Below, one piece after another: positions 1-64,000 of a stretch of 64,000 nt of DNA (position 1 is the stretch's first letter; the number at the start of each line of letters is the position of its first letter). The DNA lies in contig NZ_JQNA01000002.1 in the NCBI RefSeq assembly GCF_000745015.1, positions 5,270,001-5,334,000 on the forward strand, given 5' to 3'. Source of the DNA: Burkholderia sp. 9120. GTDB taxonomy: Bacteria; Pseudomonadota; Gammaproteobacteria; Burkholderiales; Burkholderiaceae. The position numbers were made by a program, and so were the translations under genes. Below the pieces are notes generated by a model. It was not told the DNA's origin. It searched no databases and worked only from the letters and a program-made list of their open reading frames with translations.

Positions 1-1
1 C

Positions 2-1147
2 GCCGAAGCCAAGGGCGAGATCCAGTACGCCGCGTCGTTCCTCGAATGGTTCGCGGAAGAAGGCAAGCGCGTGAACGGCGACACGATTCCCACGCCGGCC
101 GGCGACAAACGCATTGTCGTGACCAAGGAACCGATCGGCGTGTGCGCGGCGATCACGCCGTGGAACTTCCCGGCGGCCATGATTACCCGCAAGGTCGGTC
201 CGGCGTTGGCGGCAGGCTGCCCGATCATCGTCAAACCGGCCGAAGCGACGCCGCTGTCCGCGCTCGCGCTCGCCGTGCTGGCCGAACGCGCCGGCGTGCC
301 GCGCGGCGTGTTCAACGTCGTGACCGGCGAGCCGAAAGCGATCGGCGCGGAAATGACCGGCAATCCGATCGTGCGCAAACTGTCGTTCACGGGTTCGACG
401 CCGATTGGCCGTCTGCTAATGGCGCAGTGCGCGCCGACGGTCAAGAAGGTGTCGCTCGAACTCGGCGGCAATGCGCCGTTCATCGTGTTCGACGATGCCG
501 ATCTGGATGCGGCGGTGGCCGGCGCGATCGCGTCGAAGTATCGCAATAGCGGCCAGACCTGCGTCTGCACGAACCGTTTCTATGTGCATGACAAGGTGTA
601 CGACGCGTTCGCCGAGAAGCTGCGCGTCGCCGTCGAGCAACTGAAAGTGGGCCGCGGCACCGAAGACGGCGTCACGCAAGGTCCGCTGATCAACGAAGCG
701 GCCGTGCTGAAGGTCGAGTCGCATATCGAAGACGCGTTGGCCAAGGGCGCGCGCATCGTCACGGGCGGCAAGCGTCATGCGCTCGGTCACGGCTTCTTCG
801 AACCGACCGTGCTCGCGGATGTGACGCCGGCCATGAAAGTCGCGCGCGATGAAACCTTCGGGCCGCTCGCGCCATTGTTCCGTTTCTCGTCGGATGAGGA
901 AGTGATTCGCCTCGCCAACGATACCGAGTTCGGGCTCGCGTCGTATTTCTTCAGCCGCGATATCGGCCGTGTCTGGCGGGTTGCCGAAGCGCTCGAATAC
1001 GGCATGGTCGGGATCAACACCGGCCTGATCTCGAACGAAGTCGCGCCGTTCGGCGGCGTCAAGCAATCGGGCCTGGGCCGCGAAGGCTCGCATTACGGTA
1101 TCGATGACTACGTGGTCATCAAATACCTGTGCATCGGCGGGATCTGA
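2..1147 (+). CDS. gabD: NAD(P)-dependent succinate-semialdehyde dehydrogenase, 5'-truncated
   Basis: This gene oxidises succinic semialdehyde to succinate, the last step of GABA degradation. The reading frame is open from the left edge, so the start lies outside the window. About 381 residues remain of a family that is usually about 485. The aldehyde dehydrogenase signatures are visible: the cofactor-binding stretch [10 protein letters not shown], the glutamate motif [13 protein letters not shown], and the catalytic cysteine in [10 protein letters not shown] (codon at 560-562). The C-terminal [14 protein letters not shown] is typical of GabD. The GQTCVCTNR form favours GabD over other aldehyde dehydrogenases, though a related semialdehyde substrate is possible. 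A strong terminator follows the stop codon. Confidence 0.93.
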
Positions 1148-1172
1148 TCGTCAGGACGCTTGAAGCATGAAG

Positions 1173-1210
1173 AACGGCCACGTCGTTTGATCCGGCGTGG
1201 CCGTTTTTTT
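1173..1210 (+). terminator. Rho-independent terminator after gabD
   Basis: Perfect 10-bp stem, AACGGCCACG (1173-1182) with CGTGGCCGTT (1196-1205), followed directly by a run of T to 1210. It lies 26 bp after the gabD stop codon. Confidence 0.93.
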
Positions 1211-1220
1211 CGCTGAATGC

Positions 1221-1260
1221 AAAACAGGCTTGCGTCACCTCACGGTGAAGCAAGCCTGTT
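1221..1260 (-). terminator. Terminator for the DUF4148 gene
   Basis: An 11-bp perfect stem, AACAGGCTTGC (1223-1233) with GCAAGCCTGTT (1250-1260). Read on the minus strand it ends in TTTT and lies just past the stop codon of the DUF4148 gene. It is back to back with the gabD terminator, separating two convergent genes. Confidence 0.85.
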
Positions 1261-1312
1261 GCGTTTGCTGCGTATCGAACTGGCGCAAGCGATCGGCTCG
1301 CGCCGCAGTCGA

Positions 1313-1639
1313 TTAGTGACCGTAGTTGGCAACCGGTGCCGAGTACGAGCTCGGCGTCGTGCTTGCACGGCTACCTGCTTGCGACGAACCATTCGTGGCC
1401 GAACCATAACCGCTGGTTTGCGCATTGCCGTTCTGGGCAGCGACGCGGGCTTCGGCAGCCTGAATGTTGGCCGGGTAGTCGTAGTCGTTCGCGGTTGCCG
1501 GGTTGTAGCCGGCCTTTTCCAGTTGCACCAGCTCAGCGCGCACCTGAGCGCGGGTAACCGGTTGATTCGACTGGGCGAAAGCGGCCAGCGGCGCGGTAAT
1601 GAGGGCGGCGATAACTGCGGCTTCGATCAGCGACTTCAT
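1313..1639 (-). CDS. DUF4148 family small exported protein
   Basis: A 108-residue protein with a clear Sec signal peptide (MKSLIEAAVIAALITAPLAAFAQ, cut after AFA at about residue 22). The mature part contains the DUF4148 core, VTRAQVRAELVQLEKAGYNPA, then a Ser/Thr/Gly/Ala-rich low-complexity tail. DUF4148 proteins are abundant in Burkholderiales, are probably periplasmic, and have no established function. The start is supported by a GGAGGTAG-type ribosome site just upstream on the minus strand. It is monocistronic, with its own terminator. Confidence 0.88.
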   Translation of the reverse strand: MKSLIEAAVIAALITAPLAAFAQSNQPVTRAQVRAELVQLEKAGYNPATANDYDYPANIQAAEARVAAQNGNAQTSGYGSATNGSSQAGSRASTTPSSYSAPVANYGH

Positions 1640-1785
1640 GATAACTACCTCCAGAGATTTTTTTGTCTAGCGCTGCGAGGCGTTATGTCTGCAGCGGATG
1701 GAGGAAGTGTAGGAGTCGGGTCGACTAGGGTAAACCCCTAAAGTACCAATTGAGTGTTGTGAAAATCGAGATAATCGCCAGATCG

Positions 1786-2796
1786 TTAGCTTTCTGAAAG
1801 CACCGAAACAGGCATCGGCGCGTCCGGCAACGGGGACTCGGCGGCATTTCTCCCGCCCAGCGGCTGCCGGTCGCTTCTCGGACTCGCACCGAAGCGCGCG
1901 CGATACGTCCGCGAAAAATGCGACGGCGACTCGAAGCCGCACGCCACACAAATCGACGTGATCGACATGTCGGTCTGTTGCAGCAACTCACGCGCTCGGG
2001 CGAGGCGCAGTTGCAGATAGAAATGCGTCGGCGTGTCCTTCAGCGACGCGCAGAAAAGCCGCTCCAGTTGCCGCCGCGTCACGCCGATTTCCTGCGCGAG
2101 CTGGTCCGGCGCGAGCGGCTCTTCCATGTGTTGTTCCATCACGCCGATCACCTGAATCAGCTTGCGATTGTGCACGCCGTAACGCGCAGCGATCTCCATG
2201 CGCTGATGGTCCGAACGCTGCCGGATACGGCTCACCACGAATTGCTCCGACACGGCCGAGGCCAGCGTCGCACCATGCTTGCGGCCGATCAGGTCGAGCA
2301 TCATATCGATCGACGCCGTGCCGCCCGCGCACGTAATGCGCCGCGCGCCGATCTCGAACAGCTCCTGGCTCGCATCCAGCGACGGATAGCGCTCGCGGAA
2401 CGCCGACAGCGCTTCCCAATGCACGGTCACACTGTCCGTACCGTTCAGTAGCCCGGCTTCCGCAAGCACGAAACTGCCGGTGTCGATGCCGCCGAGCGTC
2501 GCGCCGGCGCGCTCGATCCGCTTCAGCGAATCGGCCAGCGCGCGGCTATAGCAGGCAAGCGGTTCGAAGCCCGCGACCACGAACAGCGTCTGCGCTGTAC
2601 CGACCTCGCCGATGGCCGCATCCGCGTTGATCGAAATGCCGTTGCTGGCCGCGACCGGCGCACCGTCGAGACTGAGAATGCGCCAGCGGTACAGCGCATC
2701 GCGAAAGCGGTTCGCCACCCGCAACGGTTCCACCGCCGACATGAAACCGATCGCCGAAAAGCCCGGCAGCAGCAGGAACGACATATCTTCGGGCAT
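1786..2796 (-). CDS. cdhR: GlxA-family AraC regulator, probable carnitine catabolism activator CdhR
   Basis: A 336-residue regulator with an N-terminal DJ-1/PfpI (class I glutamine amidotransferase-like) ligand domain (about residues 5-190; begins FLLLPGFSAIGFMSAVEPLRVAN) and a C-terminal AraC double helix-turn-helix (about 215-315; ITSICVACGFESPSHFSRTYRARFGASPR). In Pseudomonas, regulators of this architecture (CdhR, GbdR, SouR) control carnitine, glycine betaine and sarcosine catabolism. It is transcribed divergently from caiX-cdhCAB-hocS, the same arrangement as P. aeruginosa cdhR, so activation of that operon in response to carnitine is the best inference. Confidence 0.87.
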   Translation of the reverse strand: MPEDMSFLLLPGFSAIGFMSAVEPLRVANRFRDALYRWRILSLDGAPVAASNGISINADAAIGEVGTAQTLFVVAGFEPLACYSRALADSLKRIERAGATLGGIDTGSFVLAEAGLLNGTDSVTVHWEALSAFRERYPSLDASQELFEIGARRITCAGGTASIDMMLDLIGRKHGATLASAVSEQFVVSRIRQRSDHQRMEIAARYGVHNRKLIQVIGVMEQHMEEPLAPDQLAQEIGVTRRQLERLFCASLKDTPTHFYLQLRLARARELLQQTDMSITSICVACGFESPSHFSRTYRARFGASPRSDRQPLGGRNAAESPLPDAPMPVSVLSES

Positions 2797-3218
2797 CGTG
2801 CTCGGACTCGATCAGGGATACAACGCGGACTACAAAGCGGGGGCGCGGGGTCCCGGCGAGCGTAGCAAGCAGTGCATCAACCGGCAAGGCGCGCCAAAAA
2901 TCCGCGCTGCAGGGCGACCGGATGCGCATGGGATGAGATGAGATGCGATGCGATGCGTGTTGCACTGCAATGCCGCCATGCCACGCGTCATAGCCCGCAC
3001 TGCTGGTTTTCCCTCGGGGTCGCGTCAGAGCAAGAACGGGTCGCTGGCGGTCGCTTTGGCGGGAATATGGGGCATTAACGTAACGTCATGCCTGCAGTCC
3101 CGCCTCACCCAGTTTGTTGCTGTATCCAAACCGTCGCGCCAGTCCGAAGGCCGCTTCGCCGTTCGAGCCGCAGCCCGGTTCGAAACACGCCGTTCAACGT
3201 GTCAGAAGGGGGAACCTC
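2797..3218. promoter_or_regulatory. cdhR-caiX divergent control region
   Basis: A 422-bp gene-free interval between divergent cdhR and caiX. It contains a perfect inverted repeat TTGCA-C-TGCAA (2960-2970), which is a candidate operator, and directly beside it five tandem pentamers of the form GATGA/GATGC (2932-2956). The caiX ribosome site AAGGGGGA lies at about 3207-3213. I cannot place -35/-10 boxes with confidence, and the assignment of the repeat to CdhR is an inference. Confidence 0.5.
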
Positions 3219-4172
3219 ATGAAGTGTCGTCTCAATGCCTTGCTTGCCTATCTCGTCGGCTTCGCCGCCATCGCCGCTGCTACGCCCGCCTTCGCGCAGG
3301 ATCCGGCCGCCTGCCGCGCGGTGCATTTCGCCGACATCGGCTGGACGGATATCACGTCGACCACCGCGCTCGCGTCGACCGTCTTCGAAGGACTCGGTTA
3401 TCAGCCGGTGACCACCGTCGCCTCGGTACCGATCTCGTTCGCGGGCCTCAAGAGCAAGCAGATCGACGTGTCGCTCGGCTACTGGTGGCCGGTGCAGGAA
3501 AAAGCGATCAGCCCGTTCGTCGAGTCGAAAGCGATCAACGTACTGCAGCCGCCCAATCTGAGCGGCGCCAAGGCCACCTTCGCGGTGCCGAGCTATGAGT
3601 ACGACGCGGGCCTCAAGACCTTCGCCGATATCGCCAAACATCGCGACCAGCTCGACGGCAAGATCTACGGTATCGAACCCGGCAGCAGCGCGAACGCGGC
3701 GATCCAGAAAATGATCGCCAGCAATCAGTTCGGGCTCGGTGGTTTCAAGCTGATCGAGTCGAGCGAAGCCGGCATGCTGGTGTCGGTGGATCGCGCGATC
3801 CGCGAGAAGAAATGGGTGGTGTTTCTCGGCTGGGAACCGCATCCGATGAACATCACGATCGACATGAAATATCTGACCGGCAGCGACGGCGTATTCGGTC
3901 CGAACGACGGCGAAGCACGCGTGTACACGCTGACGTCCCCCGACTTTCTGACGCGTTGCCCGAACGCCGGCAAGCTCGTGAGCAATCTGCGCTTTTCGAC
4001 GCAACTGGAAAACGTCGTCATGCAGTCGGTCATGAACAAGGAAAAACCGGCCGACGCCGCCAAGGCGTATCTGAAGAAAAACCCGCAAGTACTCGACGCC
4101 TGGCTAGCCGGCGTGAAGACCTACGACGGCAAGGACGGCTTGCCCGCGGTGAAGGCCTATCTCGGCCTCTGA
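3219..4172 (+). CDS. caiX: Carnitine/choline/betaine ABC substrate-binding protein
   Basis: A 317-residue periplasmic binding protein of the OpuAC/ProX type. The signal peptide runs to AFA-Q (about residue 25). The mature start, [32 protein letters not shown], is typical of quaternary-ammonium binders that cage the ligand with aromatic residues, and the protein has many Trp and Tyr ([19 protein letters not shown]). ATG 3219 is chosen because it begins the signal peptide and follows a strong ribosome site. In P. aeruginosa CaiX delivers carnitine to a shared choline-type permease. No permease or ATPase gene is present here, so the same sharing is likely. Confidence 0.9.
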
Positions 4173-4207
4173 GCGTCGCGCATCTCAATCCACAGGAAAT
4201 AGCACGT

Positions 4208-5137
4208 ATGAATCATGAAGTCATCGTGACCTGCGCGGTCACCGGCGCCGGCGACACCGTCGGCAAACATCCGGCCATTCCGGTCACGCCGAAACAGATC
4301 GCCGAAGCCGCGATCGAAGCCGCCAAAGCCGGCGCCACCGTCGCGCACTGCCACGTGCGCGATCCGAAAACCGGACGCGGCAGCCGCGATCCGCAGTTGT
4401 ACCGCGAGGTGGTCGACCGGATCCGCTCGTCGGGCACCGACGTGATCATTAACCTGACGGCGGGCATGGGCGGCGATCTGGAGATCGGGCCGGGTGAAGA
4501 CCCGATGCGCTTCGGCGCCAACACCGATCTGGTGGGCGGCCTGACACGTCTCGCGCACGTCGAGGAACTGCTGCCCGAAATCTGCACGCTCGATTGCGGC
4601 ACGCTCAATTTCGGCGACGGCGATTACATCTACGTGTCGACGCCCGCCCAACTTCGCGCCGGTGCCCAGCGTATTCAGGAACTCGGCGTGAAGCCGGAAC
4701 TGGAGATCTTCGACACCGGCCATCTGTGGTTTGCGAAGCAGTTGCTTAAAGAAGGCCTGCTCGACGCGCCGCCGCTGTTCCAGATTTGCCTCGGCATTCC
4801 CTGGGGCGCGCCCGCCGACACCACGTCGATGAAAGCGATGGCCGACAACCTGCCGCCCGGCGCGCAATGGGCCGGCTTCGGGATCGGCCGCATGCAGATG
4901 CCGATGGTCGCGCAGGCGATGCTGCTCGGCGGTCACGTGCGCGTGGGGCTCGAAGACAACATCTGGCTCGACAAAGGTGTGCCCGCAACCAACGGCACGC
5001 TGGTGCAGCGCGCGGTGGAAATCATCGAAAGGCTCGGCGCGCGTGCGCTGACGCCGGCTGAAGGACGCCGCAAGCTGGGCTTGCCGGCGCGTGGCGAGCG
5101 GCAACTGGAACGGCGTGCAGCCGGCCAGTATGCGTGA
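4208..5137 (+). CDS. cdhC: 3-dehydrocarnitine cleavage enzyme (BKACE family)
   Basis: A 309-residue member of the beta-keto acid cleavage enzyme family (BKACE, formerly DUF849), a zinc-dependent TIM barrel. It converts 3-dehydrocarnitine plus acetyl-CoA to betainyl-CoA plus acetoacetate. Metal-binding histidines are seen in AHCHVRDP (H47, H49), with further active-site motifs [14 protein letters not shown] ([10 protein letters not shown]) and [11 protein letters not shown]. It starts at ATG 4208 after CAGGAAAT, 35 bp behind caiX. BKACE substrates vary, but the neighbours (carnitine dehydrogenase and thioesterase) make the carnitine role strong. Confidence 0.9.
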
Positions 5138-5260
5138 TGGCGCGGTGTGAGCGTGGTGCTTCACGCTTCACGTCGCACGCGTGATTCAACGCCTCGCGGC
5201 GTCGAGCCGCGTCAACACGCTTCGACACTCTCGAACTCGTAGACAAAGGAAATTTCAGCA

Positions 5261-6226
5261 ATGGCAGTGATCGTCGATATCAAAACATTTGCGGCCATCG
5301 GCGTGGGCGTGATCGGCAGCGGTTGGGTCGCGCGCGCGCTCGCGCATGGACTCGATGTGATCGCGTGGGACCCGGCGCCGGGCGCGGAAAAACAGTTGCG
5401 CGAGAACATCGCCAATGCGTGGCCGGCGCTCGAACGCGTCGGGCTGGCCGAGGGTGCGTCGCCCGAGCGCTTGCGCTTTGTCGCGACGATCGAAGCGTGC
5501 GTCGCGCAGGCCGATTTCATTCAGGAAAGCGCGCCCGAACGTGAGGAGCTCAAGCTCGCGCTGCACGAGCAGATCAGCCGCGCCGCGAAGCCGGACGCGA
5601 TCATCGCGTCGTCCACGTCGGGGCTGTTGCCGAGCGACTTTTACGCGCGGGCGGTGAATCCGCAGCGCTGCATCGTCGGGCATCCGTTCAATCCGGTTTA
5701 TCTGCTGCCGCTCGTCGAAGTGCTGGGCGGCGCCGCGACCGCGCCGGCAACGATCGACGCCGCGCTCAACATCTACCGCGCACTGTCGATGCGGCCGCTG
5801 CTCGTTCGCAAGGAGGTGCCGGGTTTTATCGCCGATCGTCTGCTCGAAGCGCTGTGGCGTGAGGCGCTGCATCTGGTGAACGAAGGTGTGGCGACGACCG
5901 GCGAAATCGACGACGCGATCCGCTTCGGCGCGGGCATCCGCTGGTCGTTCATGGGGACGTTCCTCACCTACACGCTCGCGGGCGGCGACGCCGGCATGCG
6001 TCACTTCATGCAGCAGTTCGGCCCTGCGCTCGAACTACCATGGACTAAACTGGTGGCGCCGAAGCTCACGGACGAATTGATCGATCGCGTGGTGGACGGC
6101 ACGGCGGAACAGGTCGGCCCGCGCTCGATCAAGCAGTTGGAGCGTTATCGCGACGATTGCATTACGAGCGTGCTGGCGGCGATCAGCGACGCGAAAGCGC
6201 GGCATGGGTTACAGCCTGCCGATTGA
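5261..6226 (+). CDS. cdhA: L-carnitine 3-dehydrogenase
   Basis: A 321-residue enzyme of the 3-hydroxyacyl-CoA dehydrogenase superfamily that oxidises L-carnitine to 3-dehydrocarnitine with NAD+. The N-terminal Rossmann motif [17 protein letters not shown] is followed by the family motif [12 protein letters not shown] and the catalytic region [13 protein letters not shown]...[15 protein letters not shown], where the HPFNP histidine is the expected general base. The length equals single-domain CdhA rather than fused forms. The ribosome site AAAGGAAA precedes ATG 5261. It sits between cdhC and cdhB as in known carnitine operons. Confidence 0.92.
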
Positions 6227-6323
6227 CGCTGAGAGGCCGCCTACGCCGCTCAGGCAGACGGTCCAGAGGCCTGAGCGGCGCCGAACCTGAATCAATTCAA
6301 CCGACCACGGAGACGATTTGCCC

Positions 6324-6809
6324 ATGCCGCAACCCGCTTCTCTACCCAGCTATCGCGATTCAGTACGCGCGGAATGGGTCGACTACAACGGCCATTTGCG
6401 CGACGCGTTCTACATGCTGATCTTCAGCTTCGCCACGGATGCGTTGATCGACCTGATCGGTTTGCCCGACGCGGTGCGCAAGGCGCGCGGCCGCTCGATC
6501 TACACGCTCGAAGCGCACATCAACTATCTGCACGAGATCAAGGAGGGCACGCCGGTTCGCGTCGACATGCGGATACTCGGGCATGACGCAAAGCGGCTGC
6601 ATCTGTATCTGGAGATGTTCGCGGGCGATGGCGCTGAACCGGTCGCCGCCGGCGAACAGATGCTGCTGCACGTCGACACCAGCGGCCCGCGCGCGGTCAC
6701 GTTCGACCCTGACGTTGCGACTCTCGTGCGATCATTGGCCGATGCGCATGCCGAACGGCCCGCGGCAACATACGCGGGGCGCGTTATCGGCCTGCCGGTG
6801 AAGACCTAG
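6324..6809 (+). CDS. cdhB: Betainyl-CoA thioesterase
   Basis: A 161-residue hot-dog-fold thioesterase that hydrolyses betainyl-CoA to glycine betaine and CoA, the step after CdhC. The 4-hydroxybenzoyl-CoA thioesterase-like signature WVDYNGHLRDAFYMLIFS contains the expected Asp/Asn-Gly-His motif, and YTLEAHINYLHEIKEG forms the central helix and strand. ATG 6324 is chosen. A TTG at 6318 in the same frame lies closer to the GGAG at 6309-6312 and could also serve. Position and family match P. aeruginosa cdhB. Confidence 0.88.
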   Translation: MPQPASLPSYRDSVRAEWVDYNGHLRDAFYMLIFSFATDALIDLIGLPDAVRKARGRSIYTLEAHINYLHEIKEGTPVRVDMRILGHDAKRLHLYLEMFAGDGAEPVAAGEQMLLHVDTSGPRAVTFDPDVATLVRSLADAHAERPAATYAGRVIGLPVKT

Positions 6810-6823
6810 ACCAGTGAGTCAAC

Positions 6824-7804
6824 ATGCTCGAACCGCAAATTGCTGCATTCATCGAACGGGCCGTGGCGATTTATCCCGCGCACACTACGTCGCTGTCGCC
6901 GCGTGAACAGCGCGAGCTTTACGATCGCTACGCGGCCACGCTGACGCCGGCGTTGCCGGACGAATTGAGCGTCAGGGACGCCGAGTTCCCAACCCGCGCC
7001 GGTCATGCGCTCAAGCTGCGGCTCTACCGGCATCGCGCGCGCGGCGAGCAGGCCGCTCACGGCGCCGTGTTGTACTTTCACGGCGGCGGCTTCGTGCTCG
7101 GCTCGCTGGACAGTCATCAGCTCGTCACGGCGCGCATTGCCGCCGACACCGGGCTCGATGTCATTGCGGTCGATTACCGGCTGGCTCCCGAGCACCGCGC
7201 GCCGGCCGCGCATGACGATTGTCTCGAAGTCACACTCGCCGCGCTGGAACGACGGCTACCGTTCAATCTGAACAGCGGCACGACGTTGCAGCTCGCCGGC
7301 GACAGCGCGGGCGCCACGCTCGCGGCCAGCGTGGCGATGCGCCTGCGCGACGACGGCGTTGGCGGCGTGCAAGGGCTCGCGCTGGTCTATCCGATGCTCG
7401 GCACCGATCCGCAGCCGCCCGCCCGCGACACCGAAGCGCAAGCGCCCATGCTCAAGCTGAGCGACGTCCATTCGTTTCGTGATCTGTATTGGGGAGAGCA
7501 GCCGCCCTACCCGGCATGGACGATTCCGCTCGAAGGCACGCGCTTCGACGGCCTGCCGCCGACACTCGCGATCGGGGTCGAACATGATCCGCTAAGGGAT
7601 GACGCGCGCGTGTTCGTGGAACGCATCGAGGCGGCTGGCGGCGAGGCCCGTCTCTGGATCGGCGCCGGGCTCGTGCATGGATGTTGGCGGGCGCTCGAAT
7701 CGAGCCCTGGTGTGCGGATGCTGCATCGCGAGGTGTGCGATTTTCTGTCGGCACACGCCGCGCCGGTGTTCGACGCGGATGCTTCAAGCCATCGCGGCCG
7801 TTAG
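6824..7804 (+). CDS. hocS: Short-chain O-acylcarnitine hydrolase (HSL-family esterase)
   Basis: A 326-residue alpha/beta hydrolase of the hormone-sensitive lipase family. The oxyanion-hole motif HGGGF is at residues 86-90 and the nucleophile elbow GDSAG at 159-163 (Ser161). The acid is probably in GVEHDPLRDDA and the histidine in VHGC near the C-terminus. In P. aeruginosa the last gene of caiX-cdhCAB is hocS, which frees carnitine from short acylcarnitines. The same position here, 14 bp behind cdhB, makes that role likely. A generic carboxylesterase cannot be excluded from sequence alone. Confidence 0.8.
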   Translation: MLEPQIAAFIERAVAIYPAHTTSLSPREQRELYDRYAATLTPALPDELSVRDAEFPTRAGHALKLRLYRHRARGEQAAHGAVLYFHGGGFVLGSLDSHQLVTARIAADTGLDVIAVDYRLAPEHRAPAAHDDCLEVTLAALERRLPFNLNSGTTLQLAGDSAGATLAASVAMRLRDDGVGGVQGLALVYPMLGTDPQPPARDTEAQAPMLKLSDVHSFRDLYWGEQPPYPAWTIPLEGTRFDGLPPTLAIGVEHDPLRDDARVFVERIEAAGGEARLWIGAGLVHGCWRALESSPGVRMLHREVCDFLSAHAAPVFDADASSHRGR

Positions 7805-7833
7805 CCGTAGCTCGGCCGCAACTCAACGGCCAA

Positions 7834-8796
7834 TCAGTGGACGCTCTCCTTGCGCCACTGCGAATACGTCACGAGGTCCATACCGACTTCCGCCGCTTCG
7901 ATCCGCGTCCAGCAGTAGAACGCGTCTTCCCAGCCGGGAATCTTCTGCGGCGTAAGTGAACGGAAATTCAGTCCCGCGCGATAGGCCAGGTGCGGCCAGA
8001 ACAACGGCATCGCCTCGCGCACCGCCATTTGCCGCAACAGCTCGACCGGACCGCTTTCGTCCGCGACGATCTCGCCCTGCGAGATCCAGTCGTTCTCCGC
8101 CCACGCAACGAACACGCTCGGATTACCGGCACGGTCGAACATCAGAATCGCGTTCTGCTCAGGACGCCAGTAGTACTCCACGATGCCGTGCGCGGCCACC
8201 ACTTCGCCGATCACTTTTTTCGTGCGCGGGTCGCAGTACGTCAAACCGTTCTCGCCCAACGCCAGCCAACCGCCTTCCGAACAGTGCCGGTTCTTCGCGT
8301 CGTTCAGAAAATGGACCAGCCGGTTGGCCGAATCGGTATCGGTCTTGCGCAGATACAGATCCACAATGCCGGCATTAAAGGCCTTCACCGCGACGGTTTC
8401 GTCCGCGACGCCGGTCAGCAGCACTTTCGCGCAGCGCAAATGGGCGATCGACGCGAGGAATTCCACCCCGCTCATGCCCGGCATGTCGTAGTCCACCACG
8501 ACCGCCGCCACCTCCGCGAAGCGCGCGCCGCGCGCGAGCAGATCGCGCTCTGCCGACGTCTCGACCAGCCGCTCGATCCCGGTTTCGCTCAGACACGCCG
8601 ACGCCGACGCGAACTCCAGCGAATTCTCGCGCGCATGCTGGCGAATGAACGCCAACGCGGTTTGCGGCCGCGAGAAAAACAGATTGGTCGACGTATCCGG
8701 AAAGAAACGGCGCAGTGCGTCGAGGTAACTATCGTTATCGTCGACGAAGACAACCGTGGCCGGATGGAAAACGGGGGGGCGAATAAAGTTGTTCAT
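7834..8796 (-). CDS. Response regulator with enlarged receiver and unassigned C-terminal domain
   Basis: A 320-residue protein. The N-terminal acidic pair is in VFVDDND (D19, D20) and the probable phosphoacceptor is D102 in VDYDMPGMSG. The threonine motif KVLLTGVAD and the lysine motif YLRKTD also fit a CheY-like receiver. The gap between the acidic pair and D102 is about 83 residues, against about 40 usually, so 40 or so residues are inserted. No DNA-binding or known enzymatic output is visible. The C-terminal half (HGIVEYYWRPEQNAILMFDRAG, then WPHLAYRAG) is unrecognised. The start at 8796 fits an Asn-rich leader before the receiver. It converges with hocS. Confidence 0.75.
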   Translation of the reverse strand: MNNFIRPPVFHPATVVFVDDNDSYLDALRRFFPDTSTNLFFSRPQTALAFIRQHARENSLEFASASACLSETGIERLVETSAERDLLARGARFAEVAAVVVDYDMPGMSGVEFLASIAHLRCAKVLLTGVADETVAVKAFNAGIVDLYLRKTDTDSANRLVHFLNDAKNRHCSEGGWLALGENGLTYCDPRTKKVIGEVVAAHGIVEYYWRPEQNAILMFDRAGNPSVFVAWAENDWISQGEIVADESGPVELLRQMAVREAMPLFWPHLAYRAGLNFRSLTPQKIPGWEDAFYCWTRIEAAEVGMDLVTYSQWRKESVH

Positions 8797-9103
8797 AAGC
8801 TCATGGGGACGATGCTGGCGCGCCGCGCACCTGCTGCGCGCCGGATTGCCTGCTGGCCGCCGGGCCGGTGCCTGTGGTCCATATAGTACAGGGCTCTTCA
8901 GGTAACGGCACAAACTTGCCTGGCGGCTTGCGATCGGGCATATGCCGATCGGATATGCGGCACGGAACGGGGGCAAACGGCATGCGCCCACACCGGCCGC
9001 CAACAAACCGCTTACGGCCGGTCGCGAGCAAAAACCGCCTTGTACACGAAAACGTCGATCGCGAGGGCGGCGCTGGTAAAGTGCGCGTGATCCGCTTGCT
9101 TCC
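8797..9103. other. Gene-free divergent interval
   Basis: A 307-bp interval between the response regulator and the efflux operon. The only structure I see is a palindrome GGCATATGCC (8937-8946) flanked by two CGATCGG-type copies, and CATATAGTAC-like AT-rich sequence near 8879. These could belong to divergent promoters. No gene is supported. Confidence 0.3.
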
Positions 9104-9475
9104 GTGACGCGTCCACCACCTGACCACCCTGGCCACGCCGCAATGCTGCTTAAACCAAACCAACGAAGCGCCCGCGAACCGTGCCCGCGACCGTGCCTGC
9201 GCCACGGCCGCACGCTTGCAGCCGTCGCCGCCTTGAGCCTGTCCTTGCAGGGATGCGCGCTGCGCGGCGCGCCATCGGTTGAAATCTTCGGCGCGTATTT
9301 TCCGTTCTGGCTGCTGGGCGGATTGCTTGGGCTGGTCGGCTCGTTGATCGCCCAGCGGATTTTCGTGACCACCGGTTGGGCGCGGACCGTTCCGTACCTT
9401 CTCTTTGTCTGCGTGGCCATCGGCCTGACGGTCGCGGTTCTTTTCTGGCTTTCGGCAACAGGACTGCTCCTATGA
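9104..9475 (+). CDS. ytcA: YtcA-family lipoprotein
   Basis: A 123-residue protein (110 if ATG 9143 is used) with a lipobox LSLQGC and then two hydrophobic segments (FWLLGGLLGLVGSLIAQRIFV and PYLLFVCVAIGLTVAVLFWLSATG). This is the YtcA family, which in E. coli sits beside mdtNOP. The stop codon overlaps the mdtN start as ATGA (9472-9475), so it is translationally coupled to the pump. Its function is not established. A small accessory of the inner-membrane pump is inferred. Confidence 0.8.
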   Translation: MTRPPPDHPGHAAMLLKPNQRSAREPCPRPCLRHGRTLAAVAALSLSLQGCALRGAPSVEIFGAYFPFWLLGGLLGLVGSLIAQRIFVTTGWARTVPYLLFVCVAIGLTVAVLFWLSATGLLL

Positions 9476-10521
9476 AAATCGCCGGCTTGCGCAAAGCCTC
9501 GTCCAAGGGCCGCGTCATCGCGGGCGTGATCGTCGTGCTCGGTCTGGCGGCGGCGTACTACGCGTATGACCGCTCCACCCGTTTCCCCTCCACCGACGAC
9601 GCCACCATCGACGCCGACGTCGTCCACGTGGCGTCGCCCGTGGGCGGCCGGATCGTCCGCCTGCCGGTCGAGGAAAACCAGCGGGTCGCGAAGGGCGACG
9701 TGCTGTTCGAGATCGACCCGGTGCCCTACCGTCTCGCGCTCGCGCAAACCCAGGCTGACCTGGAACTGGCGCGCGCCTCACTCGACACGCGTCGCAAGAC
9801 GATCGTCGGCGAGCGCGCGAACGCCTCCATTGCCGGCGACCAGACCGGCAAAGCCGCCCACAACTACGACCTGGCGACCCGCACCGTGCAGCGGCTCACG
9901 CCGCTCGCCGCGAAGGGCTACGTGCCCCAGCAGCAACTCGACCAGGCGCAGGTGGCGCAGCGCGACGCCGCGCTGTCGCTGCAGCAGGCTCAGGCGCAGA
10001 AGCAGGCGAGCGCGCAGACCATCGGCGAAGAAGCCGACGCGATCGCCACGGTGCATGCGCGCGAGGCGGCGGTCGCGCTGGCCCAGCACGGTCTCGACGA
10101 CACCGTCGTGCGCGCGCCGCACAACGGCTTCGTGACCGGCCTGTCGGTGCTGGCCGGCGAGACGGTGGCGCCGAGCCAGTCGATCTTCACGCTGGTCCAC
10201 GCCGACGAATGGTTCGCCGTCGCGAACTTCCGCGAAGGCTCGCTGGCGCACATCGCGCCGGGCGACTGCGCGACCGTTTATTCGATGATCGACCGCAGCC
10301 AGGCGATCCACGGCAAGGTGGTCGGCATCGGCGCCGGCATCGCGGATTCGGACCGCATCAACTTGCCGCGCACGTTACCGATCGTCCAGCAGTCCGTGAA
10401 CTGGGTACGGGTCGCCCAGCGGTTCCCCGTGCGAGTGCGTCTCGACGAACCGGCCGCCCGGCTGGTGCGGGTCGGCGCGAGCGCGATAGTCGAGGTCCGG
10501 CATGGCGCAGCCTGCCGGTGA
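9472..10521 (+). CDS. mdtN: Membrane fusion protein of MdtNOP-type efflux pump
   Basis: A 349-residue HlyD-family periplasmic adaptor. It has one N-terminal membrane segment (VIAGVIVVLGLAAAYYAY), a biotinyl-lipoyl-like half (VGGRIVRLPVEENQRVAKGDVLFEIDP), an alpha-hairpin of about 110 residues rich in Ala and Gln, and the second lipoyl half (TVVRAPHNGFVTGLSVLAGETV). ATG 9472 is chosen because it overlaps the ytcA stop codon and begins the membrane anchor. It links the FUSC permease MdtO to the outer-membrane channel MdtP. Confidence 0.9.
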   Translation: MKIAGLRKASSKGRVIAGVIVVLGLAAAYYAYDRSTRFPSTDDATIDADVVHVASPVGGRIVRLPVEENQRVAKGDVLFEIDPVPYRLALAQTQADLELARASLDTRRKTIVGERANASIAGDQTGKAAHNYDLATRTVQRLTPLAAKGYVPQQQLDQAQVAQRDAALSLQQAQAQKQASAQTIGEEADAIATVHAREAAVALAQHGLDDTVVRAPHNGFVTGLSVLAGETVAPSQSIFTLVHADEWFAVANFREGSLAHIAPGDCATVYSMIDRSQAIHGKVVGIGAGIADSDRINLPRTLPIVQQSVNWVRVAQRFPVRVRLDEPAARLVRVGASAIVEVRHGAACR

Positions 10522-12559
10522 ACTGGCCCGCCCGGGCGCCGCGGACATTCTGAAGCTGCTCGCGCCGTATCCGGGGCGCGCGGCCATGGCGACCCGCATC
10601 GCGCTGATCTGCGCGTTGACGGTGTTCGTGACGAGCGCCTATGGCACGCCGGAAGCGGCGCTCTCCGCGTATATCGTGTTCTTTCTCAACCGGCCCGACC
10701 GGGTGACGAGCGTGCTGCTCAGCGCCGCGCTGATGGTGCTGGTCACGCTGGTGATCGGACTCGTGCTCGGCGTGGCGATTTTCGCGCTCGACGATCCGAT
10801 GTGGCGAGTCGCGTGTATTGCGGGGCTGTCGTTCGCGCTGCTGTTCGTGACGTCGGCGAGCAAGCTGCGGCCGGTGGGCGCGATCCTCGCGATGATCGTC
10901 GGCTTCGGGCTCGACAAGCTCGGCAGCGTGCCGTTCGGCGAAGTGGCGACGCGCGCGCTGCTCTATACGTGGTTGTTCGTCGCGATTCCGGTCGGCGTGT
11001 CGATCTGCCTGAACATGCTGCTGGCGCCGTCGCCGCGACAACTGGCCGGCCGCGAGCTGGCAAAGCGTTTGCGAGCGGCGGCACGCGGCCTGAGCGAGCC
11101 GGACGATGCCGCGCGCGCCGCGCTGACCGCCTGCCTGCGCGACGGCGACGCGCAACTCGGGACATGGCTGAAGCTGTCGGTGGTGGACGGCTCCTCGGCG
11201 CGCGCCGATATTCCGGCGCTGCGGCAAGCCGTCTCGTCGACGCTGGCGATTCTCGTCGCGGCGGATCTGGGGGCTCGCGAACCGTCGGCCCGCTTGCCGG
11301 CCACGTTCGCCGCGCCGCTGGCGGAGACGCTGGAGAACATGGCGCACATGCTCGACGCCGGTGGGTATCCGGTGGAGATCGAACTCGCGTTGCCTGGTTC
11401 GACGGCATTGCCGCCGCTCGCGCGGATGGTCGTCGACAATCTGCGCGCCGCCATTACGGGTTTCGCCGTGGTCGAAACCGTGGTCGAAGCCACGAGCGAA
11501 GCCGAAGCACCGACACCGCCCGCAGCGACAGCCACGCCCACATCCACACCCAAGCCCAAACCCGGCGGCTTCTTCCTGCCTGACGCCTTCACCAATCCCG
11601 ACCACGTCCGCTATGCGCTGAAGACCACCGTCGCGGCGCTGTTCTGCTATCTGCTCTACTCGCAGATCGACTGGCCGGGTATTCATACCTGTTTCATCAC
11701 GGTCTACATCGTGTCGCTCGGCACCACCGCCGAAACCGTCGAGAAGTTGACGTTGCGGATCGTCGGCTGTCTCGTCGGCGCGTTCGTCGGCACGGCGGCG
11801 ATTGTGTTCGTGACGCCCGCGCTGACCTCGATCGTCGGCCTGATAGCGCTCGTGATGGTGGGCGCCTGGCTGGCGGCGTGGGTCGCGTTCGGTTCGCCAC
11901 GGATCGGCTATGCGGGCTTCCAGATCGCCTTCGCGTTTTTCCTGTGCGTGGTTCAGGGCGCGGCGCCCGCCTTCGATCTGACGGTGGCGCGCGACCGCAC
12001 GATCGGCATTCTGCTCGGCAATGTGGTCGTCTATCTGGTCTTCACGCGCGTGTGGCCGGTGAGCGTCGCCACCCGTGTCGATGTCGCGCTCGCCGCCTTG
12101 CAGCAGCAGTGGCAACGGCTGACGTCGCTCGCTCAAAGCGGCGCGCGCCGCACTCAGGCCGCGAGCGCGATGGCGCAATACGGCGCCTTGCAACAGGACC
12201 TCGCGCTGATGCATTACGAGCCGTCGTGGGTTCGGCCGGAACCCGAGTGGATCGCCGAACGGCGCGACGTGCTGGCCGGCTTCGGCGCGCTCGAAGGACC
12301 GATGTTCCTGCTCGCCGAACAGCGGCCGGGCGATGTCGCGATCGATAGCTGGCTTCGGCGGATCACGCGCGAAATGCCGCAGCGTCAGGCTGACGTTGCG
12401 AGCGGCGAAGCGAAGGCCGCTCACCCCACGCCGCCGGAACCCTCGCTCGACGACACGCGCACCGCGTTATTGAAACTCGGCGACGCACGTCTCACTCAAC
12501 TCGAACACGCCGCGTCGGACGATGCAGCGAAAGGCCTTGCGACTCATGCGCCGGTTTAA
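10502..12559 (+). CDS. mdtO: FUSC-family inner-membrane transporter
   Basis: A 685-residue fusaric-acid-resistance (FUSC/MdtO/AaeB) type permease. It has two membrane blocks, residues about 30-180 and about 370-520, each with several hydrophobic helices, separated by a soluble region and a Pro/Thr linker (near residues 335-355). The second block begins RYALKTTVAALFCYLLYSQIDWPGIHTCFIT, the most conserved part of the family. It overlaps mdtN by 20 bp. The E. coli relative has been linked to export of drugs and aromatic compounds. The substrate here is unknown. Confidence 0.9.
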   Translation: MAQPAGELARPGAADILKLLAPYPGRAAMATRIALICALTVFVTSAYGTPEAALSAYIVFFLNRPDRVTSVLLSAALMVLVTLVIGLVLGVAIFALDDPMWRVACIAGLSFALLFVTSASKLRPVGAILAMIVGFGLDKLGSVPFGEVATRALLYTWLFVAIPVGVSICLNMLLAPSPRQLAGRELAKRLRAAARGLSEPDDAARAALTACLRDGDAQLGTWLKLSVVDGSSARADIPALRQAVSSTLAILVAADLGAREPSARLPATFAAPLAETLENMAHMLDAGGYPVEIELALPGSTALPPLARMVVDNLRAAITGFAVVETVVEATSEAEAPTPPAATATPTSTPKPKPGGFFLPDAFTNPDHVRYALKTTVAALFCYLLYSQIDWPGIHTCFITVYIVSLGTTAETVEKLTLRIVGCLVGAFVGTAAIVFVTPALTSIVGLIALVMVGAWLAAWVAFGSPRIGYAGFQIAFAFFLCVVQGAAPAFDLTVARDRTIGILLGNVVVYLVFTRVWPVSVATRVDVALAALQQQWQRLTSLAQSGARRTQAASAMAQYGALQQDLALMHYEPSWVRPEPEWIAERRDVLAGFGALEGPMFLLAEQRPGDVAIDSWLRRITREMPQRQADVASGEAKAAHPTPPEPSLDDTRTALLKLGDARLTQLEHAASDDAAKGLATHAPV

Positions 12560-14147
12560 CGCACCATTCGCTCTGGCGATCCTGGCGACGGCGGGTCTGG
12601 CCGGCTGCGCGACGTCGTCGCTGGACATGGCGCCGGATAGTCCGGACCGTCCCTGGCAGCCACGCACGGACGCGTCCGGCGCGATCGTGCCGGGGCCGGC
12701 GGGCGCTTCAGGGACTTCAAGCGCTGCGGGTGCCTCGAATGCCTTAGGTGCTTCAGGCGTTTCAGCCACGTCTGCAGGCGGCTACACGTTGCCCGCGAAT
12801 CCCGCGCTCGCCGCTGTACCGCCTCCGCCCGCGCTGGAGCAGGCGCACGACTACAACCTGCCGGAACTGATCGATCTCGCGGAATCGGCCAATCCGCTGA
12901 CCCGCATCGCGTGGAACGACGCGCGCAACGCCGCGCTCGCGGCCGGCATCGCGAAGGCCGCCTACCTTCCGCAACTGTCGGCGGCAGCGATGGGCCTGTA
13001 CGCCGACGCGCACGGCTCCTCCACATCGGCGCTCGGCGATTCGTCGGCGACCGCGTCGGGCCACGGCGAAACCTCGGTGCTCGCGTTGAACTGGCTGCTG
13101 TTCGATTTCGGCGGACGCGCTGCGCGCGTCGAAGCGGCATCGCAGGGCTCGGTGATCGCCAACATCGGTTTCACCGCCGTCCACCAGCAAGTGATCTTCG
13201 ACGTCAGCGTCGCGTTCTACAGCTATCAGGCGGCACGTGCCCGCATCGACACGACGCGGCAAGGGCTCGACAACGCCGAGGCGATCCTCGCCGCCGCGCA
13301 GTCGCGCTACAAGCATGGCGTCGGCACCGTCATCGAAGTCGCGCAGGCCAATCAGAACCGCGCCCAGGCGAAGCTCGCGCTGGTCCAGGCCCAGGGCGCC
13401 GAAAGCAACAGCTATCTGATGCTGATCTCCGCGATGGGCATCTCGCCGCTGTCGAAACCACGAATCGCGACGCTGCCCACGCATGCGCTACCCGCCACGA
13501 TGAACGACTCGATCGAACAGATCGTGTCGTCCGCGATTGCGCGACGCCCCGACGTGTTGAGCGCGTACGCGGCCGAGCGGGTCAATCTCGCGAGGGTGAA
13601 AGCCGCCGAATCGGAGTTCATGCCGAAAGTGTTCGTATCGGCGTCCGGCGCGTACCACACCGGCAGCTCGTCGATCTCGGCGGTGCCGGCCATCGGTCAG
13701 CAATTGCCAACCGTGAACCTGAGCGGCGGGCACTACGGCGGCAGTGTGATCGTCGGCGTGACGATTCCGATTTACGACGGCGGGTTGCGTTCGGCGGTGC
13801 TCGCGCAGGCGCGCAACGACGCGGACAGCGCGACCACCCGCCTCGCCCGCAGCCGCGAGGAAGCGGTCCGGCAGATCGTCGCCGCGCAGAACACGCTGCA
13901 GACGAGTTTGAGCGCGCAGGCTGCCGCGAAAGAATTGCTCGCCGCCGCGCAGACCACGTACGACGCCGCGTTCGACGCGTATCGCCACGGCGTCGGCTCG
14001 GTCACCGACGCGCTGCTCGCGCAGAATCAACTGCTGGCGGCGAAGAATGCCGATGCGGATAGTTATAGCGGCGCGTTGTCGGCGGCCGCGGCGCTTGCAC
14101 TGGCGACGGGGTCGGTCGATTCGATTCCGTCGCAGGGAAGTTGGTGA
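12546..14147 (+). CDS. mdtP: Outer-membrane efflux lipoprotein of the MdtNOP pump
   Basis: A 533-residue TolC/OprM-type channel protein. The signal peptide ends in the lipobox LAGC, and the mature protein has a Gly/Ala/Ser-rich linker of about 35 residues (near 45-75) before two OEP repeats with long amphipathic helices (for example ARARIDTTRQGLDNAEAILA). ATG 12546 is preferred because it starts the signal peptide and has AAAGG 11 bp upstream. ATG 12522 in the same frame is an alternative. It overlaps the end of mdtO by 14 bp, completing the pump operon. Confidence 0.88.
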   Translation: MRRFNAPFALAILATAGLAGCATSSLDMAPDSPDRPWQPRTDASGAIVPGPAGASGTSSAAGASNALGASGVSATSAGGYTLPANPALAAVPPPPALEQAHDYNLPELIDLAESANPLTRIAWNDARNAALAAGIAKAAYLPQLSAAAMGLYADAHGSSTSALGDSSATASGHGETSVLALNWLLFDFGGRAARVEAASQGSVIANIGFTAVHQQVIFDVSVAFYSYQAARARIDTTRQGLDNAEAILAAAQSRYKHGVGTVIEVAQANQNRAQAKLALVQAQGAESNSYLMLISAMGISPLSKPRIATLPTHALPATMNDSIEQIVSSAIARRPDVLSAYAAERVNLARVKAAESEFMPKVFVSASGAYHTGSSSISAVPAIGQQLPTVNLSGGHYGGSVIVGVTIPIYDGGLRSAVLAQARNDADSATTRLARSREEAVRQIVAAQNTLQTSLSAQAAAKELLAAAQTTYDAAFDAYRHGVGSVTDALLAQNQLLAAKNADADSYSGALSAAAALALATGSVDSIPSQGSW

Positions 14148-14184
14148 TCGAATACGCGCGCTAAGTGCGTTCAGATGTGACGTG

Positions 14185-15054
14185 TCATGCAAACCCAAGC
14201 GCTTGCGCGATCAGCAACATGCCGACACCAAGCACCACGACGCCGATGACGTGTGCAACGCGCACGCCATCAGGCGCGAGGCGTTCGGCGCTTGTGGCCG
14301 CCGTGACGGCCGCCATCACACGCAGGTCCATCACACCACTCACGAGCAGGATCGCCGTGAAGCCGGCGCAGCAATAGCTGCAATGCAGACCGATGCTCAC
14401 GCCATGCCGCCACGCTGAACGGGCGTCGACCGGCCGAGTCTGTGCGCACGTCGGCGCTTTACGGCAACAGGCAAGACGACGTGCTTTCCATCGGCTGAAC
14501 TGAAGCGCGCCGCCGCTCAGCACGATCAGGCCGATGGCGAGCGGAACGCCTCGCGCCAACATCGGCCAGCGCATTTCAAGCGCCGTCAGCGCAGCGCCGA
14601 GCGCAAAGGCCGCGCATCCGCAAACGGTCCACACGAAGAAGTAGCCGATGCCCATCAGCGCGCTCAATCCACCTGCCAGCATCTCGTCAGCGAGACCAGC
14701 GCGACCAGCACGACCCACGCCGCCGGCCTCGCCAGTACCACGCACGTTGCGCCAATAACGCCACAACACCGGCGCGAACGACGGCAGCATCATCGCCACC
14801 ATCATCACGGCCCACATGCCGACAAACGACGCCGCGGCGCGCGCCCAGGTTTGTCCGCACATCGGCCGCCACGCCATCGACATCGTCCAGCCGCCGGGCA
14901 TCGGCATCGCGCCCATCTTCGACATGGACGCGCACCAGACGATCGTCACAGCCACGCTAGCGGCAAATAGCGCGGCAATGACGACAACGAAGACCCGCTC
15001 GCCGACCCGGACTCGCGTCAAGTGCCCGCGGCCGGTTGCACTCGCATAAGCCAT
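14185..15054 (-). CDS. DUF2182 Met-rich integral membrane protein
   Basis: A 289-residue polytopic membrane protein of the DUF2182 family (described as predicted metal-binding). Features are the Met-rich loop SMSKMGAMPMPGG, the family core MWAVMMVAMMLPSFAPV, and a Cys pair in HCSYCCAGF. About six or seven hydrophobic segments are visible. It lies 8 bp behind the DUF899 gene, so the two are probably co-transcribed. The Met, His and Cys content is compatible with copper or another soft metal, but the function is not established. Confidence 0.83.
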   Translation of the reverse strand: MAYASATGRGHLTRVRVGERVFVVVIAALFAASVAVTIVWCASMSKMGAMPMPGGWTMSMAWRPMCGQTWARAAASFVGMWAVMMVAMMLPSFAPVLWRYWRNVRGTGEAGGVGRAGRAGLADEMLAGGLSALMGIGYFFVWTVCGCAAFALGAALTALEMRWPMLARGVPLAIGLIVLSGGALQFSRWKARRLACCRKAPTCAQTRPVDARSAWRHGVSIGLHCSYCCAGFTAILLVSGVMDLRVMAAVTAATSAERLAPDGVRVAHVIGVVVLGVGMLLIAQALGFA

Positions 15055-15062
15055 ACCCCACC

Positions 15063-15830
15063 TCAGCGCGTAGCGTACTCGTCATGCCGCTTCCACCAGA
15101 CGCCCGTTTCGTTGCGCCCCTTCGGCGCGCGATCGAGCCACTGGTACATCCCCCAGATGCCATCCACACCGCGCGCGTAGGTGGAATACGTGTGATACAC
15201 GACGCCATCCTCCAGCACGAACGCGCTCAGCCCCGGCCGGTCCTGCGTATAGGTCGCCGGATCGGTCCCGCACGTGGCCGCGAATTGCGCGACCGGCGCG
15301 GGCACCTGAGCCGCGTCCATGGCGTGTCCGCCGCGCTGGTAGTTGTATTCGACGCGCCCTTCACGCTGCTCCGCGTCGGTGAACGCAATGTTGAAGTCGA
15401 AATTGAAATCGCTGCCGAACGACGAGGCCCACGGAAACGTCCAGCCCATTCGCTGCCGATACCCCAGCAGCTTCGCGAGTGGCGCCCGCGATATCGCGGA
15501 CAAGGTCACGTCGTGGTTCGCGAGGTGGACCACGAGTCCATCGAACCCATCCGCGATCGACGAGCACGACGGGCATCCCGCCTTGTAGTCCGGTCCGAAC
15601 ATGAAGTGGTAAACGAGCAGTTGCGAGCGTCCGCGAAACAGCTCGGCGAGCGATACGCTGCCCTGCTCGGTGTCGAACCGGTACGCCTTGTCGATGCGGA
15701 CCCACGGTAAGGCCTGGCGCTGCCGGACCAGTTCGTCGCCCTGCCGCGTGAAGGCCTTCTCGGCGTCGAGCAATTCGAGCCGCGCGGCCAGCCATTGTTC
15801 ACGGGTTCCAGTCGGATGCGTCGTCATCAT
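15063..15830 (-). CDS. DUF899 thioredoxin-like family protein
   Basis: A 255-residue protein of the DUF899 family, a thioredoxin-like fold without known enzymatic role. Diagnostic blocks are KAYRFDTEQGSVSLAELF, LVYHFMFGPDYKAGCPSCSS (containing a CPSC motif) and WTFPWASSFGSDFNFDF. A second Met codon three bases downstream is an equal start. The CPSC in place of a CxxC redox centre suggests thiol chemistry, but this is inference. It is followed by the DUF2182 gene. Confidence 0.86.
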   Translation of the reverse strand: MMTTHPTGTREQWLAARLELLDAEKAFTRQGDELVRQRQALPWVRIDKAYRFDTEQGSVSLAELFRGRSQLLVYHFMFGPDYKAGCPSCSSIADGFDGLVVHLANHDVTLSAISRAPLAKLLGYRQRMGWTFPWASSFGSDFNFDFNIAFTDAEQREGRVEYNYQRGGHAMDAAQVPAPVAQFAATCGTDPATYTQDRPGLSAFVLEDGVVYHTYSTYARGVDGIWGMYQWLDRAPKGRNETGVWWKRHDEYATR

Positions 15831-15969
15831 GTTTCACTCCGTTAGGTATCCTGCGCCGTGGGTTCGGTCGCTCGGCGGCCGGTACGGCGTAGGGGTTGTC
15901 GGTCGTGCTAGATTAGTCGCGAGCAATCGTTCGATGGGAGTGACAAGTGTGGCGTGATTCGGATCGGCA

Positions 15970-17193
15970 ATGGACTCGCTAGTCACGGCTGCAGCGCGCG
16001 CGCTCGCGGCGGGCGATCCGCTCGGCGCGCTGAATCATGTTGCGTTGCGAGACGACGCGCCCGCGCTCGCGCTGCGCGGCATCGCGATGGCGCAACTCGG
16101 CGACTTGCCGCGCGCCAGGCTGCTGGTGCGCGGCGCGGCACGCGCGTTCGGCGCGAAGGCGCCGCTGGCCCGCGCGCGCTGTGTGGTCGCCGAGGCCGAA
16201 ATCGCGCTGGCGTCGCGCGATCTGAACTGGCCCGTGAAAGCGCTCGACGCCGCGCGCGTTCTGCTCGACGCGCACGGCGACCGACTGAACGCCGCCCATG
16301 CGCGCTACCTGCAAGTGCGGCGCCTGCTGCTGATCGGTCAGCTCGACGAAGCCGAACGCGCGCTCGCCGGACTCGACCCCACGCCCTTCCCGCCTTCGAC
16401 ACGCGCCGCCCACGAACTGATGGTGGCCGGCATCGCGCTGCGCCGGGTGCGGACCGCAACGGCGCGCGCCGCCTTTGCGAGCGCCGAACGCGCCGCGCGT
16501 CAAGCCGGTATTCCCACGCTGATCGCGGAGGTCGACCACGCGGCCCTCGCACTGACCGCACCCGCGGCGCGTCTGATCGAACGCGGCGAAGAGCGGCTCC
16601 TTCTGCTCGACGAAGTCGAAGCGCTGCTGGCCGCGTCGAACGTGCTGGTGGTGGACGCTTGCCGTCACGTCATACAAAGCGCAAAGACGACGATCCCGCT
16701 CGCCAGCCGCCCGGTGCTGTTCACGCTAGTGCGCGTGCTGGCCGAAGCATGGCCCGCCGACGTGCCGCGCGACACGCTCGTCGCTCGCGCATTCCGGGCA
16801 AAGCACGCGGACGAATCGCACCGCGCGCGCCTGCGGGTCGAAGTCGGACGGCTTCGTGCATTGCTAGGCACGCTGGCCGACGTGAATGCGACCAAGCGTG
16901 GCTTCGCGTTGGCGCCGCGCGAAGCCGCCACGGCCGTGGTGCTCGCGCGACCCGTGGACGAAGCGCACGCGGCGCTGCTCGCGTGCCTCGCCGACGGCGA
17001 ATCGTGGGCAAGCTCCGCGCTCGCATTGGCGCTCGGCGCCAGCCAGCGCACCGTGCAGCGCACGCTGGATTCACTGGCCGCGGCCGGCAAGGTGCAGTCG
17101 ATCGGACTCGGCCGGGCCCGCCGCTGGATGATGCCGCCCATCCCGGGATTCGCGACGGCTTTGTTACTCCCCTCGCTTTTTTCCAACGATTAG
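15970..17193 (+). CDS. Large winged-helix regulator with helical N-terminal domain
   Basis: A 407-residue protein. Residues 1 to about 230 are Ala/Leu/Arg-rich paired helices that look TPR-like. Residues about 240-320 (VLFTLVRVLAEAWP...RVEVGRLRALLGTL...TKRGFAL) resemble the OmpR/PhoB effector winged helix, including the final beta hairpin. Residues about 330-395 contain a second helix-turn-helix (SSALALALGASQRTVQRTLDSLAAAGKVQSIGLGRARRW). No receiver domain is present. It starts 9 bp before the beta-propeller gene downstream and is divergent from DUF899. A regulator of this neighbourhood is the likely role. Confidence 0.7.
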   Translation: MDSLVTAAARALAAGDPLGALNHVALRDDAPALALRGIAMAQLGDLPRARLLVRGAARAFGAKAPLARARCVVAEAEIALASRDLNWPVKALDAARVLLDAHGDRLNAAHARYLQVRRLLLIGQLDEAERALAGLDPTPFPPSTRAAHELMVAGIALRRVRTATARAAFASAERAARQAGIPTLIAEVDHAALALTAPAARLIERGEERLLLLDEVEALLAASNVLVVDACRHVIQSAKTTIPLASRPVLFTLVRVLAEAWPADVPRDTLVARAFRAKHADESHRARLRVEVGRLRALLGTLADVNATKRGFALAPREAATAVVLARPVDEAHAALLACLADGESWASSALALALGASQRTVQRTLDSLAAAGKVQSIGLGRARRWMMPPIPGFATALLLPSLFSND

Positions 17194-17202
17194 GATGGAA
17201 GC

Positions 17203-17892
17203 ATGAACCGATCAGCCGCCAGAATCCTGCGTGAATATGGACCCTTTCCGGGCGTCGAGAGTGTGGGCGGCGTCACGTACGACGGTCAGCACGTCTGGCT
17301 CGCCGCCGGCAGCAAACTGACTTCGCTCGACCCGTCGAGCGGCGACACGCTGCGCTCGATCGACGTTGCCGCGCACGCGGGCACCGCTTTCGACGGTCAG
17401 CATCTGTTCCAGATCGCCGCCGACCGCATCCAGAAGATCGATCCGCAAACCGGCCAGGTGCTCGGCACGATTCCCGCACCCGGCGGCGCCGGCGCCGATT
17501 CGGGACTGGCGTGGGCGGAAGGCTCGTTGTGGGTCGGCCAGTATCGGGACCGCAAGATCCATCAGATCGATCCGCAGACCGGCGCGATTCTGCGCACCAT
17601 CGAATCGAATCGTTTCGTGACCGGCGTAACCTGGGTCGAGGGTGACCTGTGGCACGCCACGTGGGAAGACGACGCCAGCGAGTTGCGGCGTATCGATCCC
17701 AACACCGGAGAAGTACTGGAGAGTCTTGAGTTGCCGACGGGCGTCGGCGTGTCGGGGCTCGAATCCGACGGCGCCGATCGTTTCTTCTGCGGCGGCGGTA
17801 ATAGCGGAAAAGTGCGAGCGGTGCAGCGGCCTGGACGAGCGTCCGAGGACGAGAGCGGTGCCGGGGTTCCCGTCGACTCGACGCGTGAGTGA
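17203..17892 (+). CDS. Beta-propeller protein, glutamine-cyclotransferase-like
   Basis: A 229-residue protein without signal peptide, built from five or so repeats of about 42 residues of the form GGVTYDGQHVWLAAG-LTSLDPSSGDTLRSI, GLAWAEGSLWVGQYR-IHQIDPQTGAILRTI and GVTWVEGDLWHATWEDDA-LRRIDPNTGEVLESL. This pattern matches the SMP-30/NHL and plant-type glutaminyl cyclase propellers. The C-terminal tail (after about residue 205) is disordered-looking. It follows the regulator by 9 bp and is probably co-transcribed. Enzymatic activity is unproven. Confidence 0.68.
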   Translation: MNRSAARILREYGPFPGVESVGGVTYDGQHVWLAAGSKLTSLDPSSGDTLRSIDVAAHAGTAFDGQHLFQIAADRIQKIDPQTGQVLGTIPAPGGAGADSGLAWAEGSLWVGQYRDRKIHQIDPQTGAILRTIESNRFVTGVTWVEGDLWHATWEDDASELRRIDPNTGEVLESLELPTGVGVSGLESDGADRFFCGGGNSGKVRAVQRPGRASEDESGAGVPVDSTRE

Positions 17893-17938
17893 GCGAAACG
17901 CGCGGCGCCTGAACGGTCGCGCGATCGCCCGCGTCACA

Positions 17939-19303
17939 TCATGTCTGCACGGCGGGGAACATAACCGACACGCTCAACCCTCGTCCGTCGTGACCCGCTT
18001 CCAGCGTGACTTCGGCGAGATGCGCCCGCGCGATTTCGCGCACGATGGACAGTCCCAGCCCGCTGCCCTCCTCACTGGACGCACGAAAGAACGGCTCGAA
18101 CACGCGCTCGCGCAGTTCGACGCTGATGCCCGGCCCTTCGTCGGTGATCGTGACGACCCAGCGCGCGTCTTTCGCGGCGAGATTGAGCGCGACATGACCG
18201 CCTGACGGCGTATAGCGAATCGCGTTGTCCAGCAGATTGAACAGCAGCACCGACAGCAACGGCTCGTTGCCCATCACCTCGGCAGCTTCGTCGAGTTGCG
18301 CCGACAATTCGACGCCGCGCCGCTGCGCGAGCAACGCCAATTGCTCGATCGTGCCGGTTGCCACCGCGCGCAGATCGACGGGCACGCCCTGAAAGTCGGC
18401 ATAGTCCGCGGCTTCCGCTTGCGCGAGCAACAGCAACTGATTCGTGAGCGCCACCAGCGAGAGATTGCTGCGATGCATCGCCAGCAACGTCTCCTTGATT
18501 TGCGTGAGATCGTCCTGACGGCGCGCGTATTGCAACTGCGTACCGAGCAGCGTGAGCGGCGTGCGCAACTGGTGCGCCGCGTCCGCGATAAAACGCCGCT
18601 GCATCGCGGTCTTACGCTCGATGATATCGAGGCACTGATTGAACGCGCTGACGATAGGGCGCAGTTCGTTGCGCAGCGGATCGGCCCGCACCCGCACCGA
18701 TGCATTCGGCGCGCGCGCGAGCATGTCGTTGGCGAGCCGCATCAGCGGACGCAGTTCGAACGTGAGACCGACGCACACCAGCACCACCGCAATCGCGACG
18801 ATGCCGGCGAAATGCAGCATCTGCGGTTGCCATAGCGCAGCGGCGGTAGCGTCGCGCTGCAGCAGCGTGCGTCCGACCGACACCACCACGTGTTTGATAG
18901 TGCCCGCGTCGTACATCGGACGGATCAGCGACACCGCGCGGATCGGATGACCGCTCACCGTCGCGTCGTACCAGAGCGGCGATTCGTCCGGCACGCGCAG
19001 CGGGAAATCCGATGTGCCCGCAATCGTCGCGCCGCCCACTTCGCGAATGCTGAAATAGACATGGTCGCCGGCCGGCGAGCTCAGAATCTCGATCGCGCTG
19101 GGCGATATCTCCGCGTGCAAATAGCCGTTGGTCCACTCGATGTCGCCCGCCATCACGCGCGCGGACGACAGCAGCGCTTCGTCCTGCAACAGCCGCGCGG
19201 TGCGCGCGGCGTTGTCGTGGGCGATCAGGCCGGCGGCGATCACGTAGACGGTCATGGGCAGCAGCAGCCATAGCAGCAGCCTGAGCCGCAGGCTATTCGT
19301 CAT
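17939..19303 (-). CDS. TctE-like sensor histidine kinase
   Basis: A 454-residue kinase. It has a membrane helix at about 8-28, a periplasmic sensor of about 130 residues (2CSK_N-like), a second helix near 165-185, a HAMP-like linker, the phosphoacceptor in FIADAAHQLRTPLTLL, and ATP-binding motifs (LFNLLDNAIRYTPSGG, ITDEGPGI, GSGLGLSIV). The start overlaps the response regulator stop by 11 bp. With the MFS gene two places upstream, it probably senses a carboxylate such as citrate or tricarballylate. That ligand is an inference from TctE and TcuC relatives. Confidence 0.88.
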   Translation of the reverse strand: MTNSLRLRLLLWLLLPMTVYVIAAGLIAHDNAARTARLLQDEALLSSARVMAGDIEWTNGYLHAEISPSAIEILSSPAGDHVYFSIREVGGATIAGTSDFPLRVPDESPLWYDATVSGHPIRAVSLIRPMYDAGTIKHVVVSVGRTLLQRDATAAALWQPQMLHFAGIVAIAVVLVCVGLTFELRPLMRLANDMLARAPNASVRVRADPLRNELRPIVSAFNQCLDIIERKTAMQRRFIADAAHQLRTPLTLLGTQLQYARRQDDLTQIKETLLAMHRSNLSLVALTNQLLLLAQAEAADYADFQGVPVDLRAVATGTIEQLALLAQRRGVELSAQLDEAAEVMGNEPLLSVLLFNLLDNAIRYTPSGGHVALNLAAKDARWVVTITDEGPGISVELRERVFEPFFRASSEEGSGLGLSIVREIARAHLAEVTLEAGHDGRGLSVSVMFPAVQT

Positions 19304-19970
19304 CGGCGCCGTCTTCCAGCAGATAGCCGAGACCGCGCAACGTGATGATCGTCGCGGTGCTCTTTTCGAGCTTCTTGCGCAGCCGCGAAACGTAGATTTC
19401 GATCGCGTCTTCGCTGGTCATCGCGTCGCCTTTGCTGAGCGAATCCGCCAGCATGGTCTTCGCGACGGTCTTCTTGGCGCGCAGTATCAGCGCTTCGAGC
19501 ACCGCGTGTTCGCGCGGCGTCAGCGCCAGCGGTTCACCTTCCACCGCGAACTGGCAGCGGTCCATGTCGTAGGTGAGATTGCCGCATTTGAGTTTGTTCG
19601 AGCGCGAAGGCGCCTGGCGACGCGCCAGCACCTTCACGCGCGCGACCAGTTCGCGCGCGTCGAACGGCTTGACGATGTAGTCGTCCGCGCCGGCGCCGAG
19701 CAGCACCACTTTTTCATCGACGGCGCCGGTGGCCGTGAGGATCAGCACCGGCGTCGTGTCCTCGCGCTCGCGCATGCGGCGCAATACGCTTTTGCCCGAC
19801 AGGTGCGGCAGATTCAGATCGAGCAGCACCACGTCGTAGGGGACGGCGCGCAGCGCGCTTTCCGCTGCTTCGCCGTCGCTGACACGGTCGAGCATGAAGC
19901 CGTCGTCGAGCAGAATACGCGCGAGCCAGTGCGCGAGCTGGTCATTGTCTTCTACGAGCAGTAGCCTCAT
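19293..19970 (-). CDS. TctD-like OmpR-family response regulator
   Basis: A 225-residue regulator. The receiver begins MRLLLVEDNDQLAHWLARIL, with phosphoacceptor Asp in VVLLDLNLPHLSG, and the C-terminal OmpR winged helix ends SEDAIEIYVSRLRKKLEKS...TLRGLGYLL. ATG 19970 is chosen because TctD-type proteins begin at this residue and GGGG lies 9 bp upstream. ATG 19994 would give an ATGA overlap with the MFS stop codon (19991) and is a real alternative. It is paired with the kinase downstream. Confidence 0.9.
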   Translation of the reverse strand: MRLLLVEDNDQLAHWLARILLDDGFMLDRVSDGEAAESALRAVPYDVVLLDLNLPHLSGKSVLRRMREREDTTPVLILTATGAVDEKVVLLGAGADDYIVKPFDARELVARVKVLARRQAPSRSNKLKCGNLTYDMDRCQFAVEGEPLALTPREHAVLEALILRAKKTVAKTMLADSLSKGDAMTSEDAIEIYVSRLRKKLEKSTATIITLRGLGYLLEDGADDE

Positions 19971-19990
19971 TCCTTCCATCCCCAAAGCGT

Positions 19991-21316
19991 TCATGCGGTC
20001 TTGTATTGCTCCCGCGCCGGCGCAGAACGGTACAGGATCAGCGTGGCGACCACGCCGCACACGGCGGCGAACGACATCCACGCGCCCGGCGAAGCCTTAT
20101 CGCCGGTAGTATGAATCAGCCACGTCGAGATTGCCGGCGTGAATCCGCCGATCACCGTGGCAAGGCTGTACGCCATCGAAAAGCCGGTGGTACGCACATG
20201 AGCCGGCATCAATTCCGTCAGCGCGACGACCATCGCGCCGTTGTACCACGCGTACAGCACCGACAGCCAGAGTTCGACCATCAACAGACGCTCGAACGAC
20301 GGTTGCACAACCAGCCATTGCATGACCGGATAGGCGGTCAGAATCGCCAGCACCGTGCAGGCCAGCAGCACCGGGCGACGGCCGATGCGATCCGACACGG
20401 CGCCCGCGATCGGCAGCCAGATGAAGTTCGACACGCCGACGCACACCGTCACCAGCAGCGCATCGAGCGAGGACAGCTTGAGCACGACCTTGCCGAAAGT
20501 CGGCGTGTACGCGGTGATCAGATAGAACGACGCGGTCGTCATGATCACGAGGCCCATGCCGGCGAGAATCAGACGCGAGTGCTGCACCATCGACTTCGCG
20601 ATTTCGCCCATGCTCGGACGATGCCGGCGCGCGGCGAATTCCTCGGTTTCCTGCAGCGAACGGCGCACGTAGAACAGGAACGGCACGATCATGCAGCCGA
20701 CAATGAACGGAATGCGCCAGCCCCATGCGTTCATTTCCGAAGCCGGAACCAGGCGGTTCAACAGCACGCCGAGCGACGCCGCGAACACCACGGCGACCTG
20801 CTGGCTTGCCGACTGCCACGAGCAATAGAAGCCGCGATTGCCCTTGGTCGCGATTTCGGACAGATAGACCGACACGCCACCCAGTTCGACGCCCGCGGAA
20901 AAGCCTTGCAGCAAGCGCCCGAACAGCACGATAGCCGGCGCCAGCAAACCGATCGCCGCGTAACTCGGCACGAACGCGACGCACGCGGTGCCGATCGCCA
21001 TCAGCGTCAACGACAGAATCAAACCCTTGCGGCGGCCGTGATGATCGATGTACGCGCCGAGCACCAGCGCGCCGACCGGACGCATCAGGAAACCCGCGCC
21101 GAACACGGACAGCGCCAGCATCAGCGACGCGAATTCGTTGCCGGTCGGAAAGAACGTGGCGGCAATCGCGGCCGCGTAGTACCCGTACACGGTGAAGTCG
21201 TACATCTCGAGAAAATTGCCGCTGGTGACGCGGAACACCGCTTTGACGCGCGATTCCCTCGCCTTGGGCGGTGCGTCGGCGGACGCGGTGGCGTCGATCG
21301 TGGAGGGTGATGTCAT
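19991..21316 (-). CDS. MHS-family proton symporter, citrate/tricarballylate-type
   Basis: A 441-residue major facilitator with about 12 membrane helices. The metabolite:H+ symporter (MHS) signatures are present: [40 protein letters not shown] between helices 2 and 3, and [20 protein letters not shown]. The closest known relatives by motif are CitA and TcuC (citrate, tricarballylate). It is the first gene ahead of the two-component pair, suggesting that uptake and sensing of one substrate are coupled. The exact substrate cannot be read from sequence. Confidence 0.86.
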
Positions 21317-21442
21317 AGTGACCTCGGTGGTTGAGCCCGGCGTCGATCGTCGGGTTGATCTCGGTAGTGAGGGACGAACACGTCCTCGGCGGTCAGCGTG
21401 GCCGCCGGGTCCGGCTTCATGATTCAGGGAAATGCGATGGGA

Positions 21443-22432
21443 TCAGCCGATCGTCATCACGGCTTTGCCTAATTGACTGCGCGACTCGAGCGCTTCGTGC
21501 GCCGCTTCGACGTCGTCGAATGTGTAGCGGCCGCTGATCTCGACTTTCAGCGTGCCGTCCTGCAGCGCGGCGAATATTTCGTCCGCGCGGCGCTGTACGG
21601 TCGCGCCATCGGCGAGGTGATCGGCAAGACGCGGGCGAGTCAGGAACAGCGAGCCCGCTTCGCCCAGTTCGATCGGATCGAGATCGTTCAGCGAGCCGGA
21701 GACCGAGCCGTAATTCACCACGAGGCCACGCGTGCGGGTCGCGCGGAAACTGTCGCGCAGCGTCGCGCGTCCTACCGCATCGAACACCACGTCGACGCCG
21801 CGGCCCTGGGTTGCTTCGCGCACGCGGTCGGCGAAACCGCCGTCGTCGTACAGCATCACGTGGTCCGCGCCGTGTGCACGGGCCACCTCGGCTTTCGCTT
21901 CGCTGCTCGTCGTGGCGTACACCGTGACGCCGCGCCGCTTCGCGAGTTGCACCAGCAACTGGCCGATGCCGCCCGACGCCGCATGCACGAGACACGTGCT
22001 GCCCGCACCGAGTCGCGCGACGTCTTCGAGCAGATAGTGCGCGGTCGAACCCTGGAAGATCGCGGCAGCGGCCAGATCGAACGGGATCGCGTCAGGAATG
22101 CGCGCGACACGCGCCGCCGGCACGACCGCATAGTCGGCGTACGCGCCCCACGAAATACACCATGCAACGCGGTCGCCGCGCTCGCACGAGGTGACGTTCG
22201 AACCGGTCTGAACGACCTCGCCCGCGCCTTCCATGCCGAGCGTAATCGGCAAGCGGACCGGATAGGTGCGCGACTCGCGGTATTTGCCCTGCCGCGTATG
22301 GACGTCCATGAAATTGATGCCGGCGCAACCCACCCGGATCAGCACCTCGTCCGGTCCCGGCGACGGAATCCCGATATCGACGCGGCGCAGCACTTCGGGA
22401 CCGCCGTATTGCTCGATGCGAATGGCCTTCAT
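21443..22432 (-). CDS. NADPH:quinone oxidoreductase, MDR family
   Basis: A 329-residue zinc-independent medium-chain dehydrogenase/reductase. The N-terminal GroES-like domain contains GCAGINFMDVHTRQGKY, and the Rossmann half has VHAASGGIGQLLVQLAKRRG, which is the quinone oxidoreductase form of the nucleotide-binding motif. It lacks the zinc-ligand cysteines of alcohol dehydrogenases. It follows the binding-protein gene by 37 bp and is probably in the same transcript. Substrate is unknown; QorA-type quinone reduction is the usual activity. Confidence 0.87.
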   Translation of the reverse strand: MKAIRIEQYGGPEVLRRVDIGIPSPGPDEVLIRVGCAGINFMDVHTRQGKYRESRTYPVRLPITLGMEGAGEVVQTGSNVTSCERGDRVAWCISWGAYADYAVVPAARVARIPDAIPFDLAAAAIFQGSTAHYLLEDVARLGAGSTCLVHAASGGIGQLLVQLAKRRGVTVYATTSSEAKAEVARAHGADHVMLYDDGGFADRVREATQGRGVDVVFDAVGRATLRDSFRATRTRGLVVNYGSVSGSLNDLDPIELGEAGSLFLTRPRLADHLADGATVQRRADEIFAALQDGTLKVEISGRYTFDDVEAAHEALESRSQLGKAVMTIG

Positions 22433-22469
22433 ATCTCGTGTTCCGTGCTCTTGAAGAAGATGATGCGGC

Positions 22470-23489
22470 TCAATGCGCCGCGACGGCGTTGACTTCGTCG
22501 GCGAACCGGTTGGTATAGGTTCGGCTCAGTTCGACGTGACGCGGCACGATCTCCGGGTTCACCGCGGCGAGCGCGCCGAGCACGGTCTGCGGTGCGCCGT
22601 CGGGCATCCTGCCGTCACGCGAAAACGACGGCATCGTCGCGGCAAGCGCCTGCCGGTACAGCGATTCGTTCGCGCCGACGAAATCGCGCGGCAGCACCGC
22701 CATGATCTGATCGGCGCTGTGCGTGGCGATAAACGCGAGCGAGCGCACCATGGCGCGCACCAACCGGCGGCTTTCGTCCGGATGAGCGGCGACCCACTTG
22801 CGCTGCGCGTACAGACAGGAACTGGCGTAGGGGCCGCCCAGCGCGAGCCGCGTGCCTTCGATACTGCGCATGTCCACGAGCACCTGCGCCGTGCCGGCAG
22901 CGAGCAGTTTCGACGCGGTGGGTTCCTCGACCATGACGGCATCGATCGATCCGTTCTTCATGGCGTCGGCGAAACTGTTGTCGGAACCCAGCGGCACGAC
23001 CGTATAGGCATTCGCGGGCAGACCCGCGCGTTGCGCCAGATAGCGGCTCAGGAAATCGGTGGAGGCGCCGAAACCGGTTACGCCGAGCCGCCGGCCGCGC
23101 GCGTCGGCCATGCTTTGCATCGGCTTCGCCACTTTCGTCGACGCGAGTTCGGCGAGTCCCGCGGAACGTGCGAGCACAACGATCGCTTCGACTTCGAGGC
23201 CGCGGCTTTGCAGGTCGATCGTATGGTCGTAGAAGCCCACCGCGCCTTGCACGGCGCCGGCAATCAGTTCGGTCGCGGTATCGACGCCGGCGGGTTCGGA
23301 CAGAATGTCGACGTCGAGCCCTTCGTCGCGGAAGTAGCCCAGCCGCGAAGCCAGCGTAACCGGCAGGTAGACGATCTTGGTGGCACCGCCCGTCATCAGC
23401 GTCAGCTTTTCCGCCTGGGCATAGGGCGTCCAGAGCAGGATCGCGCAGGCGGTCGAGGCGAGCGCCGTGAAGCGGGCGAACGGTGGCAT
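22470..23489 (-). CDS. NitT/TauT-type ABC substrate-binding protein (SsuA-like)
   Basis: A 339-residue periplasmic protein with signal peptide to about AQA-E (residue 26), then the NMT1/SsuA-like core LTLMTGGATKIVYLPVTLASRLGYFRDEGLDVDILSEPAG, followed by TGFGASTDFLSRYLAQRAGL. ATG 23489 is chosen for the signal peptide and the GGAG located 9 bp upstream. No permease or ATPase gene is nearby, so the cognate transporter must be elsewhere. Ligands of this family include sulfonates, nitrate, pyrimidine precursors and aromatic acids. Confidence 0.82.
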   Translation of the reverse strand: MPPFARFTALASTACAILLWTPYAQAEKLTLMTGGATKIVYLPVTLASRLGYFRDEGLDVDILSEPAGVDTATELIAGAVQGAVGFYDHTIDLQSRGLEVEAIVVLARSAGLAELASTKVAKPMQSMADARGRRLGVTGFGASTDFLSRYLAQRAGLPANAYTVVPLGSDNSFADAMKNGSIDAVMVEEPTASKLLAAGTAQVLVDMRSIEGTRLALGGPYASSCLYAQRKWVAAHPDESRRLVRAMVRSLAFIATHSADQIMAVLPRDFVGANESLYRQALAATMPSFSRDGRMPDGAPQTVLGALAAVNPEIVPRHVELSRTYTNRFADEVNAVAAH

Positions 23490-23702
23490 GTCAAACGGTC
23501 TCCATATGCGGGCACTTGTCCGATGTTGACGGATCGTCTCGTGCCGCGCTTGCCGTGGAGTATAAAAAACCAACGCCTTCTGGCTGCTTTCCGTCGCGGG
23601 GAAATGTTGTGGGTGTTTACCCTCTGCGGGCGGGCGCGAAGGCGTTTGCGTTGGGTTTGCGTTGGAACGGGACGACGCGGTGGCGGGTGGTTCGTCTACT
23701 GC

Positions 23703-24161
23703 TCAACCGCCCTGCTCGCCCTGCCCGCCTTGTTTGACGCGCGCGAAGCGTTCGTCGAAGTCACGCGCAAGCGCGCCCACCGTCAACTCGCCGAACCGTG
23801 CAAGCAGCGCGGTCTCGGCCTCCTGCATGGTCCTGGACAAGCCGGCGTTGACGGCCTGTTCGACCAGACATTGCGGGTCGTCGTCCGTCAGGAGTTCGGA
23901 GAAAAGCGGCGGTTCGCCCACCGCGCGATAGACGTCTAGCAACGTGAGTTTGTCGAGGTCTTCGGCCAGCACCCAGCCGCCTCCGTGGCCCTTTTCAGAG
24001 CGCACGTAACCCTGATCCCGCAGACCCGCCAGCATTCTGCGCACCACCACGGCGTGAGTGCGCAGCATCTGCGCGATCGTTTCGGACGTCAGCGGACCGT
24101 CGTGCCGATCCATGTGAATCAGCACGTGCAGCATCCGCGAGAGCCGGCTGTCGGTTCTCAT
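23703..24161 (-). CDS. Rrf2-family regulator without the Fe-S cysteine set
   Basis: A 152-residue winged-helix regulator of the Rrf2 family: SRMLHVLIHMDRHDGPLTSETIAQMLRTH, then the recognition region VVVRRMLAGLRDQGYVRSEKGHGGGWVLA. Only one cysteine (in DDPQCLVEQ) is present, whereas IscR and NsrR carry three. This member therefore probably does not bind a [2Fe-2S] or [4Fe-4S] cluster in the standard way, and may sense through that single cysteine (compare CymR/YwnA types). It is divergent from the flavoprotein gene, its likely target. Confidence 0.85.
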   Translation of the reverse strand: MRTDSRLSRMLHVLIHMDRHDGPLTSETIAQMLRTHAVVVRRMLAGLRDQGYVRSEKGHGGGWVLAEDLDKLTLLDVYRAVGEPPLFSELLTDDDPQCLVEQAVNAGLSRTMQEAETALLARFGELTVGALARDFDERFARVKQGGQGEQGG

Positions 24162-24329
24162 TGCTCACCTCGTTATCGCACCGCATCGCGTGGCATCAAC
24201 TCACGCAACATTAAAAGTTGCAAGAAGTATAGCATCGCCCTATCATGCAACTCGTGATGTTTCATGAGATGCGAACGGACGCTCGAACCGGCTGGCGGAG
24301 CGGCGCACGCGCAACACGGGAGAGAAAAC
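24162..24329. promoter_or_regulatory. Divergent Rrf2/flavoprotein promoter with inverted repeats
   Basis: This interval is clearly AT-richer than its surroundings. It contains GCAAC-N7-GTTGC (24205-24221) and a wider pair GTTGCA (24217-24222) with TGCAAC (24246-24251), so three half-sites are spaced across 47 bp. They are candidate Rrf2 operators. The flavoprotein ribosome site GGGAGAG is at about 24318-24324. Confidence 0.55.
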
Positions 24330-25244
24330 ATGCAGAGCGAGCACGATGTGATCGTTGTGGGAGGGAGTTTCGCGGGGTTGTCGGCAGCGATGCAGTTGGC
24401 GCGCGCCAGGCGCCGTGTGCTGGTGGTCGACGCCGGCTTGCCGCGCAACCGGTTTGCTGCGCACGCGCACGGCTTCCTTGGCCAGGACGGCAAACCGCCG
24501 GCCGAGATCATCCGCGAGGCCGCGGCGCAACTCGCGTTGTACCCGACGGTTCAGATAGTCAAAGGCGAAGCCGTTGCGGCTGAACGGGTCGCGGATGGGT
24601 TTGAGGTCACGCTCGCAGGTGGTCGTATCGAGGCGGCTTCACGCCTCATTCTCGCGACCGGCGTGAAAGACGAATTGCCCGCCGTTCCGGGACTTCAGGC
24701 ACGTTGGGGAATGACGGTCGTCCATTGTCCGTACTGTCATGGCTATGAAGTGCGGGATCGGCGTCTCGGCGTGCTGGCTAGTCACGCGTTGTCGATTCAT
24801 CAGGCGCTGCTCGTTCCGGAGTGGGGGCCGACGACCTATTTCACGCAAGGCCACTTCGAACCTGAAGCGGAACAGATCGCGCATCTGGCCGCGCGGGACG
24901 TTCGGATCGAACGCTCGCCGGTCGTCGAACTGCTCGGCGATGCGCCCCATCTCGACGCGCTGAGACTCGCCGACGGACGCGTGATCCCGATCGACACGCT
25001 ATTCGTCGCGCCGAAAACGCACATGACGAGCCCGCTCGCCGAGCAACTCGGTTGTGCTTTCGACGACGCGCCGCTCGGCCGCATCATTCGAGTGGATGGA
25101 TTCAAGCGAACCACCGTCGACGGCGTCTATGCCGCGGGCGACGCCACCAACGCGATGACCAACGCGACGTTCGCTTCGGCGGCGGGTGCGATGGCGGGTG
25201 TGAGTGCGCATCAGTCGCTGGCTATGCCGCAGCACGCTAGCTAG
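24330..25244 (+). CDS. Thioredoxin-reductase-like FAD oxidoreductase with CPYC active site
   Basis: A 304-residue flavoprotein. The FAD motif is VIVVGGSFAGLSAAMQLARA, the redox pair is in VVHCPYCHGYEVRD, and the C-terminal FAD motif is DGVYAAGDATNAMTNATFASAAGAMAG. True thioredoxin reductases carry CATC. A CxxC followed by HGYE is instead seen in dithiol oxidases such as GliT and HlmI, which use oxygen to form disulfides in small molecules. ATG 24330 is chosen by ribosome site and first FAD strand. Dithiol oxidase or related thiol chemistry is inferred; the substrate is unknown. Confidence 0.84.
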   Translation: MQSEHDVIVVGGSFAGLSAAMQLARARRRVLVVDAGLPRNRFAAHAHGFLGQDGKPPAEIIREAAAQLALYPTVQIVKGEAVAAERVADGFEVTLAGGRIEAASRLILATGVKDELPAVPGLQARWGMTVVHCPYCHGYEVRDRRLGVLASHALSIHQALLVPEWGPTTYFTQGHFEPEAEQIAHLAARDVRIERSPVVELLGDAPHLDALRLADGRVIPIDTLFVAPKTHMTSPLAEQLGCAFDDAPLGRIIRVDGFKRTTVDGVYAAGDATNAMTNATFASAAGAMAGVSAHQSLAMPQHAS

Positions 25245-25308
25245 CAAATCAGGCCGCATGGCGACGGTTTTGAATCGCGCAGGCGGCGACTTCTGCAACG
25301 CTCAGCCT

Positions 25309-25593
25309 TCAGCGCGAGCAGATCGTCACGGCTTGCGCGAGCGCATCTTGCTGCGCCGGGTTCTGGAAGAAGGCTTCGAGACTCGTGTGTTCTTCGTTCG
25401 CGACCTGTTGCAGGCATAGCCGGGTATTGGCGCGCGTGCTGTCCGGCGCGTAAATGATCGCCACGACGACGAGGACCATGGCGACCAGCCAGATCGTCGC
25501 GCCCAAGGCCCAGCGCAAGCCGCTTTCCGTTATCCACGATGGCGACGGCGTGCGTGGGCGCGTCGTTGCACTATGTGCCGTGCTGGTTTTCAT
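25309..25593 (-). CDS. Small single-pass membrane protein
   Basis: A 94-residue protein with a basic, Ser/Thr/Pro-rich N-terminus, one membrane helix (WALGATIWLVAMVLVVVAIIYA), and a short extracytoplasmic part with two cysteines (RLCLQQV and TICSR). ATG 25593 is chosen because AAGGAAGG lies just upstream. I do not recognise the family. It lies 51 bp behind the marR gene and has a copy of the candidate MarR operator directly upstream, so MarR control is likely. Confidence 0.65.
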   Translation of the reverse strand: MKTSTAHSATTRPRTPSPSWITESGLRWALGATIWLVAMVLVVVAIIYAPDSTRANTRLCLQQVANEEHTSLEAFFQNPAQQDALAQAVTICSR

Positions 25594-25610
25594 TCGGCCT
25601 TCCTTTTTGA

Positions 25611-25623
25611 TTAGCAAGACAAC
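25611..25623. promoter_or_regulatory. Candidate MarR operator, copy 1
   Basis: TTAGCAAGACAAC, identical to the 13-mer at 26085-26097. It lies between the marR stop codon and the ribosome site of the small membrane protein gene. The sequence is a partial dyad (GTT...AAC ends when read on the other strand), as expected for MarR-type sites. Confidence 0.5.
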
Positions 25624-25644
25624 TATCTGGAATAGAAAAACCCT

Positions 25645-26061
25645 TCAGGAGAGGGCTTTTCTCACGTCATGCATGCCTGACACGGTCGACTCGAACAATT
25701 CCCGCCCGATCTTCGAGCGCAAGGTCCTGGCAATCTGCGCACTGGCCTCGGTGATGGGTCGATCCAGCGCCTTCCCTGCCTGCGTCGGATAAACGCCCCA
25801 CTCCCTGGCGTCGGCTTCGCCCTGGCGACGCTCGACGAGTTCCTTGTCGCACAGGTTGTCGATCAGCCTCGTTGCAGTAGGCCGCGCGATGCCCAACAGG
25901 CTCGCCACCTCGCTGCTGAGCGAACCTGGCGATGCCAACACCACGCGCAATACAAAACCCTGCGCCGGCGTCAATCCGAACGGCGCGTACGCAGTGGTCC
26001 ACTCACGCTCGGTAAGCCGGGCGAGTGCCGAAGAGTTGAAGTAAAGGCAGTGATCGAACAT
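25645..26061 (-). CDS. MarR-family transcriptional regulator
   Basis: A 138-residue winged-helix protein: LTPAQGFVLRVVLASPGSLSSEVASLLGIARPTATRLIDNLCDKELVERRQGEADAREWGVYPTQAGKAL shows the MarR helix-turn-helix and wing with the conserved D-x-R-x-W/Y pattern. ATG 26061 is preferred over 26100, which would add 13 residues and cover the upstream dyad. Two identical operator-like 13-mers flank the gene. Base composition around it is lower in GC than the rest of the window. Effector unknown. Confidence 0.85.
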   Translation of the reverse strand: MFDHCLYFNSSALARLTEREWTTAYAPFGLTPAQGFVLRVVLASPGSLSSEVASLLGIARPTATRLIDNLCDKELVERRQGEADAREWGVYPTQAGKALDRPITEASAQIARTLRSKIGRELFESTVSGMHDVRKALS

Positions 26062-26084
26062 GGCTACATTAAATCGCAAATTGG

Positions 26085-26097
26085 TTAGCAAGACAAC
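26085..26097. promoter_or_regulatory. Candidate MarR operator, copy 2
   Basis: Second exact copy of TTAGCAAGACAAC, 23 bp upstream of the chosen marR start codon, a usual place for autorepression. It is embedded in AT-rich sequence. Confidence 0.5.
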
Positions 26098-26142
26098 CAC
26101 AATTTGTTTTTTGCCTAAGCCTGAGTGCTCTGCTCATTCCTC

Positions 26143-26173
26143 TTGACCCTCACGTAGCGTAAGGTTCTAACCT
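26143..26173 (+). promoter_or_regulatory. MerR-type promoter with 19-bp spacer and dyad
   Basis: TTGACC (26143-26148), then exactly 19 bp, then TAACCT (26168-26173). The spacer holds the 17-bp dyad CCTCACGTAGCGTAAGG (26148-26164). An over-long 19-bp spacer filled by a dyad is the hallmark of MerR-controlled promoters. The merR/tipA-like gene begins 28 bp downstream, so autoregulation is likely. Confidence 0.75.
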
Positions 26174-26201
26174 CCATCGTGAACCCTGACCGGAGGCTCG
26201 A

Positions 26202-27230
26202 ATGCTGTTGAAAGTGGGTGAACTTGCGAGACGCAGCGGACTGACCGTCCGCACGCTGCACCACTACGACGCAATCGGCCTGCTGACGCCGTCGGCGCGC
26301 GCCGACAACGGCTATCGGCTGTACGACCGTCACGACATTGCCCGGCTCCATCAGATCCAGGCCATGCGTCGTTTTGGACTCGCGCTCGCCGAGATTCAGA
26401 CCTATCTGGCTCAGCCTGAAACCCCGCTCACCGTGATTGTCGAGCGTCAGATCGCAATGCTCGACGGCCAGATTCAACAGGCCGCGCGATTGCGCGAACG
26501 CCTCGCGAATCTGCACGGCATGCTGCTCGACGGCAAGGAACCTGAGCTGAGCGAATGGCTTACCACGTTGGAGATGATGACCATGTACGACAAGTATTTT
26601 TCCGCCGACGAACTCGCTCGCCTGCCGATGTATCGCAATACACAGGCGCCGGACCCGGAATGGACGGCGCTGATCGGCGAGATCCGCGCGTTGATGGACA
26701 GCGGCGTGCCGCCCGAAAGCGAAGCGGCGCGCGCGTTGTCGAATCGCTGGATGACGATGCTGGTGCGCGACACGGGCGGCGACCCGCGCCTCGTCGCGAA
26801 GCTGAATCTGATGCACGACAACGAACCGTCGATGCAGGCGCACATCGGCATTTCGACCCAGTTGCGCGACTACGTGCTGCGCGCGTTCAGCGAGACGAAG
26901 ATGCTGATCTACGAAAAGTACCTGACGCCCGACGAGATTCGCTTCATGCGCGCAAACTACGGCAAGCGCGCAATGGAATGGCCGCAGTTAATGGCCGACG
27001 TGCGCGACGCGCTCGACGCCGGCGCGGCACCCGAATCGCCACCCGCGCGCGAACTCGCCCGACGTTGGCTCGATCTGTTCCGTAGCTATGCGGGCGACGA
27101 TCCCGAGACGCATTCGAGGCTCCGTCACGCGCTGCAAACCGAGCCCGGGTTGATGCTGGGTTCATGGGCGAATGAATCGATGCTCACGTTCATGCGCGCG
27201 GCCATGAAATTCAGCATGCAGCCGCGGTAA
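26202..27230 (+). CDS. MerR-family regulator with TipAS-like ligand domains
   Basis: A 342-residue protein. Residues 1-70 are a typical MerR DNA-binding domain (LLKVGELARRSGLTVRTLHHYDAIGLLTPSARADNGYRLY), followed by a long dimerisation coiled coil to about residue 115. The C-terminal 220 residues are two helical units similar to the TipAS drug-binding domain (MYDKYFSADELARLPMY... and LIYEKYLTPDEIRFMRANYG). The domain seems duplicated. TipA proteins bind thiopeptides and other hydrophobic drugs. No efflux gene is adjacent downstream. Confidence 0.87.
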   Translation: MLLKVGELARRSGLTVRTLHHYDAIGLLTPSARADNGYRLYDRHDIARLHQIQAMRRFGLALAEIQTYLAQPETPLTVIVERQIAMLDGQIQQAARLRERLANLHGMLLDGKEPELSEWLTTLEMMTMYDKYFSADELARLPMYRNTQAPDPEWTALIGEIRALMDSGVPPESEAARALSNRWMTMLVRDTGGDPRLVAKLNLMHDNEPSMQAHIGISTQLRDYVLRAFSETKMLIYEKYLTPDEIRFMRANYGKRAMEWPQLMADVRDALDAGAAPESPPARELARRWLDLFRSYAGDDPETHSRLRHALQTEPGLMLGSWANESMLTFMRAAMKFSMQPR

Positions 27231-27422
27231 AGGCTGTAACGAACGGTGCGCGCCGGCGGGTTAGCTGCCTCGCAGCCCACCTGCTGATGACCGCAAGGCT
27301 GCCATGCGGCCCTGGGAACCGCTGCGGCGATCTCCTCGCCGGCGGCAAGATCCCAGCGCGGGCCGCGGGCTTGCCCGATGTGCCACTTCATTTCAGGGCT
27401 GCATCGTTGAACCCGCCCGCAC

Positions 27423-29561
27423 TCACGCGGAAACGCTTGTGCCGCCCGATTCTTGCGCGCCGCCGGAGCGTGCCACGCCGCTCGAATCGCTATCCTCATC
27501 CATGCGCAGCAGCCGCCCCGCATTTGCGATCACGATGAACGTGCCGAGGTTATGCAGCAGTGCGATCCACACGGCGCCCAACGTGCCGGTCGCCGCGAGC
27601 ACGATTACCGCGACGGTCCACGCCAGACCGATCGCCGCGTTGATCGTCGCGGTATGCAAACAGCGCCGCCCGAGCCGCACGCAGGTCGCAATGCGACGCA
27701 GGTCGTCGGTCAACAGAACGACATCGGCCGAGGCGACCGCGATGTCGATTCCGCGCTCGCCCATCGCCACGCTCGTCGGCCCGGCCTTGATCGCGAGCAC
27801 GTCGTTCAGGCCATCGCCAACCACGAGCGGGTGATAGCCCTGCGCCATTTCCTGCACCACGTAGTCGAGTTTGTCGTGCGGCAACGCCTCCGCGACGACA
27901 ATCTCGATACCGGTCTGCGCCGCCACTTTACGAGCGACGGCCTCGCGGTCGCCGGTCAGCAGCGTCTGACGCGTGAGTCCGAGTGCGCGCAAATCGTCGA
28001 GCGCGTGCTTCGCCTCCGCACGCAGCGCGTCGGCGAAACCGAACCATGCAAGCAGTCGACCGTTCAATGCCAGGCCGACGCAAGGGCCGTCGATCTCGCG
28101 CGGCGGCTCCGGCAAATCCTGCACGTAATCGGAGAGCAAACCGTGGCGACCCAACACGGCGACGCCGTCGACCGTATCCGCCACCACGCCGAGCCCGCGC
28201 AATTCGCGTGTATGTTCCAGCGGCGTTTCTTCGACGCCGGCACCAACGCCGAAACCGACACCCACTCCCACGCCGCCCCGGCCGGCCTCCGTCGCATAGC
28301 GAACCAGCGCGCGGCTCACCGGATGCGCGCTGCTGCCCCCCAGGCGCGCCGCCAGTTCGTGCACCTGTGCCGTATCGACGCCCGCTTGCAGCAACACACG
28401 TTCAACGCGCAATTCACCGTAAGTCAGCGTGCCGGTCTTATCGATTACCAGCGAATCGATCTGCGCGAACTTGTCGAGAAACGCGGCGCTTCTGAACAGA
28501 ATGCCGTGGCGTGCACCGACCGCGATGCCGGCGATCGCCGTCGACGGCGCGGCGAGCACCAGCGCGCACGGACACGCGGCGACGATCACGGCCAGCATCG
28601 CCGATGCATTCGCCGACGTGAACCACACGATCGCCGCGATCAGCAACACGAGGCACAGATAGCCGCCCATGTACCGTTCGAGCATCTGCGTGATCGGCGG
28701 CTTGGCCTGCTCGGCGCGCTGCATCAGTTCGATGATCTTGCCGAGCGTCGACTGTTTGCCCGCGTGCAGCACTTCGATTCGCAGCGGACCGTCGAGATTC
28801 ATCGCGCCGCCGAACACCGCTGCACCCGTGTCGACATCGAGCGGCACCGACTCGCCGGTGATCGTCGCATTGTCGACGCTCGATTGCCCGTACAGCACCA
28901 CGCCGTCGGCGGGGATACGCTCGCCGGCCGCGACTTCGATCCGGTCGCCGGCTTGCAACGCTTCATACGGCACTTCTTCGAGCGAGCCGTCCGCGCTAAC
29001 GCGCCGCACCTTGCCCGACGTCAAGCGGCCGAGCGCGCGGATCGCTTCCTGCGAGCCGAGCACGCTGCGTTCTTCGAGCGCGTGGCCGAAGGTCATCACG
29101 ATCGGCAGCAAAGCCGCGGTGGCCATGTCGCCGACTGCCCAGGCCGCCAGCATCGCGAGTGCGATCAGGCGGTCGGTCACGCCGTGCAGACTCGGCGACT
29201 TGAGGCTGTGCCACGCCCCCGCAAACACCGGACCGGCGACGATCAGCGACGCCAGTCCCGCGAGCACCTGGGACAGCGCTTCATCGGCGGGCGCGAACGC
29301 GTGCCAGGCGGTCGACAGTATCAGCAGGCCGCCGGCGAGAAGCGCCAAGGCGATTTGCCGCGTTACCGTGCGTTGCTCGGAGGCTGAGAGTGGAATGGAC
29401 GGCGCGGAAGCTGGGCGATGTGGGGCGTGTGCCGCGTGCGAGTGCTCTGTGTGCGCGTGTTCTGTGTGCGAATGCTCTGTGTGCGAATGCTCCACGTCCG
29501 CATGTCCATCACGTCCGTCATGCCCCTCCCCGCCCCTCACAGGTCCAATACTCGCGCTCAT
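27423..29561 (-). CDS. P1B-type heavy-metal ATPase with His-rich N-terminus
   Basis: A 712-residue metal-transporting P-type ATPase. The metal-site motif CPC is at residues 330-332 (VAACPCALVLAAPSTAIAG), with TGES at 235-238, the phosphorylation motif DKTGTLT at 374-380, the HP locus in SSAHPVSRAL and VVGDGLNDV. There is no CxxC metal-binding domain. Instead residues about 14-48 hold a His/Glu repeat (EHSHTEHSHTEHAHTEHSH). The last helix reads ALLHNLGTFIVIANAGRLL, unlike classical copper pumps, so zinc, cobalt or another divalent ion is more likely. The start overlaps the upstream SPFH gene by 4 bp. Confidence 0.88.
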   Translation of the reverse strand: MSASIGPVRGGEGHDGRDGHADVEHSHTEHSHTEHAHTEHSHAAHAPHRPASAPSIPLSASEQRTVTRQIALALLAGGLLILSTAWHAFAPADEALSQVLAGLASLIVAGPVFAGAWHSLKSPSLHGVTDRLIALAMLAAWAVGDMATAALLPIVMTFGHALEERSVLGSQEAIRALGRLTSGKVRRVSADGSLEEVPYEALQAGDRIEVAAGERIPADGVVLYGQSSVDNATITGESVPLDVDTGAAVFGGAMNLDGPLRIEVLHAGKQSTLGKIIELMQRAEQAKPPITQMLERYMGGYLCLVLLIAAIVWFTSANASAMLAVIVAACPCALVLAAPSTAIAGIAVGARHGILFRSAAFLDKFAQIDSLVIDKTGTLTYGELRVERVLLQAGVDTAQVHELAARLGGSSAHPVSRALVRYATEAGRGGVGVGVGFGVGAGVEETPLEHTRELRGLGVVADTVDGVAVLGRHGLLSDYVQDLPEPPREIDGPCVGLALNGRLLAWFGFADALRAEAKHALDDLRALGLTRQTLLTGDREAVARKVAAQTGIEIVVAEALPHDKLDYVVQEMAQGYHPLVVGDGLNDVLAIKAGPTSVAMGERGIDIAVASADVVLLTDDLRRIATCVRLGRRCLHTATINAAIGLAWTVAVIVLAATGTLGAVWIALLHNLGTFIVIANAGRLLRMDEDSDSSGVARSGGAQESGGTSVSA
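29436..29492. repeat. 15-bp tandem repeat encoding the SHTEH units
   Basis: About three and a half copies of ATGCTCTGTGTGCGA, with small variation, lie in the 5' end of the ATPase gene. On the minus strand each unit encodes Ser-His-Thr-Glu-His or a close variant. The repeat can expand or contract in frame, so the number of His residues may differ between strains. Confidence 0.7.
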
Positions 29562-30736
29562 TTCGCGTTCCCCGGCAGAATCAGGTTGGACGTGTTGTGC
29601 GGATCGACCGTCGTCACGCTGGCCGCTTTCGCGAGAATCGACTGCACGCGATCCCGATACACGCGCGCCAGCAGACCCGGATCGCTATTGCTGCGCACCG
29701 GCTCTTCCAGTTGCTGAATGGTCAAGGTTTTCGCCCGCGCCGTCGCCACCCGTTCGACCGCGCTCGCCTGCGCGTTCTGCACGATCCGGTCGGCGTCCTG
29801 CTCCGAATCCTGACGGATCTTCTCCGCGGCGGTGCGCGCTTCGGCCATGCTGCGCTCGGCCACCTGCAACGACGTCAGCACCGAATTGAACGCACCGACC
29901 GCTGCAGCGGGAAACGCCGCCTCGACGTCGACACGCGCCACTTCGACACCGAGCCCCGCATGCTGCGCATCGAGTTGCCGCAGACGCCGCTCCACCTCCT
30001 GCGCGAGATCGCCGCGCAAGCGTTCGCGCTTCACGGCGAGTTGCTGATCCGCCGACAACAACTCCGGCCGCGCGACCAGAATCGCATCCAGATTCCGCTT
30101 CGCCACGACGGCCGCAGCGGACGCCGACACGATCCGTTCGAGCGCGGCATCGAGCCGGTCTTTTTGCAGCACGTACGCGTACGCGTCGACGACGCGGTAG
30201 TAAAGCGTGGCGCGCAACTGCAAAACGCCGTTGTCGCCGGTGAGCAGATAACCCGAGCCGGCGAGCGCATCGGACAACAACGTGCCGGGCGCGGGCGCAC
30301 CTTCCGGAGCGGCGTTCTCGTCCGACACAGCGGGTATGCCGCCGGGCGGCACATCCGTCGGGCCGGCCGCGCCGCTATCCGCATCGGGCAAACCTTGCGA
30401 CAGGGACGACGCGTCCGGCAAGCGGGCATCCGCATCGCGCGCGCGCGGGTCGCGTTCGAGCGATTGAATGCGCTGCTCCAATACGCGCGCGCTGCCCGGC
30501 ACCAGCAACGTGGTCTCGAACGGACGCGGCCACGCGATCAGCAAGCCCGCGTCCTGCGTGCGGACAAACGCGCCGAAGCGCAGCACAACCGCGCGGCTAT
30601 CCGGCGGAATACGCTGGATGTTCGAGCTTGCCCACGCGCACGCGGCCAGCACCGCCACGGCCGCGACGAACCAGAACGACAGGCGGACCGCCTGTGCGCC
30701 GGGTCCGAGCGGCGGCAAGCCGGCGTCGGTGCTCAT
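29558..30736 (-). CDS. SPFH/Band 7 membrane protein, HflK/HflC-like (third of three)
   Basis: A 392-residue protein with one N-terminal membrane helix (SFWFVAAVAVLAACAWASS) and an SPFH domain starting IPPDSRAVVLRFGAFVRTQDAGLLIAWPRPFE, as in HflK. It has a Pro/Ala/Asp-rich insertion near residues 100-165, then a helical, Ala/Glu-rich coiled coil (AERSMAEARTAAEKIRQDSEQDADRIV) as in all prohibitin-like proteins. It overlaps both neighbours by 4 bp (ATGA type). The family forms ring-like membrane assemblies that control proteases such as FtsH. Its role beside an ATPase is unknown. Confidence 0.84.
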   Translation of the reverse strand: MSTDAGLPPLGPGAQAVRLSFWFVAAVAVLAACAWASSNIQRIPPDSRAVVLRFGAFVRTQDAGLLIAWPRPFETTLLVPGSARVLEQRIQSLERDPRARDADARLPDASSLSQGLPDADSGAAGPTDVPPGGIPAVSDENAAPEGAPAPGTLLSDALAGSGYLLTGDNGVLQLRATLYYRVVDAYAYVLQKDRLDAALERIVSASAAAVVAKRNLDAILVARPELLSADQQLAVKRERLRGDLAQEVERRLRQLDAQHAGLGVEVARVDVEAAFPAAAVGAFNSVLTSLQVAERSMAEARTAAEKIRQDSEQDADRIVQNAQASAVERVATARAKTLTIQQLEEPVRSNSDPGLLARVYRDRVQSILAKAASVTTVDPHNTSNLILPGNAK

Positions 30737-31776
30737 CGCGAGGCCCTGGTTTTTTTCGCCGACGGCGCGGCCGCCGCACCTGCGCCGCTCGAGTCCTGCG
30801 GCCCCTGCACCAACGCCTGGAACGGCGCGGCGTCGGTGCGCAAGATCAGGTTCGTGTTGGCGCTGACCACAGTGTCGAGCGTGTCGAGCGAGCGCAGCAT
30901 CGTGTAAAGCCGGGGATTGCCCGCGTACGTGGCGCCATAGATCGCGGCGGCGTCCTGACGCGATTGCGCTTCGATCTGCGCGGCCTTCACGTTGGCATCG
31001 GCCACCGCGAGGCGGGCGTCGCGGTCGGCATCCGAACGGATTTGCGCGGCCTCGCGATTGCCGTCAGCGGTGCGCTGCGCGGCGACCGTCTCGCGCTCCG
31101 CGCTCATCCGGCTGACCGTGGCCGCGAGTGTCACGGCGGGCAACGTCAGCCGCTCAAGGCCCACTTGCACGACGTGTACGCCGTAGGCCGAGTAAAGCTG
31201 CGCGTCGATCTGCGTGCGCAACGCGTCTTCAAACGCGGCAACGCGAACCCGCGACGGATCGGTATTGACCAGCGACGCCAGGTCGAATCCCGCCGACGTG
31301 GTCTGCAACGACGAGCCGAGCAACGAGCGAATCTGTTGCGCGGCCTCGTCGGGCCGGTTGCCCACGGCGCGCACGAAACGGCGCACGTCGTTCGGATCGG
31401 CGGCGACGCGCCACGCCACGTAGGCCTGCACGATGATCCGCAAGCCGTCGCGCGTACCGACGTCCTGCAAACCGCTCGATGTCGTATGCAGGCGCAGGTC
31501 GACCGGCACGGCCGCTTCAATCGGCGCAGGCAGGCGCCACGCGAGTCCGGGTTCGAGCAGCACGCGCACCGGTTGCCCGAAACGCGTAATCACCGACGCC
31601 TCGCCCGCCCGCACGGAAATGAAGCTCGCCACCGCGATCGCAATCGCGACGCACAGCAACGCGAGCAGCACGCGCAGATAGAACGGGCCACCCCGTTTGC
31701 TTTGCGCGTCACCGTGATCGCCATGGTGGTGATGGTGATGCCCGTGACCATCCGCATGCGAATGCAACAAACTCAT
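30733..31776 (-). CDS. SPFH/Band 7 membrane protein, HflC-like (second of three), His-rich start
   Basis: A 347-residue protein. The cytoplasmic N-terminus is histidine-rich (SLLHSHADGHGHHHHHHGDHGDAQ), then a membrane helix (FYLRVLLALLCVAIAIAVASFI) and the SPFH core VRAGEASVITRFGQPVRVLLEPGLAWRLPAPIEA, closest to HflC. A long Ala/Asp/Gln coiled coil follows (AERETVAAQRTADGNREAAQIRSDADRDARLAVADANVKAAQIEAQSRQ omitted in part). The His cluster mirrors the one in the ATPase of the same operon, suggesting a shared metal-related role. It overlaps the next gene by 4 bp. Confidence 0.85.
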   Translation of the reverse strand: MSLLHSHADGHGHHHHHHGDHGDAQSKRGGPFYLRVLLALLCVAIAIAVASFISVRAGEASVITRFGQPVRVLLEPGLAWRLPAPIEAAVPVDLRLHTTSSGLQDVGTRDGLRIIVQAYVAWRVAADPNDVRRFVRAVGNRPDEAAQQIRSLLGSSLQTTSAGFDLASLVNTDPSRVRVAAFEDALRTQIDAQLYSAYGVHVVQVGLERLTLPAVTLAATVSRMSAERETVAAQRTADGNREAAQIRSDADRDARLAVADANVKAAQIEAQSRQDAAAIYGATYAGNPRLYTMLRSLDTLDTVVSANTNLILRTDAAPFQALVQGPQDSSGAGAAAAPSAKKTRASR

Positions 31777-31819
31777 GAATTCACCTTGAAAACAGCCTCG
31801 CCGGCATGGGGCGCGTGCC

Positions 31820-33733
31820 TCAGTTGCCGCGAGGGAGGCCGGCGAGATCGCCGGCCGTGAAAGTGCGCAGATCGAGCGTCGCGCGATGATCGGCGACGAG
31901 CCGGTCGTCGATCACGGTAATGCGCGCGTTCTGCAAGCCCTGTTGCAATTTGGCCAGGTAGTACTCGAACGTGAAAGCCGGACCACCCAGGCGATACGCC
32001 ACGGCTTCCGCCGAGAAATCGGTTTGTTGCACCCGCGCCGACGCCAGCGTGTCGCCTGCCCGCGCGCTCGCTTTCGCGACCTGGATCAGCGCCTGCTGCT
32101 GCGCGGTGCCGAGCACCTGCGCGGCAAATCCGTGTGCCTGCGCGACGCTGGCCTGCGCGCGGATCTGCGCGGCCTGCACGTCGTGATAGGCCGCAGCCGC
32201 GCCTGCCGGCGGATGGACACTTTCGATCACGACCGCGACCACATCGATGCCGCTGCCGAGCCGGTCGAGTTGCGACTGAACGGCGTTGCGCACCGTTTCC
32301 GCCATTACGGTCTGGCTGGTTTCGAGCAGCGACGCCAGCGTATGCGACGCGAGGTAATGCATCACCTCGCGATTGGCGATCGACCGTACGGTGCTCTCCG
32401 GATCGACCGAGCGATACAGCGCGGCGCGCGCGGCCGCGTCGCTCAAACCGATGCGGTAATCGAGCCGCACGTCGGCGTTGACGATCTGGAAGCTCTGCTG
32501 ATCGCCGCTCGCGCCGGCGATCACCTGACTCGTTTCCCACGGGTGCTGCGCGTCCCAGAGACGATTCAATTGCTCGGGCGTAGGACCGTCAGCCGCGGCA
32601 GCGGGCGCCGCGACGCTGCTGTCGTCCGCGCCGCCGGACACGATCAGTTGATGCACGGCGCCGTTGTCGACCACGCGCGTCTTGCCGAACGGCCAGGGCA
32701 AGCCGGCATGCAAGCCCGGCGACCAGACCTCGACCGGTGCGCCGAATCGTTCATACACCGCGCGCTGAGCCGGGTTCAACACGACGACCGACGTCAGCAA
32801 CCAGGCGCAAACCGCCATAGCCGCGATCGTGGCGGGCAGCAGGCGCACGAAACTGCGCAGTACCCAGTTCTGCCGCAGATCGATGCCGTAGCGGTCGTGC
32901 AATTCGGCGCCGAACGACGCCAGCGGCGAGCGGCCAAAACGCAATAGCCCGGCTAGCAGGCTGGCTGGCACATGCGTCGCGCGGTCGACCGCACGCGGCA
33001 TGAAAAGCCACAGCAACAGCATGCGCAACGCCATCTCGACGGCAATCGCCGCGCACAGCACGGCGGCAGCCCGCACGACCAGATCGAGCGCCCTGTGCGC
33101 GTAAATAAACCATGCCGCCGACAACGCCGCCGCGAGCGCGCACAGCAGCAACACGCGCAACATGCCGGCCAGCGACACCGCGCGCGACGCGCCCGGCCGC
33201 TCGGCGGCATGCGCGTAAAAACGTTCGGCGACGAGGGTGAGAAACGCGAGCGCCAGCGCCGCCGCGCCGCTGACGATCACGAGCGACGGCGAGACCATCG
33301 CGTGAATCAGTATCGCGGGGGCGACGGGCTTCAACGCCGTCAGCGCGAGCGCCACGGCCAGACAGCAAGCGGCAAGAACGCACCACGGTTGCCAGCGAAG
33401 CTGACGCAGCATGCCGGTGAAAGAAGGCGTGTCGGCGTCGTGCCAGACGAATTGCCGGAGGTACCTGACGCCGCGCTTCCAGGCCGGTCCTTCGACGGGC
33501 GCCGCCGCTCGGCGTGGTGGCAGCAGCCGCCAGATCGCGACGACGACTACGTTGACAAAGGCGCTCGCCAGCACGGCACACCAGCGAGGATCGACCGGCA
33601 AGCGTTTCGTCAGGCTCAACGCACCGAGCACGGCAGCGAATGCCGCCGCGACCCAGCCGAGCAGCGCGACGTCGTTACGTTCGGCCAGCCGCGCACGCAT
33701 GTCGCTGTCTTCGCGTCCAGCCTGATCCGACAT
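31820..33733 (-). CDS. Large SPFH protein with polytopic N-terminus, HflK-like (first of three)
   Basis: A 637-residue fusion-like protein. The N-terminal 300 residues contain about six hydrophobic segments (for example NDVALLGWVAAAFAAVLGAL, WCVLAACCLAVALALTALK), not found in ordinary HflK. A further helix precedes the SPFH domain, VVVLNPAQRAVYERFGAPVEVWSPGLHAGLPWPFGKTRVVD, which is clearly HflK-like, followed by the coiled coil and a C-terminal block. ATG 33733 is chosen because AAGGA lies 6 bp upstream. A TTG two codons earlier is less likely. It begins the operon, 43 bp before the second SPFH gene. Confidence 0.82.
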   Translation of the reverse strand: MSDQAGREDSDMRARLAERNDVALLGWVAAAFAAVLGALSLTKRLPVDPRWCAVLASAFVNVVVVAIWRLLPPRRAAAPVEGPAWKRGVRYLRQFVWHDADTPSFTGMLRQLRWQPWCVLAACCLAVALALTALKPVAPAILIHAMVSPSLVIVSGAAALALAFLTLVAERFYAHAAERPGASRAVSLAGMLRVLLLCALAAALSAAWFIYAHRALDLVVRAAAVLCAAIAVEMALRMLLLWLFMPRAVDRATHVPASLLAGLLRFGRSPLASFGAELHDRYGIDLRQNWVLRSFVRLLPATIAAMAVCAWLLTSVVVLNPAQRAVYERFGAPVEVWSPGLHAGLPWPFGKTRVVDNGAVHQLIVSGGADDSSVAAPAAAADGPTPEQLNRLWDAQHPWETSQVIAGASGDQQSFQIVNADVRLDYRIGLSDAAARAALYRSVDPESTVRSIANREVMHYLASHTLASLLETSQTVMAETVRNAVQSQLDRLGSGIDVVAVVIESVHPPAGAAAAYHDVQAAQIRAQASVAQAHGFAAQVLGTAQQQALIQVAKASARAGDTLASARVQQTDFSAEAVAYRLGGPAFTFEYYLAKLQQGLQNARITVIDDRLVADHRATLDLRTFTAGDLAGLPRGN

Positions 33734-33836
33734 CTGCAATCCTTACCAATGAGTTACAAACCGGATGACGTACTGCCTCTCCGAACCAGACCGCTCTGCA
33801 CCGCGAGCCGCAATTTAACGTGCCGGTAGAGGAAAC

Positions 33837-34565
33837 TCAAGGACGGTCCTCTACGGGCACGCAACGTTCGATCGACTCCGGCGTCAGCCCCAGATGGTCC
33901 CGCAACCCCACCCAGCCTTCCTGCGTGATCTGCACGGCCCGCGAGGTATTGGCACGCCGCAACCAGCCCTTCGCGCACAACAGATCGAGAAACCCCACGC
34001 CGAGCGGACCGGCCAAATGATGCTGGCGCTCCGACCAGTCGAGACATTGACGCGCAATGCCGTGCCGGCCCGGCTTCACTGTGGCGATATCGAGTCCCAG
34101 CTTGCCAAACCATGCCGCGCCGGCCGGCGTGACCTCGAACCGTTTGTCGTCCGCGGCGGAAAGAAAACCGCGCTGCATCAGATGCTGCGTAATCGCCACA
34201 CCGGCCTGGCCCGCCAGATGGTCGTAGCAGCAGCGCGCAAAACGCAACTTGCCCGCTTCGCGGCCGAGCGATTTGCGACGTACAACCCGTTGCGTGCCGA
34301 TCGACGCGAGACTTTCAAGCGCCACGGCGACATGCGGATTCGCGAGCCGGTAGTAACGGTGACGCCCTTGCTTTTCCACGGCGAGCAGGCCGCCGTCGAG
34401 CAGCTTCGCCAGATGGCTGCTGGCCGTCTGCGCCGTGACGCCGGCCGCATAAGCAAGTTCGCCGGCGGGAAGCGCGCGGCCGTCGACCAATGCCATCAGC
34501 ATCGTGGCGCGCGCGGCGTCGGCGATCAGAAAAGCGGTGGCGGACAGATTGGGCTGGGCATGCAT
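33837..34565 (-). CDS. ArsR/SmtB-type winged-helix regulator with long C-terminal extension
   Basis: A 242-residue regulator. Residues about 10-90 hold the ArsR fold (ADAARATMLMALVDGRALPAGELAYAAGVTAQTASSHLAKLLDGGLLAVEKQGRHRYYRLANPHV). The C-terminal 140 residues, with RFARCCYDHLAGQAGVAITQ and RHGIARQCLDWSERQHHLAG, are seen in a subgroup of ArsR proteins and may bind metal or ligand through the CC pair and His residues. ATG 34565 is chosen over 34589. It lies 103 bp upstream of the SPFH genes on the same strand and is their probable regulator. Confidence 0.84.
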   Translation of the reverse strand: MHAQPNLSATAFLIADAARATMLMALVDGRALPAGELAYAAGVTAQTASSHLAKLLDGGLLAVEKQGRHRYYRLANPHVAVALESLASIGTQRVVRRKSLGREAGKLRFARCCYDHLAGQAGVAITQHLMQRGFLSAADDKRFEVTPAGAAWFGKLGLDIATVKPGRHGIARQCLDWSERQHHLAGPLGVGFLDLLCAKGWLRRANTSRAVQITQEGWVGLRDHLGLTPESIERCVPVEDRP

Positions 34566-34943
34566 GACGGTCTCCGGTTGTCGGATCAAGCATAGCGCGA
34601 CGACATAGTCGCACGTTTCGATGCGTATCGAAGCATCCGGCCAACAATAGCGGGGATATTAATAGAAGACGCCTGCGGCCGCGCTTTCGCTCGCCAATTA
34701 GAAAGTTATCCCTTCTCCGTTATGCCGTGCCGGGAATGATGGGTCGAATGCTATTGAGTACAAGCGAGTACGAGCAAGTACATGCGGCATTACATCGAGC
34801 TTTCTTCTGCGCCTTTCGCCAATGTTCTGAATCAGCCAATACGCTTCTTTCCCGCGCCGGAACCCGTTAAGCTTCACACCTCATTGCTTTTTGACGCCAC
34901 ACCGCCTTCTTTTCGACCCATCATTTATTTTCATTCCAACCGT
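34566..34943. promoter_or_regulatory. arsR-porin divergent control region with two dyads
   Basis: A 378-bp gene-free interval. Close to the arsR start are GCGAC-N6-GTCGC (34597-34612) and TTCGAT-GCGT-ATCGAA (34617-34632), both perfect and both suited to ArsR-type autoregulation. The rest, toward the porin, is AT-rich with no clear promoter boxes. No gene is supported in it. Confidence 0.5.
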
Positions 34944-36104
34944 ATGAAAAAGTCTTTACTCGCCGTCGCACTGTCCAGCGTCTTCACGATGTCCGCGCAT
35001 GCGCAAAGCAGCGTCACGCTATACGGGCTCATCGATACGGGCCTCGTCTATACGAACAATCAACTCGGTCATAGCAACTGGCAGCAAGTGACCGGTTCGA
35101 CGCAGAACACGGTGTTCGGCCTCAAGGGCTCGGAAGATCTCGGCGGCGGCTTGCATGCGATCTTCAAACTGGAGCAAGGCTTCCTGCTGAACAACGGCGC
35201 CCAGGCTTTCTCCGGCGACGGCTTCGGCTCCCAGGCATGGGTTGGTCTGCAAAGCGATCCGTACGGCACGCTGACATTCGGCCGCCAGTTCGACGTGATG
35301 AACGACCTGGTGGGACCGCTCACGGCGGAGTTCAATACGTGGGGCGGCAGCATGGCCGGGCATCCGTTCGAGAACGACAACCTCGCGGCAAACTCGGTCG
35401 TCATCAACAATTCGGTCAAATACGCGAGCCCGACTTATCGCGGCGTCACGTTCGAAACCATGTACTCGTTCAGCAACAAGGCCGGCGACTTCGCGAACAA
35501 CCGTTCGTACGGATTCGGCCTCTCGTATGCGATGGGTCCCGTGAATCTGGCCGCCGGCTACCTGCAATTCAATAATGCCGGCAACGGCAGCGGCGCGACG
35601 ACCGCGAGCGATACGAGCGCGAACTTCCTCGCGCAACGGCAGCGCATCTGGTCGCTCGGCGGTAACTACACGTTCGGGCCGGCCACCGTCGGGCTGGTCT
35701 GGAGCCATACGCAGATCGACAACGCGTCGGGCGTGTTCTCGTTCGGCACCGGCAGCTATCTGGGCGCGAACGACGCCTCCGCCGGCAGCCTCGCCGGGTC
35801 GCTGCGCATGGACAACTATGAAGTGAACGCGAAATACGCGCTCACACCGGCGTTGACTGTGTCCGGCGAATACACCTACACGCGCGGCGCGTATAACGGC
35901 TCGTCGCCGGGCTGGAACACCGCCATGCTGCAGACCGATTACGCGCTCAGCAAGCGCACGGACTTCTATCTGGAGGGCGTCTACCAGAACGTGCATGGTG
36001 CGCCGGCCGACTCCGTGCTCTCGCACGCAATGATCAACACGCTGTCGCCGTCGTCGACGAACTCGCAGGTGGCGGTCACGGTCGGGATGCGTCACGCGTT
36101 CTAA
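34944..36104 (+). CDS. Gram-negative porin, Burkholderia trimeric type
   Basis: A 386-residue outer-membrane porin. The signal peptide MKKSLLAVALSSVFTMSAHAQ is cut before SSVTLYGLIDTGLVY, the standard opening strand of beta-proteobacterial porins. The body has alternating amphipathic strands, the motif FGLKGSEDLGGGLHAIFKLEQGF, and the terminal aromatic residue Phe (VTVGMRHAF) needed for outer-membrane insertion. ATG 34944 begins the signal peptide. It would allow diffusion of small solutes. A terminator follows at 36132. Confidence 0.94.
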   Translation: MKKSLLAVALSSVFTMSAHAQSSVTLYGLIDTGLVYTNNQLGHSNWQQVTGSTQNTVFGLKGSEDLGGGLHAIFKLEQGFLLNNGAQAFSGDGFGSQAWVGLQSDPYGTLTFGRQFDVMNDLVGPLTAEFNTWGGSMAGHPFENDNLAANSVVINNSVKYASPTYRGVTFETMYSFSNKAGDFANNRSYGFGLSYAMGPVNLAAGYLQFNNAGNGSGATTASDTSANFLAQRQRIWSLGGNYTFGPATVGLVWSHTQIDNASGVFSFGTGSYLGANDASAGSLAGSLRMDNYEVNAKYALTPALTVSGEYTYTRGAYNGSSPGWNTAMLQTDYALSKRTDFYLEGVYQNVHGAPADSVLSHAMINTLSPSSTNSQVAVTVGMRHAF

Positions 36105-36131
36105 GCGGCTGTTCACGCGCAGGCGGTAAAG

Positions 36132-36163
36132 CGGTTGCCGGGTTTCGGCCTGGCAGCCGTTTT
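36132..36163 (+). terminator. Terminator after the porin gene
   Basis: Stem CGGTTGCC (36132-36139) with GGCAGCCG (36152-36159), allowing one G-T pair, followed by TTTT. It lies 27 bp after the porin stop codon. Confidence 0.7.
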
Positions 36164-36301
36164 CACTGCATCACACTGACTGAAATTGCTTCGGTATTTC
36201 CGAACTGTCACTTCGCAATTAGCAGGTTTATCCGATTCGTCGCATCACGCAGACTGAGGTTCATCACCACAGCGGACACCGTCCGCGAAAGGAACCCGAT
36301 C

Positions 36302-36763
36302 ATGCGAACCTATCCCCGTAACAGCCCTCAAGCCGCAGCCCGTATCGTCGCGCTCGCCCTCACCGCCGACGGCCACGTCTGCAGTTCGGAGGAGCGCGCC
36401 CTCGACAGGCTCGATATAGCCGGTCAACTCGGCCTCGCCCCGGCGCAATTCGCGCAGATCGTTCAGGCGATGTGTGAAGACCACTCCGGCGCACAGACGT
36501 CGCTCGCGCCCACGGTCGGCCCGCTCGACGAACCCATGCTCACCGAGCTGATCGCCGAAATCGACGACCCCAAGCTGCGTGCCAAGGTGATCCGCCTGTG
36601 TATTGCCGTCACGATCGCGGACAACCACCTGGCGGATGGCGAAATCGCCTTGCTCGCCGCCATTCTCAACGCGTGGGGGCCGCAACCCAACCCGCTGCTG
36701 AGCCGGCACGGCGCGCTGCTGCGCGCGCCGCGCGCTTACGAACGCACGGCGGCCAGCACCTGA
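36302..36763 (+). CDS. TerB-like protein
   Basis: A 153-residue acidic, all-helical protein with the TerB-like pattern: ARIVALALTADGHVCSSEERALDRLDIAGQLGLAPAQF and VIRLCIAVTIADNHLADGEIALLAAILNAWG. The two acidic D-G-x and E/D-E/D helix pairs are typical of TerB metal-binding sites. Function is not established for such stand-alone copies. The 3' end overlaps the convergent nhaR-like gene by 28 bp. Confidence 0.75.
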   Translation: MRTYPRNSPQAAARIVALALTADGHVCSSEERALDRLDIAGQLGLAPAQFAQIVQAMCEDHSGAQTSLAPTVGPLDEPMLTELIAEIDDPKLRAKVIRLCIAVTIADNHLADGEIALLAAILNAWGPQPNPLLSRHGALLRAPRAYERTAAST

Positions 36764-37617
36764 GAGGCGAGCGCATGATGTTGCCCGCGCCGCGACCGGA
36801 TCGCGTGGATCTCTTCGACCACGCCTTCCGCGCGGCCGAGCCAGCGCACGCCGCGCAGCAGCGTCAGGTCTTCAGCGCCCAGTTCCGCGAGTGGGAACAC
36901 GCCGAGCCCGCGCGCCGCGAACACCGCCATCAACGCGCTGTCCTCGAATTCGCCGACGACGCGCGGCCGGATGCCGGCCGCCTCAAACCAGCGGTCGAGC
37001 CGCGCGCGCAACGCCGCGTGCCGCGTGGGCAGCAGCACGGGGATCTCCGCGAGACACTGCGGAAAGCCCGCGCGCGTGGCTTTGCGCACGATTTCCGCGG
37101 GACCATACCAATCGACCGGCGAGCCGACGAGACGCTGACTGAACACCCGCAGGTCGGTGTCATGCGGCGCGGGCTGGCACGCGAGCACGAGATCGAGCCG
37201 ATGCAGCGCGAGCTCCGACAGCAGTTGCGAATGCTCGCCCTCGTGACAGAGCAGCCTGAGCGACGGCGTGCCCAGCACCGGCGCGAGGAGCGCGTGCGCC
37301 GCGAGCTTGGAAATGCCGTCGGAGAGGCCGACCGCCAGCCGCGCCACGCCTTCGCCGCCGGGCTCGCGCATTTCGTCGAGTAAAGCTTCGCCGATCTGGA
37401 AGATCTGCTCGGCGCGATTGAAGGCCGTTTCGCCGGCCTCGGTCATCGTGACGCCGCGCCCGGCCGGTTTCAGCAACTGGCGGCCGATCGATTTTTCCAG
37501 TTCGCGCACCTGCGCGCTGATGGTCTGGACGGCCATGTCGAGGTGCTCGGCCGCGCGCGCAAAGCCGCCCTCCTTCACGACGATCCAGAAATAGTAGAGG
37601 TGACGGTAGTTGAGCAT
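36736..37617 (-). CDS. nhaR: NhaR-type LysR-family regulator
   Basis: A 293-residue LysR protein whose N-terminus MLNYRHLYYFWIVVKEGGFARAAEHLDMAVQTISAQVRELEKSIGRQLL is diagnostic for NhaR rather than other LysR types. In E. coli NhaR activates the nhaA sodium-proton antiporter and osmC. The effector domain follows from about residue 90. No nhaA gene is nearby. Its 5' side faces the terC gene (divergent), so control of terC is possible. Confidence 0.88.
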   Translation of the reverse strand: MLNYRHLYYFWIVVKEGGFARAAEHLDMAVQTISAQVRELEKSIGRQLLKPAGRGVTMTEAGETAFNRAEQIFQIGEALLDEMREPGGEGVARLAVGLSDGISKLAAHALLAPVLGTPSLRLLCHEGEHSQLLSELALHRLDLVLACQPAPHDTDLRVFSQRLVGSPVDWYGPAEIVRKATRAGFPQCLAEIPVLLPTRHAALRARLDRWFEAAGIRPRVVGEFEDSALMAVFAARGLGVFPLAELGAEDLTLLRGVRWLGRAEGVVEEIHAIRSRRGQHHALASQVLAAVRS

Positions 37618-37738
37618 GTCGGAAACACTTCGTAAAAACCGATGTATCGATCAGTTTATCACTGATTTATCCGAACCTCGATAACGGCGAAGATAGCTCT
37701 ACCGCAACGTTTGACGCCTCCATTTTCTGACGACTCCC

Positions 37739-38491
37739 ATGGACACTTTGCTCGTACTCTTCGCCGATCCCGCCGCATGGGCCGCGCTCCTCACGCTGGT
37801 GGTGATGGAAATCGTGCTCGGCATCGACAATCTGATCTTCATCTCGATCCTTAGCAACAAGCTGCCCGAAGCGCAACGCGCCCGCACCCAGCGGATCGGC
37901 ATCATGCTCGCGCTCGTGTTGCGACTCGCTTTGCTCGGCACGGTGGCGTGGATCGCGCAATTGACCGCACCCGCGTTTGCGCTGTTCGGCCATGCGTTCT
38001 CATGGCGCGATCTGATTCTGCTCGCCGGCGGCCTGTTCCTCGTCTGGAAGGCGACCGGCGAAATCCGGCACCACGTCACTCACGAGGACGACGTCAGCGG
38101 CAAAGCGAGTTCGACGATCCAGTTGACCGCGGCGGCTGCGATCGGCCAGATCCTCGTGCTCGACATCGTGTTCTCGGTGGACAGCATCATCACCGCGGTC
38201 GGCATGACCGAACACATGCCGATCATGTTTATCGCGGTGATTGCCGCCGTCATGGTGATGTTGTTCGCTGCACAGCCGCTGTCGCGCTTTATCGAGCGTA
38301 ATCCGACCATCGTGATGCTGGCGCTCAGCTTCCTGCTCGTGATCGGTATGACGCTGATCGCCGAAGGTTTCGGCTCCCACGTGCCGAAGGCTTATATCTA
38401 CGTGGCGATGGCGTTCTCCGCGTTCGTCGAAGGGATGAACATGATGGTGCGCCGGGCGAAATCGAAGCAGATCGCCAGCAGCAGCGAATGA
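37739..38491 (+). CDS. TerC-family integral membrane protein
   Basis: A 250-residue protein with about seven membrane helices. TerC signatures are [21 protein letters not shown] and [30 protein letters not shown], in which the membrane-embedded acidic residues (E, D, D) are family hallmarks. TerC, Alx and MeeF/MeeY relatives export manganese or support metal loading of exported enzymes. A manganese role here is inferred. It is divergent from nhaR and precedes a zinc-ribbon gene. Confidence 0.88.
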
Positions 38492-38545
38492 TCGACCGCG
38501 TGAACCTGAGCGTTCTATGTTTTTGTACTCTTGAGGAGCGACACC

Positions 38546-38845
38546 ATGAAATGCCCCGTCTGCAAAACCACCGACCTGCTGATGACCGAGCGCCGCTCGA
38601 TCGAAATCGACTACTGCCCGGACTGCCGGGGCGTCTGGCTCGACCGCGGTGAACTCGACAAACTGATTGCGCAGGACGACGCGAATCTCGATGCGCCCGC
38701 AACGGTACGCGCGGGCCGGGACGACTATCGCGAGCGCGACAGGGATCACGCGTACGACAGCCATCGCGGGCGCGACGAGCATCGTACGGGGTATCGGGGA
38801 TACAAGAAAAAGCGCTCGATCTTCGACGTGTTCGATTTCGATTGA
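38546..38845 (+). CDS. Zf-TFIIB zinc-ribbon protein
   Basis: A 99-residue protein. Residues 1-45 form a zinc ribbon MKCPVCKTTDLLM...IEIDYCPDCRGVWLDRGELDKLI with two CxxC pairs (C3/C6, C24/C27). The rest is an Asp/Arg/His-rich low-complexity tail ending KKKRSIFDVFDFD. ATG 38546 starts at the zinc ribbon and has GAGGAG upstream. It follows terC by 54 bp. The molecular role of this family is unknown. Confidence 0.86.
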   Translation: MKCPVCKTTDLLMTERRSIEIDYCPDCRGVWLDRGELDKLIAQDDANLDAPATVRAGRDDYRERDRDHAYDSHRGRDEHRTGYRGYKKKRSIFDVFDFD

Positions 38846-38922
38846 GCGTGGGGTTCGGGGTTGCGCGTTACACGGCACGGTTGCGACGCAGCGGGCGGTG
38901 CGATGCAACGCCGCAAGCGCAA

Positions 38923-39597
38923 TCAGCGTGCTTTACCGCGAGCGCTCTTACCGGCGCTCGCTGCGCGAGGCGCGTCTTTACCCGCGGGCAGGCCACCGTT
39001 CATCTGCTCCATCCACGACAACGCGTCGACGTAAGCGAGAAACTGCTTGAGATAGCCCGGCGACAACTCGCGCATCAGCGAAAGCGAACGATGCACCAGG
39101 CTGCTCGAATTGAGCGGTCCGGCGTTACCAGGCACTTGCTCCAACGACTGGCGTAGCTGTTTCTCGGTCCGAACCTTCGACCAGATTTCCCTGAAGTGAT
39201 CGAGCGCCGCCAGTTCCGGATACGACGCGGCGGTAGGCAGACCGTGGGCGACGACGCGTTGCTCGCCTTCCGTTGGCGCCTGACTGACGATGTGCCCGGT
39301 CAATTCGGCGAGCGCGCTTCGAGCGGGACGGTCAGCGGCCGCAGTGCCGCTTTCGGCTGATGAAGTTTCGGCCCGCTGTAAATCCGCGGCATAGGCTTCG
39401 ATCAACATCGCCAGCTTCGCGTCCAGGATACGCCGCGCCGCGCCATTATGATTAGCCGCGCGACGTGCCAGCGCGTCGATGAAATGGAAGCGGATCGGGT
39501 CGAAGCGACCGGCGTGGCACGCGCGCCATGCGTCGAGCGCGGCGCTTGCCTCGCTCACCGCGTTCACCACGCCGCTCCCCCCTTCTCGCTCACTCAC
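38923..39597 (-). CDS. DUF2894-type protein of the motor-like cluster
   Basis: A 224-residue soluble protein without signal peptide. Conserved-looking segments are LDAWRACHAGRFDPIRFHFIDALARRAA, and LAALDHFREIWSKVRTEKQLRQSLEQVPGNAGPLNSSSLVHRSLSLMRELSPGYLKQFLAYVDALSWMEQM (given in part). The tail is basic (KSARGKAR). I assign it to DUF2894 from its position and content. The GTG at 39597 is chosen: it overlaps the OmpA-like stop by 8 bp and has GGAAGG just upstream. ATG 39615 is an alternative. It is the last gene of the block. Confidence 0.66.
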   Translation of the reverse strand: MSEREGGSGVVNAVSEASAALDAWRACHAGRFDPIRFHFIDALARRAANHNGAARRILDAKLAMLIEAYAADLQRAETSSAESGTAAADRPARSALAELTGHIVSQAPTEGEQRVVAHGLPTAASYPELAALDHFREIWSKVRTEKQLRQSLEQVPGNAGPLNSSSLVHRSLSLMRELSPGYLKQFLAYVDALSWMEQMNGGLPAGKDAPRAASAGKSARGKAR

Positions 39598-40237
39598 GCG
39601 CCTTCCCCGCCGCATTCGCCGGCCCCGGCACCGGCGCGATTTCCACCCGCCGGTTCTTCGCCCGCCCCTGATCGTCCGCGTTCGAACCCACCGGCTGCTG
39701 CGAACCGAACGCCGCCGCGAAGACCGAAGCCGCCGGCACGCCGTCATCGATCAGTGCCCGCGTCACTGTCAGCGCGCGCTGCGCCGACAGTTCCCAGTTG
39801 TCCGCAAAGCGACGGTTCGCCTCGCGCACCTGCCGGTCGTCGGTAAAACCGCTCACCATCAGAATTTCGTCGCGGGCATGCAGATACGCCGTGAGCGGCC
39901 CGGCCAGGCTCTTCAACAACTCGCGGCCTTCGGGCTGCAACTGGTCGGAGTTCAGCGCGAACAACACATTGCCGCTAATGCCGATACGTCCGTTGACCAG
40001 TGTCACGCGGCCCGCCGCCAGCGGACCCGCGAGCGCCTGCTCGAGCGTCTTGCGGCGCTGCGTTTCCACCTGACGCTGCTTGACCTCCTGCTCCAGCTTG
40101 GTCGACAGTTCGAGTTGCACGCCGATGACGCCCACCAGGATCAGCACGAACGCGCCCAGCAGCACCGACATCAAATCGCCGAAAACCGGCCAGATCGGCG
40201 CGGTGGTCTCTACGCCGCCGTCGATTTCCTCGCTCAT
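39590..40237 (-). CDS. MotB/OmpA-like membrane protein of the motor-like cluster
   Basis: A 215-residue protein. A single N-terminal helix, IWPVFGDLMSVLLGAFVLILVGVIG, carries an acidic residue (D21) at the position of the ion-carrying Asp of MotB, ExbD, TolR and ZorB. A short coiled coil (about 43-75) leads to a C-terminal OmpA-type peptidoglycan-binding domain ending NWELSAQRALTVTRALIDDG and GRAKNRRVEIAP, with the canonical Arg. The start overlaps the tail-protein gene by 4 bp. It most likely forms the stator plug and cell-wall anchor with the upstream protein. Confidence 0.87.
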   Translation of the reverse strand: MSEEIDGGVETTAPIWPVFGDLMSVLLGAFVLILVGVIGVQLELSTKLEQEVKQRQVETQRRKTLEQALAGPLAAGRVTLVNGRIGISGNVLFALNSDQLQPEGRELLKSLAGPLTAYLHARDEILMVSGFTDDRQVREANRRFADNWELSAQRALTVTRALIDDGVPAASVFAAAFGSQQPVGSNADDQGRAKNRRVEIAPVPGPANAAGKARE

Positions 40238-42852
40238 GCGGCGTCAGCTCCGGCCGAAGCGCGCTGCCCGGCGAGGTGCTGCAGATCCTCGACGATCTGC
40301 TTCTGCGACATCACGCTCAGGTCGACAACTTCCCGCGCCTGCGCCACGTAATACGCCAACTGTTCGTCACTGCGTGCGAGCGACTTGTCGAGCGCGGCTT
40401 CGATCCGCTCCAGATGCGTGACCAGCTTGTCGTTCGATTCGCCGAACACCTGCACGGCGCTGCCGAACGCTTCGCCGAGGCTCGCCACTTCGACGGCGCT
40501 GCCGGTCACCTGCGCGGCGATCTCGCCGAGCTTGCCGGTTTCGAGTTCGACCTTGTCGGTGAAGCGCGTGCCCACCCGCTCCAGCAGATCCGCCGACGTC
40601 GCGACCAGCGCGTCGACGGCCGTACGCTGTTCGGTGGACGCGTGATTCACGGCATCGAGCAGCGTCTCCAGCGTTTCGAGCAAGCGCGCGCGCTCCTGCA
40701 ACATCGCGGTATCGCGGACCATGCTGTCGGACAGTTTCTGCCGCAATTCGGCGACGACTTCAGCCGCGGCCTTCGGCGCTTCCGACGCAGCCTGCACCAG
40801 TTGCCCGATCTCGGCGATCGTCTCGCTCGCGTACGCCTGCGTCTGAGCCGACATGTCGCGCGCGGTTTGCTCCAGCGTCGCACAGATTTCCTGCTGACGG
40901 GTCGCGGTACGCTCGCCGGCTTGCTCCCACTTCTCGCTCAATGCGACGGCCATCGAATCGAGTTTTCCGGTCCATGCGGCCAGCCGTTGTTCATCTTGCG
41001 CCGCCAGTTCTGTGCGCAGATTCGCGGCGGCTTTGGGGGCTTCCGCAGCGGCGTCCACGAGACGGCCGATTTCGGCGATCGTTGCGCTCGCATGCGTTTG
41101 CGTTTGCGCCGCGATATCGCGCGCGGTTTGTTCCAGCGTCGCGCAGATTTCCTGCTGACGGCTCGCGGTGCGTTCGCCGGTTTGCTCCCACTTCTCATTC
41201 AACGCAGTCGCCATCGAACCGAGTTGTTCAGTCCATGCGGCCAGCCGCTGTTCATCTTGTGCCGCCAGTTCCGCGCGCAGATTCGCAGCGGCTTTGGGAG
41301 CTTCCGCGGCGGCATCCACGAGACGGCCGATCTCGGCGATCGTTGCGCTCGCATGCGTTTGCGTTTGCGCCGCGATATCGCGCGCGGTTTGTTCCAGCGT
41401 CGTGCAGATTTGCTGCTGACGGCTCGCCGTGCGTTCGCCCGTCTGCTCCCACGTCTCGTTCAACGCAACGGCCATCGAGCCGAGTTGTTCGGTCCAGGCC
41501 GCCAGCCGCTGTTCGTCCCGCGCGCCCAGCGCCGTCTGCAGATTCGCGTGCGACTCGCCGACATTGGCGAGCAACGACACCGAATGCTGCTCGAAACTCG
41601 CCGCAGCGGCCGCCAACGCTTGCCGATTGTTGTCCGCGAGCGTCTCGCCGACACGCTCCTGCCGCGACAACGCGTCGTTCCACGCCTGCGACACGCCCTG
41701 CGCGGTGGCATCCAGCCGCGCGGACACGCCGTCGAGCAGACCGGCCGAGCGTTGCTCGAACGTTTCCGTGAAGCGATCTAGCGTTGCTCGCAGATGTTCC
41801 GTCTGTTCCTCGCTCGAACGCTGATGGCCAGCCAGCGCCTTGTTCCAGATATCGGCCACGTTCACGGCCGTCGTTTCAAAACCGCTCGACAACCCGTCCA
41901 GTTGCCGCTGCACGGCGTGCGAAACGCTATCGTGCAACGCGGTGGTTTCGCGCGCGAGACCGGCCATGGTTGCTTCCATCACCGGCTGCAACGCCGCGCC
42001 GGCCGCGCGCGTGCTGTCGGCAACACTCTCCTTCAACGATTGCTCGACAGACGCGGCCAGCCGCGTATAAGCAGCCTCGGCTTTGCCATGAAACGCCTCC
42101 TGACTGGCCACCTGGCGCTCGTTCAACGCGAGGCTCTGCTGTTCGATGGCCGACATCATCGACTGCAAGCGGTCGACCAGTGCGGGCATTACATCGGCTT
42201 GCCGTTGCAGCAGCCGGAAACTCTCGTCGCGCTGATGAGCCTGCGAATAGACGCGCAAGCTGGTCGCGATCTTCAGGTCGAGCGCTTGCGCCGCCTGCAA
42301 CCGCTCGCGACGGCACAGCGCGGCCAGCAGCCCGAGCATCGCGGAGGTGGACACGCCCGCGATCGACGTGCCGAATGCGAATCCCAGACCCTTGACCGGC
42401 GCGGCCAGCGAAGCGCGGATCGCTTGCAGATCGGTCGAGCTTTCCAGCGCCATGCCGGTGCCGCGCAAGGTCGCGACCATGCCGAGCAGCGTGCCGAGCA
42501 TGCCCAGCAACACCAGCAGGCCGACCAGATACGGTGCGAGCGCGGGGCCGGGCAAGGCGACTCGCTCACCTTCGACACGCAAACGCGCCGCGTTGCGCAA
42601 GCTCGGATGCAACGCGTCGAGCCAGCCGCCCAGACTCGACGGCGGTCCGGACAAGTCCGCGACGGCGCGCGTCAACGTGCCGGTCGCCTGGTTGTAACGA
42701 TGCAGTTCGAGCGAGCCCGCCAGATAGCACACGCCAATCAACAAGGTGACGGCCAGCGCCAGCGGGTTCGAGCCGAGGTAACCCACGGCGATCCAGCACA
42801 CGGCGGCCAGACCGGCCAGAAACACAACGAGGTCAATACGATATCTGGACAT
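40234..42852 (-). CDS. DUF802 protein: MotA/TolQ/ExbB-like channel with long coiled-coil tail
   Basis: An 872-residue protein. There are four hydrophobic segments (about 8-26, 31-48, 107-128, 153-180). The last two match the MotA/TolQ/ExbB channel signature: LLVLLGMLGTLLGMVATL, then SLAAPVKGLGFAFGTSIAGVSTSAMLGLL. Residues 190-872 are one long helical, Gln/Ala/Glu-rich cytoplasmic tail with methyl-accepting-protein-like heptads, including three 87-residue repeats. This matches the layout of ZorA (motor plus intracellular tail). It starts 10 bp after the DUF3348 gene and overlaps the MotB/OmpA-like gene. ATG 42852 begins the first helix. Confidence 0.84.
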   Translation of the reverse strand: MSRYRIDLVVFLAGLAAVCWIAVGYLGSNPLALAVTLLIGVCYLAGSLELHRYNQATGTLTRAVADLSGPPSSLGGWLDALHPSLRNAARLRVEGERVALPGPALAPYLVGLLVLLGMLGTLLGMVATLRGTGMALESSTDLQAIRASLAAPVKGLGFAFGTSIAGVSTSAMLGLLAALCRRERLQAAQALDLKIATSLRVYSQAHQRDESFRLLQRQADVMPALVDRLQSMMSAIEQQSLALNERQVASQEAFHGKAEAAYTRLAASVEQSLKESVADSTRAAGAALQPVMEATMAGLARETTALHDSVSHAVQRQLDGLSSGFETTAVNVADIWNKALAGHQRSSEEQTEHLRATLDRFTETFEQRSAGLLDGVSARLDATAQGVSQAWNDALSRQERVGETLADNNRQALAAAAASFEQHSVSLLANVGESHANLQTALGARDEQRLAAWTEQLGSMAVALNETWEQTGERTASRQQQICTTLEQTARDIAAQTQTHASATIAEIGRLVDAAAEAPKAAANLRAELAAQDEQRLAAWTEQLGSMATALNEKWEQTGERTASRQQEICATLEQTARDIAAQTQTHASATIAEIGRLVDAAAEAPKAAANLRTELAAQDEQRLAAWTGKLDSMAVALSEKWEQAGERTATRQQEICATLEQTARDMSAQTQAYASETIAEIGQLVQAASEAPKAAAEVVAELRQKLSDSMVRDTAMLQERARLLETLETLLDAVNHASTEQRTAVDALVATSADLLERVGTRFTDKVELETGKLGEIAAQVTGSAVEVASLGEAFGSAVQVFGESNDKLVTHLERIEAALDKSLARSDEQLAYYVAQAREVVDLSVMSQKQIVEDLQHLAGQRASAGADAA
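40744..41526 (-). repeat. Three tandem 261-bp repeats in the tail gene
   Basis: Units at 41266-41526, 41005-41265 and 40744-41004, each 87 codons with no gap. Each begins xARDEQRLAAW or AAQDEQRLAAW and ends near EAPKAAAxLRxEL. Units 1 and 2 differ at only a few residues, and unit 3 has diverged further. Unit length is fixed, as expected if it sets the length of a helical tail. Confidence 0.88.
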
Positions 42853-42862
42853 AGTGTCCCAG

Positions 42863-43654
42863 TTAGCTGGTGCGAAGAGCCGCGAGCAACCCTTCGACCG
42901 GTTGAAAACGAACGTCCAGTTCAGCAAGCAACACGCTCTGCATGTCCTTGCGGAACACGTCCAGCCATGCGCCGGGCGTTACCGCCGCGGCGTCGTCCGA
43001 GGCAACGGCGGCGGCCAGCGTCGCCTGCTCCGCCGCGCGCAGGCGCTCGAAGTGCCCGGCCAGCAGACCCGGCACGCTGCCCAGCAGATTCCGTTCGCGC
43101 TCGCTGAGCGCACGCTCCATGACGGCGTCCAGCACCGCGAGCCGCGCCATTGCGGGCGTTTTCGCGGCCAGCAGGCTGCGCAAGCGCACGCGTAACGGGC
43201 CGACTGCGGTTTCCATCGACTGCTGCAACGCCTGGTAGCGCTGCCGGAACACCGCGTAATCGGGCGCCGCGTCGGCCGGCGCGGGCTGTGACGACATGTG
43301 GGCGTGCGGGTTTGCGTGCGAGTTTGCGTACGGAAAGGCCTGCGTGTTGCCAAATCCGCGCCGCTTGCTCGCCACGAGCACGCTGTCGCCCGCCACGGAC
43401 TTCATCAGCGAAACGCGCACGCGCGCGCATTCGTCCTCTTCGGCGCGGCCGAACACCCGTGCACCGGCCGGCACGGCCGGCGGCGCGCCGTTCAGCGCCG
43501 ACGACAGCGCAATAGCGTCGGTCCAGCCGAGCCATTGGCTAAGCCGGTCCGAGAGCGATTGCCGGGATTCGGGGACATCGACATCCGCCAGACGAGCCAA
43601 CAGGCGAATGAGCGCCGGGCCGCTGAGAGCTGTGCGCTGGGGGGCTTGCAACAT
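42863..43654 (-). CDS. DUF3348-type protein of the motor-like cluster
   Basis: A 263-residue soluble protein, first gene of the block. Residues about 20-90 (LARLADVDVPESRQSLSDRLSQWLGWTDAIALSSAL and EEDECARVRVSLMKSV) and the helical C-terminal half (YAVFRQRYQALQQSMETAVGPLRVRLRSLLA, VTPGAWLDVFRKDMQSVLLAELDVRFQPVEGLLAAL) fit DUF3348, and I use that name. No catalytic motif is visible. A His/Asn/Ala stretch near 115-125 is low complexity. A role as cytoplasmic partner of the motor-like pair is inferred from fixed gene order only. Confidence 0.68.
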   Translation of the reverse strand: MLQAPQRTALSGPALIRLLARLADVDVPESRQSLSDRLSQWLGWTDAIALSSALNGAPPAVPAGARVFGRAEEDECARVRVSLMKSVAGDSVLVASKRRGFGNTQAFPYANSHANPHAHMSSQPAPADAAPDYAVFRQRYQALQQSMETAVGPLRVRLRSLLAAKTPAMARLAVLDAVMERALSERERNLLGSVPGLLAGHFERLRAAEQATLAAAVASDDAAAVTPGAWLDVFRKDMQSVLLAELDVRFQPVEGLLAALRTS

Positions 43655-43809
43655 ACCACCGGAGTCAAAAAAGTCAGCAGTTTACACGCTGCCGGGGTGG
43701 AAGCTGCCGCCGCGCGATTTAGCGGGCCCACGGGAGAGGGTTTTCGAAGGACGCGGCGCGGCCGTGAAGCGGGCTTCAACGTGCCGCGCCGGTGGGTGAC
43801 AACGCGGCT

Positions 43810-44754
43810 TTACTGGGGCGAAACGCTCGCGTCGAAGCGCAGGTTTTCACACATCCATTGCTCCATCGAGCAGACGTCGAGCTGCTGTTGCGCGTTGAAG
43901 GTGCGCTCCTTGTGCCACGACACGCCCGCCCCTTCGGCGAACACCACGCGGTATTTGCGCAGCGAGTCGTCCGGCTGCGTCGCGAGTTCGCTCTTCAATT
44001 GCGGCACGCTCCATGCCACGCGGCGCGATTTCGCGCCGCGCATTGCGTCGATGGCGTCAGCGAGTTGGCCGTAGGTGACGGTATCGCCCGCCACGTAGAC
44101 GATTTCGTCCGCAATACGCGGTTCGGTGAAGACGATCTCGGCGGTCAGCCTGCCGATGTCGTCGGCGGTGGTGACCGTCACCGCGTTGTCCCAACTGCCG
44201 AGCGCATGAACCGTATTGCGTTCGAAGTCCACCACGCCGAACGAAGGTTCGAACAGGAAACTCGTGAACATGCCCGTCGACACGATCACCCATTCCGTGT
44301 TCTGTTGCGCGCGCAACAGATCGCGCACGTCGAGTTGTTCGTCGAACAGATCCTGCGCGCTGCCCCGGCCGATCACGTCGTAGTCGACGCCGAACTGCCA
44401 CGGGAAATAGCGTTTGATGCCGGCTTCAAGCGCAGCGCGCGCGAGCTTGAGCTGCACGCCTTTGCCGCCGACGAACCCGGTGCACGAAATCACCGTATCG
44501 AAGCGCCGGAACAGATCGGCAAGCGACGCCTCGGACAGCGCGTTGAGGTCGCCCGGCACGAGTTCGATAGACAGCGCGCGCAGTTCGGCGACGTCTTTCT
44601 GCCTGGCCGGATCGTTCGAATCGAGCGCCGATGGGCGCAGCAGCGCGGCGACCGACACGCCCGGTTTCACTGCGGCACGGCGCGCGAGACTGCGCAGGAC
44701 GGCCATGCCGAGCTCACCGGCGCCGAGGACGAGAATGGATTGAGGATGCGACAT
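43810..44754 (-). CDS. NmrA-like NAD(P)-binding reductase
   Basis: A 314-residue atypical short-chain dehydrogenase. The Rossmann motif is SILVLGAGELGMAVLRSLARRA, with ISCTGFVGGKGVQLKLARAALEAGIKRYFPWQFGVDYD, the isoflavone-reductase/NmrA signature containing the probable catalytic region. Such proteins reduce aromatic or allylic compounds or sense NADP+/NADPH. It is divergent from a LysR-type gene, which probably controls it. Substrate not predictable. Confidence 0.83.
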   Translation of the reverse strand: MSHPQSILVLGAGELGMAVLRSLARRAAVKPGVSVAALLRPSALDSNDPARQKDVAELRALSIELVPGDLNALSEASLADLFRRFDTVISCTGFVGGKGVQLKLARAALEAGIKRYFPWQFGVDYDVIGRGSAQDLFDEQLDVRDLLRAQQNTEWVIVSTGMFTSFLFEPSFGVVDFERNTVHALGSWDNAVTVTTADDIGRLTAEIVFTEPRIADEIVYVAGDTVTYGQLADAIDAMRGAKSRRVAWSVPQLKSELATQPDDSLRKYRVVFAEGAGVSWHKERTFNAQQQLDVCSMEQWMCENLRFDASVSPQ

Positions 44755-45079
44755 GGTGGTGACCTTTTCTGACAGGCGATAACGTTGAAAAGCGAGGTTT
44801 GAAAACCGTGCGGGCGCAAACGTGATTCGCCGTTACCCGCGCGGTATTTCGAAGTGGCTTCAGGCAGGAGTCGGCCTGACGATCTGGAGTCTAGTGGCGG
44901 GGAGCATCGGCATTGTTCGCCGCTACGGAATTGACAACGCGAGTGTCCCGAACGCCGGGTTTGGGCGCGTGTGAACATCGCGCCGGCCACGCGCAACGCG
45001 CGGGGGTATCCCTGTAAGATGAACCCCGCTTCAACGCGCTCACGGACAGCGCGACACGAACCGCACAGGTGCCCGGCCC
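44755..45079. other. Gene-free divergent interval between the reductase and lysR
   Basis: A 325-bp stretch. A TTGACA hexamer at 44931-44936 is the only promoter-like element that I can point to, with no convincing -10 at the right distance. I see no gene, repeat or hairpin of note. Confidence 0.3.
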
Positions 45080-45991
45080 ATGGACAAACTTCAAGCGATG
45101 ACCACGTTTGTGCGCATCGTCGAAGCTCAAAGCTTCAGCAAGGCCGCCGAAACGCTCGCGCTGCCGCGTTCGTCGGTCACGACAATCATCAAGCAGCTGG
45201 AACGTGAACTAGGCGCCGCGCTGCTTCGCCGCAGTACCCGCACGCTCAGTCTGACCGACGCGGGCGAGCGCTACTACGCGTCATGCCGCGCGATCCTCGC
45301 GGAGATCGTGCGCGCGGAAAGCGAGCTGTCGACCGACGCCAGCGCGCCGCGCGGACGCGTGCGAGCGGACATGCCAGGGGTGATCGGCCGCGGCCTGGTG
45401 TTGCCGCGGCTCAGGGATTTCGAGCAGCGCTTTCCCGGCATCGAACTCGTGCTCGGTCTGAGCGACCGCCCCGCCGACCTGATCTACGACGGCATCGATT
45501 GCGTGATTCGCACCGGCGCGCTGGCGGATTCGACACTGACCGGCCGTCGCGTCGGGCAGTTGAACTGGATTACCTGCGCGTCGCCGCGCTATCTGAAGGA
45601 GCACGGCGAACCCGCTACCGTCGCCTCGCTGGCCGCTCACCGTGCGGTCAACTACATCTCGAACGCGACCGGCCGGCCGCTCGACTGGCGTTTTCATGTG
45701 CAGGGCGAGCTGCTCACGCTGAGCATGCCGAGCCGCTTCGCCGTCAACGAAACCGAGGCCTATCTGCAATGCGGTCTCGAAGGATTGGGGTTGATCCAAC
45801 TGTCGGAGTTCGTCGCGTTGCCGTATCTTCAATCGGGCCGCCTGAAGGAAGTGCTGGCCGACGCGAGAAGCTCGCCGGTGCCGGTCTCGATCGTCTATCC
45901 GGATGGCCGCAACGCGAGCGGCGCGACCCGGGCGTTCGTGGAGTGGGTCGTGGAATTATTCGAACACAGCGACTTCGGGCGAGGCCAATGA
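45080..45991 (+). CDS. LysR-family transcriptional regulator
   Basis: A 303-residue LysR protein of the CrgA/DsdC-like subgroup. The DNA-binding half is MDKLQAMTTFVRIVEAQSFSKAAETLALPRSSVTTIIKQLERELGAALLRRSTRTLSLTDAG, followed by a substrate-binding domain with GRVRADMPGVIGRGLVLPRL and YDGIDCVIRTGALADSTLTGRRVG. It overlaps the FAD oxidoreductase gene by 4 bp (ATGA, 45988-45991) and is divergent from the NmrA-like gene, so it may control both. Confidence 0.9.
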   Translation: MDKLQAMTTFVRIVEAQSFSKAAETLALPRSSVTTIIKQLERELGAALLRRSTRTLSLTDAGERYYASCRAILAEIVRAESELSTDASAPRGRVRADMPGVIGRGLVLPRLRDFEQRFPGIELVLGLSDRPADLIYDGIDCVIRTGALADSTLTGRRVGQLNWITCASPRYLKEHGEPATVASLAAHRAVNYISNATGRPLDWRFHVQGELLTLSMPSRFAVNETEAYLQCGLEGLGLIQLSEFVALPYLQSGRLKEVLADARSSPVPVSIVYPDGRNASGATRAFVEWVVELFEHSDFGRGQ

Positions 45992-47229
45992 GCCGCATTC
46001 CATTCGACACCGTGGTACTCGGCGCGGGCATTGTCGGCGTGTGCGTCGCCGTGCATCTGCAGAAGCGCGGTCGCCAGGTCGCATTGGTCGATCGCAAGCT
46101 GCCGGGCAATGAGACGTCGTTCGGCAACGCCGGCTTGATCCAGCGCGAAGGCGTCTATCCGTACGCGTTTCCGCGCGACCTGGACACCTTGCTTCGCTAC
46201 GCGCGCAACCAGTCGCCGGACGTTCGTTACCATGCCGCCGCCCTGTCCAAGGTCGCGCCGTTCCTGTGGCAATACTGGCGCAATTCGCATCCCGCCACGC
46301 ACGCGGCGATCGCGAAGTCGTATTCGACGCTGATCGAGCGCAGCGTGAGCGAGCACCGCGCGCTGGCCGCCGCGGCCGACGCGAGCGCGTTGTTGCGCCC
46401 GATCGGCTGGATGAAGGTGTTTCGCAGCGCAGCGGCTCACGACAAGGAAATCCATGTCGCCGAACGCTGGCACGCCGAGTACGGCGTCGAGTTCGACGCG
46501 CTCGACGCCGTTCGTCTGCAGCAGACGGAGCCCGATCTCGACAAGACCCTGCTCGGCGCGGTGCGTTATCCCGAGTCCGATTCAGTGAGCGATCCGCATG
46601 CGCTCGTCACCGCCTACACGAAGTATTTCGAAGCGCTGGGTGGCCGCTTTTTTATCGGCGATGCGGACACGCTTCGCGAGGGTTGGGAGGTCGATACGCA
46701 AGCGGGAACGATCGCGGCGCAATCGGCGGTCGTCGCGTTGGGACCGTGGTCGGATCTGCTGACCACACGGCTGGGTTACCGCCTGCCGCTCGCCGTCAAA
46801 CGCGGATATCACATGCACTACGCGCCGCACGGAGCGGCCCGTTTGAATCATCCGGTGCTGGATGCCGAAACCGGCTACGTGCTCGCGCCGATGGCGCGAG
46901 GCATCCGCCTGACCACCGGCGCGGAAATCGCCTTGTACGATGCGCCCAAAACGCCGACGCAACTCGCCGCGGTCGAACCGTTTGCACGCAAACTGTTCCC
47001 GCTCGGCGAGCGACTGGACGACGAACCGTGGATGGGACGCCGTCCCTGCACGCCCGACATGATGCCGATCATCGGACCCGCGAGAAAGCATCGGGACTTG
47101 TGGCTCGCGTTCGGTCACGCGCATCACGGATTGACGCTGGGTCCGATCACGGGCCGCCTGATCGCCGAAATGATGACGGGCGAGGAGACGGTGGTCGATC
47201 CCCGGCCGTTCAGGGTGGAGCGGTTCTAG
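45988..47229 (+). CDS. D-amino-acid dehydrogenase-like FAD oxidoreductase
   Basis: A 413-residue DAO/DadA-family flavoprotein. The FAD motif is DTVVLGAGIVGVCVAVHLQKRGRQVALVDR, followed by SFGNAGLIQREGVYPYAFPRDL (the DadA-type SxGNAG motif). The C-terminal part has MGRRPCTPDMMPIIGPARKHRDLWLAFGHAHHGLTLGPITGRLIAEMM. It would oxidise D-amino acids or a similar amine with electron transfer to the respiratory chain. The start ATG 45988 overlaps the lysR stop codon, so it is co-translated. Confidence 0.88.
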   Translation: MSRIPFDTVVLGAGIVGVCVAVHLQKRGRQVALVDRKLPGNETSFGNAGLIQREGVYPYAFPRDLDTLLRYARNQSPDVRYHAAALSKVAPFLWQYWRNSHPATHAAIAKSYSTLIERSVSEHRALAAAADASALLRPIGWMKVFRSAAAHDKEIHVAERWHAEYGVEFDALDAVRLQQTEPDLDKTLLGAVRYPESDSVSDPHALVTAYTKYFEALGGRFFIGDADTLREGWEVDTQAGTIAAQSAVVALGPWSDLLTTRLGYRLPLAVKRGYHMHYAPHGAARLNHPVLDAETGYVLAPMARGIRLTTGAEIALYDAPKTPTQLAAVEPFARKLFPLGERLDDEPWMGRRPCTPDMMPIIGPARKHRDLWLAFGHAHHGLTLGPITGRLIAEMMTGEETVVDPRPFRVERF

Positions 47230-47533
47230 ATTGCCGGCAGGACGGGTGGCAAAAAACCACACCAGACATTTAAACGATCAGACGCCGTCGCGCGCCTTAC
47301 CGACAGCCGTATATCCCGCCCTTCCTGGCTCAAACTCGGCCATCTTCGAGCAAGTACGCCGACGCCAATCCCCCCTTCCCCGTCCTGCCCGCACATTTTC
47401 CGTTGAGAACGCTTCTCAATTACAACCGCATTGCATAGAATGCACGCCGCAAACACTTTGTAATAAACATGGAATGACCGGGTAAGGTTCGTGAAACGGC
47501 CTCCCGGGTCGCCAGCACTCGACGGGGAAAAAA
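47230..47533 (+). promoter_or_regulatory. Iron-responsive control region with Fur-box-like dyad
   Basis: A 304-bp interval before the TonB receptor. The perfect dyad TTGAGAA-CGC-TTCTCAA (47403-47419) resembles the beta-proteobacterial Fur site. TTCTCA (47413-47418) and TAGAAT (47436-47441) are 17 bp apart and could be the -35 and -10, so bound Fur would cover the -35. The start codon lies 93 bp downstream of that -10. Confidence 0.65.
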
Positions 47534-49783
47534 ATGAAGTTGCGGTCCGACGAACCGAAGCTCGGGAAAATCAGCACGACACTGTGCGGCATGCTGGCCG
47601 CCGGCCCTGCTCTGGCGCAGGGCACCGCCGGCACGGCGCCGCCCGACAAGGAGAGTCAGCTTGCGCCGATCGCCGTGCAGGGTCAGACGGACCACGGCTT
47701 CAAGACCGATCGCTCAGCGTCGGACAAATTCACCGCACCGCTCGTCGACACGCCGAAGTCCGTGACCGTGATTCCGCAGGAGTTGATCAAGAGCACCGGC
47801 GCCGCGACGCTGACCGAAGCGCTGCGCACCGTGCCGGGCATCACCTTCGGCGCTGGCGAAGGCGGCAACCCGCTCGGCGACCGGCCGTTCATTCGCGGCT
47901 ACGACGCCCAGGGCAGCACGTTCATCGACGGCATGCGCGATGTCGGCGCGACCACCCACGAAGTGTTCAACATCGAAAGTGTCGAAGTCACCAAGGGTTC
48001 GGACGGCGCCTACGGCGGCCGTGGCGGCGCGGGCGGCAGCATCAACCTGATCACCAAGGCCCCGCACCTGGGCAATTCCGCCGACGGCAGTGCGGGTCTC
48101 GGCACCGACCGTTACCGCCGCTTCACCGCCGACGGCAACTGGCAAATGGCCGATCACGCGGCGTTCCGCCTGAACGTGATGAGCCACAACAACGACGTGC
48201 CAGGCCGCGACGCCGTCAACAACGAGCGCTGGGGCATCGCGCCGTCGTTCACCTACGGGCTCGGCACGCCGACCCGCGTCACCGCGAGCTACTACCACCT
48301 CGCCACCGACGACCTGCCGGACAGCGGCATTCCGTATTTCTACACGACCACCAACAAGCCGGCCAACGTCGGCACGATCTATCCGGCCAACGTGGACCGT
48401 CACAACTTCTACGGCCTGATCGACCGCGATTTCCGCAAGACGACTTCGGACATCGGCACGGTGCGTATTGAGCACGACATCAACAGCAATCTGACGATCC
48501 GCAACACCACGCGCTATACGAAGGCGACCCAGGACTACATCTGGACGCAGCCCGACGATAGCCAGGGCAACGTGCTGAACGGCATGGTGTGGCGCCGCGC
48601 GAACACGCGGGCGAGCGACGTCTACAGTCTCGCGAATCAGACCGAATTGTTCGGCGAGTTCAAGACGGGCTTCCTCAAGCACAGCTTCACCACCGGCCTC
48701 GAAGTGTCGCGCGAAACCAGCGTGAACGATTCGTACATGGTGGCCGCGGCGACCGGCGCGATCTGCAAGACCAGGGGCATTGGCGCGGCGGCGGGCTATA
48801 ACTGCACGAGCCTGTGGTCGCCGAATCCGAACGACCCGTGGGCCGGTTCCGTGCGTCAGACCAACGACCCGAGCGAACAGCGCACTGTCACCAAATCGGT
48901 GTACGCGTTCGACACGATCGAATTGACGAAGCGCTGGCAGGCGAACGTCGGCCTGCGCGTCGACGATTACTCGACCGATCTGCGTAACACGGTGGCCAAC
49001 GGCGGCAATCGCGTTTCGCGCGACGACACGCTGTTCAACTACCAGTTCGGTCTCGTCTTCAAACCGGCCTCGAACGGCAGCGTCTACGCGTCGATCGCGA
49101 CGTCGTCGACACCCGCCGGCGCCCTGCTCGGCCAGGGCAGCGAAACGCAGTCGTTGACGCCGGGCCGCGGCGGCGTAGGCGCAAACGCCGCCCAACTCGC
49201 GCCGGAAAAGAACCGCAGCATCGAACTCGGCACCAAGTGGAATGTGCTGGACAACAAGCTCTCGCTGACCGGCGCGCTGTTCCAGATCGACACGACCAAT
49301 GCGCGCGTCACGCTGCCGAACAACGAATACGCGATGGTGGGCAACAAGCGCGTGCAAGGTGTCGAATTCGGCGTGGCGGGTCAACTGACGAACAAGTGGC
49401 AAGTGTTCGGCGGCTACACGTACATGAAGAGCGAGTTGCGCGACAACGGCAAGACCACGTCGGACAACGGCCATCAGTTCCCCAATACGCCGAAGAACAG
49501 CATCAGTTTGTGGACCACCTACGACGTCTTGCCGAAGTTCACGATCGGCGGCGGCGCATTCTATATGTCGCAGGTTTACGGCGACACGGCGAACCTGCGC
49601 GCGGTGCCGTCTTACTGGCGCTTCGACGGCGTGGCGACGTACCGGATCAACAAGAAGGTCGATCTGCAACTGAACGTGCAGAACATCTTCAACCGGACGT
49701 ATTACGACCAGGCGTATCCGGCGCATTACGCGTCGATCGCCGCCGGGCGTTCGGCGTTCCTGACGCTCAACGCGCATTACTAG
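47534..49783 (+). CDS. TonB-dependent siderophore receptor (Fiu/PiuA type)
   Basis: A 749-residue outer-membrane receptor. The signal peptide ends ALA-Q (about residue 29). The plug domain has VDTPKSVTVIPQELIKSTGAATLTEALRTVPGITFGAGEGGNPLGDRPFIRGYDAQGSTFIDGMRD (given in part) and SVEVTKGSDGAYGGRGGAGGSINLITK. The beta barrel ends LTLNAHY with the usual terminal aromatic residue. The plug motif and the following Sel1 and PiuC genes fit catecholate-type receptors such as Fiu and PiuA. The start is ATG 47534. It is probably Fur-repressed. Confidence 0.93.
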   Translation: MKLRSDEPKLGKISTTLCGMLAAGPALAQGTAGTAPPDKESQLAPIAVQGQTDHGFKTDRSASDKFTAPLVDTPKSVTVIPQELIKSTGAATLTEALRTVPGITFGAGEGGNPLGDRPFIRGYDAQGSTFIDGMRDVGATTHEVFNIESVEVTKGSDGAYGGRGGAGGSINLITKAPHLGNSADGSAGLGTDRYRRFTADGNWQMADHAAFRLNVMSHNNDVPGRDAVNNERWGIAPSFTYGLGTPTRVTASYYHLATDDLPDSGIPYFYTTTNKPANVGTIYPANVDRHNFYGLIDRDFRKTTSDIGTVRIEHDINSNLTIRNTTRYTKATQDYIWTQPDDSQGNVLNGMVWRRANTRASDVYSLANQTELFGEFKTGFLKHSFTTGLEVSRETSVNDSYMVAAATGAICKTRGIGAAAGYNCTSLWSPNPNDPWAGSVRQTNDPSEQRTVTKSVYAFDTIELTKRWQANVGLRVDDYSTDLRNTVANGGNRVSRDDTLFNYQFGLVFKPASNGSVYASIATSSTPAGALLGQGSETQSLTPGRGGVGANAAQLAPEKNRSIELGTKWNVLDNKLSLTGALFQIDTTNARVTLPNNEYAMVGNKRVQGVEFGVAGQLTNKWQVFGGYTYMKSELRDNGKTTSDNGHQFPNTPKNSISLWTTYDVLPKFTIGGGAFYMSQVYGDTANLRAVPSYWRFDGVATYRINKKVDLQLNVQNIFNRTYYDQAYPAHYASIAAGRSAFLTLNAHY

Positions 49784-49794
49784 GCAGCGGCGCG

Positions 49795-50595
49795 ATGGAA
49801 CGGGTGAGCGTGAAGGCGTTGGCGAGCGTGTCGCATGACGAACTCGCCGCGATTCTCGCCGGGCCGCCTGTGCAGGCCGCCGCGTGGGTCGCGGCGGCCG
49901 CGCAAAACGGCATTGTCGAAGCGCAGGCCGTCTACGGTCAGTATCTGCTCGACGGACATGGCGTAGAGCACGATGCCGGCGAAGCCTTCACGTGGTTCAC
50001 CCACGCGGCGCGCCGGGATCATCCGATGGCGATGAACATGCTCGGCCGCTGCTACGAGCACGGCTGGGGCACCGCTGCCTGCGCGTCGGTCGCGGTGTAT
50101 TGGTACCGGCTCGCGGCGCGGGCCGGACTCGATTGGGGCATGTACAACTATGCGTCGACGTTGGCGCTCGGCAACGGCGTCGAAGCCGATCGGGCGCAAG
50201 CGTTGCAGTGGTTTCAGCATGCCGCCGAACTCGGCCATGTGAAGTCGCTCAACTTCGTCGGCAGCTTTTACGAGGACGGCTGGGAAGTCGATGCGGACGC
50301 AAGCATCGCGTTCGACTACTACCGCCGCGCGGCGGAAGGCGGCGATTTTCGCGGACAGTTCAATTACGCACGGCTGCTGGCCGCGCGCGGCGAGATCGAG
50401 AGCGCGTTGCACTGGCTGCGGCGCGTGCCGCAAACGGGCACCGTGGCGTTCGTCGCGAAGATGCGAACGTGGTTGGCCGCTTCGCCGGTGAAAGCATTTC
50501 GCGCTCTGGCGGAAGATTTCAATACCGAGAGCCCCGCGAGCAAGCTAGCAACGTTCGGCGCCACGATGAACCCGACACGGGAGTTGCGCGCATGA
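49795..50595 (+). CDS. Sel1-repeat protein of the iron-uptake operon
   Basis: A 266-residue protein with about five Sel1-like repeats of about 36 residues ([102 protein letters not shown]). No signal peptide. ATG 49795 is 11 bp after the receptor stop codon, and the end overlaps piuC by 4 bp. Sel1 genes recur between TonB receptors and PiuC in proteobacteria. A scaffold role is inferred. Confidence 0.86.
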
Positions 50596-51275
50596 TGCTG
50601 CATCTTCCCGGCGTGCTCAGCAAAGAGCAGGTCGCGCAATGCCGCGACGCTCTCGACGCGGCGCAATGGATCGACGGTAACGCGACTTCCGGCGCGCAGT
50701 CGGCGCAAGCCAAACGCAACCAGCAGTTACCGGAAGGCTCGCCCGCCGCACGCGCGGTGGGCGACGCGATTCAGGACGCGCTCGGGCGCCATGCGCGTTT
50801 CTTTTCCGCCGCGTTGCCGCTCAAGGTATTTCCGCCGCTCTTCAACCGCTACGCCGGCGGCGACGGCTTCGGCACGCACGTGGACAACGCGATCCGCCAA
50901 TTGCGCGGCACCGACTTCCGGATTCGCAGCGATCTGTCGGCCACGCTTTTTCTCGCCGAGCCGGAGTCGTACGACGGCGGTGAACTCTGCATTGAAGATA
51001 CGTACGGCGTGCATCGCGCCAAACTGCCGGCCGGCGACATGGTGCTCTACCCCGCTTCGAGCCTGCATCACGTCAGCGCCGTCACGCGCGGCGTGCGGGT
51101 CGCGTCGTTCTTCTGGATTCAAAGCATGGTGCGCGACGACGGCGAGCGCACGCTGTTGTTCCAGCTCGACAACGACGTGCAGCGTCTCACGGCCGAGAAG
51201 GGGGCGAACGATGCGACGGTGATTAGTCTGACCGGCGTTTATCACAATCTGCTGCGGCGTTGGGCGGATGCGTGA
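50592..51275 (+). CDS. piuC: PiuC/YbiX-type Fe(II)/2-oxoglutarate dioxygenase
   Basis: A 227-residue prolyl-4-hydroxylase-fold dioxygenase. Iron ligands are His and Asp in [11 protein letters not shown], with the distal His in [12 protein letters not shown], and the 2-oxoglutarate Arg in [13 protein letters not shown]. The motif [20 protein letters not shown] is characteristic of PiuC and YbiX. ATG 50592 overlaps the Sel1 stop codon. These enzymes are iron-repressed partners of catecholate-type receptors. Their biological substrate is not settled. Confidence 0.92.
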
Positions 51276-51334
51276 GGGGGTGGGAAGCGGAAGCGCCGGC
51301 CTCATCTCCCAGTCTCTTTTCTTCACCATTAAAG

Positions 51335-51447
51335 TTTCCCATATGGGAAATAATTCGTCGGCATAAAGGGTTTCTGCCATTGTTTCCCAAATTGGAAACA
51401 TGCACAGGGCCCACCCGCGAATCTTCGATTATTTCCAATATTGGAAA
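51335..51447. promoter_or_regulatory. Three evenly spaced palindromes before the XRE gene
   Basis: Three 16-bp sites share TTTCC ends and GGAAA ends: TTTCCCATATGGGAAA (51335-51350, perfect), TTTCCCAAATTGGAAA (51383-51398, one mismatch pair) and TTTCCAATATTGGAAA (51432-51447, perfect). Centres are 48 and 49 bp apart. The last site ends 2 bp before the XRE start codon and its GGAAA doubles as the ribosome site. HipB of E. coli binds inverted TATCC/GGATA half-sites, so this array fits a HipB-like autorepressor. Confidence 0.7.
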
Positions 51448-51449
51448 CT

Positions 51450-51911
51450 ATGGCTCGTTCTCTCGAAACCCCAGGCTCTCAACGCGGCCCACAGGTGCTA
51501 GACCTCGACACCTTGGGCGAACTTGTCCGTAACCGTCGCTTATCATTGGCGCTGCGCATCGACGACGCCGCACACGCCTGCGGCGTGGCGGTGAATGTCC
51601 TCTCACGGTTGGAAAACGGCAATTCCGTGGGTGTCGACCGCCTTCTTCTGGTGCTCTCTGGCCTTGGGCTCGGCATGCTCATCACCGGCAAGGAAGAGGC
51701 GATGCGGTACATGCCGGAGCAATCCGGCGGCGATAGCTCGCTGATGTCAGCTGGGTTCCACAAGGACGAACGGCACGCACAACGAGCGAAAGTTTCGTGG
51801 ACCCGAATCTTCTCTGATTCGTCACCATCGCTGTCTCCGCAAACATCCCGGCAAAAGAAAATCCCCCGCAACGAAACGTCTACGGGGGATTTTAGGGAAT
51901 CGGCCTCTTAG
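51450..51911 (+). CDS. XRE/HipB-like DNA-binding protein, orphan, with unusual tail
   Basis: A 153-residue protein. Residues about 20-75 are an XRE helix-turn-helix of HipB type (LGELVRNRRLSLALRIDDAAHACGVAVNVLSRLENGNSVGVDRLLLVLSGLGLGML). Normal HipB proteins are about 85-100 residues. Here the last 60 residues (from about GGDSSLMSAG) are low complexity and polar, and the final codons read through a terminator-like hairpin, so the original stop may have been lost. No hipA gene is adjacent. The gene is lower in GC than its neighbours. The palindromes upstream suggest autoregulation. Confidence 0.72.
   Translation: MARSLETPGSQRGPQVLDLDTLGELVRNRRLSLALRIDDAAHACGVAVNVLSRLENGNSVGVDRLLLVLSGLGLGMLITGKEEAMRYMPEQSGGDSSLMSAGFHKDERHAQRAKVSWTRIFSDSSPSLSPQTSRQKKIPRNETSTGDFRESAS
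51858..51893. terminator. Bidirectional terminator at the end of the XRE gene
   Basis: An 11-bp perfect stem, AAAATCCCCCG (51858-51868) with CGGGGGATTTT (51883-51893). Both arms have A or T tails, so it can act on both strands, for the XRE gene and the convergent permease operon. It lies inside the last codons of the annotated XRE frame. Confidence 0.83.
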
Positions 51912-51938
51912 CCTGCCAACGCCTTTAACAACGACCAA

Positions 51939-53420
51939 TCAGACAGCCGCCACCACCCTGCGCGGCGACACGACCGACACCACAAAGCTCACGACGATAT
52001 TCGCCGTCAGCGCGATCAGACCGATATACACCGGATAGACCGCATCGCCCAGATGCAGCGCGTACACCGGCTTGAGCCCTTGAATGATCGCAAGGCTCGT
52101 CCCGATCACAATGCCCACCAGCCAGCCGAGGAACAGACCCGGCGTATTCAACCGGCGCGTGTACAGCGAGAACACGATAGCCGGGAAAATCTGCAGAATC
52201 CACACGCCGCCCAGCAGTTGCAGATCGATCGCGTACTGCGTCGGCAGGAACACGATGAACAGCAGCGCGCCGAACTTCACGACCAGCGACACGATCTTCG
52301 CCGTGGACGCCTCGCCCTCAGGCGAGATATTCGGCGACACCAGCGGACGCCACAAATTGCGCGTGAACAGATTGGCCGCGCCGATCGACATGATCGCAGC
52401 CGGCACCAGCGCGCTGATCGCAATCGCCGCCGCCGCGAAGCCCACGAACCACGACGGGAAGATCGAGTTGAACAACGCCGGCACCATGTCCGACGCCGAC
52501 TTCACATGCACGCCTGCCGCAATCGCCATATAGCCGAGCAGCGCGATCAAGCCGAGCAACAGCGTGTACGCCGGCAGGAAAATCGCGTTCTTGCGCACCG
52601 TCTTCGCCGACGCGGACGACAGCACCGCCGTCATCGTATGCGGATACATGAACGCCGCCAGCGCCGAGCCCAACGCGAGCGAAGCATAAGCGGTGAACTG
52701 CGTCGGCTTCAGGATAATGCCGGTCGCGCCGCCCTTGGCCTTGAAGTAGGTATCGGCCGCGTCGAACACATGCGCATAGCCGCCGAGCTTCGCCGGAATC
52801 AGCCACACCGCCGCGATCACGACGATATAGATCATGATGTCCTTGACAAACGCGATCATGGCCGGCGCCCGTAGGCCGCTTGCATACGTGTAGAGCGCCA
52901 GAATCACGAAGGCGACGATCAACGGCATTTCGCCGGTCACGCCGAGCCCCTTGATCACGACCTGCATGCCCACCAGTTGCAGTGCGATATACGGCATGGT
53001 CGCGACGATACCGGTGATCGCAATTGCAGCCGGAAACCACTTGCCGCCGTATTCGCCCTGCACGTAATCCGCCGCCGTGATGTGGTTCTTCGCATGCGCG
53101 ATTTTCCACAGCTTCGGCATCACCGCGAACACGAACGGATAAACGATGATGGTGTATGGCAACGCAAAGAAGCCATATGCGCCCACCGAATAAACCAGCG
53201 CGGGCACCGCGATCACCGTATAGGCGGTATAGAAGTCGCCGCCCACGAGGAACCACGAAATCACCGTGCCGAACTGGCGGCCGCCGAGACCCCATTCGTG
53301 CAATTGGGTCAGGTCGCCACGCTTCCAGCGCGCGGCGAAAAAGCCGATCACGGTGACGAGCACGAAGAATGCGATAAAGACGGTCATCGCAACCGGATTC
53401 ACGGGGTTCACATCGCTCAT
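51939..53420 (-). CDS. mctP: Sodium:solute symporter, monocarboxylate permease MctP type
   Basis: A 493-residue SSS-family symporter with about 13 membrane helices. The opening VAMTVFIAFFVLVTVIGFFAARWKRGDLTQLHEWGLGGRQFGTVISWFLVGGDFYTAYTV (given in part) contains the conserved GGR and first helices. Rhizobial MctP takes up lactate, pyruvate, acetate and alanine. It overlaps the DUF3311 gene by 4 bp and lies next to a divergent two-component system, as for mctP and mctSR. ATG 53420 is chosen for this overlap. Confidence 0.86.
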   Translation of the reverse strand: MSDVNPVNPVAMTVFIAFFVLVTVIGFFAARWKRGDLTQLHEWGLGGRQFGTVISWFLVGGDFYTAYTVIAVPALVYSVGAYGFFALPYTIIVYPFVFAVMPKLWKIAHAKNHITAADYVQGEYGGKWFPAAIAITGIVATMPYIALQLVGMQVVIKGLGVTGEMPLIVAFVILALYTYASGLRAPAMIAFVKDIMIYIVVIAAVWLIPAKLGGYAHVFDAADTYFKAKGGATGIILKPTQFTAYASLALGSALAAFMYPHTMTAVLSSASAKTVRKNAIFLPAYTLLLGLIALLGYMAIAAGVHVKSASDMVPALFNSIFPSWFVGFAAAAIAISALVPAAIMSIGAANLFTRNLWRPLVSPNISPEGEASTAKIVSLVVKFGALLFIVFLPTQYAIDLQLLGGVWILQIFPAIVFSLYTRRLNTPGLFLGWLVGIVIGTSLAIIQGLKPVYALHLGDAVYPVYIGLIALTANIVVSFVVSVVSPRRVVAAV

Positions 53421-53614
53421 TTGACACCTCGATACACGACGTAAATCAGGAGCGAGGTCAACGGCACCCACAAGAACTGATACCAGTAGAAGAACGGAAA
53501 GCCCGCGAACGACGGACGTGTGTCGTTATAGAACGGCAGCCATAACAACGCGATATACGGGATCAGCAGAATGAGCCAGAGCCATGAACGGCCGGCGGTT
53601 GGGGAGGTCTCCAC
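53417..53614 (-). CDS. DUF3311 small membrane protein, MctP partner
   Basis: A 65-residue protein with two membrane helices (SWLWLILLIPYIALLWLPFY and FFYWYQFLWVPLTSLLIYVVYRG) and a conserved aromatic-rich middle. DUF3311 genes regularly precede SSS symporters, comparable to the YjcH-ActP pair. It overlaps the permease start and is the first gene of that operon. It probably stabilises or modulates the permease. Confidence 0.86.
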   Translation of the reverse strand: METSPTAGRSWLWLILLIPYIALLWLPFYNDTRPSFAGFPFFYWYQFLWVPLTSLLIYVVYRGVK

Positions 53615-53796
53615 ACACTTCTCCTAAGTCTATTATTGAAACCGCGCGCCACGACTCGTGGCCCGGCACGCGGAAACCGGTTACCTGATATTAGACGGCA
53701 AACCCGGAGTTTGCAGCCGGCGCGGCAGCCCGCGAGCCGCCGCTCGCCGCGGGGATGTAGTATTCGCCTTCGTCAGCGTCCTCACAAGCGCGCGAC

Positions 53797-53830
53797 TACG
53801 TACGCCGGCTACGTAATACTACGTAGCCGG
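53797..53830. promoter_or_regulatory. TACGTA dyad in the mctP/kinase intergenic region
   Basis: A perfect inverted repeat with 11-bp arms CCGGCTACGTA (53805-53815) and TACGTAGCCGG (53820-53830), spacer ATAC. A further TACGTA lies at 53797-53802, so three TACGTA units are spaced 13 and 10 bp apart. It is 32 bp before the kinase start codon and is a candidate site for the LuxR-type regulator encoded two genes on. Confidence 0.6.
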
Positions 53831-53861
53831 ACTCGCACAGTGCGTTGCGGTCTTTTCAACA

Positions 53862-55271
53862 ATGAAACTCAAAGCGAAGCTTGTTCTGCTGGCCATCGTG
53901 CCCTTTCTGGCCGCTATCGCCAGCATCGAAATCGGCGTGCGCCAGGAAGCCATGGCGCTTGCCGAGTCGCAGCACGCGACCACGCAGGCCGCCTATCTGG
54001 CCAGCAAGCAACTCGAACTCAAGCACTATGTCGAGCTCGCCTCCACGGCGATTGCGCCGCTGTATAACGCCGGCCAGGAAAATGCGCGCGACGACGCGAT
54101 GCTGCGCACCCGCGCGCTCGACGTGCTGCGAAAAATGGACTACGGCAAGGACGGCTACTTCTTCGTCTACGACACGCACGGCCGCTCGTTGATGCATCCG
54201 CGCGAACCCGATCTCGTTGGGCGTGATCTGTGGGAACTGCGCGATCCGCAGGGCATTCTGACCATCCAGCAACTGCTCGCGGCGTCCGCGCGAGGCGGCG
54301 GCTATGTGCGCTACGTGTGGCATCGGCCGTCCACCGGCAAGCTCGCATCGAAACTCGGCTACGTGGTGCCGCTCGAACGCTGGGGATGGATGATCGGCAC
54401 CGGCATCTACCTCGACGACGTGGATGCGGCGCTCGCCGACATCGACGCGCGCGCGGCGGCGAATATCGATCGTACGATGAAATGGATCGATGCGATCGCG
54501 ATGGCCGGACTCGCGGTGATCGCACTATGCGCGCTCGTGCTCAACGTCACCGAATACCGCAGCGCCGACGCGAAACTGAAGCGGCTCGCGCAACAGGTGG
54601 TCGAGTCGCAGGAAAACGAACGGGCGCGCCTGTCGCGTGAATTGCACGACGGCATTAGTCAGATGATGGTGTCCGTGAAGCTGCTGCTCGAATCCGCGCT
54701 GGCGCGCTTCGAACGCAGCGAAGTGCGGGTGCCCGCCGCGGAGGCCGCGCTCACCACCAGCTTGACGCGACTCGGCGATACCTTGCGCGAAGTGCGGCGC
54801 ATTTCGCATGCGCTGCGTCCGTCGATGCTCGACGACCTCGGCGTCGCCGCCGCGTTGGAGCAACTCACGCGCGAGCTCGGCGAGCAGTCGGCGGTCGAGA
54901 TCGGCTTCACGCAGATCATGCACACCCACGCCGCAGTGTTGCCGGACGCGGTCAACACCGTGCTGTTCCGGATCGCCCAGGAAGCGCTGACGAATATCGT
55001 GCGCCACGCGCAAGCGTCGAGCGCGGCGCTCACGCTGGAAGTCTCGCACGACGCCGTCACGCTGACGATCGCCGACAATGGACGCGGTTTCGACACCGCC
55101 TATGCCTTCGTCGGCCGACGCTCGGGCGTGGGTTTGCGTAATATGCGCGAACGGCTGGAAGCGTTGGGCGGCAAGCTGTCGCTCAGTTCGCAAACCGGCC
55201 ATACGCTCGTGACCGCGCGCGTGCCGCTCGACACACCGGTGCGTCACGCGCCCGACTTGCAGGAAAGTTAA
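53862..55271 (+). CDS. mctS: Cache-domain sensor histidine kinase, HisKA_3 (NarX/DegS) type
   Basis: A 469-residue kinase. Helices at about 6-25 and about 210-230 flank a periplasmic single Cache domain with the motif MDYGKDGYFFVYDTHGRSLMHPREPDLVGRDLWELRDPQG (given in part). The HisKA_3 phosphoacceptor is in ERARLSRELHDGISQMMV and the ATPase has LFRIAQEALTNIVRHAQAS and ADNGRGFD. Single Cache domains bind small carboxylates. With the divergent mctP operon it probably senses monocarboxylates, as rhizobial MctS does. The symbol is used by analogy. Confidence 0.87.
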   Translation: MKLKAKLVLLAIVPFLAAIASIEIGVRQEAMALAESQHATTQAAYLASKQLELKHYVELASTAIAPLYNAGQENARDDAMLRTRALDVLRKMDYGKDGYFFVYDTHGRSLMHPREPDLVGRDLWELRDPQGILTIQQLLAASARGGGYVRYVWHRPSTGKLASKLGYVVPLERWGWMIGTGIYLDDVDAALADIDARAAANIDRTMKWIDAIAMAGLAVIALCALVLNVTEYRSADAKLKRLAQQVVESQENERARLSRELHDGISQMMVSVKLLLESALARFERSEVRVPAAEAALTTSLTRLGDTLREVRRISHALRPSMLDDLGVAAALEQLTRELGEQSAVEIGFTQIMHTHAAVLPDAVNTVLFRIAQEALTNIVRHAQASSAALTLEVSHDAVTLTIADNGRGFDTAYAFVGRRSGVGLRNMRERLEALGGKLSLSSQTGHTLVTARVPLDTPVRHAPDLQES

Positions 55272-55278
55272 TCACGTC

Positions 55279-55926
55279 ATGAACGACTCCACACCCGCTA
55301 TCGCCCGCTTATTGCTCGTCGACGATCATCCGCTGGTGCGCGACGGTTTGCGCGCCCGGCTCGAAGCGGGCGGCAATTTCGAAGTGGTCGGCGAAGCCGG
55401 CAACGCGCAGGAAGCACTCGCACTCGCCGCCGACGCAACGCCTCATCTCGTGCTGATGGACGTGGGCATGAACGGCATGAACGGCATCGCGCTGGCGGGC
55501 ATGTTTCATGAGCGCTTTCCGGCGATTCGCGTGCTGATGCTGTCCATGCACGACAACCTCGAATACGTGACGCAAGCCGTGCGCGCGGGCGCCAGCGGCT
55601 ACGTGCTCAAGGATTCACCGGCCACCGAGATCATTCAGGCGATCGGCGTGGTGCTCGACGGCAAGCAGTTTTTCAGCGCGGGGCTCGGTGCGCGTTTGAT
55701 TCAGGCGTCGGCCAACCAGTCGCCGGTTGAACGGCTCACGCCGCGCGAGCGCGATATTCTCGACGCGCTCGCGGAAGGCCTGTCGAGCAAACAGATTGCG
55801 CAGCGCAACGATCTATCCGTGCGAACGGTGGAGACGCATCGGCTGAATCTGAAGCGCAAGCTCGATATCGAAGGACAGGCGGAGTTGATCAAGTTCGCGG
55901 TCGAGAACCGGCGCACGAAGAGGTGA
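55279..55926 (+). CDS. mctR: NarL/LuxR-type response regulator
   Basis: A 215-residue response regulator with receiver (LLLVDDHPLVRDGLRARLEAG, phosphoacceptor Asp in LVLMDVGMNGMNGIAL) and a LuxR helix-turn-helix (LTPRERDILDALAEGLSSKQIAQRNDLSVRTVETHRLNLKRKLDI). It follows the kinase gene by 7 bp. It probably activates the DUF3311-mctP operon, perhaps through the TACGTA dyad. The symbol mctR is by analogy to Rhizobium. Confidence 0.9.
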   Translation: MNDSTPAIARLLLVDDHPLVRDGLRARLEAGGNFEVVGEAGNAQEALALAADATPHLVLMDVGMNGMNGIALAGMFHERFPAIRVLMLSMHDNLEYVTQAVRAGASGYVLKDSPATEIIQAIGVVLDGKQFFSAGLGARLIQASANQSPVERLTPRERDILDALAEGLSSKQIAQRNDLSVRTVETHRLNLKRKLDIEGQAELIKFAVENRRTKR

Positions 55927-55930
55927 ACGT

Positions 55931-56479
55931 ATGAGAATGACACGTCGAATCGCAGTGCGGCTCGCCAGTGTGATGTTCTTTGCCGCAACCATGCACGCCC
56001 ATGCGGAACCCGTTCGCATCAATCGCGGACACGATCCGTACTTTCAGATTTCCAAAGCCATCGATCATTGCCCGGCGCCGTTAGGTCCGCTCGAAACCGA
56101 GCAGGAATGGCTCGACGACAGTCATTACCGGATCGAGCGCGGCAATAGTTGCTGGATCGAGGGACGCTGCCGTTTATCGAACGGTTACCTCTACGACACG
56201 GAAATTGCCGACGCCGTGCAGCGGCGCCTCAGCAATATCAACTACGCGACCCACTGGCGCGAACAGTCGACGTTGTGGCTCACGCTGCAACGCCGCTTCA
56301 TCTACGTGCAAGGTTGCGTCGCACCCGGCTTCGACAAGCAGGCCTTTCTCACCGAACTCGGCAAAACCGCGGACGTCGAGCGCGTGATCGACGACACGAC
56401 TAGCAACCCGAATGCTGCGCAACTGCCGTATAAAACGCTCGCGGATCCGGACAAGCCCGTGCTCGATCCCGGTAACTAA
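55931..56479 (+). CDS. Exported BON-like domain protein
   Basis: A 182-residue protein with signal peptide (cut after AHA at about residue 25). Residues about 90-150 (EIADAVQRRLSNINYATHWREQSTLWLTLQRRFIYVQGCVAPGFDKQAFLTELGKTADVERVIDDT) have the BON pattern: helix, strand, strand with G-x-V, helix, strand. Three Cys are in the mature part. It begins 4 bp after the regulator stop codon and is probably in the same transcript. The BON assignment is mine by pattern, not by search. Confidence 0.6.
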   Translation: MRMTRRIAVRLASVMFFAATMHAHAEPVRINRGHDPYFQISKAIDHCPAPLGPLETEQEWLDDSHYRIERGNSCWIEGRCRLSNGYLYDTEIADAVQRRLSNINYATHWREQSTLWLTLQRRFIYVQGCVAPGFDKQAFLTELGKTADVERVIDDTTSNPNAAQLPYKTLADPDKPVLDPGN

Positions 56480-56637
56480 CAAAAGTTAATACACGCGAAA
56501 ACACCGTACGCGCCATACCCATTATTTCGCTGCAACACCTATATCGGCAATCGAACATAGCAACGCAGAAATCGATCTTTGGCCGTCCTGACGTCATTGC
56601 TAACATCGGCGACCCGACATATCCGGTCACCACAACA

Positions 56638-58584
56638 ATGACAACACATCGATCGCAACGCCCTGTTCTGCGTCTCGGCATCATCGGCGCAGCCGTCGCC
56701 AGCCTCGTCGTCCTTGCTTCATGCGGCGACAACAACCTGCCCGGCGGCGCGACTCCCCCCGTCGTCGCGCAGAAGCGCCCGAACATTCTGTACATCATGG
56801 CCGACGATCTCGGCTACTCCGATATCCACGCATTCGGCGGCGAAATCAACACGCCGAACCTCGATGCACTGGTGCAATCGGGCCGCATTCTGACCAATCA
56901 TCACACCGGCACGGTCTGCGCGATCACGCGCTCCATGCTGATCTCCGGCACCGATCACCATCTGGTCGGCGAAGGCACCATGGGCGTGCCAACCGATGAA
57001 CGCAAAGGGCTGCCCGGCTACGAGGGTTATCTGAACGACCGCGCGTTGTCGGTTGCACAACTGCTGAAGGACGGCGGCTATCACACGTATATGGCCGGTA
57101 AATGGCACATCGGTTCCGGCATTGTCGGCAGCGCGACGGGCGGCGGCCAGACGCCGGATCAATGGGGCTTCGAGCACAGCTATGCGCTGCTCGGCGGCGC
57201 CGCGACCAATCACTTCGCGCACGAACTGGCGAACTCGCAGAACTACACAGAAGACGGCAAGTACGTGCAGCCCGGCCAACCCGGACAACCGGGCGGTGCG
57301 GGCGGCAGCCCCGCCGTGTTCTACTCGACCGACTTCTACACGCAACGCCTGATCTCGTACATCGATTCAAACAAGGGCGACGGTAAGCCGTTCTTCGCCT
57401 ACGCGGCTTATACGTCGCCGCATTGGCCGTTGCAGGTGCCCGACCCCTATCTGCACAACTACGTCGGCCAATACGACGCGGGCTACGACGTGATCCGCAA
57501 CGCGCGCATTGCGCGGCAAAAAGCGCTTGGCATCATTCCGAACGACTTCGTGCCGTACGGCGGCGCGTCGGAAACGCTCGTGGCGAGCGCGGCCACGCCG
57601 AACAACGGCACGGTCAACGCGAAGTACGTGAGCGCGGTGCATAGCGCGGTGCAAGGCTATACCGACTACGGCCCGGGCACGGTGAACAAAACGTGGGCGA
57701 GCCTCTCGCCGGCCGAGAAGAAAGCGCAGGCGCGCTACATGGAAATCTACGCGGGCATGGTCGAGAACCTCGATCACAACATCGGCCTGCTGATCCAGCA
57801 TCTGAAGGACATTGGCGAGTACGACAACACCTTCATCATGTTCCAGTCGGACAATGGCGCCGAAGGCTGGCCGATCGACTCCGGCGCCGACCCGACCGCC
57901 ACCGACACCGCCAATGCCGCCGACCCGATCTACTCGCAACTCGGCACCGACAACGGCCAGCAGAACGCGCAACGTCTGCAATACGGTTTGCGTTGGGCCG
58001 AAGTGAGCGCGACACCGTTCCGGCTGACCAAGGGCTATTCGGGCGAAGGCGGCGTGTCCACGCCGTTGGTCGTGCATCTGCCAGGCCAGACCACGCAGAA
58101 ACCGACGCTGCGCGATTTCACGCACGTGACCGATAACACCGCCACGTTCCTCGCCGTCGCGCAGATTTCGCCGCCCACGCAAGCCGCGCCGCCGCTGATC
58201 AACACGCTCACCGGCGTCGATCAGAACAAGGGCAAGGTGGTCTACAACAATCGCTATGTGTATCCGATCACCGGGCAGTCGCTGCTGCCGCTGCTGAACG
58301 ATCAGACCACGGCGGCGGTACACAGCGCGTCGTTCGGCGACGAAGCGTACGGGCGCGGCTATCTGCGCAGCGCCGACGGCCGCTGGAAAGCACTCTGGAC
58401 GGAGCCGCCGCTCGGTCCCGTGGACGGTCACTGGCAACTGTTTGACATGAGCGCCGACCGCGGCGAAACGCAGGACGTGTCGACGCAGAATCCGTCGGTA
58501 ATCGATGGTCTCATCCAGCAATGGAACAGCTATATGAGCAGCGTCGGCGGAGTCGAGCCGTTGCGCCCGCGTGGCTACTATTGA
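56638..58584 (+). CDS. Sulfatase-family lipoprotein with non-canonical maturation motif
   Basis: A 648-residue arylsulfatase-family protein. The N-terminus has a lipobox LASC (Cys29). The core starts RPNILYIMADDLGYSDIHAFGGEINTPNLDAL, giving the metal-binding D-D pair. The position of the formylglycine precursor reads CAITRSMLISG (Cys94), where the canonical form is CxPxR and close relatives read CAPTR or CSPTR. Other sulfatase motifs, YMAGKWHIG, FFAYAAYTSPHWPLQVP and FMFQSDNGAEG-like (IMFQSDNGAEG), are intact. It is followed by its probable maturase gene. Confidence 0.86.
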   Translation: MTTHRSQRPVLRLGIIGAAVASLVVLASCGDNNLPGGATPPVVAQKRPNILYIMADDLGYSDIHAFGGEINTPNLDALVQSGRILTNHHTGTVCAITRSMLISGTDHHLVGEGTMGVPTDERKGLPGYEGYLNDRALSVAQLLKDGGYHTYMAGKWHIGSGIVGSATGGGQTPDQWGFEHSYALLGGAATNHFAHELANSQNYTEDGKYVQPGQPGQPGGAGGSPAVFYSTDFYTQRLISYIDSNKGDGKPFFAYAAYTSPHWPLQVPDPYLHNYVGQYDAGYDVIRNARIARQKALGIIPNDFVPYGGASETLVASAATPNNGTVNAKYVSAVHSAVQGYTDYGPGTVNKTWASLSPAEKKAQARYMEIYAGMVENLDHNIGLLIQHLKDIGEYDNTFIMFQSDNGAEGWPIDSGADPTATDTANAADPIYSQLGTDNGQQNAQRLQYGLRWAEVSATPFRLTKGYSGEGGVSTPLVVHLPGQTTQKPTLRDFTHVTDNTATFLAVAQISPPTQAAPPLINTLTGVDQNKGKVVYNNRYVYPITGQSLLPLLNDQTTAAVHSASFGDEAYGRGYLRSADGRWKALWTEPPLGPVDGHWQLFDMSADRGETQDVSTQNPSVIDGLIQQWNSYMSSVGGVEPLRPRGYY

Positions 58585-58598
58585 GTAACGAGCGCGCC

Positions 58599-59681
58599 AT
58601 GACAGTACGTTTCAGGTTGAAGCGCGCCACGGCGCTTTACGGCACATACGCCGCGATTGCCGTGGCCGCGTTCGCCGCCGCTTTTACCGCTGCCATGGCC
58701 GCTTCGGCGGCATTCGGCAGCGGCACGGCGAGCGCGTTCGACGACCTCAATCGCTCGCGCCCGCTGGTCTCACTCGGCTCCGAATCGCAATGCGAGCGCT
58801 ACGGCGGATTGCCCGCGCGCTGGCGCGACGATCCGCGAGCCGGCATGGTGCATCTGCATGGCGGCGATTTCGTGTTCGGCAGCAAACTCGGCTACGAAGA
58901 CGAGCGCCCTGCCGGCGACGGCAAAACACACGTTGCCGGTTTCTGGATCGATCAGACCGACGTGACGAATGCGCAGTTCGCCGCCTTCGTCAACGCAACG
59001 GGCTATGTCAGCGATTCGGAACGCCAGGGCGGCGCCGTGGTGTTTCACACGCCGACGCGCGACGAGATGAATGCGCGCGATCTGGCGTGGTGGACGTGGG
59101 TGAAGGGCGCGGCGTGGAATCATCCGAGCGGGCCCGGCAGCACGCTCGACGGCCGCCTGAACCAGCCCGTCACGATGGTCACGCAAGCCGACGCGCTCGC
59201 CTACGCACGTTGGCTCGGCCGCGATCTGCCGACCGAAGCCGAATGGGAATTCGCGGGCAAAGCCGGACACGAAGGCGCGGATCTCGACACCGCGCCGCGC
59301 GACGAACACGGCAAGCCGAGCGCGAACTACTGGCAAGGCGTGTTTCCCGTATTGAACACGAATGAAGACGGCCACGTCGGACTTGCGCCAGTCGGCTGCT
59401 ATGCCGCTAACGATTTCAGGCTCTACGACATGATCGGCAACGCATGGGAATGGACCCGTGACGTCTACACGGGTTCGCACCAATCTCACACCAACGGCGA
59501 CACGGCCGCGGTCGCGCCGCTGGGTCGCAAGCACGATACGCCGATGGTGATCAAAGGCGGCTCGTTCCTGTGCTCGCGCGACTATTGCGTGCGCTATCGG
59601 GCGGCATCGCGTGAACAGCAGGAGGCGGATTTGCCGGCCTCGCATATCGGCTTTCGCACTGTGTCGAGGGACGCGTCATGA
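58599..59681 (+). CDS. Exported formylglycine-generating enzyme (sulfatase maturase)
   Basis: A 360-residue SUMF1/FGE-type enzyme. It would oxidise the sulfatase active-site Cys to formylglycine. The catalytic Cys pair is in KGGSFLCSRDYCVRYRAASREQ, and the family blocks FWIDQTDVTNAQFAAFVNATGY, LPTEAEWEFAGKAG and IGNAWEWTRDVY are intact. The N-terminal hydrophobic stretch (residues about 12-45) makes it a secreted or membrane-anchored enzyme, unlike most cytosolic bacterial FGEs. ATG 58599 begins this segment and lies 14 bp after the sulfatase stop codon. Confidence 0.88.
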   Translation: MTVRFRLKRATALYGTYAAIAVAAFAAAFTAAMAASAAFGSGTASAFDDLNRSRPLVSLGSESQCERYGGLPARWRDDPRAGMVHLHGGDFVFGSKLGYEDERPAGDGKTHVAGFWIDQTDVTNAQFAAFVNATGYVSDSERQGGAVVFHTPTRDEMNARDLAWWTWVKGAAWNHPSGPGSTLDGRLNQPVTMVTQADALAYARWLGRDLPTEAEWEFAGKAGHEGADLDTAPRDEHGKPSANYWQGVFPVLNTNEDGHVGLAPVGCYAANDFRLYDMIGNAWEWTRDVYTGSHQSHTNGDTAAVAPLGRKHDTPMVIKGGSFLCSRDYCVRYRAASREQQEADLPASHIGFRTVSRDAS

Positions 59682-60472
59682 AGCTCCTTAAATTTACAAC
59701 CGCGCTGCTGCTGGGCGCGGCATTTTTGCTTCCGCGTGCGGAAGCCGCAGAATCGCAGGTCGTCAGGATCGGCGTGATTCCCGGTGCACAGGCACAAATC
59801 ATGGATGAAGTACGCCATGTTGCAGCCAGCCAGGGACTGACGCTCGACGTCGTTGTATTCGATCGACCCGAGCGCATCGACGCGGCGCTCGCCGCGAAAC
59901 AGATCGATGCGGCGAGTTTCGAAAGCGGTCCGAGTCTCGACGCGCAACGCAAACAGCACGACTATCCGCTGACCCGCGTCACGACGACCGTGACGTTTCC
60001 GATCGCGCTGTATTCGCGTACGCTGACCAACCTCGGGCAGTTGCAACGCGGCGCGACGATCGCCATTCCCGACGACGCCGACGGCACCTCGCGCGCCCTG
60101 ATCCTGCTGCAGAACTTCACGCTGCTGACCTTCAGGGACAGCGCCGGCCTGCATGCCAGGCTCAGCGATATCACCAGCAACCGGCTGAATCTGAAGATTC
60201 GTCGCGTGCCGCGAGCGCACCTGTTCGATACGTTGAATAGCGTGGCCTTCGCCGTGATCGATAGCGACGACGCCGCGCGCGCGGGTCTCTATCCGGCACG
60301 CGACGGTCTCGGCATCGAAGACGCGCGCTCGCCGTACGCGAACGTGCTAACCGTGCGCGACGCCGACCGCGCGCAGCCGTGGGTTTCGCAACTGGTCGCC
60401 GCGTATCACTCGACCGACGTCGCGCATTTCATCCTGACGCGCTATCAGGACTCGGTGCGCCGGCCGTGGTAA
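59678..60472 (+). CDS. MetQ/NlpA-type substrate-binding protein
   Basis: A 264-residue exported protein (signal peptide to about AEA-A, residue 24). The core VVRIGVIPGAQAQIMDEVRHVAASQGLTLDVVVFDRPERIDAALAAKQIDAASFESGPSLDAQ (given in part) resembles MetQ/NlpA binding proteins, including the double use of NLGQLQRGATIAIPDDADGTSRALILLQN. It lacks the lipobox Cys of many MetQ proteins. It overlaps the FGE gene by 4 bp. No permease or ATPase is nearby. Binding of a sulfatase product or sulfur compound is an inference from context. Confidence 0.78.
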   Translation: MKLLKFTTALLLGAAFLLPRAEAAESQVVRIGVIPGAQAQIMDEVRHVAASQGLTLDVVVFDRPERIDAALAAKQIDAASFESGPSLDAQRKQHDYPLTRVTTTVTFPIALYSRTLTNLGQLQRGATIAIPDDADGTSRALILLQNFTLLTFRDSAGLHARLSDITSNRLNLKIRRVPRAHLFDTLNSVAFAVIDSDDAARAGLYPARDGLGIEDARSPYANVLTVRDADRAQPWVSQLVAAYHSTDVAHFILTRYQDSVRRPW

Positions 60473-61413
60473 ACACCTTCTCCTTCGCGTGCTCGGCGTG
60501 CGGCAAATGCTGCAATACGCCACCGGCGATGACATTGCCCGAGTTGTTCCGGCATCGCGATCTGTTCATTGGTTGTCTGGCGATTGGCCGCGTACCGCGC
60601 AAGCGGCCCGGCGAACGGCTGCGTGCGGGTCGGCACGAAAGCGTACTCGACGAAGCGGATGCCGCCGCGTTTGCTTCGCTAGCGGATACGTTGCTGCATG
60701 GTGCCGGCGATACCTTCAGCATCGTCACGCAGGGCTACGACTACCCGTCTCTCGCACGCTGCCCCGCGCTCGAAGACGACGGACGCTGCGGCATCCATCT
60801 GAAGGGCAAACCCGTCACGTGCGAAGTGGTCCCGCTCGATCCGCTCGTGCCGGACACGCTGCAGCATCTGGTGCTGGCTGGGCGCAATCAAAGCGCGCTC
60901 TATCTCGGCGCCGATTGCATTCAGGAAGGACCCCGCGCCGACGCGACGCTGCTGGTTGCCGAGGGCCGAATCGAAGACGCGAGCGCTCAAAACGCGTTGG
61001 CGCGTCGCCGCCACGCGCTCGAACAGGAAAAGACGATGTGGGGTCGCGCCGTATTCGAATCGCTGCGTCAAGATCTGTTCGAATCGCCCACCGCGTTGGC
61101 TCGCATTCCCGTCGGGGTCTCTCTGACGATTTCGATCGTGCCGGCGCTGTTGGCCGTAGCCGGCGCGTCAGTGCGCTGCCGTGAGTGGTGTCTTGACTAT
61201 ATCGACAGTCAACTCGCGTTGATCGAATGCCGCATCGCGCAAGCGTTGCTGCGCCGTCGGCTCGACGATCGTCCGGTCACGCAGGAACTGCGCGGCTTCG
61301 CCAACGCGTTTCAGCGCGCCAGAACGCTGCTGACTGCGCCGACACAGAGCCGCAACGAAAACACGACCTTCGGTGCGAGCGTCGAAGCCTACTTATCCGG
61401 CGCGGACCGCTAA
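60466..61413 (+). CDS. YkgJ-family Cys-cluster protein
   Basis: A 315-residue protein with the YkgJ motif near its start (SFACSACGKCCNTPP), plus Cys in SLARCPALEDDGRCGIHLKGKPVTCEVVPL, so seven or more conserved Cys form a probable metal or Fe-S site. It has no signal peptide. GTG 60466 is chosen: it overlaps the previous gene by 7 bp and starts directly before the Cys cluster. It is the last gene of the sulfatase operon and abuts the convergent emrA stop without spacing. Biochemical role of the family is unknown. Confidence 0.78.
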   Translation: MVNTFSFACSACGKCCNTPPAMTLPELFRHRDLFIGCLAIGRVPRKRPGERLRAGRHESVLDEADAAAFASLADTLLHGAGDTFSIVTQGYDYPSLARCPALEDDGRCGIHLKGKPVTCEVVPLDPLVPDTLQHLVLAGRNQSALYLGADCIQEGPRADATLLVAEGRIEDASAQNALARRRHALEQEKTMWGRAVFESLRQDLFESPTALARIPVGVSLTISIVPALLAVAGASVRCREWCLDYIDSQLALIECRIAQALLRRRLDDRPVTQELRGFANAFQRARTLLTAPTQSRNENTTFGASVEAYLSGADR

Positions 61414-62652
61414 CTAATCGGCTGCGCCGCCTCGGTCGCTGTTCTCCCTGACGATTCGCGCAATCAATGCGTCGGCATCACGCGACACGTTGTCGTGCAC
61501 GCGGGTCGTCTGTGTCGCCGCCGGTGTGTCGTTGCCGATCAGATGACCGCCGCGCTGGTGCGTATCCACCGACACCTGCATCGACAAACCCAGCCGCAAC
61601 GGATGCGCGGCCAGTTCCGCCGCATCCAGCGAAATCACAATCGGCACGCGCTGCACGACCTTGATCCAGTTGCCGGCCGCGTTCTGCGACGGCAACATCG
61701 AAAACGCGCTACCCGTACCCGCCGAAAAACCTTCCACATGCCCGCGATACACCACTTGCGAGCCATACACATCCGACACGATACGCACCGGCTGCCCCAC
61801 CCGCATGCTGCGAATCTGCCCTTCCTTGAAGTTGGCCTCGACCCACAAACGTTCGAGCGGAATGATCGACATCAACGCGAGCCCCGGCCCAACCTGCTGC
61901 CCGATCTGCACCGAACGCTGGCCGACCGTGCCGTCCACCGGCGACACCACCGTCGTGCGCTGAAAATTGCGGTACGCGAGCCGCAATTGCGCTGCGGCCT
62001 GCAACACCGTCGGACTCGATTCGATCGGGAATTTGCCGCTTAACGCGCGCGCGGCGTCGAGTTGAACCTGCGCCGACGCGAGATTCGCCTGCGCGACCGC
62101 CACCGTCTCTTTGGCGCGCGCCAGTTCTTCCGGCGACACGACTTCCACCGACGCATGGTCGCGCGCCGCCAGCGCGCGTTGCGCCAAAGCGAGTTCGGCG
62201 CGGCGCGCGTCGATGGATTGCACGTACAGCTTGCGCGAGATCGTGGCGTTCGCCACCTGGCGCACGGCCAGCGTCAGTTGTGCGCGAGCCTGCGCGAACG
62301 CGGCGGCGGCCTCGGTGTCGTCGAGCTTGACGAGCGGCTGACCGGCACGCACCTGGCGCGTGTTGTCCACCAGAATATCCGTGACGGTACCCGGTATTTG
62401 CGCCGCGATCTGCACGATGTTGCCGGCCACGTAGGCGTCATCGGTCTCCTCGTAGAAGCGCGCGCTCAATCCCCAGTACGTGAGCCATGCCGCGCCGACA
62501 AGCGCCACCACGCCGAAGAAAATGGCGAAACGGCGCCGCCGTGCCGCACGTTTGCGGTCGTGCAGCGTATCCGCAGGGTCCGCCATGCTGGCCGCGTCGG
62601 GCTGTTCCTGGGTCCAGCCGGCGGCATGCTGTGCCTGTTTATCGTTGTGCAT
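61414..62652 (-). CDS. emrA: EmrA-type membrane fusion protein
   Basis: A 412-residue HlyD-family adaptor with a basic cytoplasmic N-terminus, one membrane helix (FAIFFGVVALVGAAWLTYWGL), first lipoyl half (YVAGNIVQIAAQIPGTVTDILVDNTRQVRAGQPLVKLDDTEA), a long coiled coil and the second half (VVSPVDGTVGQRSVQIGQQVGPGLALM). It is of the EmrA/VceA class that partners MFS pumps. The start codon directly follows the stop of the outer-membrane gene. No EmrB permease gene follows within the window. Confidence 0.88.
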   Translation of the reverse strand: MHNDKQAQHAAGWTQEQPDAASMADPADTLHDRKRAARRRRFAIFFGVVALVGAAWLTYWGLSARFYEETDDAYVAGNIVQIAAQIPGTVTDILVDNTRQVRAGQPLVKLDDTEAAAAFAQARAQLTLAVRQVANATISRKLYVQSIDARRAELALAQRALAARDHASVEVVSPEELARAKETVAVAQANLASAQVQLDAARALSGKFPIESSPTVLQAAAQLRLAYRNFQRTTVVSPVDGTVGQRSVQIGQQVGPGLALMSIIPLERLWVEANFKEGQIRSMRVGQPVRIVSDVYGSQVVYRGHVEGFSAGTGSAFSMLPSQNAAGNWIKVVQRVPIVISLDAAELAAHPLRLGLSMQVSVDTHQRGGHLIGNDTPAATQTTRVHDNVSRDADALIARIVRENSDRGGAAD

Positions 62653-64000
62653 TCAATCGAAGTGCGTGTCCATGATGCGTGCGTGGGAGAAAAAGGCCGG
62701 CTGCGAGTGCGCGATCGGTGCGCCGGCCACGTTGCGTTCGTCAAAACCGCCGCCGAGCGCGCCGACCAGCGCCACTTGCAGCAAGCGGCGGCGGCCTTGC
62801 AGATCGACCTGCTGCGCGCGCTCGTCGAGCAGCGACAGATCCGCGAGCGTCACGTCCTTCTGCATGCCGATACCGCGCCGGTGTCGCTCCTCGGCAATCG
62901 CGACGATGCGCGAGGCCGCGTCCACCGCGCGCGCCTGTTCGAGCGCGAGCGTGTCAATGGTGCGCAGCGAGGTGAGCTGCTGGGCGACCTCGCCGAGCGC
63001 CTGGTCGATGGTCTTGTTGTAGAGGCCAACGGCCGCGTCCACATTGGCGTAGTCACCGCCTAGTTGCGCGCGCAACCGCGTTCTGTCGAAGATGGGCAGC
63101 GAAATGGCCGGCCCCACCGAACCGGTCAGCGCGGCGCGCGAGAACAGCGCGGCCGGCGTCAACGCAGTGAGCCCGGCAAACGCCACCAGATTCACATCGG
63201 GATAAAACTGCGCGCGTGTTGCGTCGGTATTGGCGAGCGCCGCTTCGGCCCGCAACCGTGCCGCGACAATGTCGGGACGACGGCCTAGCAGATCGACCGG
63301 CAGTTGCGCGGGCAACGGACTGTCAGCCGTCGCGGCAAGTCGCGGACGATGCAACGACAAGCCGCGCTCCGGACCGCGCCCCGTCAACACGCCGATCTGC
63401 AATTCGGTCAACTGGATACGCTCGTCGTTGAGCGCCTGCTGCGACGCGAGGCGGCTACGTTTGAGCGAGGCATCGGCTGCGTCGTACGCGTTGTCGATCC
63501 CGCGCGCGCCGCGCTCGCGCAGCACGGCGTCGACGTGGTCCGCGGCCTGTTGCTTTTGCAACAGGATTTCCTGCATCGCGAATGCGCGGTCGAGGTCGCA
63601 GTAGAGCGTCACCAAGGCGACCGTCAGCGTGAGACGCGCCTGTTCCGCGTCGATGCGAGCGGCGTCGCGCGTGGATAGCAGGCTGCGTGTCAGCGCGGCA
63701 TTCTTGCCCCACAGATCGAGTTGATAACTCAAACCGGCGATCACCGCGGACGGCGACACCGTCGAATTGTTGAACAACTGCACCGGAATCTGCTGGCCGC
63801 CGACCGACACGTCGGCCACATTGTCCGGCTGCGGCAAACGGGTTTTGCTGACCGATGCGACCGCCGTGCCGGTCAAGCCAGTCAGCGACGCGAACTGTTC
63901 CAGTTGCGCCTGCGCCCCGCCGACTCGCGCCTTGGCGATCTGCAGATCGGGATTGTTCTGCAACGCTTCGGCGGCGAGTTCATTCAGTTGCGGATCGTTG
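62653..64000 (-). CDS. NodT-family outer-membrane efflux protein, 5'-truncated
   Basis: About 449 C-terminal residues of an RND/EmrAB-type outer-membrane channel (NodT family). The frame is open to the right edge, so the start and signal peptide lie outside. Two OEP repeats are seen, with YQLDLWGKNAALTRSLLSTRDAARIDAEQARLTLTVALVTLYCDLDRA (given in part), and RRPDIVAARLRAEAALANTDATRAQFYPDVNLVAFAG, both diagnostic for NodT. It is the first of the visible efflux genes and is directly followed by emrA. Confidence 0.87.
   Translation of the reverse strand, partial: NDPQLNELAAEALQNNPDLQIAKARVGGAQAQLEQFASLTGLTGTAVASVSKTRLPQPDNVADVSVGGQQIPVQLFNNSTVSPSAVIAGLSYQLDLWGKNAALTRSLLSTRDAARIDAEQARLTLTVALVTLYCDLDRAFAMQEILLQKQQAADHVDAVLRERGARGIDNAYDAADASLKRSRLASQQALNDERIQLTELQIGVLTGRGPERGLSLHRPRLAATADSPLPAQLPVDLLGRRPDIVAARLRAEAALANTDATRAQFYPDVNLVAFAGLTALTPAALFSRAALTGSVGPAISLPIFDRTRLRAQLGGDYANVDAAVGLYNKTIDQALGEVAQQLTSLRTIDTLALEQARAVDAASRIVAIAEERHRRGIGMQKDVTLADLSLLDERAQQVDLQGRRRLLQVALVGALGGGFDERNVAGAPIAHSQPAFFSHARIMDTHFD

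Follow-up and report, generated by a model that had tools for sequence, protein, structure and literature searches.

A 64,000-nucleotide stretch of the Burkholderia sp. 9120 genome (8.46 Mb in 2 contigs), referred to here as the window, contains a block of four genes on the minus strand (43654-38923), and the question raised by this locus is which kind of membrane machine it encodes and what that machine could do in the bacteria that carry it. Sequence comparison identifies the block as Zorya type III (ZorF-ZorA-ZorB-ZorG), a system that has already been described and catalogued. The additions made in this work are its co-occurrence and near-fixation in Paraburkholderia, a length series of ZorA based on internal repeats, and unit sizes that lie close to multiples of the helical turn; neither the near-fixation, nor the repeat forms of ZorA3, nor register-preserving length steps were found described in the open-access literature among the matches listed.

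Identification of the locus

The genes of the block and the main features of its two membrane proteins are the following, with coordinates of the window:

42863..43654, minus strand: zorF (naming of the published papers), DUF3348 protein, 263 aa; Pfam 2.6e-94, PADLOC 4.6e-108
40234..42852, minus strand: zorA3, MotA/TolQ/ExbB-like protein of 872 aa with a long helical tail; PADLOC ZorA3 (PDLC00650) E=0, 1564 bits
42148..42852, minus strand: conserved ZorA membrane core, residues 1-235; conservation in 138 proteins
39590..40237, minus strand: zorB3, protein of 215 aa with a single transmembrane stretch and an OmpA/MotB-like domain; OmpA Pfam 2.2e-18, PADLOC PDLC00651 1.6e-119
40175..40177, minus strand: codon of ZorB Asp21, the presumed ion-binding residue; invariant in 21 aligned ZorB
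38923..39567, minus strand: zorG (naming of the published papers), DUF2894 protein with GTG start, 214 aa; Pfam 2.5e-65, PADLOC 5.8e-83

A complete Zorya type III set was recognised by PADLOC, with best E values from 5.8e-83 to 0. The ZorA3 and ZorB3 matches bear out the ZorAB-like motor that an earlier note had read from the letters of this DNA, and the two unusual soluble partners that it had pointed out belong indeed to the DUF3348 and DUF2894 families. The genes had also been described as overlapping, which holds for zorA and zorB (4 nt) and fails at the other junctions, where zorF and zorA are separated by 10 nt and zorB and zorG by 22 nt. A longer in-frame reading frame is also present for the DUF2894 gene. 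No promoter-like site was found at the block, and sites resembling terminators were no more frequent than by chance. The closest named relative among the best 80 of 553 was Paraburkholderia bryophila, with a ZorB 99% identical, the window's own record being perhaps excluded. The names used in this report (DUF3348 as ZorF, DUF2894 as ZorG) are those of the papers; in PADLOC-DB v2 (PDLC00652-PDLC00658) DUF3348 is ZorG3 and DUF2894 is ZorF3, swapped with respect to the 2021 and 2025 Nat Commun papers.

The gene order ZorF-ZorA-ZorB-ZorG was kept in all 136 complete loci found among 140 examined, three of which have an early-ending ZorA frame; the lack of co-conservation that would have refuted the earlier note was therefore not seen. 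The 10-nt gap between zorF and zorA was present in 113 of these 136 loci and the 4-nt overlap of zorA and zorB in 125.

Zorya type III was defined in 2021, and in the relevant passages of PMC8565338 it consists of the same four proteins with the same domains, its gene content being identical to that of the block; near-fixation and a stepwise tail are absent from those passages. The same passages report that a Stenotrophomonas type III locus protects E. coli against phages in plaque and liquid-culture assays. The view that such a block has no described function is contradicted by this published protection; the locus of the window may also act in phage defence. Zorya types I and II likewise have a MotA/MotB-like core, a conserved ZorB aspartate and a long ZorA tail, and the passages of PMC11890865 that deal with them indicate that the ZorA tail, peptidoglycan binding by ZorB and ion flow all matter. 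They differ from the block in ZorC and ZorD (type I) and ZorE (type II), whose PADLOC models had no match among the four block proteins and eight nearby proteins; type I models gave weak matches only (ZorA1 7.4e-11, ZorB1 2.8e-17).

In the membrane core of ZorA, residues T121, G161, T162 and S163 show at least 97% conservation across 138 proteins; T121, T162 and S163 are candidates for a Ser/Thr ring that would face the ZorB aspartate. The transmembrane-like stretches end at about residue 181 and the tail beyond them has about 690 residues, close to the approximately 680 first estimated. A search of ZorA3 against the sequences of solved structures returned no ZorA, its two matches (E 0.36 and 1.3) being at chance level, a result that counts against the Zorya III reading. 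In ZorB, the peptidoglycan-binding OmpA domain and the aspartate noted at first reading were both recovered: Asp21 lies in FGDLMSVLLGAF and was found in 21 of 21 aligned proteins. Its ion-binding role is presumed from the corresponding D24/D21 of types I/II, as described in passages of PMC11890865.

Repeat units and length series of the ZorA tail

Two domains and three repeats were located in the tail of the window ZorA:

41734..41892, minus strand: first DUF802 domain of the ZorA tail (domain match)
41569..41727, minus strand: second DUF802 domain, 55 residues beyond the first (domain match)
41290..41550, minus strand: tandem unit 1, 87 residues/261 nt
41029..41289, minus strand: tandem unit 2, 87.7% nucleotide identity to unit 1
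40768..41028, minus strand: tandem unit 3, 82.4% nucleotide identity to unit 2

Both DUF802 copies (Pfam match 6.9e-32) lie within the tail, and the three 87-residue tandem units, which had been overlooked in the first reading of this DNA, make up residues 435-700. Across 23 repeat-free ZorA tails, the proline content of residues 230-650 is 0.5%.

Tail lengths were compared in a set formed by the best 80 of 553 relatives, a choice that skews this sample to close ones, and by 60 Paraburkholderia loci hand-chosen from 109 with long contigs favoured, the two sets overlapping. The 140 loci provided 136 complete ones and 124 distinct ZorA proteins, reduced to 121 after removing three interrupted frames (L048, L070 and L078) that stop 762-1092 nt before zorB; two of these three loci come from strains named P. 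tropica. The 121 distinct uninterrupted proteins ranged from 693 to 1229 aa, whereas in types I/II component size is well conserved inside each family, according to the corresponding passages of PMC11890865. Internal repeats were present in 91 proteins, and 30 lacked a clear repeat; 25 of these 30 were 697-702 aa long, the repeat-free form being of about 698 aa. Unit sizes varied by lineage, with 87 residues in 48 proteins, 51 in 13, 113 in 8, 29 in 6 and 131 in 5; units of 22, 69 and 102 appeared in 2 proteins each, and those of 55, 62, 76, 98 and 149 in one each.

When the excess of length over 698 was divided by the unit size, 30 of 41 distinct unit-length pairs were within 0.06 of an integer, compared with a mean of 4.8 over baselines 560-799. 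The best baselines obtained from the repeat-bearing ZorA alone were 699 (31/41) and 698 (30/41), which correspond to the usual repeat-free length. Excluding unit 87, 20 of 31 pairs fitted the baseline 698 (mean 3.5), and with the interrupted genes included the fit was 31 of 44 (mean 5.0). The ZorA lengths of two draft genomes named P. bannensis were 153 residues apart, that is, three units of 51. In Xanthomonadales, one Dyella locus (L080) encodes a ZorA of 784 aa whose unit has 87 residues, like that of Paraburkholderia, and three other Dyella loci (L061, L063 and L066) have the 697-698-aa form.

Helical register of the unit sizes

A unit that preserves the helix is expected to have a size equal to a whole number of turns. 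Unit sizes were scanned for periods between 3.40 and 3.80, and random sizes scanned likewise in 3000 simulations were used as the null. The 13 unit sizes, among which 29/87 and 51/102 are possibly non-independent pairs, gave a best period of 3.636 (cos 0.926, with P at 0.0003, the lowest value that 3000 simulations can give). The nine strict units that fit the base of 698, first hand-picked and later recovered identically by rule, gave 3.638 (cos 0.929, P 0.0003). In the robustness tests, for which the unit list was hand-typed with identity of at least 0.6, omitting any one of the nine strict units, or 29, 87 and 55 jointly, altered the phase score little. With 15 units, interrupted genes being kept, cos was 0.71 with P 0.0002-0.0007 and a phase-free P of 0.002; the ill-fitting units 20 and 103 both come from interrupted zorA genes, and the nine strict units plus 20 gave P 0.004-0.013.

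Hydrophobicity along the repeat-free tails shows a strong period of 3.665 overall, with local values of 3.72 next to the membrane, 3.61 between residues 440 and 530, and 3.55-3.59 at the distal end. This period and that of the unit sizes agree only roughly, since the nine strict units scored just about 0.43 at 3.61 or 3.667. The array-wide hydrophobic peaks are partly set by the repeat length and were excluded as independent evidence. We take the ZorA tail to be a long helical rod to which length is added at the point where its twist goes through the straight state, and the unit sizes suggest that this rod grows and shrinks by blocks that leave the helical register intact.

The stepwise lengths could also be neutral: units would be made and removed by unequal recombination, the phase would reflect only an earlier periodic pattern in the coding DNA, or some lengths would be distorted by collapsed short-read repeats, which may affect the ZorA lengths taken from draft assemblies. 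We consider this explanation somewhat unlikely. Recombination would be easy because adjacent units are so alike (82-88% DNA identity in the window and up to 100% across 40 residues elsewhere), and on the 60-genome tree the class of length switched 29 times or more. However, 26 of 38 ZorA proteins from hand-selected few-contig genomes (2-7 contigs) were within 1 residue of 698+87n, and units of different lineages share one phase. The variation is also localised, as ZorB hardly varies in length (5-95% range 215-221) and 86% of 109 insert points, three interrupted genes included, fall at residues 380-600, most of the inserts being around residues 435-475 of the 698-residue form.

The preferred reading is that the register would be maintained because a rod out of phase could neither pack nor transmit, rod length itself being tolerated or tuned. 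A helix rises 1.5 A per residue, so that each 87-residue unit would lengthen the rod by about 13 nm. Natural versions of this one motor rod span about 700 to 1,230 residues and differ by nearly whole turns, which offers a ready set of alleles with which to test how the Zorya tail transmits its signal and whether length sets its reach.

Distribution and inheritance of the block

ZorB3 was found in 109 of 117 Paraburkholderia genomes, with one match each. The DUF3348 and DUF2894 proteins were present in the same 109 genomes, and all three were absent from the same eight (G003, G034, G049, G061, G071, G076, G080 and G105), one of which is 84% complete and another is without an rpoB match. Six genomes had a second DUF3348 match, explained by broken contigs, by a model match split in two or by a weak hit under the cut-off, and a weak second match of DUF2894 appeared in two. 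In the same 117 genomes, rpoB was recovered in 113 and gyrB in 115, and hsdR, an ordinary defence gene, was over the cut-off in 28 (49 at E<=0.001). Five of the eight genomes lacking the block, including the 84% complete one, have 4.1-5.9 Mb and are small for the genus; some Paraburkholderia of 4.2-5.6 Mb do carry it.

At the family level 133 of 200 genomes and 11 of 25 genera were positive, and at least 13 negatives had less than 4 Mb (13 of the 20 among the negatives listed, 47 more existing). Only 16 of 300 genomes of the order had the block, and DUF3348 was detected in 8 of 321 genomes of the class; the block is therefore nearly fixed near home and patchy farther off. The type I ZorA model NF033914 was over its cut-off in 0/117 Paraburkholderia (16 at E<=0.001), and as it was also so in 0/321 genomes of the class, this result cannot show absence of type I.

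Near-fixation within a genus is unusual for a phage-defence locus, counts against the defence reading and raises the question of a second, housekeeping role for a defence system. The block of Burkholderiaceae could mainly be a housekeeping envelope motor for cell-wall sensing or maintenance, with phage protection as a by-product or restricted to the Stenotrophomonas locus in E. coli. This reading, which we judge unlikely, is favoured by the high genus count, set against that of hsdR, and by the family count. By contrast, the distribution outside the family is patchy, and even within Paraburkholderia the set is missing from the eight genomes mentioned, six of which could be placed on the rpoB tree and occupy four separate stretches of its leaf order.

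The inheritance of the block was analysed in 60 Paraburkholderia genomes by comparing trees of its four genes, as DNA or protein, with those of rpoB and gyrB, none of which is a clean species tree. The block DNA tree shared 25 of 57 splits with rpoB (shuffled labels, 2 at most) and path distances correlated at 0.78 (permutations, 0.16 at most); for the protein tree these values were 24 of 57 and 0.72. Conflict of supported block splits with supported rpoB splits affected 20 of 48 for DNA and 10 of 37 for protein, rising to 34 of 48 against gyrB and 32 of 48 against rpoB and gyrB joined. As a yardstick, gyrB shared 11 of 57 splits with rpoB, and 26 of 40 supported gyrB splits conflicted with it, so that disagreement between trees is no simple sign that Zorya was transferred; the block agrees with rpoB no less well than one housekeeping gene does, a point in favour of the housekeeping reading. 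The disagreement of gyrB and rpoB in these 60 genomes may come from recombination of a housekeeping gene or from saturation.

The flanking DNA of the 60 loci formed groups of 20, 10-11, 7 and 7, the remainder being in threes or fewer. Both trees recover three of the four large groups as clades, the window's group being the exception, and these several chromosomal contexts inside the genus speak against a housekeeping motor. The DUF3348 protein had matches in 27 of 72,556 plasmid records, of 366 kb to 3.5 Mb (7 predicted mobilizable and 20 not), and none in 50,697 phage records. The eight nearby proteins are two LysR regulators, TerC, a zinc ribbon protein, an NmrA-like protein, a porin, a P-type ATPase and one protein without Pfam match. 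None of these eight had a PADLOC match, and this, like the lack of matches in the phage records, fits a housekeeping role; the missing PADLOC matches are in addition a point against the Zorya III reading. Against it stand the published protection by one homologue (passages of PMC8565338) and a change, of a direction not given in the corresponding passage of PMC12584637, in the expression of the first gene or first two genes of Zorya III when B. cenocepacia is infected by phage. At 47714-49783 of the window, overlapping open reading frames lie on opposite strands, one of 687 aa on the minus strand (no Pfam match) and one of 749 aa on the plus strand.

Our tentative proposal, which is possible and short of probable, is that Zorya III of Burkholderiaceae is a near-core, mostly vertically inherited motor for innate immunity or envelope sensing, with a rod length that would be evolvable in whole turns and with ZorF and ZorG as helical adaptors that would replace an operon nuclease. 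If this is true, reach, torsional stiffness or a gating distance could be tuned without loss of register, and type III would be a Zorya with a variable ruler.

Proposed mode of action

It is likely that the block, as a Zorya III system, combines an ion motor with a pentameric rod that acts on ZorF and ZorG and whose length changes in register. Five ZorA subunits would surround two ZorB, with Asp21 of ZorB coupling ion flow to rotation while ZorB grips the peptidoglycan, and the five ZorA tails would bundle into one long cytoplasmic rod signalling to a soluble partner. MotAB, TolQR and ExbBD have a 5:2 motor plan. The block would share this plan, and its OmpA-like anchor is as in MotB, but the operon partners are others. 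A flagellar MotAB-, TolQR- or ExbBD-type motor instead of Zorya is very improbable: the OmpA domain resembles the MotB and MotD families, but the window ZorB reached only 88.2 bits with MotD (cut-off 283) and 82.6 with the MotB family PRK08944 (cut-off 259), the sole NCBIfam cut-off reached among the 25 listed of 41 matches was that of PRK09040, a 'hypothetical protein', and ZorA, with no Pfam MotA_ExbB match up to E=1, was recognised together with ZorB by the Zorya III models of PADLOC at the E values given above.

In the Zorya III reading, the soluble partners would be ZorF and ZorG, acting as helical adaptors or scaffolds on the rod; the published proposal, in the passages that treat them, is that both are regulators of ZorAB. 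The ZorF model is all-helical and confident (pLDDT 86.3, pTM 0.81), and that of ZorG is mostly to all helical and less confident (pLDDT 74.7, pTM 0.43). Structure searches with both models gave no convincing structural relative, no sequence relative was found among solved structures, and neither an enzyme nor a nuclease was recognisable in the predicted folds and searches. In one of 14 control genomes, that of Corynebacterium glutamicum, where DUF3348 was without match, the DUF2894 model scored over its cut-off.
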